From Methyloceanibacter sp. (lineage in GTDB: Bacteria > Pseudomonadota > Alphaproteobacteria > Rhizobiales > Methyloligellaceae): 33,919 nt of DNA. Below are positions 1-33,919 of the stretch, one piece after another. A program made the position numbers and the translations under genes. Numbering within the stretch: the stretch's first letter is position 1; each line of letters starts with the position of its first letter. The DNA lies in the NCBI GenBank assembly GCA_018067145.1, contig JAGPVD010000018.1:1-33919 (forward strand), read 5' to 3'. The notes beneath the pieces are model-generated. The model made no database searches and had not been told where the DNA came from. It saw nothing but the letters and a program-made list of their open reading frames with translations.

Positions 1-685
1 CAACCGTTGTCTCGGCGACCTTGTTTACCAAATGGTCGTAGCGAAGCCGATAGGCAATCAGATCAGCGATTGTGGCGATCTTCAGCCCATGGGCTTGGGC
101 AAAGCCGACAAGATCGGGAAGACGCGCCATCGTGCCGTCGTCATTCATGATCTCGCAGATGACGCCGGCAGGGTTCAATCCAGCAAGCCGCGCAAGATCG
201 ACAGCCGCTTCCGTATGGCCGGCACGGATGAGCACGCCGCCTTCTTTGGCGAGCAGCGGGAACACGTGACCCGGCGTCACCACATCGCGATAGTCCTTAG
301 TGGGGTCGATGGCGACTGAGATGGTATGGGCCCGATCATGGGCCGATATCCCGGTGGAAACCCCTTCCCGAGCCTCGATGGACACGGTGAAGGCGGTGGA
401 GTGGCGCGAGCGGTTCGACCGCGACATCAATTCAAGACGGAGTTGCTGGGCACGGACAGGCGTCAGCGCCAGGCACACGAGCCCCCGGCCATGCTTGGCC
501 ATGAAGTTGATAACGTCCGGCGTGGCCATCTGTGCTGGGATCACGAGATCGCCCTCGTTCTCGCGTTCCTCGGCGTCGACGAGAATGAACATCCGCCCAT
601 TACGCGCATCCTCGACCACCTCCTCGATGGGCGACAAGAACTCGCTGAGCGGCGCTCGGCCTGAGACTTCAGTCAATGCGGTCAC
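1..685 (-). CDS. ribB: 3,4-dihydroxy-2-butanone 4-phosphate synthase (N-terminal part; runs off left edge; GTG start inferred)
   Basis: Minus-strand translation reads VTALTEVSGRAPLSEFLSPIEEVVEDARNGRMFILVDAEERENEGDLVIPAQ...FMAKHGRGLVCLAL...TPGHVFPLLAKEGGVLIRAGHTEAAVDLARLAGL, classic RibB motifs. Open at window edge, so a RibA fusion cannot be excluded. In-frame stop just upstream of the GTG at 685. Confidence 0.93.
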   Translation of the reverse strand, partial: MTALTEVSGRAPLSEFLSPIEEVVEDARNGRMFILVDAEERENEGDLVIPAQMATPDVINFMAKHGRGLVCLALTPVRAQQLRLELMSRSNRSRHSTAFTVSIEAREGVSTGISAHDRAHTISVAIDPTKDYRDVVTPGHVFPLLAKEGGVLIRAGHTEAAVDLARLAGLNPAGVICEIMNDDGTMARLPDLVGFAQAHGLKIATIADLIAYRLRYDHLVNKVAETTV

Positions 686-687
686 GT

Positions 688-1287
688 CTAACGGCCTTCA
701 TGTTGACCAAGGCGCGCCACGTAGCGCGCGAGAAGATCGACTTCAAGGTTTACCAGATCGCCGGGCTGTTGGTCTCCCAATGTGGTGTGGGAGAGTGTGT
801 AGGGAATGATATTCACGCCAAAGAGTGAATCATCGACCTCGTTAACGGTCAGCGAAACGCCATCGAGCGCAATCGAGCCTTTGGCCGCAATGAAGCCCGC
901 AAGCTCAGACGGCGCCTCAAGTGCGAACCTGATGCTATCGCCATCAGGGTTGCGCGAGACAATTTTGGCGCGCCCATCCACATGTCCTGTGACGATATGA
1001 CCGCCAAGTTCCTGGCCTAGAGCTAGCGCCCGTTCGAGATTGATCTTCTGCCCCACCCCCCATGACCCGAGCGTGGTCAGGTCCAATGTTTCGTTCGACA
1101 GGTCGAAGTGCAGGAGAGAGCCTGAGCCCTTCCCCTTGGCGATATCGACAACGGTCAGGCAGCACCCGTCGCAGGCGACAGATGCGCCCTCCTCAAAGCT
1201 CTCTGGCTTATAGGGAGTCTCGATCACGAGGCGCGATCCGCATTTCTCCGTGAGTGTCCCTGTGCCGCTGACGATTCCAGTGAACAT
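688..1287 (-). CDS. ribE: riboflavin synthase, alpha chain
   Basis: MFTGIVSGTGTL start and duplicated lumazine-binding motifs (SVACDGCCLTV, SIALDGVSLTVN). ORF track starts at 1305; the MFTGIV start at 1287 is preferred. Confidence 0.94.
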   Translation of the reverse strand: MFTGIVSGTGTLTEKCGSRLVIETPYKPESFEEGASVACDGCCLTVVDIAKGKGSGSLLHFDLSNETLDLTTLGSWGVGQKINLERALALGQELGGHIVTGHVDGRAKIVSRNPDGDSIRFALEAPSELAGFIAAKGSIALDGVSLTVNEVDDSLFGVNIIPYTLSHTTLGDQQPGDLVNLEVDLLARYVARLGQHEGR

Positions 1288-1289
1288 GT

Positions 1290-2390
1290 CTATTTCCGCC
1301 GCCACAAACTCATCCGATCCGGTCCGAAGGAACGCATGGCAATGTTTGTGAAATGGCTGTTTTCGGTCAGACGATCAAGCCCGTCGCCAGCAAAAGGCGA
1401 AAGTGCATCATCACCGGCGGGCTTCGGCCCTTGGTAGATCACAGCTTCGTCCACGAGATCGGCGTCTAGAAAACTCCTTGCCACCGAAGGTCCGCCCTCC
1501 ACCAGCACCCGGGTGATGCCCAGGCCTGCCAGCGTCTCTAGAGTCTCTTGAAGCGAGATGAGCCCGTCCGCATTGCGGGGGACTGTAATGATATCGGCGC
1601 CCCGTCCGTTCAGCAGTGCGGCGTCTGTCTGCTCGTCGCCTTCGGCACAGATGAGCCAGACTGGCACCTTTGTGTCTTCGAAGAGCTTCGCTTCTGGCCG
1701 TGTACGCAAACGACTGTCGAGGACGACGCGCACCGGCGAGCGGGACGACATGCCGGGAAGACGGCAGTTGAGTGTTGGGTCGTCAGCAGCGACCGTTCCA
1801 CGCCCAACCAGGATCGCGTCGTTTCGTGCCCGCAGCAGATGCCCATGCGCGCGGGCCTCGGGGCCGGTTGCCCAGACAGGCTCTCCGTCGCCCCTTGGCA
1901 CGAGCCCGTCCGAACCCACCGCCAACTTAAGCGTGACGGCGGGGCGCTTATGCGTGACGCGCATGACATGACCAAGCGTGACGGCCCCGGCCTCGTCCGC
2001 CAGAACGCCCTCGTCCACTTCAATGCCGGCATCGTGTAGCAGCGCCACACCACGCCCGGCAGTGCGGCGGTCGGGATCGCGCAAGCCGATGACGACGCGC
2101 TTCGGTTTCGCCGCGACGATGATGTCGGCGCAAGCTGGCCCACGCCCTTCATGGGCGCAGGGTTCCAGCGTCACGTAGATCGTGCTGTCATTGGCTTTGG
2201 CGCCTGCTTGCTCGAGCGCAATGGCTTCGGCATGGGGGCGGCCGCCTGGCGCGGTCCAACCGCGTCCAACAAGTTTGCCTGAAGGCCTGACAACAATCGC
2301 GCCGACGGACGGGTTTGGCCAGGTGCGCCCAAGCCCACGCCGCGCAAGCATGATTGCCTGCGCCATATGCTCGTCGTCGCTCGCGCTCAT
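1290..2390 (-). CDS. ribD: bifunctional diaminohydroxyphosphoribosylaminopyrimidine deaminase / 5-amino-6-(5-phosphoribosylamino)uracil reductase
   Basis: Deaminase motif HAEAIAL...YVTLEPCAHEGRGPACAD plus RibD reductase C-terminal domain (LVEGGPSVARSFL). Confidence 0.95.
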   Translation of the reverse strand: MSASDDEHMAQAIMLARRGLGRTWPNPSVGAIVVRPSGKLVGRGWTAPGGRPHAEAIALEQAGAKANDSTIYVTLEPCAHEGRGPACADIIVAAKPKRVVIGLRDPDRRTAGRGVALLHDAGIEVDEGVLADEAGAVTLGHVMRVTHKRPAVTLKLAVGSDGLVPRGDGEPVWATGPEARAHGHLLRARNDAILVGRGTVAADDPTLNCRLPGMSSRSPVRVVLDSRLRTRPEAKLFEDTKVPVWLICAEGDEQTDAALLNGRGADIITVPRNADGLISLQETLETLAGLGITRVLVEGGPSVARSFLDADLVDEAVIYQGPKPAGDDALSPFAGDGLDRLTENSHFTNIAMRSFGPDRMSLWRRK

Positions 2391-2405
2391 GGAATAGCGC
2401 CCTAC

Positions 2406-2894
2406 CTAATCGGGAGTCTTGTTGACTTCGGGGTCGTCGTCTTCGGGCCCTTGCAGCTCGTCAATCAGCTCCTCGAAGTCTTTCGCCTCACGGAAATTCT
2501 TGTAGACCGAGGCGAAGCGCACATAGGCCACATCGTCGAGCCCCTTCAGCGCCTCCATCACGAGATGTCCGATAGCTTCCGACTGGGCATCGTTCTCGCC
2601 GCTATTCTCAAGCCGACGCACGATGCCGCTCACCATGCGCTCAATGCGATCAGGCTCCACGGGCCGTTTGCGCAGCGCCACCTGAACCGACCGCATCAGC
2701 TTGTCCCGATCGAAGGGAATGCGCCGGCCGTTGCGTTTGATGACCGTCAGCTCACGCAACTGCACACGCTCGAACGTAGTGAAGCGTCCGCCGCAATCGG
2801 CGCAAATGCGCCGGCGCCTGATCGTGGTGTGATCCTCGCTAGGCCGAGAATCCTTCACTTGCGTGTTTGTGCTGCCGCAATAGGGGCACCGCAT
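2406..2894 (-). CDS. nrdR: transcriptional repressor NrdR
   Basis: [43 protein letters not shown] zinc ribbon and ATP-cone domain. Confidence 0.97.
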
Positions 2895-2934
2895 GGGCGA
2901 CCACCCTCCTCGTCCTCACCATCACGCCAGACGT

Positions 2935-4242
2935 TTACTCGTAGATCGGATGCCGCGAGCAGAGTTCGATCGCGCGGGTCTTCACGGCCTCCTCGATGGC
3001 AGCGTTGCCCTCATCGCCATTGGCGGCGAGACCGTCCAACACTTCGAGGATCATTCCACCGATAGACTGGAACTCGGCGACGCCGAAGCCGCGCGTTGTG
3101 CCCGCCGGCGAGCCGAGGCGAATGCCCGAGGTGACCATGGGCTTCTCGGGATCGAACGGCACGCCATTCTTATTGCAAGTGATGTGCGCACGGCCGAGTG
3201 CGATCTCCGCCGCCTTGCCGGTGAGCTTTTTCGGGCGCAGATCGACCAGGATCAAATGCGTGTCGGTGCCGCCGGAAACGATATCGAGGCCGCCTGCAAC
3301 GAGCGTCTCGCCGAGAGCTCTGGCGTTGTCGACCACCTGCTGCGCATAAGCCTTAAACGAGGGCTGAAGCGCCTCACCGAAGGCCACCGCCTTAGCAGCG
3401 ATGATGTGCATCAGCGGTCCGCCTTGCAGACCCGGGAACACAGCGGAGTTGATCTTCTTGCCGATGTCCTCGTTGTTGGAAACGACCATGCCCGAGCGCG
3501 GTCCACGTAGCGTCTTATGCGTTGTGGTCGTGCAGACGTCAGCATAGGGCAGCGGGCTCGGATGGATACCGGCCGCGACCAAGCCAGCGAAATGTGCCAT
3601 GTCGACCAAGAGATAGGCGCCGACGGAATCGGCGATCTCGCGGAAGCGAGCGAAGTCGATGATGCGCGGATAGGCGGAACCACCCGCGATGATCAGAGTA
3701 GGCTTGTGCTCCTTGGCCAAGCTCTCGACCTCGTCATAGTCGATGAGGTTCGTATCCTTGGTCACGCCATACTGGACAGCGTTGAACCACTTGCCCGACA
3801 TGTTCGGCGGCGCGCCGTGGGTCAAATGCCCGCCCGCGGCGAGGCTCATACCAAGGATGGTGTCGCCCGGCTTGGTCAGCGCCAGAAACACAGACTGGTT
3901 GGCCTGCGATCCCGAATGGACCTGCACATTGGCGAACTTGCAGTCAAACAGTTCTTTGGCGCGGTCGATGGCGATCTGTTCGACCACGTCGACACACTGG
4001 CAGCCGCCGTAATAGCGACGACCCGGATAGCCTTCGGCATATTTGTTGGTGAGAAGCGTACCGGCGGCATCAAGCACAGCCTTGGACACCATGTTCTCCG
4101 ACGCGATCAGTTCAATCTCGTTCTGCTGCCGCTCGTGCTCGTTTTCGATGGCGCCCCAAACTTCGGGGTCCGCATCTTCCAAATGCTTGGTGAAAAAGTC
4201 GCTCTCACGCGCTTCTGCGCGCCGAATATCACTTGCCGTCAT
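2935..4242 (-). CDS. glyA: serine hydroxymethyltransferase
   Basis: [38 protein letters not shown] and [19 protein letters not shown]-lysine motif. Confidence 0.97.
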
Positions 4243-4482
4243 GGCTAACCACTCCTCGAACTCAGATAAATCCCAGCCGGCCCAGGCGACCTGCCCGCTT
4301 GGTTTACCCTCACGAAGCGTGCGCTAGGCACTATTGCGCTGGCTCTACCACATGTCGGGAGGACGCGCCAGCGACGCCCCACGCATAGACATGCGTCGGA
4401 TCGGGCCATTGGCGCAATGAGACAAATCAACCGTTATCGGGCTTGTCTGGGGCGATGCCCGGTGCCTTCGCCCCGTCGCAGC

Positions 4483-5001
4483 CTACGTTCTGGTGGCGGG
4501 CCGGTTCCACGGCATGACCCCAAGCAGCTTGGCCATGCCGCACCAGCCAGACACACCCCCGAAGACCAGGCCCGCACCAGCGAATGCGGCTAGGAGATAG
4601 AAGGCTGGCGCCAGGTAAGTGCCGAGCAACACGCCGAGAAGGACAAGAGTGCCGCCGGCGATCATGACCTGACGGTTGATTTCGATGGGTTGGTTTGCGT
4701 TGGCGACGATGGGGAATCGCTCCTGTTTCCAGGCCTCGATGCCACCCGACAGGATATAGCCTTCGCCGGACGCAGCCTCCTTCAGCTTGGCGGCATTGGC
4801 AACGGTCCGCTTGCCGGCGTGGCAGTGAAAGATGATGGGCCTGCTGACATCGTGGAGATTGGGTATCTCTCCGAGCGGCCCATGCAGTGAGCCAGGGATG
4901 GATTGGCGCGCGCGCTCATCGGTGCTGCGAATGTCGACGAGGGTAGCGCCCTGATCGATGAGGCGTTTGGCGTCGTTGGCGGCGATTTTGGGAAGGCTCA
5001 T
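4483..5001 (-). CDS. rhodanese-like sulfurtransferase with C-terminal DUF2892-like transmembrane domain
   Basis: Rhodanese loop IIFHCHAGKRT; LSGGIEAWK; C-terminal hydrophobic segment INRQVMIAGGTLVLLGVLLG. Confidence 0.88.
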   Translation of the reverse strand: MSLPKIAANDAKRLIDQGATLVDIRSTDERARQSIPGSLHGPLGEIPNLHDVSRPIIFHCHAGKRTVANAAKLKEAASGEGYILSGGIEAWKQERFPIVANANQPIEINRQVMIAGGTLVLLGVLLGTYLAPAFYLLAAFAGAGLVFGGVSGWCGMAKLLGVMPWNRPATRT

Positions 5002-5027
5002 GGGGAATCTCCGTCGAAACGTTTAGC

Positions 5028-5345
5028 TTAGTCTTCGCTACAGTAGAGTTTGTGGAGGTAGCCAAGCAGCAGCTCGGTGCTCGGGTCGGCGATGCGGTAC
5101 CAGCGCGTCTGGCCTTCGCGGCGAAATTCCACGATCCCCTCGTCTCGCATCTTGGCGAGATGCTGGGAGGTGGCGGACTGCGAAAGCCCAGCCGCCTCGG
5201 CGAGCGATCCGACATTGCCCTCGCCCCACTCCACCAGTCTGCACAGCACCATCAGCCGGCGCTCATTTCCGAGCGCCTGCAGGAGCTTTGCGACTTTTGT
5301 GGCGTTGGCGGCAAAGGTAGCCAGGTCGTCGGGAGCCTGCGGCAT
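5028..5345 (-). CDS. ArsR-family regulator, BigR/SqrR-like (sulfide/persulfide-responsive candidate)
   Basis: wHTH: LLQALGNERRLMVLCRLVEWGEGNVGSLAEAAGLSQSATSQHLAKMRDEGIVEFRREGQTRWYRI. Two Cys (MVLC and C-terminal LHKLYC) placed as in BigR/SqrR. Adjacent rhodanese. Confidence 0.85.
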   Translation of the reverse strand: MPQAPDDLATFAANATKVAKLLQALGNERRLMVLCRLVEWGEGNVGSLAEAAGLSQSATSQHLAKMRDEGIVEFRREGQTRWYRIADPSTELLLGYLHKLYCSED

Positions 5346-5362
5346 TGGTCTGCGCTCTTGTC

Positions 5363-5396
5363 TATTAGGTATTACTAATATTAGGTGGCGCTAATA
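5363..5396. promoter_or_regulatory. two overlapping perfect inverted repeats TATTAG-N6-CTAATA (candidate ArsR/BigR operators)
   Basis: TATTAGGTATTACTAATATTAGGTGGCGCTAATA; 18-bp units at 5363-5380 and 5379-5396, directly upstream of the ArsR start codon. Confidence 0.75.
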
Positions 5397-5496
5397 TACT
5401 TGTCAATGGGCCGACCAGCTAATTGCCCTCGCCTGATACAACAAGGCCACTCAGAACAAACTGGATGGCCTCAATGTCTACGGTGTCTTTTGGAGA

Positions 5497-6882
5497 TCAA
5501 TAAGCGGACGCGGTATGGGCGCCGCCATCCAAGCCGTAAATGTCCGGCCGGAAATGGATCTGGCCGTCAGGCGTACCCCAGGCGCTCACATAGACGAGAT
5601 AGACGGGCGTCTGTTTGGCGACCTTCACGGACTTCTGCTCGCCGGTGGCCTTCATATTTTGAATGCGGTTCATGTTCCAGCCGGAGTTGCTCGCCAACAG
5701 CCAGTTGACCAGCGAGGACACATTATGCACGCGCACACAGCCTGAGCTTTCAAAGCGCGCCGGCTTGCCGAATAGGCTCTTGAGCGGCGTGTCATGCAGG
5801 TAAACCGCGTCCTTGTTCGGGAAGTTAATTTTCACGAAGCCAAGCGAGTTCTCTTTCCACGGCTGCTGGCGGAAATTGTAGGTGTAGACCGCCTCACCAA
5901 ACCAATCGATTTGACGCGGTTCGAGTTGATTGCCCGCCGTGTCGAAGGCTTCCATGCGATAGGCGGCAAGCATGTCCTGACCGCGGCTCGCGTACTGGCG
6001 TCCCTTGGGAACGAGATCCTTATGGATGATGCTGCGGGGCACGTACCAATAAGGATTGAAATTCACTTCCTTGATCTTGCTGCGCAGCTCCGGCGTCGGC
6101 CGTGCCACCTTGCCCACAACGGCAGCATGTCGTTGGGCTACTTGCCCGCCTTGGACCGCTTCAACCTGTGCAGCGGGAATGTTCACGAGCACATGGCGGC
6201 TTGAGGCAGACGGCGCCAGCCTCTTCAGTCGTTTCAGGCTCGCTTGGAGCTGGGCGAGACGAACACTCGCTGGCACGTTCAAGGCCTTAACCGTGGCTTT
6301 GGAATCGATGACGCCGGTTGGCGGCAGACCATGCCGGAGCTGGAACTTCTGCACTGCGGCAGCGAGCGCGGCGTCGTATTCACTCGGAATGCTCATGCCG
6401 ACGAGGTCGCCGCTAATCTCAAGCCGACGATGCAGTGTGATGACGTTCTGACCACGCGAGCCAGGTTTCAAGGCCTTAGCCGGCACGCTGGGCCAGCCAC
6501 CTTGGGCAACAATCACCTTGTATTTCTTAATAGCGGCCTTGGTCGCCGCAATATTCCGCGAGGACAGCGTGGGCAAACCGAGGGCCGGATTGAGGATCAT
6601 TTCCACTTCGGCGTTGCCCCGAGGGAGCTCCGAGGAATGGGATTCGCCGGCTGGTCCGCGCGAGCGGCCACCGTTGAACAGGCCGCCGAACAAGCCACCG
6701 CCACTGCTGCTAGGGCCTTGCTGGGGTTGTGGCTGCGGCTGAGTTTGACGCTGGTCTTTGTCCTTGAACCAATTGAACGGGCCAGCGCTTGCCGGAATGA
6801 CGCAGGCAACGACAAGTGCCGCGGCGATGCCTGCGGCGGCGACCTGGGTCGCGCGTCTGAAATTACTGATCATCTTAGGCAT
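5497..6882 (-). CDS. L,D-transpeptidase (YkuD) with peptidoglycan-binding domain
   Basis: PG-binding (LKPGSRGQNVITLHRRLEISGDL...AVQKFQLRHGLPPTGVID) and YkuD catalytic motif (VYLHDTPLKSLFGKPARFESSGCVRVHNV). N-terminal signal-like segment. Confidence 0.93.
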   Translation of the reverse strand: MPKMISNFRRATQVAAAGIAAALVVACVIPASAGPFNWFKDKDQRQTQPQPQPQQGPSSSGGGLFGGLFNGGRSRGPAGESHSSELPRGNAEVEMILNPALGLPTLSSRNIAATKAAIKKYKVIVAQGGWPSVPAKALKPGSRGQNVITLHRRLEISGDLVGMSIPSEYDAALAAAVQKFQLRHGLPPTGVIDSKATVKALNVPASVRLAQLQASLKRLKRLAPSASSRHVLVNIPAAQVEAVQGGQVAQRHAAVVGKVARPTPELRSKIKEVNFNPYWYVPRSIIHKDLVPKGRQYASRGQDMLAAYRMEAFDTAGNQLEPRQIDWFGEAVYTYNFRQQPWKENSLGFVKINFPNKDAVYLHDTPLKSLFGKPARFESSGCVRVHNVSSLVNWLLASNSGWNMNRIQNMKATGEQKSVKVAKQTPVYLVYVSAWGTPDGQIHFRPDIYGLDGGAHTASAY

Positions 6883-7230
6883 ACGCCGCTCCCCATGCGC
6901 TGCGGCCTCTGTCCTGTTGAACTATAGGCGATTAATGGTCGCCGCTCTACCCGTTTTAGGCCCAACGAATTGTGGCTCGGTAGCACAAATTCTTTTAACC
7001 AAGCGTAAGTTCCTGGGGATCGTTTATGTCGCGACTGACCCAAACAAAGCTTTCGCCATTCGATGAATTCGCAGACTCACCCAACGTTGGAGTGATGACT
7101 AACCGCCAAGTTGCCCCAGGAATGGGGCGAATTTGGGCTGGGTTCGCGGCGCTAAAGTGCTCAAAACAACGGCCCCCCGGCGGAGATAGCTCCGACGAAG
7201 ATTCGACCATCGCTGCGAACCTGCGAAAGT

Positions 7231-7773
7231 TTAGAGTTGGTAACGGATCTGGTCGGTCCAGAAGCGCTCGAGGCGAACCAAGGACTTGTTGAGCGCCTCT
7301 AGGTCATCGTTCCCGACGCCACCTACCTGCTCAAGAGAGGCGAGCTGGCGCTGGTACAGACCGGCCACCACCTTTGAGACCTCTAGGCCCTTGTCGGTGA
7401 GGCTCACCCGGACCGAGCGCCGATCAGTGGTCGAGCGCTCATGACGGATAAAGCCGGCATCGACCAGCTTTTTGAGATTGTACGAGACGTTTGACCCGAG
7501 ATAGTAGCCGCGACCGGTCAACTCTCCCGCAGTCACCTCGGCGTCGCCGATGTTGTACATCAATAGCGCCTGCACGCTGTTGAGGTCGGTGCGATCCAAA
7601 CGGTCAAATTCGTCTTTAACGACGTCGAGCAGCAAACGGTGCAGCCGTTCAACCAACTTCAATGAAACAAGATAGCGCCCCTTGAGGTCTGTTGCCCCAT
7701 CGGCGCTCGGACATGCCTGCATATCCAGAGCTAAATTCATCGCCTTCCCCCATTCGTTGTTATCTATGCCCAA
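7231..7773 (-). CDS. MarR-family regulator, LdtR-like
   Basis: Winged-helix LNSVQALLMYNIGDAEVTAGELTGRGYYLGSNVSYNLKKLVDAGFIRHERSTTDRRSVRVSLTDKG; next to the L,D-transpeptidase. True start may be the internal Met at 7740. Confidence 0.85.
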   Translation of the reverse strand: MGIDNNEWGKAMNLALDMQACPSADGATDLKGRYLVSLKLVERLHRLLLDVVKDEFDRLDRTDLNSVQALLMYNIGDAEVTAGELTGRGYYLGSNVSYNLKKLVDAGFIRHERSTTDRRSVRVSLTDKGLEVSKVVAGLYQRQLASLEQVGGVGNDDLEALNKSLVRLERFWTDQIRYQL

Positions 7774-7886
7774 CGTGATGATGAGATTAAGCGCGAGCTT
7801 CTAAGACGAGCTTAAGCGAGACGCTTAAGAGCGCATGAAAAACTAGGCTTAATGTTTGATTATGCAGGCGTGGAATGCGCTGATTA

Positions 7887-8966
7887 TCAAGGACTTGCGG
7901 GGCCAGGCTTGCGCTCGTCGATTTCGAGCTCGCCTTCGACCGGTGTCGAAAACAGCAACTCGATCGCCTGATCGTCGACATCTTCGAGGGTTGCTGGCTG
8001 CCAGATGGGTGCGCGTCCTTTGCCAGCGATCTTCGCGTCGATGCCTTCGCGGAAATCATGGGTGCCAACGAGGTGGCTTGCGAGGCGGAATTCTAGCCTC
8101 AAGGCATCCGCGACATTGAGCGACTTACCGCGCTTCATCTGTGCAAAGGCGATCTTGAGCGAGGTCGGTGACTTCTTGCGAAGCTCGGCGGCTGTCTCCT
8201 TTGCCCACGCCTCGTCTTCACCCTCCTCCGCGTCAAGGCGCTCGAGGATGGATTCCACGGAAGGCGCGGAGAAGATCCGATCAATGACAGGCGTTAGGGG
8301 CACGAGCTCGCCGGCTCCAGGGTCGCGATGGAGCCCGTCGAGCAAGCGATCGATGGGATGGTTGTCGGAGAGGGCGTCCTTGATCACGCTGAAATGGGCC
8401 GCCGGAATGTAGTGGGTGACGAGGCCTAAGCGATAAGCGTCAGCCGGACCGATGGAGCGCCCGGTGAGCGCGAGATAGATGCCGGTCCAACCGAGCAGGC
8501 GAGGCATGAAATATGTCGCGCCAATGTCAGGCACGAAGCCGATGCCCACTTGCGGCATGGCGAAGCTATAGCCCTCTCCCGCCACGCGATGGGTGCCGAA
8601 AAGCGTAATGCCGATGCCGCCGCCGAACACGAGGCCATTGATGAGCGGAACGTTGGGCCTGATGAAGTTCTCGAGCACCCAGACATGGCTGTAAGCGGCG
8701 CGATAGAAGTCACGGACCGCCTCTGTGGCCTCTTGTTTGTTCAGCTCGTTTAGAGCCTTGAGGTCGCCGCCGCTGCAGAACACTGTCGGGTGGGTAGATT
8801 CCATCACCACACCGTAGATGTGTGCCGCCGGGGCCCAATCTCGGTAATGTTCGCTCAAGGCCTCGAACATTTCGCCAGAGAGCGCGTTTAGCCTGGCCGG
8901 CCGGTTGAGGGTTACCACCCCAGCACGGTCAGTCTCACCGAAAGTGATGCCAAGTGCTTCGGACAA
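7887..8966 (-). CDS. enoyl-CoA hydratase/isomerase family protein (3-hydroxyisobutyryl-CoA hydrolase-like)
   Basis: GVVTLNRPARLNAL; FCSGGDLKAL; PLINGLVFGGGIGITLFGTHRVAGEGYSFAMPQVGIGFVPDIGATYFMPRL typical of HIBYL-CoA hydrolases. Confidence 0.9.
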   Translation of the reverse strand: MSEALGITFGETDRAGVVTLNRPARLNALSGEMFEALSEHYRDWAPAAHIYGVVMESTHPTVFCSGGDLKALNELNKQEATEAVRDFYRAAYSHVWVLENFIRPNVPLINGLVFGGGIGITLFGTHRVAGEGYSFAMPQVGIGFVPDIGATYFMPRLLGWTGIYLALTGRSIGPADAYRLGLVTHYIPAAHFSVIKDALSDNHPIDRLLDGLHRDPGAGELVPLTPVIDRIFSAPSVESILERLDAEEGEDEAWAKETAAELRKKSPTSLKIAFAQMKRGKSLNVADALRLEFRLASHLVGTHDFREGIDAKIAGKGRAPIWQPATLEDVDDQAIELLFSTPVEGELEIDERKPGPASP

Positions 8967-9093
8967 ACGCGATGAACCCCCACCAATTCCGTCCTAATTC
9001 CACGTTAGAACGGCCCGCGGCAGCTAACACTCAATGGCGCAAACCACAAGCTTCGGCAAACAGGGACTTCGTCTGGTGCCAATTGGACGCGAA

Positions 9094-9993
9094 ATGAAAC
9101 CCACGGCGCATCTTTTGCTCGCCCTGGTGGGCCTCTTCGCGCTGGCTGCTTCGGCGCAGGCGCAGGACTTAGGCGCACCGCTACAAAAGACGGTCACGAC
9201 ACCGACAGAGACAGCGCCAAACCTTCCTGGCGATGCAAAGACTGTGGCTTGGAGCAACTCTGACGTCGCGGAAGCCGTCTCGATGTGCAGGAAACAGCTG
9301 GCCGATGTGACGCTCGACTTTGAAAGGCTGCCGCCCCTCAAAGAGGGTAATTGCGGGACACCAGTTCCGATCCTCATTCGGTCGATCGGAAGCGATCCCG
9401 TGCTCGCCATCGATCCTCCCGCGACCATGACCTGCAAGATGGCCGTGGCTCTGGACACTTGGCTCAAGGAGCAGGTTCAACCTACGGCCACGGAGCTTTT
9501 CGGTACGCAGGTGGTGAAGCTTCGCAACGCCGCGTCCTATAAATGCCGGAACCGCTATGGCGGCGCCAACACCAAAATCAGTCAGCACGCGCTTGCCAAT
9601 GCACTCGATATCTCAGCGTTTGTCCTCGCTTCGGGAGAGCGAGTCACCGTGCTCGATGACTGGCCCCATGTGGCTCCGCCGATGCCCACGCCAAAGCCGA
9701 ACGCTGACGCCGAGACGCGTGACGCGGAAATGCCCGAGGCCGCCATCGCGGCGACCAAGATCATGGCCGTCCCTGCGCTACCGCCGGCACCCCCTCCCAT
9801 GGCCGAGCCGCCTGGCGATCAGCCTCTCGGCGAACAACCCAGAGGCCAACCGAAGTCGGCCTTCGTCAAAAAGATGCACCTAGAGGCCTGCAAGATGTTC
9901 GGCACGGTGCTCGGTCCAGAGGCCAATGACGCGCACAAGGACCATTTTCACCTCGACATGAAACCGCGCCGGGCCGCCAATTTTTGTGAGTAG
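9094..9993 (+). CDS. secreted extensin-like C-terminal domain protein
   Basis: Signal peptide MKPTAHLLLALVGLFALAASAQA; Extensin-like_C signatures (SYKCRNRYGG...ISQHALANALDISAFVLASGERVTVLDDW...FGTVLGPEANDAHKDHFHLDMK). ORF track begins at 9034. Confidence 0.85.
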   Translation: MKPTAHLLLALVGLFALAASAQAQDLGAPLQKTVTTPTETAPNLPGDAKTVAWSNSDVAEAVSMCRKQLADVTLDFERLPPLKEGNCGTPVPILIRSIGSDPVLAIDPPATMTCKMAVALDTWLKEQVQPTATELFGTQVVKLRNAASYKCRNRYGGANTKISQHALANALDISAFVLASGERVTVLDDWPHVAPPMPTPKPNADAETRDAEMPEAAIAATKIMAVPALPPAPPPMAEPPGDQPLGEQPRGQPKSAFVKKMHLEACKMFGTVLGPEANDAHKDHFHLDMKPRRAANFCE

Positions 9994-10053
9994 CCGCTCT
10001 TAAGCAGCAAACCATGTTTCCCCTGGAGGTTCTGGTCGCTTGGTTCCGTGGGT

Positions 10054-10070
10054 GCTAGCGTCACGCTAGC
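10054..10070. repeat. perfect inverted repeat GCTAGCG-TCA-CGCTAGC between the extensin-like gene and hemB
   Basis: Direct reading; 7-bp arms with a 3-nt centre, about 27 bp upstream of the hemB GTG. Confidence 0.7.
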
Positions 10071-10078
10071 TTTAGTAG

Positions 10079-11182
<1,104 letters not shown>

Positions 11183-11200
11183 GTTCCATTCCACACGCGT

Positions 11201-11824
11201 CTAGTCGGTGACCTTCATATTGGTGAAGAGCACGGTAGCGTCTTTTATCTTGTCAAAATTGTCGCCGGACAGCCCAAACCGCCAGCCGCCGGATGGCGAC
11301 TGCCCGCGCAGCGCCCGCACATTGGTCCCGTTGATATAGAACACCACGGAATTGCCTTTGGCGTCGACGCGAAGCGTGTTCGATGCGCCCGGCGTTGTGT
11401 TGATGGCGGGCGTCGGGATGTTGGCGGCGATGGTGCCGAACCATGCCCCGTCCTGTTTGCGAGAGATCCAGAAGCGGCCATTGTTGAGAATGCCGAACTG
11501 GTAATAGGTCCGGTTATTCTCTCCCCAGAAAAGGAGTGCCGCACCGAGCATCGGCTGGTCGCCAGATTCGGGCCAGACAGCCTCAGCGCAGATATCGGCG
11601 TCCTTGACCGTAAAGGTGACATTGAGATTCGATTGTAGATCGTCAGGGGGTAGCTTGAAGACAAAGGCGCCATCGCGCACTTCGATGGTCTCTTTGATCG
11701 ACCAACCGCCAGCGTCGTCTTCGAATTTATCCTCGAAGATGATGTTGCTGCCGTCGCAGGCCAGGGCCTGACCACCGCTGATGCATAGCCCCACGATTGC
11801 GAGCCCCAAGATCGTTTTGCGCAT
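11201..11824 (-). CDS. secreted LamG/DUF1080-like jelly-roll protein
   Basis: Signal peptide MRKTILGLAIVGLCISGGQALA; concanavalin-like pattern IIFEDKFEDDAGGWS...FWGENNRTYYQFGI...NTLRVDAKGNSVVFYINGTNVRALRG...GWRFGLSGDNF. Confidence 0.65.
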   Translation of the reverse strand: MRKTILGLAIVGLCISGGQALACDGSNIIFEDKFEDDAGGWSIKETIEVRDGAFVFKLPPDDLQSNLNVTFTVKDADICAEAVWPESGDQPMLGAALLFWGENNRTYYQFGILNNGRFWISRKQDGAWFGTIAANIPTPAINTTPGASNTLRVDAKGNSVVFYINGTNVRALRGQSPSGGWRFGLSGDNFDKIKDATVLFTNMKVTD

Positions 11825-11995
11825 GCCGGCTCCCCATAAGCACTCGTCGTGTCCCGCAAGACTGCTTACCGTGTCGCTTCAAACTCGACAACAGGTGCGC
11901 CGGTTCCCTTTGCCGGTTGGATGCCGCGCGCTTGTGTGAAGATGAAGAACTCACCATGTTTAAGCCTAGGCCATCGTCCCCGACTCGGAGAGATC

Positions 11996-12484
11996 ATGAA
12001 CGAACATCAGCTTCATTCAACCCAGACGAGCAACGGCATTCAGCGGCACGTCTTTAGTCCCGTGACTGAGTCGCAGCTATTCGACGCGGTCATCCGCAAA
12101 CGCTGTGTCGCCTTCATCATCGACGCGATCATCATCACGGTCCTATGGGCCATAGCCGTTGTCGTCGTGGCGGTGTTCGGGGTCATCACCTTGGGTCTCG
12201 GCTGGCTGCTGTTCGGGCTGGTGTTTCCGGCCGTCGGACTTGGCTACAACGCCTTCACCATCGGTGGGCCGAATGCATCCACCATCGGCCAGCGCATGAT
12301 GGGGCTAACCGTGCCCATGTGGTTCGGCGGCAAAGTAACGCCGCTGGTCGCCGCGTTCCATGCGCTGCTGTTCTGGTTCACGCTGGTGATCTTTTTCCCG
12401 CTCCTGCTTTGGGCCTTTTTCGACCCGCGCAAGCGTTGCCTTCACGATATTCTCGCAGGCGTCGTGGTCATCAACCGGGTCTAG
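11996..12484 (+). CDS. RDD family membrane protein
   Basis: RKRCVAFIIDAIIITVLWAIAVVVVAVF...GPNASTIGQRMMGLTV...FDPRKRCLHDILAGVVVI. Start moved to the MNEHQLHS Met. Confidence 0.87.
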   Translation: MNEHQLHSTQTSNGIQRHVFSPVTESQLFDAVIRKRCVAFIIDAIIITVLWAIAVVVVAVFGVITLGLGWLLFGLVFPAVGLGYNAFTIGGPNASTIGQRMMGLTVPMWFGGKVTPLVAAFHALLFWFTLVIFFPLLLWAFFDPRKRCLHDILAGVVVINRV

Positions 12485-12601
12485 CTTCGATCCATCCCTA
12501 AACATAGCGATATTGTGAGCAGCCAAGCGGATTGCGTGCCCGGCCTTCGATCAACTAAGCTTGTCGTGATTTGGCTTGGATTCGGTTCTGATCGGTGACC
12601 C

Positions 12602-13330
12602 GTGACGGAGCACAAGAGTAACTTTCCCGAGTTCTACATTACCTCGCCGCAGCCCTGCCCATATCTGCCGGGGCGGCTTGAGCGAAAGCTGTTCACCCAT
12701 CTCACCCGCGATAAGCCGGGCTTCCTTGTCGACAATCTGCTGAAGGGCGGCTTCCGGCGCAGCCAGAACATCGCCTATATGCCCTACTGCGATGCTTGCT
12801 CGGCTTGTGTGCCCGTGCGCATCTTGGTGGATGAATTTGTGCCGAAACGGTCTCTTAAACGCAACGCGCGCGACAATCTCGATCTCGTCGCCACTCGCGT
12901 GCCGGCGGCGCCGAGCTCCGAGCAATACGCGCTGTTCCGCGACTATATCGAGGCACGGCACGCCGATGGCGGCATGGCCGAGATGTCGGTGCTCGACTAT
13001 TCGTTGATGGTCGAAGACAGTGTGGTGGAAACCTTCGTCACCGAATATCGCAGGAAGCCAGACGAGAACGGCGAGACCCCGCTCCTTGGCGTTTCGCTAT
13101 GCGATCGCCTCAGCGACGGCATCTCGATGGTCTACAGCTTCTACGATCCCGACGTGTCGGCGCGCAGCCTTGGCACCTACATGATTCTCGATCACGTGAA
13201 CTATGCGCGTGAGCAGGGCTATGCCTTCGTCTATCTTGGCTATTGGATCGAGGGCTCGCCCAAGATGCGCTACAAGGACCGCTTTCAGCCGCAGGAGCGG
13301 CTAACGTCCAAGGGCTGGGTCCGCAGCTAG
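12602..13330 (+). CDS. bpt: aspartate/glutamate leucyltransferase (arginyl-tRNA--protein transferase family)
   Basis: [57 protein letters not shown]...YVYLGYWI-like core ([24 protein letters not shown]). GTG start. Confidence 0.93.
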
Positions 13331-15588
13331 CCTTTCAATTTGGACGAACTGAACAACCCTGACTTCGGGAAGCCCCTGGGTGGCAGCCGCCCGGCCTGGG
13401 CGCGGCCGCCCCACCAATCGCGAAGGTCGGCGGATGAAAGCGTGAAGGTCCGCTCCGCCGCATCAATGTAGTTGAGACCTTCTTTCTTTGTGAATGTCTT
13501 GGCGTCGGCCAGGCCACCGTCCTTGTAGCGTTGCAGCCGGACGCCCTTGCCGCGTGGCATCTCCGGCAAGTCCTTTAACGGGAACAGCAGTAGCTTGCGG
13601 TTCTCACCAATCACCGCAACGCTATCGCCATCGGCGGGCACACACACCGCCGCCTCGTCGTCACCGCGCACATTCAAGATTTGCTTGCCCTTGCGAGTCA
13701 TGGCCACCACATCGTCTTCGGTGACGATGAAGCCGTGGCCGCTTGTGCCGGCGATCAGAAGTTTGCGGCCCGGCTGATGGACGAACAGCTCGACGCTGTC
13801 ACCGGCATCCTCGATATCCACCATGAGGCGGAACGGCTCTCCATGCCCCCTGCCTCCGGGCAGTTTGTCGGCGGGCAGCGAATAGAAGCGGCCATTGGTG
13901 GCGAAGAGTAGCAGCGTGTCTGTGGTCTGGGCGCGCACGAAACGCTTCAGCCGGTCGCCTTCCTTAAAAGTCAGGCTCTCCGGCTTGGTGTTGTGGCCAC
14001 GGACCGCCCGGATCCAGCCTTTATCGGACAGGACGATAGTGACCGGCTCTTTCTCGATCATCGCCTCGGCAAGTTCGATCTCGACGCCCTCGGGAGCGTC
14101 ATCGAAAGTGGTGCGCCTCTTGCCAAGCTCGGTCTTGTCGCCGAACTCCTTCTTCAGTTCCTTGATCTCTTCGGCAATGCGCTTCCACTGCTTGTCCTTG
14201 GAGGCGAGCAGCGATTTCACCTCTTTGCGCTCCGTCGTCAGGTTCGTGTGCTCGCGCCGAAGCTCCATCTCCTCAAGCTTGCGCAACGCACGCAGGCGCA
14301 TATTGAGGATGGCCTCGGCCTGCACCTCTGTGAGTTTGAAGGCGCGGATCAAGGCCGGCTTCGGCTCATCCTTCTCGCGGATGATCTTGATGACCTTGTC
14401 GAGATTCAAATAGACGATCAGATAGCCGGCAAGCACTTCCAGCCGGTGGTCGATCTTAGCCAGGCGGAATTTGGAGCGGCGGACAAGCACCACCAAGCGA
14501 TGGTCGAGCCATTCCAACAGCACCTGGCGCAAACTCAGCACATTAGGGATCTGGCCTTGGCTCAACACATTCATGTTGAGTGAGACGCGGGTCTCAAGCT
14601 CGGTCAGCTTGAACATCTGCTCCATGAGCAACATCGGATCGACCGTGCGGCTCTTGGGTTCCAGAATGAGACGCACGTCTTCCGCCGATTCATCGCGAAC
14701 GTCGGCGAGTAGCGGCAGCTTCTTCTGAAGCAGCAGCTCGGCGATGCGTGCGACAAGCCGCGCTTTCGGCACCTGATAGGGAATCTCGGTGATGACGATC
14801 TGGTAGCCGCCGCGGCTGGTGTCCTCTTGCTCCCAATAGGCGCGCAAGCGGAAACCACCGCGCCCGGTCTTGTAAGCTTGGACGATTTCTTCGCGCGTTT
14901 CGACAATCACCCCGCCCGTGGGCAGGTCCGGACCTGGCACGAGGTCGACAAGCTTGTCGGCGGTAGCCTTGGGAAACTTGATGAGATGAAGCGCGGCGTC
15001 GCACAGCTCGCCCACATTATGGGGCGGGATGCTGGTGGCCATGCCGACGGCAATACCGGAAGAGCCATTCGCCAGAAGATTGGGAAAGTTCGCGGGCAGC
15101 ACCGAGGGCTCCTGCTCGCGGCCATCGTAGTTGGGGCGGAAGTCGACGGTGTCCTCGTCGATGCCCTCCAGTAAATGCGCGGCCACCGCAGTTAGACGCG
15201 CCTCGGTGTAGCGGTCGGCAGCGGGGTTATCGCCATCGATATTGCCGAAATTCCCCTGACCATCGATGAGCGGGTAGCGGACGGAGAAATCCTGGGCGAG
15301 GCGCGCGAGCGCATCATAGATCGCCTGGTTCCCATGGGGATGGAAGTTGCCCATGGTGTCACCAACGATCTTGGCGCATTTGCGGAACTCACCCTGAGGC
15401 CCGAGCCGGAGCTGCTGCATGGCGTAGAGCACGCGCCTATGCACCGGCTTCAGACCATCGCGCACGTCGGGCAGCGCCCGGTGCATGATGGTGGACAGCG
15501 CATAAGCGAGGTAACGCTCCTCGAGCGCGTCTCGGAGATTGACCGGTTCAATCGGGCCCGAATCAGGGGGCGAAACTCTCTTTCCCAT
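13327..15588 (-). CDS. parC: DNA topoisomerase IV subunit A
   Basis: [43 protein letters not shown]...[41 protein letters not shown]. Confidence 0.96.
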
Positions 15589-15619
15589 ATTCCGCGCTTA
15601 ACGCATCGCCGAGCCCGGC

Positions 15620-16351
15620 TCAAGCGGCGCGCGGATTCCTGACCAAAAGGTCAAGAAGGCGGCCGCGGGCCGCCGGCATTTTGAGGCCGTGAGGCGCCAG
15701 CACGTCACGCTCAAGGAAGTACCCGGTCAGGGCAAACCCGGCGGCGATATCGGCCTCACTTAAGGGCGCGGTCGCATCCAGCAGGAAGCCAGGCAGCGCC
15801 AGCATCTTGTCGGCATAGGGTTCCCCCGCCTCCCTCGACACGGCTCGGCTTGAGCGCGGCGACACATAGGCCAAGTCCTGGCTCGTGCCCGTGGCGGCGC
15901 ATTCGGAGAGGTCGAGGCCGAAGCCGAGCTCCTGCAGCATCTGGACCTCCCAATGGACCAGAAGCGCGGGCCAGATTTCAGGTTCCTCGAACGAACGCAC
16001 CACATGTAGCGTCGATGCAAAGAGTTCTGGGTGCGGATCACGCTCAGGCAGAAGTTTGAGAAGGCCGGCCATGGAACCAATGGCGGACAGCGCGCCTGCG
16101 TCATCGAAGACGCGAGCGCCATGCGCCTCCATCATCTCCACATTGTAGCCGCCGAGATGTTCAGGGAGCCGGGCCCGCCAGGTCACACGGATGAGATTTC
16201 CGGGTTGAAGAATGGGACGAATACGGCGGGAGCGCCCGCCTCGCACGAGGCCGAGATGGCGGCCATGTTCGAGCGTTAGCAATTCGGCTACCGCGCTCGT
16301 TTCCCCGAGCGGCTTTGCCGATAAGAAGATGCCTTCGTCGCTCCAGTCCAT
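15620..16351 (-). CDS. recO: DNA repair protein RecO
   Basis: MDWSDEGIFLSAKPLGETSAVAELLTLEHGRHLGLVRGGRSRR...QPGNLIRVTWRARLPEHLG; LQELGFGLDLSECAATG. Confidence 0.95.
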   Translation of the reverse strand: MDWSDEGIFLSAKPLGETSAVAELLTLEHGRHLGLVRGGRSRRIRPILQPGNLIRVTWRARLPEHLGGYNVEMMEAHGARVFDDAGALSAIGSMAGLLKLLPERDPHPELFASTLHVVRSFEEPEIWPALLVHWEVQMLQELGFGLDLSECAATGTSQDLAYVSPRSSRAVSREAGEPYADKMLALPGFLLDATAPLSEADIAAGFALTGYFLERDVLAPHGLKMPAARGRLLDLLVRNPRAA

Positions 16352-16365
16352 GGACTAAGCTTGGC

Positions 16366-17301
16366 CTATCCCTTGGGATAGTCCAGGCCCATCTCGCGGA
16401 ACCGCTCCGGGTCTTCACCCCAGCGCTCGCGCACCTTGACGAACAAGAAGAGATGCACGGGCACACCGACAATCTCGGCAATATCCGCGCGCGACGCGGC
16501 GCCGATCTCCTTGATCATAGAGCCCTTGGCGCCGAGCACGATGCGGCGTTGGCTCTCGCGCTCCACATAGATCGTCTGCTCGATGCGAATGCTGCCGTTC
16601 TTCAGTTCTTTCCAGACGATGGTCTCGACTGTGAGTGCGTAAGGCAGCTCTTCGTGGAGACGCAGGAATAGCTTCTCGCGGGTGATCTCCGCGGCGGTCT
16701 GGCGAAGTGAGGCGTCCGAGAGCTGATCCTCGGGGAAGAGCCAAGGACCCGGCGGCACAGCAGCGGCAAGAAAGGCTTTCAGGTCCGGAATGCCGTCGCC
16801 GGTGAGTGCCGAAATCATGAAGACCTGGTCAAAGACCCCGAGTTCGGAAAGTTCGTGGGTGAGGCGCAAAAGGTCCGGTTTCGCCACGAGGTCGATCTTG
16901 TTGAGGATGGCGATGGTGGGCCGTTTGATCCTCGGAAGACGTTCAATGAGAGGGCTCACCTTGGCATCGAGCCCGCGTTTTGCATCGATCACCAGCGCCA
17001 CGATGTCGGCATCGCCCGCGCGATCCCAGGCGGCTTGCGACATGGCACGGTCGAGCCTGCGTTTCGGCTGAAAGATGCCGGGCGTATCCACGAGAATGAT
17101 TTGAGCGTCATCCACCAGAGCCAGTCCACGCACGGGCCCACGCGTGGTCTGCGCCTTGTGGGTGACGATGGATACCTTGGCGCCGACCAGCGCGTTGGTC
17201 AGGGTCGACTTGCCGCTATTCGGTGCGCCAATCAGAGCCACGAAGCCGCAACGCCTCGCCTCCTCCGGCACGGTCTTTTTTTCGGACTCGGTCTCAGTCA
17301 T
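16366..17301 (-). CDS. era: GTPase Era
   Basis: GAPNSGKSTLTNALVGAKVSIVTHKAQTTR; DTPGIFQPKRRLDRAM; NKIDL; C-terminal KH domain IVLGAKGSMIKEIGAASR. ORF extends to 17322; Met at 17301 preferred. Confidence 0.96.
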   Translation of the reverse strand: MTETESEKKTVPEEARRCGFVALIGAPNSGKSTLTNALVGAKVSIVTHKAQTTRGPVRGLALVDDAQIILVDTPGIFQPKRRLDRAMSQAAWDRAGDADIVALVIDAKRGLDAKVSPLIERLPRIKRPTIAILNKIDLVAKPDLLRLTHELSELGVFDQVFMISALTGDGIPDLKAFLAAAVPPGPWLFPEDQLSDASLRQTAAEITREKLFLRLHEELPYALTVETIVWKELKNGSIRIEQTIYVERESQRRIVLGAKGSMIKEIGAASRADIAEIVGVPVHLFLFVKVRERWGEDPERFREMGLDYPKG

Positions 17302-18043
17302 CGGCAATCGGTCTCCAGACACCTTCGCGTATCAACATTGCGAGCGCCGCCGCCTGTTCGGCTTGCCGCTTATTATCCCCTTCCCCGTGTTCAGGGGCAA
17401 AACCCACGACGCGCACCTCTGTCGTAAAGCGCGGCGCATGATCGGGGCCCTCTCGCGCTGTCTCACGATATTGCGGCAATGGCCGGCCTTCGCCTTGGGC
17501 CCATTCCTGTAATGCCGATTTTGCGTCCGGCGCGGCAATCTCCAGATTGCCGAAATGGGGCTCCCAGTCGCGGTTCACGACGACACGGGCCACGTCATAT
17601 CCGGCATCGGAGAAGATCGCACCGAGAATGGCTTCGCAGCTGTCGGCCAGAATGGTCTTCTTGCCGCGCCCCCCGGAGGCGGCTTCGCCGACACTCATGT
17701 GAATGAAAGCGCCAAGCGACCAGCTTTGCGCGACCTCGGCGCAGGTCTCTGCGCGGACCAGGTGATTGAACCAGCGGGCCAGCTCGCCTTCACTCGCTTT
17801 TGGGAAGCGGCTGAGGAGCAATTCGGCCATGGCAAGACCAAGTACGCGGTCGCCTAGAAATTCGAGCCGCTCATTGTCTTCGTTGGGCTTGCTTCCGGGG
17901 CGTGCACTCGCATGAGTCAGGGCCAGCTTGAGAAGTTTGGGGTCGGAAAACTCATGTCCGAGCCGGGACGAAAGCGGGCCGAGATCCTTGGTGCTGCGTT
18001 TGGCCAACGCGCTCAGCGAACCGCTGTAAAGATGCGGTCCCAA
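17294..18043 (-). CDS. rnc: ribonuclease III
   Basis: ERLEFLGDRVLGLAMAELL catalytic motif; DSCEAILGAIFSDAGYD; C-terminal dsRBD. Exact start uncertain (overlaps lepB). Confidence 0.95.
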   Translation of the reverse strand: MGPHLYSGSLSALAKRSTKDLGPLSSRLGHEFSDPKLLKLALTHASARPGSKPNEDNERLEFLGDRVLGLAMAELLLSRFPKASEGELARWFNHLVRAETCAEVAQSWSLGAFIHMSVGEAASGGRGKKTILADSCEAILGAIFSDAGYDVARVVVNRDWEPHFGNLEIAAPDAKSALQEWAQGEGRPLPQYRETAREGPDHAPRFTTEVRVVGFAPEHGEGDNKRQAEQAAALAMLIREGVWRPIADD

Positions 18044-18768
18044 CGGACTTCCGTCGGCCAGCGCCAGAACTGCCAGAAGCTTGAGTCCTCATCGATGGAG
18101 AAGAAGATCACTTGCGCCTTACCCACCAGATTGACAAACGGCACGAAACCCACCTCGGCCAAGAAGCGGCTGTCGGTGGAATTGTCGCGGTTGTCGCCCA
18201 TCATGAAGAAATGTTCCTCGGGCACTTTGTAGACTTCGGTGTTGTCGCCAAAACCATCCTTGACCAGATCGAGCACGGGATAGCTGACACCGTTCGGGAG
18301 GATCTCTTCGTAACGCGCCATATGCCGCTCGCGGCCAGACGGGGCGGTCACAATATAGTCGTCGATCTCGACCTTCTCGATGGCGTTGCCGTTGATGTGT
18401 AGCACGCCATGGACCATCTGAATTTCGTCGCCCGGCAAACCGATCACACGCTTGATGTAATCCGTCTCGTTATCGCGCGGCAGCTTGAACACGGCGACAT
18501 CGCCGCGTTCCGGGTCGGAAGCCCAGATGCGGCCTGGGAAGAGGTTGATGCCGAAGGGAAATGAGTAGCGGCTATAGCCGTAAGTAAATTTTGAAACGAA
18601 GAGATAGTCGCCGACCAACAGGGTCGGGATCATGGAGCCCGAGGGAATGTTGAACGGTTGAAACAGAAAGACGCGCACGACCAGCGCGAGGATCAGCGCG
18701 TGAATAATGACGCGCACAGTATCCTTGGTGCTGCTCTTTTCTTCAGTCTTGTCGGCGTCCACGCTCAT
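18013..18768 (-). CDS. lepB: signal peptidase I
   Basis: FNIPSGSMIPTLLVGDYLFVSKFTYGYSRYSFP; GDVAVFKLP..TDYIKRVIGLPGDEI; MMGDNRDNSTDSR. Confidence 0.97.
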   Translation of the reverse strand: MSVDADKTEEKSSTKDTVRVIIHALILALVVRVFLFQPFNIPSGSMIPTLLVGDYLFVSKFTYGYSRYSFPFGINLFPGRIWASDPERGDVAVFKLPRDNETDYIKRVIGLPGDEIQMVHGVLHINGNAIEKVEIDDYIVTAPSGRERHMARYEEILPNGVSYPVLDLVKDGFGDNTEVYKVPEEHFFMMGDNRDNSTDSRFLAEVGFVPFVNLVGKAQVIFFSIDEDSSFWQFWRWPTEVRWDRIFTAVR

Positions 18769-18872
18769 GCGGGAACTCTCCTCGGTATCTTTTCAGGCCG
18801 GCTGTGGTCCGCGAGCCCCAATCCTTGAGACAGGCGCCCCTATAGCCCCTCCTCAGGGATCAGGCAAACGCC

Positions 18873-19283
18873 TCAGTCGCGTGCCGGACCCTTTAGGGCA
18901 GAGATGAGAACAATTGCCTGGGCGGACGGGAAATCGTCGGTGATAGTGAGATCGATGCGGACCTCATATCCATCCGGCGTTAGGCGCTGAAGGACAGCCG
19001 CCGCGCCCCCGGTCAGCTTCAATGTGGGGCGGCCTGACGCCAAATTTACGACGCCCATATCGCGCCAGTACACACCTTTGCTGAAGCCGGTGCCGAGCGC
19101 CTTGGCGCAGGCCTCCTTGGCTGCGAAACGTTTGGCATAGGAGGCGATGCGTTGAGCCCGACCGTCGGACTTTTGACGCTCAACGTCCGTGAACACGCGA
19201 TTTAAAAAACGCTCGCCGTAGCGCTCGATTGTTTTCTCCACGCGCCGAATGTCGATGAGGTCGTTACCGAGCCCGATAATCAT
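18873..19283 (-). CDS. acpS: holo-[acyl-carrier-protein] synthase
   Basis: [35 protein letters not shown]...[19 protein letters not shown]. Alternative GTG start at 19286. Confidence 0.95.
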
Positions 19284-20086
19284 CACGCGCCACCTGACAT
19301 ATTTGCGGCCCGGCCTTTGCTCATGGCCTCACGCATGCGCCGCACGCTTTCGCTGAGACCACCGAACACGGCATCGCCCACGATAAAGTGGCCGATATTG
19401 AGTTCCACGATTTCAGGCAGCGCGGCGATGGTCTCAGCGGTCGCATAGTTGAGTCCGTGACCGGCATGGACTTCCAACCCGAGATCACGGGCGATGCGCG
19501 CGCCGTCGCGAATGGAATGCCACTCGGCTTTTGCGTCGTCATTCCGGCCGTCCGTCAACGCATCACACCACGGGCCTACATGAAACTCGATGGCCGGAGA
19601 GCGCAAACGTGACGCCGCCTCGATCTGCAGCCGCTCGGCGGCGATGAAGAGAGACACGCGAATGCCGGCGGCGCCAAGCTCGGCCACAACCGGCGCGAGA
19701 ACGTTGTGCTGAGCGACGACATCGAGCCCGCCTTCAGTGGTGCGCTCCTCGCGCTTCTCCGGCACGAGACATGCCGCATGGGGCTTGGCCTTAAGAGCGA
19801 TTTCCTGCATCTCGGACGTCGCCGCCATTTCCAAGTTGAGCGGACATTCCAGCTCGGCGATGAGACGTGCAATGTCGTCGTCGCGAATGTGGCGCCGGTC
19901 TTCGCGCAGATGGGCGGTGATATTGTCGGCGCCTGCCTCGACGGCAAGTTTGGCCGCACTGACCGGATCGGGATGCGCCCCACCGCGCGCGTTCCGCAAA
20001 GTGGCTACATGATCGATATTGATTCCGAGCCTGATCGGTGCGGTTCTCCCGTCACCACCGGCAGGATTTGTTTGGCCCGCGCTCAT
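19283..20086 (-). CDS. pdxJ: pyridoxine 5'-phosphate synthase
   Basis: [83 protein letters not shown]. Start set at MSAGQTNP. Confidence 0.96.
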
Positions 20087-20640
20087 TTCGTCCCCAAGGC
20101 GTCGCTGCGGGCCCGGAGGGCGCGACGGCGATGCTGGTAGGCATTCACTGTAGGCTTTACGAGCACGTAGCTCAGGGCGCCTAAGGCGAGCCCGATCGGT
20201 ATGGCACCGATCGTCATCGGCTTCAGCAATGGCCAAATCTGGTTGATGGTGGCGTGAAAATCTCCACTCCACAGGTCCGCGGGCGCCTTATGTGGCCCGC
20301 CCCCGAGGATCACGTGACCGACTTCGTAGCTGCTGACCCAGAACAAAGGATAGGTCAGCGGGTTGCCAACGAATGTTCCAAGGATCGCACCGACAATGCT
20401 ACCGCCGATGATCCAGGCCAATGTCGAGGCCATCACCATGTGGAAGCCAGCGTAGGGTGTGGCTGAAATGAAAACACCCGCGGCAAAGCCCAGGGCGACA
20501 GCGTGGGGCGTGGCACTCAGTCGACGCACGCGATGAATAATGTAGCGGGTCGAGCGAGACCAACTGCGGCGCGGCCAAAGCCATACGCGCAATTTCTGGT
20601 AACGACTCTCCGCCTCTCGGCGCCTGAACAGCATCATCAC
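20083..20640 (-). CDS. DUF2062 membrane protein
   Basis: [56 protein letters not shown]. Confidence 0.88.
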
Positions 20641-20760
20641 CTCGTCTGAAAAACCGGCTATTGTCGTCCGGCGACGCCATCCATTGGCGACAGAGCCCTA
20701 ACATATTTGGGTCTGTTTTTTCCAGATGCCAGCGGCGTAGCGCTTCTTGCTTAGTAGGCG

Positions 20761-23004
20761 TTAGTATTCCGCCCGTGCAGCGCTGCTCACCACATCCTTG
20801 GCGCGCAACCCCGCCAAAATCTCGTTTAGATGCTGGACGTCCCATACCTCAAGATCGATGAGCATCTCGGTATAGTCCGCGACCCGATTGGTCATCTTGA
20901 TATTCTCGATATTGCCGTCGGCCTCGCCGATCACGGATGCCACTTGCGCCAGACTCATGGGCTCGTTCATCGCGGTGACGGCGATCTTGGCCGGGAACCG
21001 CCCAGGGTCGTCTTCGTCGATGTCCCAAGTGATGTCGATCCAGCGCTCCGGCTCCTCGTCGAACGCTTTCAAAGCATCGGCATGGATGGGGTAGATGGTA
21101 ATGCCCTGCCCCGGCGTGAGAATGCCGACAATGCGATCGCCAGGCACGGCGCCGCCATCGGCGAAGTTCACCGGTAGATCACCGCGAAGTCCCCGGATCG
21201 GAATACCGCCTGCACCCTCGGGACGCCCGCGGCCACTTGTTCCAGGCAAGCGGAATTTGAGCCCCATGACTTTGCGGAGGCCAAACCAGCCTTCGTCGGT
21301 TCGTTTCACCTTGCGCCGACGCTTTGGCGGCTCTTGCGGTCCTTCCTCTGGAAACACCGCGCGCATCACATCCGCCGAGGCGAGCTCGCCACGCCCTACC
21401 GCCGCCATGACGTCTTCGGCGGTCTTCTGGGAAAGTCGGCCCAACGCCTCTCCAATGCTCTCCTCAGAGAAAGTCTTGCCGCTTCGCCGAAAGGCGCGGT
21501 CGAGGATTTCGCGACCGAGATCGCCGTACTGCGCTCGCACCGCATCGCGCGTGGCCCGCCTGATCGCCGAACGCGCCTTGCCGGTTACGGCCAGGTTCTG
21601 CCAGGCGGCAGGCGGCTCTTGCGCGTCCGAGCACATGATCTCAACCTCATCGCCATTGCGCAACGCGGAAGCCAGCGGCATTGGCCGGCCGTTGATCCTG
21701 GCGCCGACGCATGTGTTGCCGACGTCGGTATGCACGGCGTAAGCGAAATCAATGCTGTTTGCGCCGCGCGGCAATGCGATCAAGCGCCCTTTGGGCGTGA
21801 AGCAGAACACCTGGTCCTGAAACAGTTCAAGCTTGGTGTGCTCGAGGAATTCCTCGGGGTTGTCGCTGTCGAGCAGCATGCCAACAAGGTGGCGCAACCA
21901 ACGATAGGCGTTTGAGTCCTGCGAGGGGACCTCGCCCTTACCGTTCTTGCTGTTCTTGCCCTTCTTGTCTTCGAGATCTTTGTAGAGCGCATGCGCGGCG
22001 ACGCCATATTCGGCGATCGAATGCATCAGCTCTGTGCGGATCTGCAGTTCGACGCGTTGGTGACGCGGCCCGACAATGGTTGTGTGGATGGACTGGTAGT
22101 CGTTCTGCTTTGGGTTCGAGATGTAGTCCTTGAAGCGCCCGGGAACCACATGCCAGGTCGTGTGCACCACAGCGAGCGCGTGATAGCAGTCGGGCACTTT
22201 CGGCACGACGATGCGGAAAGCGTAAATATCAGAAAGTTGCTCCAGCGAGATTTGCTTCCGCTCCATCTTGCTCCAGATGGCATAAGGCTTCTTCTCACGC
22301 CCCCCGACGACGCCTTTGACCTTGGCGTCTTTGAGCTTGGTGGTCAGCTCGCCTTCAATTTCGTCGATGAGCCCCTGGTTACCCACGCGCAAGATCTTCA
22401 GGCGCTCTACCACGGTGACGTAAGCATTCGGATTGAGCCAACGGAAGGCAAGGTCCTCTAATTCCTCGCGCAGCCATTGCATGCCCATGCGACCGGCAAG
22501 CGGCGCATAGATGTCCATGGTCTCTTCGGCGATGATCTTGCGCTTCGCCGGCTCCATGTGTTCGAGCGTCCGCATGTTGTGCAAGCGGTCGGCGAACTTC
22601 ACGAGCAACACGCGAATGTCACTGGAGATAGCAAGGAGGAGTTTGCGGAAGTTCTCGGCCTGCTCGGCCTTCTTGGTGACGAGGTCGAGCTTCTTGATCT
22701 TGGTTAGGCCGTCGACCAACGTGCCGATCTCAGCCCCGAACAGCGTATCGATCTCGCCGCGCGTAACATCGGTGTCTTCGATCGTGTCATGGAGCAGCGC
22801 GGTGGCGATGGTGGCATCGTCGAGACGCATCTCGGCGAGGATCGCGGCAACTTCAAGCGGGTGAGAGAAATACGGTGCGCCGGAAGCGCGCTTCTGATTG
22901 CCATGAGCCTTCATGGCATAGACGTATGCTCGGTTTAGCATCGCCTCGTCGGCGGTCGGCTGATAGCTCAGCACGCGCTCGACCAGCTCGTATTGGCGGG
23001 TCAT
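20761..23004 (-). CDS. rsh: bifunctional (p)ppGpp synthetase/hydrolase
   Basis: HD hydrolase (HDTIEDT, DRLHNMRTL), synthetase (YAFRIVVPKVPDCYHALAVVH; NDYQSIHTT), TGS and C-terminal ACT domains. Confidence 0.97.
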   Translation of the reverse strand: MTRQYELVERVLSYQPTADEAMLNRAYVYAMKAHGNQKRASGAPYFSHPLEVAAILAEMRLDDATIATALLHDTIEDTDVTRGEIDTLFGAEIGTLVDGLTKIKKLDLVTKKAEQAENFRKLLLAISSDIRVLLVKFADRLHNMRTLEHMEPAKRKIIAEETMDIYAPLAGRMGMQWLREELEDLAFRWLNPNAYVTVVERLKILRVGNQGLIDEIEGELTTKLKDAKVKGVVGGREKKPYAIWSKMERKQISLEQLSDIYAFRIVVPKVPDCYHALAVVHTTWHVVPGRFKDYISNPKQNDYQSIHTTIVGPRHQRVELQIRTELMHSIAEYGVAAHALYKDLEDKKGKNSKNGKGEVPSQDSNAYRWLRHLVGMLLDSDNPEEFLEHTKLELFQDQVFCFTPKGRLIALPRGANSIDFAYAVHTDVGNTCVGARINGRPMPLASALRNGDEVEIMCSDAQEPPAAWQNLAVTGKARSAIRRATRDAVRAQYGDLGREILDRAFRRSGKTFSEESIGEALGRLSQKTAEDVMAAVGRGELASADVMRAVFPEEGPQEPPKRRRKVKRTDEGWFGLRKVMGLKFRLPGTSGRGRPEGAGGIPIRGLRGDLPVNFADGGAVPGDRIVGILTPGQGITIYPIHADALKAFDEEPERWIDITWDIDEDDPGRFPAKIAVTAMNEPMSLAQVASVIGEADGNIENIKMTNRVADYTEMLIDLEVWDVQHLNEILAGLRAKDVVSSAARAEY

Positions 23005-23055
23005 GACGCGTGCCCGCTAATGCTATACGCGCCGCGCCTCAAACTCTTGTCATTC

Positions 23056-23466
23056 TCAGCGTGCGCGCGGTCCTGCATTCGAACCATCCGAAGGCGCCTG
23101 TGTCGCCATGCGACGCAACAGCTCCTCCTCGGTCATCTTATCGATCGCCGTGTCGCTGGCCTGATCGTCTTGGGCGAGAACCGGCATTCTCGTCTCCGTC
23201 GACAGCATCGGTACGGCTTCAGCCTCAGGCTCATCCACCTCGACATATTTCTGCATGGAGTGGATGAAATCTTCCTTGAGGTCCTCGGTCGCGATCTTCT
23301 TGTCGGCAATCTCGCGAAGCGCCACGACTGGGTTCTTGTCGTTATCCCGCTGCACGGTGATCTGCGCACCAGCCGCGACGGAGCGTGCGCGATGGCTAGC
23401 CAGCAGCACGAGCTCGAAGCGGTTTGGAATCTTGTCGACGCAATCCTCGACGGTGACGCGAGCCAT
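23056..23466 (-). CDS. rpoZ: DNA-directed RNA polymerase omega subunit
   Basis: [58 protein letters not shown]. Confidence 0.96.
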
Positions 23467-23543
23467 GAAGTGATCCTTTTGAAATTTGCCGGATTTGGAA
23501 CCTATTTATGCAGTTCGCACCGGCCTGGCAAGTCGAACCCGCG

Positions 23544-24089
23544 CTAAAGCCTTCGCACGACTTGGCCTTCTCGCCGTCGCGCCGCGCGCTGCCACAACGT
23601 CCGAACGTTAGTTTTGAGCACCGGATGACGCCATTCGGGCGCAATATCGAGGAGCGGCCGTAGGACGAATGGCCGTTCTGCGATCCAAGGATGCGGCAAA
23701 ATGAGGGGTCTTGGGCCGGGTCGAGCGAATCGCGGATGCCTTCCCCGCCAATGGCTCACGAGCCCCTTGTGGTCGAGAATATCGATATCGAGCGTTCGGG
23801 AGCCCCAAGGGCTGCCGCCACGGCGCCCAGCCCTTCGCTCAATCGCCTTCAAGAGCCTGAGCAGCGCTTCCCCTGATAGAACCGTGTCGATCAGGGCTGC
23901 GGCATTGACGTAAGGGGGCTGGCCAACGCGACCGACGGCCACAGTCTCATAGAACGGGGAAATCGCCTCAATCGTCGGCCCTGCCTCGTCAATTTCGCGC
24001 AAAGCTCGCGTGATCGTGTCGGCGGGAGTCCCCCAAGGCCCGGGACAATTAGCACCTAATCCTACCAAAGATTTTCCGTGTACAACCAA
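23544..24089 (-). CDS. folK: 2-amino-4-hydroxy-6-hydroxymethyldihydropteridine pyrophosphokinase
   Basis: VGLGANCPGPWGTPADTI...SPFYETVAVGRVGQPPYVNAAALIDT...GSRTLDIDILDHKG...HPRFARPGPRPLILPHPWIAERPFVLRPLLDIAPEWRHP. No ATG near the expected start; TTG (24089) inferred. ORF extends to an ATG at 24203. Confidence 0.87.
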   Translation of the reverse strand: MVVHGKSLVGLGANCPGPWGTPADTITRALREIDEAGPTIEAISPFYETVAVGRVGQPPYVNAAALIDTVLSGEALLRLLKAIERRAGRRGGSPWGSRTLDIDILDHKGLVSHWRGRHPRFARPGPRPLILPHPWIAERPFVLRPLLDIAPEWRHPVLKTNVRTLWQRAARRREGQVVRRL

Positions 24090-24187
24090 TTGTAGACCGT
24101 CCTCATCATATCCTGTGTACCCCTGACTGACCTGAAATAAGGCGTCCTTCTCACGCGCAAGCAAATTCTCAGTGTCGGGGGGGCACA

Positions 24188-24796
24188 ATGATTTTCTATC
24201 CAACAGAGCGTATCGCGCTCTTCATCGACGGCGCCAATCTATACGCGGCCGCCTAGGCACTTGCTTTTGACACTGATTACAAGCGGCTTCTCACCCTGTT
24301 CGGCAGCAAGGGGACGCTCGTCCGGGTGTATTGCTAACCTGCCCTGATCGACGACCAGGAGTACTCCTCCATCAGACCGTTGGTCGATTGGCTCAACTAC
24401 AACGGCTACACCATGTTGACAAAGCCGACCAAAGAATTTGTCGATGCTTCGCGGCGGCGAAAAGTCAAAGGAAACATGGACATTGAGCTTGCCATGGACG
24501 CCATGTAGCTCGCCGACCATCTCGATCACCTGGTGATCTTCTCCGGCGACGGCGATTTCCGCTCCTTGGTGGAAGCGTTGCAGTACAAGGGCAAGCGGGT
24601 CACCGTCGTTTCGACCCTCACCACCAACCCGCCCATGGCCGCAGACGAACTCCGCCGGCAAGCCGATCAGTTCATCGATCTGGCCAATCTGGAGAAGGAG
24701 ATTGGCCGTGACCCTGGCGAGCGGGCACATCGCGAACCGCGGCACCGTCCTGAGCCCGTCGAACAATTCGAGCGCGAGAGTCTGATGGAGACCTGA
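24188..24796 (+). pseudogene. NYN-domain (LabA/DUF88-like) protein with three in-frame nonsense codons
   Basis: Continuous frame: MIFYPTERIALFIDGANLYAAA*ALAFDTDYKRLLTLFGSKGTLVRVYC*PALIDDQEYSSIRPLVDWLNYNGYTMLTKPTKEFVDASRRRKVKGNMDIELAMDAM*LADHLDHLVIFSGDGDFRSLVEALQYKGKRVTVVSTLTTNPPMAADELRRQADQFIDL. Stops at 24254-24256 (TAG), 24335-24337 (TAA), 24506-24508 (TAG). Confidence 0.9.
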
Positions 24797-24846
24797 CGCA
24801 CGCAGGCATCTGGTGCTGGGGCCACAGTGACGCTAGGCATAGGTCC

Positions 24847-25503
24847 ATGCAGTCTGCGCCGACATCAAACCTGTCAGAACCCCCTGCCGATTGCCCGCTA
24901 TGCCCTCGCCTCGTTGCGTTTCGGCAGGATAATGAAGCTGCGCACAGCGATTGGTTCAACGGGGCGGTTCCCTCCTTCGGATGCAAGTCGGCGGGCCTTC
25001 TCATTGTCGGGCTCGCTCCTGGCCTCAAAGGCGCCAACCGAACAGGCCGGCCTTTTTTCGGCGACCATGCCGGGGAACTGCTCTACCGCACCCTGCTGAA
25101 GACTGGGCTGGCCCGTGGCCGCCACGATCTGGAGGCTCCCTCGGCGCTGGAGCTAGTCGACTGCATGATCACCAATGCGGTGCGCTGCGTTCCGCCCCAG
25201 AACAAACCGAAGAGCGACGAGATCGCCCATTGCCGCAGCTTTCTGATCGGCCGCATGCTGGCGCTTCCCAACCTGCGCACGCTACTGGCCATCGGCGGAA
25301 TCGCTCATAACAGCGTTCTCGACACGCTCAAGCTAAAGAAGCGGGACCACCCCTTTGCTCACGGCGCGCGCCATGAGCTTCCCGGAGGGCTGGTGCTGTT
25401 CGACACCTATCATTGCTCCCGGCTGAACACGAACACCGGACGCCTCACGACGGAGATGTTCGAACAAGTTGTCGGCGCGGCGGCGGCGAGCCTCAAGGCG
25501 TAG
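24847..25503 (+). CDS. uracil-DNA glycosylase family protein (UDGb/family 5-like)
   Basis: CPLCPRLVAFRQDN; LLIVGLAPGLKGANRTGRPFFGDHAGELLYRTL; NAVRCVPPQNKP; FDTYHCSRLNTNTGRLT. Confidence 0.9.
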   Translation: MQSAPTSNLSEPPADCPLCPRLVAFRQDNEAAHSDWFNGAVPSFGCKSAGLLIVGLAPGLKGANRTGRPFFGDHAGELLYRTLLKTGLARGRHDLEAPSALELVDCMITNAVRCVPPQNKPKSDEIAHCRSFLIGRMLALPNLRTLLAIGGIAHNSVLDTLKLKKRDHPFAHGARHELPGGLVLFDTYHCSRLNTNTGRLTTEMFEQVVGAAAASLKA

Positions 25504-25587
25504 GGCGCGGCCAATTGCGCTGCTTGCTGCCGCCCCACAAGTCAGGCATGCTTTCAGCTCATCACCGAGTGCTTACGAGGCATCCTC

Positions 25588-25995
25588 ATGACGGGGCTGG
25601 ATATTTCACCGACCAAAGTTGGCTTTGTCATCGTCAGAGCCCGCGAATGCGCGGCCAAGGTCGGCGCATGGGATGATAGCGCCACGTCCGACCACGACGC
25701 GGATTCGATCCTCGAAGCATTTAAAGGCGACGCCACCCAGGCTGAGCTCAAAGAGTTCATCCACGACCTCAATGACGACGAGAAGGTAAACCTGGTAGCG
25801 TTAGCTTGGATTGGGCGCGGTTCGTTCGGACCCGAAGAGCTTGACGAAGCCCTGGCCACGGCCCGCGCAGAGCGCAATCAGCGCACGGCGGAGTACCTTC
25901 TCGGCATCCCACTCCTGCCCGATTATCTGGAGGATGCTCTCGACCGGCTTGGCTACTCGGTCGAAGACGCTGAGGACGACGCACTCGGCGAGTAA
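25588..25995 (+). CDS. DUF3775 domain protein
   Basis: DDEKVNLVALAWIGRGSFGPEELDEALATARAERNQRTAEYLLGIPLLPDYLEDALDRLGYS matches the DUF3775 pattern. Confidence 0.8.
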   Translation: MTGLDISPTKVGFVIVRARECAAKVGAWDDSATSDHDADSILEAFKGDATQAELKEFIHDLNDDEKVNLVALAWIGRGSFGPEELDEALATARAERNQRTAEYLLGIPLLPDYLEDALDRLGYSVEDAEDDALGE

Positions 25996-26498
25996 TAATT
26001 TGTCAGGTAAGCCAGCACTTCACCTGCATGCGCGGCAGCATCGCTCACCGGACAAAACACCTTCTCGATGCGCGCGTCAGCGGCCACAAGCGTGAGTCGT
26101 TTCAAGTAGTTCTCTTCGCCGGCTGTGAAACTAGGTAAGCCCAAAGCACCGGCAAAGTGCCCGCCGACGTCGCTCAAGAGCTGGAAGTTCAGTCCGAGAC
26201 GCTCCACCAGTTCCTGTTGATAGTCCGTGGCCTGACCACTCAGACCGAACACCCGCGTCTCGCATCGCGCGAAACCATCGACAGCATCGCGAAAGCCTTC
26301 GAGTTCCGGCGTCGAGCCGTGAGCGCCCGGAATGTCGTCCCAGCCTGGTGGATTTGGGTGACCGGGGCGTCCGGTCCAGGGATAGACCGCGACGACACTC
26401 CGGCCAAGAAGCGTCGCCAGACTGACGTTGCCACCGTCCGTTGCAGGCAGGGAAATTAGTGGCAGAGCCAGGCCGGGTGTGAGGAGGTCAGCAGTCAA
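25953..26498 (-). CDS. peroxiredoxin-like thioredoxin-fold protein lacking the canonical peroxidatic Cys
   Basis: LTADLLTPGLALPLISLPATDGGNVSLATLLGRSVVAVYPWTGRPGHPNPPGWDDIPGAHGSTPELEGFRD...ETRVFGLSGQATDYQQELVERLGLNFQLLSD. TTG start at 26498 inferred, 8 bp past the smpB stop; ORF extends to 26627. Confidence 0.8.
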   Translation of the reverse strand: MTADLLTPGLALPLISLPATDGGNVSLATLLGRSVVAVYPWTGRPGHPNPPGWDDIPGAHGSTPELEGFRDAVDGFARCETRVFGLSGQATDYQQELVERLGLNFQLLSDVGGHFAGALGLPSFTAGEENYLKRLTLVAADARIEKVFCPVSDAAAHAGEVLAYLTNYYSPSASSSASSTE

Positions 26499-26505
26499 GA
26501 CGCCC

Positions 26506-26976
26506 CTACCCCTTCTCACGCATGAGCCGGCCCTTCTGGCGCTCCCAGTCGCGCGTCTTCTCGGTCTGGCGCTTGTCGTGGAGCTTCTTACCGCGCCCGA
26601 GGCCCAGCTGGATTTTAGCGATGCCACGTGCGTTGAAGTAGAGCCGCAAGGGGACCAGTGTCATGCCTTCGCGCTGGATCGCGCCGAGGAGCCGCCCCAT
26701 TTCACGCGCATGCAGCAGCAGCTTGCGCGGCCGGGTCGGCGCATGGCCATCACGCGACGCGCCCCGATACTCGGCGATGTGGGCGTTGATCAGGTAAAGC
26801 TCGCCGCCTTCGTCCGAGGCATAGGATTCAGCGATGGTCGCCTTGCCGACGCGTAACGACTTCACCTCCGAACCGGTCAGGACGAGACCGGCTTCGATCT
26901 TGTCCTCGATCTCGTAGTTGTAGCGAGCTTTCCGGTTCTCAGCGACGAGCTTGCCGTTCGTGGGCTTTGGCGCCAT
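26506..26976 (-). CDS. smpB: SsrA-binding protein
   Basis: [67 protein letters not shown]. Confidence 0.97.
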
Positions 26977-26994
26977 GACAAGACCCTTCCGAAG

Positions 26995-27879
26995 CTAGAC
27001 GGTGGTGAGGCCCACGACCGTCAGCGCCTCATCCACAGCCGCGCGTGACGCAGGGACAATGGGTGCTAGCGGCAAGCGCGTCTCGTTTTCGCACAGACCC
27101 AACTTCTCGGCGGCATACTTCACAGGTCCAGGATTGGCTTCCACGAACAAGGCTTCATGCAACGGCATTAGGCGTTCCTGCAATTCAAGCGCCCGTTTGT
27201 AGTTTCCGCTCATGCAGGCGAGCTGGAATTCCGAGCACAGCGCCGGTGCGACATTCGATGAAACCGAGATGCAGCCGTGTCCGCCATGAGCCATGAAGCC
27301 AAGAGCGGTCGCGTCTTCGCCAGAGAGTTGGATGAACTCGTGACCGAGCGCCGCGCGTTGCTGGCTCACGCGCGCCATGTCGGCGGTTGCATCCTTCACG
27401 CCGACGATGTTCTTGAATTTGAACAGCCGGACCATGGTGTCCACCGACATGTCGACGATGCTCCGACCGGGGATGTTGTAAATCACGATCGGAATATCGG
27501 CGGCGTCGTTGACGGCCTTGAAGTGGAGATAGAGCCCCTCTTGGGTCGGCTTGTTGTAATAGGGTGTCACCACCAGCGCGCCATCGGCGCCAGCTCCCAT
27601 GGCGTGACGTGTCAATTCGACGGCCTCGGCCGTGGAGTTGGAGCCGGTGCCGGCGATCACCGGTACGCGGCCGGCTGCCGTCTCGATGCACAACTCGATG
27701 ACACGGCGGTGCTCATCGTGGTTCAGCGTGGGCGACTCGCCCGTCGTGCCGCAAGGGACGAGGCCATGAGTGCCCTGACTGATCTGCCAATCCACCAGTT
27801 TACGGAAGGCTGCCTCGTCAACCGCGCCATCCTTGAAGGGAGTGATAAGGGCCGTAATCGAGCCATGAAACAGCGGCAT
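26995..27879 (-). CDS. dapA: 4-hydroxy-tetrahydrodipicolinate synthase
   Basis: [78 protein letters not shown]. Start at MPLFHGS. Confidence 0.97.
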
Positions 27880-28249
27880 TGGCACGGGAGGCACTCCTAA
27901 ATCGCGTGGGGGGCGTTGGAAATGATGATGAAAAGTCGGGCGGACAATAGGGGGTCGGTGTTGGGGCGGCAAGCGGACGGGCGCGGGTTTAGGCCATTCC
28001 TACGGGGATGACACCGCGCCCCTGTCATAAATCCGTATTCTGATAAAATACCTGTCGACAAGCGACTTAGGGCAACAGGCTCAGGGACATTCTACGTCCT
28101 GACGGCCCTTACGAGACATTATTCCGCCGGAATCTTTCGGACATTGTTCTATTTGGGTACACTAGACGGGCCTTTATCGTCGCGGCTCCCCGGATCTGGG
28201 GGACGTCCTGACTACAAGTCGCAGGTCGTAACCGGAACCGATCGACGAG

Positions 28250-30778
28250 ATGAAACGCATTCGTACACACAAATTGCCGCTCCTTTTGGTTCTGGCCTGC
28301 TTTTCACCCGGTTTCGCCGAGGCAAAATCTTCGGTCGCGCCGCTTCCCGATCGTAATCCCGAGCGCCCAGCTCCCATCGTCGAGCAAGCAACGACCACGC
28401 CTGATGCGAGGCCTGCCGTCCAAGAGCCTGCTCCTGCCGCAGCCAAGCCTGCGCCAGTCGAGACTGTGCCAACCGAGGTAGTATCCACCACGCGAAGCAC
28501 GGCCCCTGCGTCCGCCGCCAGTTCAACGACCGTGGCGGCGATCCCGGCCCCTGTGCTCAATCCGGACAAGCCGGCCACGGAAAATATAGCGACTCCCGAA
28601 GCGACGGTCACCCCGGCAGCTGCCGCGGTCGTAGACGAGGCGGAAGAGCCCGAGTCCGAGCCGCTCGTCAACGTGAAGCTTCCCGAGATCAATCCGAACC
28701 GCGCCTCACCCATGAGCCCACCAGCTCCCGAGCCGGCGCTCGACTACGCATCCGTTCTCAAGCCGCTCCTCTCCTACAACATCAGTTCCGCCGACGAGAG
28801 CCGCCTCAAATTCGTGATGCGCAACAAGGGCAGCATCGAACAGACCGCGGCTAAGATCACCGACCCCGCCGTGCGCGCCTTTGGGCTTTGGTATCGCTAC
28901 AAGCACCAGAAGAGTACGAACCTGAACGCCGAAGCCATTGAAGAGTTCCGGCTTAGCCATGACTATTGGCCCGGCCAGGACGACCTTCGGGAGAAGGCGG
29001 AGACCTCGCTGTTTCTCACCGACGCGGCGCCTGAAAAGATCAAGGCTTTTTTTGGTCCCGAAGCGCCCCAGACTGGCGCCGGCAAGGCGGCCATGGCAAG
29101 CGTCTACTTTAAGGAAGGCAATGAGGCGGCGGCGAAGGACCTTGTGGTCTCCGCGTGGCGCGAACACAAGTTCAACGAGTCCGTCGAGAAGAAGATCCTC
29201 AGCAAGTACAGCAAGCTGCTCACCCATGAGCATCACCGCGGGCGGATCGACAAGCTGCTCTATCCCGACAAGAAGTCCGCGACGCAGCACGCGTTGCGCG
29301 TCGCTAAGATGCTTCCGGCGTCTGAGCAGAAGAAGGTGAAGGCCCGCGTCGCAGTTGTCCAACGTGGTGGCAATGCCGGCAAGCTTCTGGATGCCTTGCC
29401 GGACGACGCCATCGAGGCGGATGTTGGTTTGCGCTTCAACAATATTCAGTGGCTCCGGCGCACTAAGAAAAAGGATGAGCGGCTCCGGGCGTGGAAGCTC
29501 CTGCTCGATGCGCCCCTTGAGCAGACCATCCTAATCGACCTCAAGGAATGGTGGATCGAACGGCGCATCAATGTCCGGGCCGCGCTCAACGACGGACACC
29601 CCCGGACCGCATACAAGATCGCCTCAAAGCATGGGCTGAGTTCGGGCGACTCCTACATTGAGGCCGAGTATCTGGCCGGCTGGATCGCGCTGCGCTATTT
29701 GGACGAACCCAACACGGCCTTGAGCCACTTCCTTGCCATGCGCAAGGCATCCACGAGCTCCAGATATATCTCGATGGGCGAGTACTGGCTTGCCCGTACG
29801 GCCCTCGTCCTTGGTGATCCCACCTCAGCCACCATTCACTTCCACGGCGCCGCCAAATACCCGCAATATTTCTATGGGCAGCTTGGACGCCAGGCGCTCG
29901 ATCCTCGGCCCGCGCGTCTTGAGGTGACATCGACCCCTACGCCAACCCAGGCCGATATTGAACGCTTCATGTCCCGCGACGGAGTGCGGGCCATCGGGAT
30001 CGCCCGCGCGGCGAATTTGGAATGGGTCACGCCGCAATTCTTCTTGGCCCTATCCCGCAAGCTCGATAACGCCGCCGAGGTCGTGCTGCTCGCCGAGCTC
30101 GCCAAGGCCACAAACAAACGGCAGATCGGCCTTAGGCTTTCGAAGATCGCCTTCAACCGCGATCTTCCGCTCGGCGACTATGCGTTGCCCGTGGGCGTAA
30201 TGCCGGCGTTCAAGAGCCTGCTCAATAAGCGGGTCGATCCCGCGCTGCTCCATGCGTTGTCCCGCCAAGAGAGCGAGTTCAACGCCGGGGCCAAGAGCCC
30301 AGTGGGCGCCAGCGGCCTGATGCAGTTGATGCCGGCCACCGCGCGGGGTGTCGCCCGGCAATATAAGGTGAAGTACTCAAAGTCGCAGCTGACCAATGCG
30401 GCCTATAATCAGCAGCTCGGCGAAGCCTTCCTGCACGATTTGATCGAGGGCTATAGCGGGTCATATTTCCTAGCGCTTGCGGCCTACAATGCCGGTCCTG
30501 GCCGCGTTAAGGAGTGGATGGGTATCTACGGCGACCCGCGCAATCCCGATGTCGATCCCATCGACTGGATCGAGCGCATCCCCTTCACCGAGACCAGGCG
30601 CTATGTCTTCAAGATCATGGAGACCTTGCAGCTTTATCGCTCCCGCCTATCGGGGCCGAACGAAGCCCTCCATCTTGTGCAGGACCTCAATCGGGGCCGA
30701 AAAGTTCCGTCCTCGCACACAGCATCCGTCACCACGGCGGCGGCCCCTATCCAAGCAGCGAGGGTCGAGGCACCTTGA
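28250..30778 (+). CDS. soluble lytic murein transglycosylase (SLT domain) with N-terminal Pro/Ala-rich region
   Basis: C-terminal ALSRQESEFNAGAKSPVGASGLMQLMPATARGVAR...YNQQLGEAFLHDLIEGYSGSYFLALAAYNAGPGRVKEWM; signal peptide; alpha-helical superhelix region. Confidence 0.93.
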   Translation: MKRIRTHKLPLLLVLACFSPGFAEAKSSVAPLPDRNPERPAPIVEQATTTPDARPAVQEPAPAAAKPAPVETVPTEVVSTTRSTAPASAASSTTVAAIPAPVLNPDKPATENIATPEATVTPAAAAVVDEAEEPESEPLVNVKLPEINPNRASPMSPPAPEPALDYASVLKPLLSYNISSADESRLKFVMRNKGSIEQTAAKITDPAVRAFGLWYRYKHQKSTNLNAEAIEEFRLSHDYWPGQDDLREKAETSLFLTDAAPEKIKAFFGPEAPQTGAGKAAMASVYFKEGNEAAAKDLVVSAWREHKFNESVEKKILSKYSKLLTHEHHRGRIDKLLYPDKKSATQHALRVAKMLPASEQKKVKARVAVVQRGGNAGKLLDALPDDAIEADVGLRFNNIQWLRRTKKKDERLRAWKLLLDAPLEQTILIDLKEWWIERRINVRAALNDGHPRTAYKIASKHGLSSGDSYIEAEYLAGWIALRYLDEPNTALSHFLAMRKASTSSRYISMGEYWLARTALVLGDPTSATIHFHGAAKYPQYFYGQLGRQALDPRPARLEVTSTPTPTQADIERFMSRDGVRAIGIARAANLEWVTPQFFLALSRKLDNAAEVVLLAELAKATNKRQIGLRLSKIAFNRDLPLGDYALPVGVMPAFKSLLNKRVDPALLHALSRQESEFNAGAKSPVGASGLMQLMPATARGVARQYKVKYSKSQLTNAAYNQQLGEAFLHDLIEGYSGSYFLALAAYNAGPGRVKEWMGIYGDPRNPDVDPIDWIERIPFTETRRYVFKIMETLQLYRSRLSGPNEALHLVQDLNRGRKVPSSHTASVTTAAAPIQAARVEAP

Positions 30779-30880
30779 ACTTTCGAGGCTTGCTCCGACC
30801 GCAACTTTCCTGAACACTGCCGCCCGAGCGCACTCAGTGTGCGGCACTCCGTATACGCTCCCAAGGTTGCATAGCCGACG

Positions 30881-31768
30881 ATGCCCGAGCTTGAAAACCA
30901 GCCGTGGCGAGACATTTTCTATGAGTCGTCCGACGGCCTTAGACTTCATGCTCGCCACTACCCGGCCCCGGATGAAAAGTTCCGGAGTGTGATCTGTTTG
31001 CCAGGTCTCACGCGCAATGCGCGGGACTTCCATACGCTTGCGACCTATCTCTCGACCCATCCCGAGAAGCCGCGCAACGTCTACTGCTTGGATTATCGCG
31101 GCCGTGGTTTGTCTCAGCATGATCGGAACTGGCGCAACTACGTTCCGTATACCGAACTAGCGGACGTCATGGACTTTCTGACCTTGCGAGGGCTGCACCG
31201 CGTGGGTGTGGTTGGCACTTCGCGGGGCGGAATTATCGCCACAATGATGGCCGCGCTCAGGCCGACAGCGATGGGCGCCCTGGTGCTTAACGACATAGGC
31301 CCCGTCATCGAGACGCGGGGGCTTGCCCGGATCGTGAGCTATGTCGGCCGCACGCCGATACCGAAGACCTGGGCTGACGCGGTAATGATCATGCGCGAGA
31401 TCAATGGCCGCGGTTTTCCCAACTTCACCGACGCCGAGTGGGACCAGATGGCGCGTGGCATCTTCGAGGAGCGCAAAGGCCGGCTCGCCCTGTCCTATGA
31501 CCGCAAACTGAGCCGGGCCATGGGATCCATCGATCTCAGCCGGCCGGTGCCGGATATGTGGCCCCAGTTCGCCGCGCTCGGACGCGTTCCCCTTTTCGTT
31601 CTCAGAGGCGAATTCTCAGACGTGCTGAGCCCGGAGACGTTGGAGTTGATGTCGGAACGTCATCCAAACATGCGGACCCTGACGGTTCCCGACCAAGGTC
31701 ACACGCCGGTGCTCCAAGAGCAGGAGCCGGTCGAGGCAATTGGCTCGTTCTTCGCGGTCAACGATTAG
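30881..31768 (+). CDS. alpha/beta hydrolase
   Basis: SVICLPGLTRNARDFHTLATYLS; DYRGRGLS; VGVVGTSRGGIIATMMAALRPTAM; DQGHTPVL. Confidence 0.92.
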   Translation: MPELENQPWRDIFYESSDGLRLHARHYPAPDEKFRSVICLPGLTRNARDFHTLATYLSTHPEKPRNVYCLDYRGRGLSQHDRNWRNYVPYTELADVMDFLTLRGLHRVGVVGTSRGGIIATMMAALRPTAMGALVLNDIGPVIETRGLARIVSYVGRTPIPKTWADAVMIMREINGRGFPNFTDAEWDQMARGIFEERKGRLALSYDRKLSRAMGSIDLSRPVPDMWPQFAALGRVPLFVLRGEFSDVLSPETLELMSERHPNMRTLTVPDQGHTPVLQEQEPVEAIGSFFAVND

Positions 31769-31788
31769 TCTGAGTTGGTGGCCGATGC

Positions 31789-32802
31789 CTAGCGCGCACC
31801 AAGTGGGGGCATCAGCGCCGGCAACACGCTCTTCGGCCCGTTAGCGTTGGTCCGCGCGTAGGCTTTGATGCGCGGGATCACTTCTGACGCGACATCGCCT
31901 GGGGCACTCGCCTCTTTCCATTTGATGCTCTCCGACGTGGAGAATGGCTTCGGCAGGTCGCGCCGGAGCTGATAGGACACCGCGACGGCGGTGCCCTGGT
32001 CCGGGGCCACGCCCTCAATAGTCACCGCGCGGCCGGAGAGAGAAACTTTTCCCGACTCCAAGCTGCTAAGCGCCCGGAGTGCGGCGATTGCCGCCTCGTC
32101 CCAACCCTCAGGCGCGCCGGAGGCGAGCTCAAGCCGGTCGTCGAGCCCGGGCCTCTCGAACAATTCCCGCGCCAATTCCCGCAGCTGCTTGCGCGCCTCT
32201 TCGCTCGGCACGCTGCCGGCGAGGCTCAACGCATTGGTCCCAAGGTCGGCGGTGAACACAAACGGATCGGCAATCGGAGGCCGCACATTCTCGCCCTTGA
32301 TCGTGAGGCCGGTCGGCAGAGGCCCTACGAGCGCCTTCTTGATCTCAACAAAGTCCTCGGCGCTGCTTGCCTCACCCGAAATCCCTAAACGGGATTTGAA
32401 AAGCCGCACGGAGCCGCGCTTGAGATGCGCCAGTTGTTGAAGCCCAAAGCTCACCGCTCCGAGCCATTGTTCCGTCGGCGTACCGTTGTCGACTATCTTC
32501 ATCCGATCTTCGACCTCGAGGTCCGGGAAAAGTGCCTTGACCATGCCGAGCAAAGTCCGTTGATCTTCTTCCGAGGGCACACTCCCGCGCAAACGAAGAC
32601 GGGATTCACTCCGCGTGGCCGACCAAATGTGGCCTGTGGGGCGCTCCTCGCTCTTGCTCGCTGTCAAAGTCACGAGACGCGCGGACGAAGCCTCGTCACG
32701 CAGGGCCGGATCGGGGCAGATGCCAGCATGTGCCCCATAGGTCGCGATCACAACCAGCGATGCGATAAGGCCGATCAATAACATCGGCCGAAACCCCAAC
32801 AT
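31789..32802 (-). CDS. exported protein with repeated BON-like modules
   Basis: Signal-like MLGFRPMLLIGLIASLVVIATYGAHAG; repeats RLRLRGSVPSEEDQRTLLGMVKALFP / ALSLAGSVPSEEARKQLRELARELF / VTIEGVAPDQGTAVAVSYQL. ORF extends to 32916. Confidence 0.6.
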   Translation of the reverse strand: MLGFRPMLLIGLIASLVVIATYGAHAGICPDPALRDEASSARLVTLTASKSEERPTGHIWSATRSESRLRLRGSVPSEEDQRTLLGMVKALFPDLEVEDRMKIVDNGTPTEQWLGAVSFGLQQLAHLKRGSVRLFKSRLGISGEASSAEDFVEIKKALVGPLPTGLTIKGENVRPPIADPFVFTADLGTNALSLAGSVPSEEARKQLRELARELFERPGLDDRLELASGAPEGWDEAAIAALRALSSLESGKVSLSGRAVTIEGVAPDQGTAVAVSYQLRRDLPKPFSTSESIKWKEASAPGDVASEVIPRIKAYARTNANGPKSVLPALMPPLGAR

Positions 32803-33056
32803 GGAATTCTGATCCTTCTTGGTGTACCGCCGGCTGGGTTGGTAGCCCTGTCTAGTCACACCCTTAAACCCTATCTTGCCGCGAGCGATGGCCTGAAGCG
32901 TGCGCGGCCCCCTCAACGGTGAGCCTGAGCATCAAATTATAAGCCATTGGATGAAGTGTTTCTACGGCACACTTCCTACGTCACAGTCGCGTCATGGAGA
33001 TGCGACCGTCTGCCGCAATGACGCTCGCGCAGCGCAATCAGGCATAGTCGCACCGA

Positions 33057-33197
33057 CTATTGGAAGTTGGGCACCAGCCCAATGATGCCAATGAAGATGA
33101 GATAGAACGCCACGACGTAGTTCAAAACGCGCGGCATCAGCAAGATGAGAACGCCCGCGATGAGGGCAATCAACGGGCTCAGCAGAACTGGATCCAT
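33057..33197 (-). CDS. DUF3096 small membrane protein (46 aa)
   Basis: MDPVLLSPLIALIAGVLILLMPRVLNYVVAFYLIFIGIIGLVPNFQ*, translated by hand; below the length cutoff of the supplied ORF track. Confidence 0.85.
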   Translation of the reverse strand: MDPVLLSPLIALIAGVLILLMPRVLNYVVAFYLIFIGIIGLVPNFQ

Positions 33198-33466
33198 GGC
33201 TGGCAAGCTTCCTTCTGTTGAAAGGGCACGCGGGCCCGAATCGTTCGTTTGACGATGCGAAGCTTAAGCGATCCCTGGCTTGTTGTCCTCGGTGGAAACT
33301 CGCTCTGCGTGGAAACAAAGCCTCCTCCCCCTCCTTAAAACTCGCTGCGGGAACCATATATATCATCAGACCTTTGCCGTTTTTCGCGACAAAGGGTAAG
33401 AGCTTCGGCGGGGTCTGAGGGGGTCAGCCGGATTCTTCCATAAATTCAGCGGGGGCGAGCAGCAGC

Positions 33467-33919
33467 ATGAGTGTCGACGATCCAGGTTTTTGGGTTGCCG
33501 TATTTCAGATCATCTGGATCGATCTCTTGTTGTCTGGCGACAACGCGGTCGTCATCGCTCTTGCTTGCCGACAGCTTCCGCCCAACCAGCGCGTCTGGGG
33601 TATTGCCGTTGGCACCCTAGTGGCCATCGGCCTGCGCATCGTCTTCACCGGCATGGTGACGACGCTCATGACCATGCCCTATTTGAAACTGATCGGCGGT
33701 GTGCTGCTGATCTGGATCGCTATTAAACTCCTCGCCGGTGAAGAGGAAAGCGATGACGAGAATATCAAACCTGTCGCCAATCTTTGGCATGCAGTGCGGA
33801 TCATTGTTATCGCCGACGCGGTCATGAGCCTCGACAATGTGATCGCGATCGCTATGGCTGCGCACGGCAATTATGCGCTTCTGATGTTCGGTCTGGCCGT
33901 CAGCATCCCGCTGATCATG
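33467..33919 (+). CDS. TerC/YjbE-family integral membrane protein (truncated by window edge)
   Basis: IIWIDLLLSGDNAVVIALACRQLP...GIAVGTLVAIGLRIVFTGMVTTLM...LLIWIAIKLL...IVIADAVMSLDNVIAIAMAAHG. Confidence 0.9.
   Translation, partial: MSVDDPGFWVAVFQIIWIDLLLSGDNAVVIALACRQLPPNQRVWGIAVGTLVAIGLRIVFTGMVTTLMTMPYLKLIGGVLLIWIAIKLLAGEEESDDENIKPVANLWHAVRIIVIADAVMSLDNVIAIAMAAHGNYALLMFGLAVSIPLIM

Follow-up and report, generated by a model that had tools for sequence, protein, structure and literature searches.

Does a reading frame that keeps its family's motifs across three internal stop codons mark a lost gene, a gene whose stops are decoded as amino acids, a gene reduced to a working remnant or a fault in the assembly? 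The question is raised by a frame of 202 codons plus a TGA at 24188..24796 on the forward (+) strand of a 33,919-nucleotide stretch of DNA (hereafter the window). Translation and Pfam confirm what the first-pass annotation had described, namely an NYN-domain (LabA/DUF88-like) frame interrupted by TAG, TAA and TAG at codons 23, 50 and 107. We regard this frame as, very probably, what is left of a predicted ribonuclease gene of the NYN/LabA-like type, the only one found in its genome bin, which became a unitary pseudogene recently.

An interrupted NYN frame and its intact orthologues

Read through its two TAG codons and one TAA, the frame covers positions 1-144/145 of PF01936 at 124.6-124.9 bits (E 5e-36), passing the curated cut-off of 24.2 bits at 124.6, and it keeps all the acidic positions of the FIDGAN, NMDIE and SGDGD motifs. 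It scores below the curated cut-off of the NYN subfamily TIGR00288 (21.8 against 178 bits) and, with stops at codons 23, 50 and 107, does not encode a complete protein. VPA0982 (PDB 2qip, E 9e-10) is the sole solved structure matched by sequence. Both it and LabA of Synechococcus elongatus share the NYN/PIN-like fold family and the conserved acidic positions with the window frame, to which they are only distant homologues. LabA works in the cyanobacterial clock (also cited in PMC4287336), which is uninformative on the role of the gene in the window.

The source bin (G000; 2.34 Mb in 191 contigs, 82% complete), from an uncultured bacterium, falls in the genus that includes Methyloceanibacter methanicus and also genome G013. 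A profile search of this bin for an intact NYN paralogue, a check asked for in the first-pass annotation, returned one match, 24188-24796, and no second copy. The nearest relative, the sister bin G005, has one contig collinear with window positions 16000-32650 at 86% DNA identity and carries an intact NYN gene at the same, syntenic locus. An intact orthologue is present in every one of the 29 other family genomes searched, and NYN is matched in 60 of 61 relatives. The intact NYN proteins of Methyloceanibacter and Hyphomicrobium, like the candidate orthologue RL1504, agree with the window frame in family, frame length and motifs, whereas the window copy is set apart from its intact orthologues by its three premature stops and by missense changes at eight sites that are invariant elsewhere.

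None of 22 aligned relatives has a stop at any of the three codons. The TAG at codon 23 (24254..24256, +) stands where the sister and most of the 22 relatives have Lys and the others Arg, the TAA at codon 50 (24335..24337, +) replaces a Tyr found in 22 of 22, and the TAG at codon 107 (24506..24508, +) replaces a Glu found in 20 of 22. In the sister these positions are Lys, Tyr and Glu, which bears out the lost residues (K/R, Tyr and Glu) proposed earlier. The FYYT assumed earlier opposite VYC-stop-P in the window was mistaken, given that relatives have ALYYT and the sister AYYYT.

Around the second stop, at codons 47-52 (24326..24343, +), lies a cluster of radical changes. Over codons 49-52, in an alignment read by eye, the window has TGC TAA CCT GCC and the sister TAC TAC ACC GCC. 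Four substitutions over codons 49-51 would explain the difference, but one substitution with a 1-base deletion and a compensating 1-base insertion (three events) appears to fit as well. Hence the 'decay by nonsense alone' of the first-pass annotation is not secure. Its statement that there is no indel holds for the net reading frame, which is preserved across 24188-24796, but perhaps not for codons 49-52, where a -1/+1 pair may lie, and 'nonsense alone' is also overstated in view of the eight missense changes at sites invariant in 22 relatives.

Missense load and selection

The window differs at nine of the 102 columns that are invariant in the 22 relatives, once by a stop and eight times by a missense change (I29T, A47V, Y49C, Y50 stop, T51P, D70N, V77L, G89R and V103M), compared with 0-5 in each of the other sequences scored likewise. 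Judged against seven outgroups of the same genus, the NYN gene has 12 window-only changes at residues that these outgroups share without exception, for which the rate in neighbouring genes (23 such changes in 4,806 codons) gives an expectation of 0.95 (Poisson P about 5e-10). Window-only changes at relative-invariant nucleotides amount to 4.7% in the NYN gene versus about 1.5% in most neighbours.

A codon model of three taxa, with branch lengths taken from neighbour genes and stops treated as missing, places omega for the NYN domain at 0.12-0.15 on the window branch and at 0.04-0.05 elsewhere, an increase of about threefold over background. This difference has P 0.0013 with G007 as outgroup and is marginal with G012 (P 0.043); over the whole gene it has P 0.013 with G007 and is not significant with G012 (P 0.11). 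None of the neighbouring genes shows a dN/dS excess like that of NYN. Omega = 1 is rejected on the window branch (P < 1e-11), which indicates that the inactivation is recent. On a two-rate mixture, the simplest reading is that purifying selection acted for most of the branch and ceased for roughly its last tenth. Neutral drift would be expected to yield somewhat fewer stops than three among 12-15 nonsynonymous changes (P about 0.01).

The locus thus combines an inactivating lesion that is absent from orthologues with relaxed constraint confined to the gene, as in a pseudogene. The recent inactivation put forward in the first-pass annotation is supported by the stops, the missense load, an omega that is raised but below 1, and the intact relatives and neighbours, from which we infer loss of function in the cell. 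The order of events and the reason for the loss can be proposed conditionally. Selection on the NYN gene would have been lost in this lineage and one inactivating mutation fixed, possibly a stop or the event at codons 49-52; later stops and missense changes would then have gathered in roughly neutral proportion during approximately the final tenth of the branch from the nearest sequenced relative. Since any translation would end after 22 residues, no working NYN nuclease would be made from this locus. Ordinary bacterial unitary pseudogenes likewise show stops and missense changes amid an intact neighbourhood while relatives are intact; unlike them, the window gene lacks a clear frameshift, a less common state that would nevertheless be expected of a young pseudogene. 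Against a pseudogene stand the retention of all catalytic acidic positions, the clustering of the damage, the slight surplus of stops noted above and the whole-gene test with G012 (P 0.11).

Alternatives to gene loss

Decoding of TAG and TAA as amino acids, giving a full-length NYN protein, would suit a net-open frame with conserved catalytic motifs, but it is effectively refuted. Of the 33 other frames in the window, 22 end in one of these codons (16 in TAG, 6 in TAA), and all 33 are free of internal stops. A survey of about 100 conserved genes (114 kb of the bin) against the complete same-genus genome G004, over 30,153 aligned codons, found credible internal stops in NYN alone; the other internal stops examined all lie in N- or C-terminal extensions or in low-identity shadow frames. 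The 34 tRNAs found in the bin (82% complete) include no suppressor with a CTA, TTA or TCA anticodon, relatives lack stops at codons 23, 50 and 107, and recoding leaves the missense load around the stops unexplained. The earlier judgement that recoding is unlikely is thus borne out by stop usage, by the other genes and by the tRNA anticodons, and recoding can be excluded in practice. The same survey rules out a contig- or bin-wide background of error or decay, with no credible internal stops in any of the roughly 100 sampled genes.

A local fault is a more serious, though still unlikely, explanation: if coverage broke at about 24250-24510 and a single chimeric or error-rich read spanned the gap, the consensus could have acquired the stops and missense changes while the gene itself was intact. 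All but one of the 12 changes at residues that the outgroups keep invariant fall between codons 23 and 107, a span of 255 bp or roughly the length of a read; towards its C terminus the domain is almost free of them (P 0.03 to 0.11), and the source bin is fragmented. Isolated false stops may arise in bins of this kind: the sister bin has a lone internal stop of its own at about 4140-4145 of contig G005:C122 (L182), in place of a Trp of a 552-aa ABC-F (EttA-like) gene that is intact apart from it, probably either through a consensus error or as a fresh lesion. However, the flanking genes and the sampled genes of the source bin are free of such damage, the window-only changes (10 transitions to 7 transversions) fit the fitted kappa of 2.3 and not a transversion-rich error profile, the net frame is kept, and changes also occur beyond the 255 bp, at codons 127, 151, 174 and 198. 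An assembly error, which the first-pass annotation also considered, is thus less likely than a pseudogene, and errors are not widespread in the bin as a whole. The clean C-terminal part could alternatively be read as residual function, through an 87-aa frame translated by reinitiation from a GTG at 24533 (24533..24796, +) and kept by selection. This frame, as proposed earlier, is indeed open; it still scores 48 bits against the last part of the NYN profile, and none of 33 invariant columns (22 relatives) is changed after codon 107 versus 9 of 69 before (P 0.03). Its retention is nevertheless very improbable. No Shine-Dalgarno-like sequence is seen upstream of the GTG, and the four-acid active site would be incomplete because the fragment begins past FIDGAN and NMDIE, the first two acidic positions, so that two of four are missing. 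The contrast between the N- and C-terminal parts is not significant with a broader set of invariant sites (P 0.11), V151A falls within the fragment, and recent inactivation explains the conservation of this part equally well. Equally far-fetched is a locus that has lost its N-terminal two thirds and keeps a selected C-terminal NYN mini-protein from this GTG in a new, non-nuclease role.

Distribution of the gene and state of its neighbours

As a recent pseudogene, the locus would be a clean example of an NYN gene, widely conserved yet dispensable, that has been lost from its place next to rpoZ and rsh. This would be ordinary gene loss, with no new mechanism or decoding trick; it suggests that the lineage can live without the gene, and it warns annotators against calling the C-terminal fragment a gene. 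The earlier description of the gene as usually maintained agrees with the 29 intact copies in the family, but loss is less rare than that implied. In an order-level sample of 249 mostly near-complete genomes, 230 have an NYN match and 19 have none (several of 1.3-1.6 Mb, others of 2.5-4.3 Mb), and six further genomes of this sample have weak matches only. The gene thus appears to be widespread yet dispensable, and to have disappeared several times. In Rhizobium leguminosarum, insertion in the NYN gene RL1504, beside rpoZ (RL1505), is tolerated, and the gene is required for root attachment at pH 7.0 and 7.5 (PMC11406972). Blr5067 of Bradyrhizobium, a candidate orthologue, was detected in proteomics and called LabA-like (PMC4287336). 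One family of the order sample (f4) has no NYN match in any of its 10 sampled members, with genomes of 1.3-1.6 Mb, a separate clade-wide loss.

The genes around the NYN frame are intact: rsh (RelA/SpoT; 20761..23004, -), rpoZ (23056..23466, -) and folK (HPPK; 23544..24110, -) on one side, and a uracil-DNA glycosylase superfamily gene (24847..25503, +) downstream. The small DUF3775 gene at 25588-25995 (+) has the next highest rate after NYN of window-only changes at invariant nucleotides (4.0%), with an intact frame. An antisense open frame of 175 aa (24239-24766, -) overlaps NYN; similar frames are open in several relatives and are expected from codon composition. A second pseudogene at the window end (33355-33870) was considered and rejected as the shadow of an intact frame starting at 33467, putatively TerC-like by the look of its sequence. 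The low identity to the sister at 25953-26627 (-) is likewise not decay, as the frame from 26498 (AhpC/TSA) is intact and simply diverges faster.
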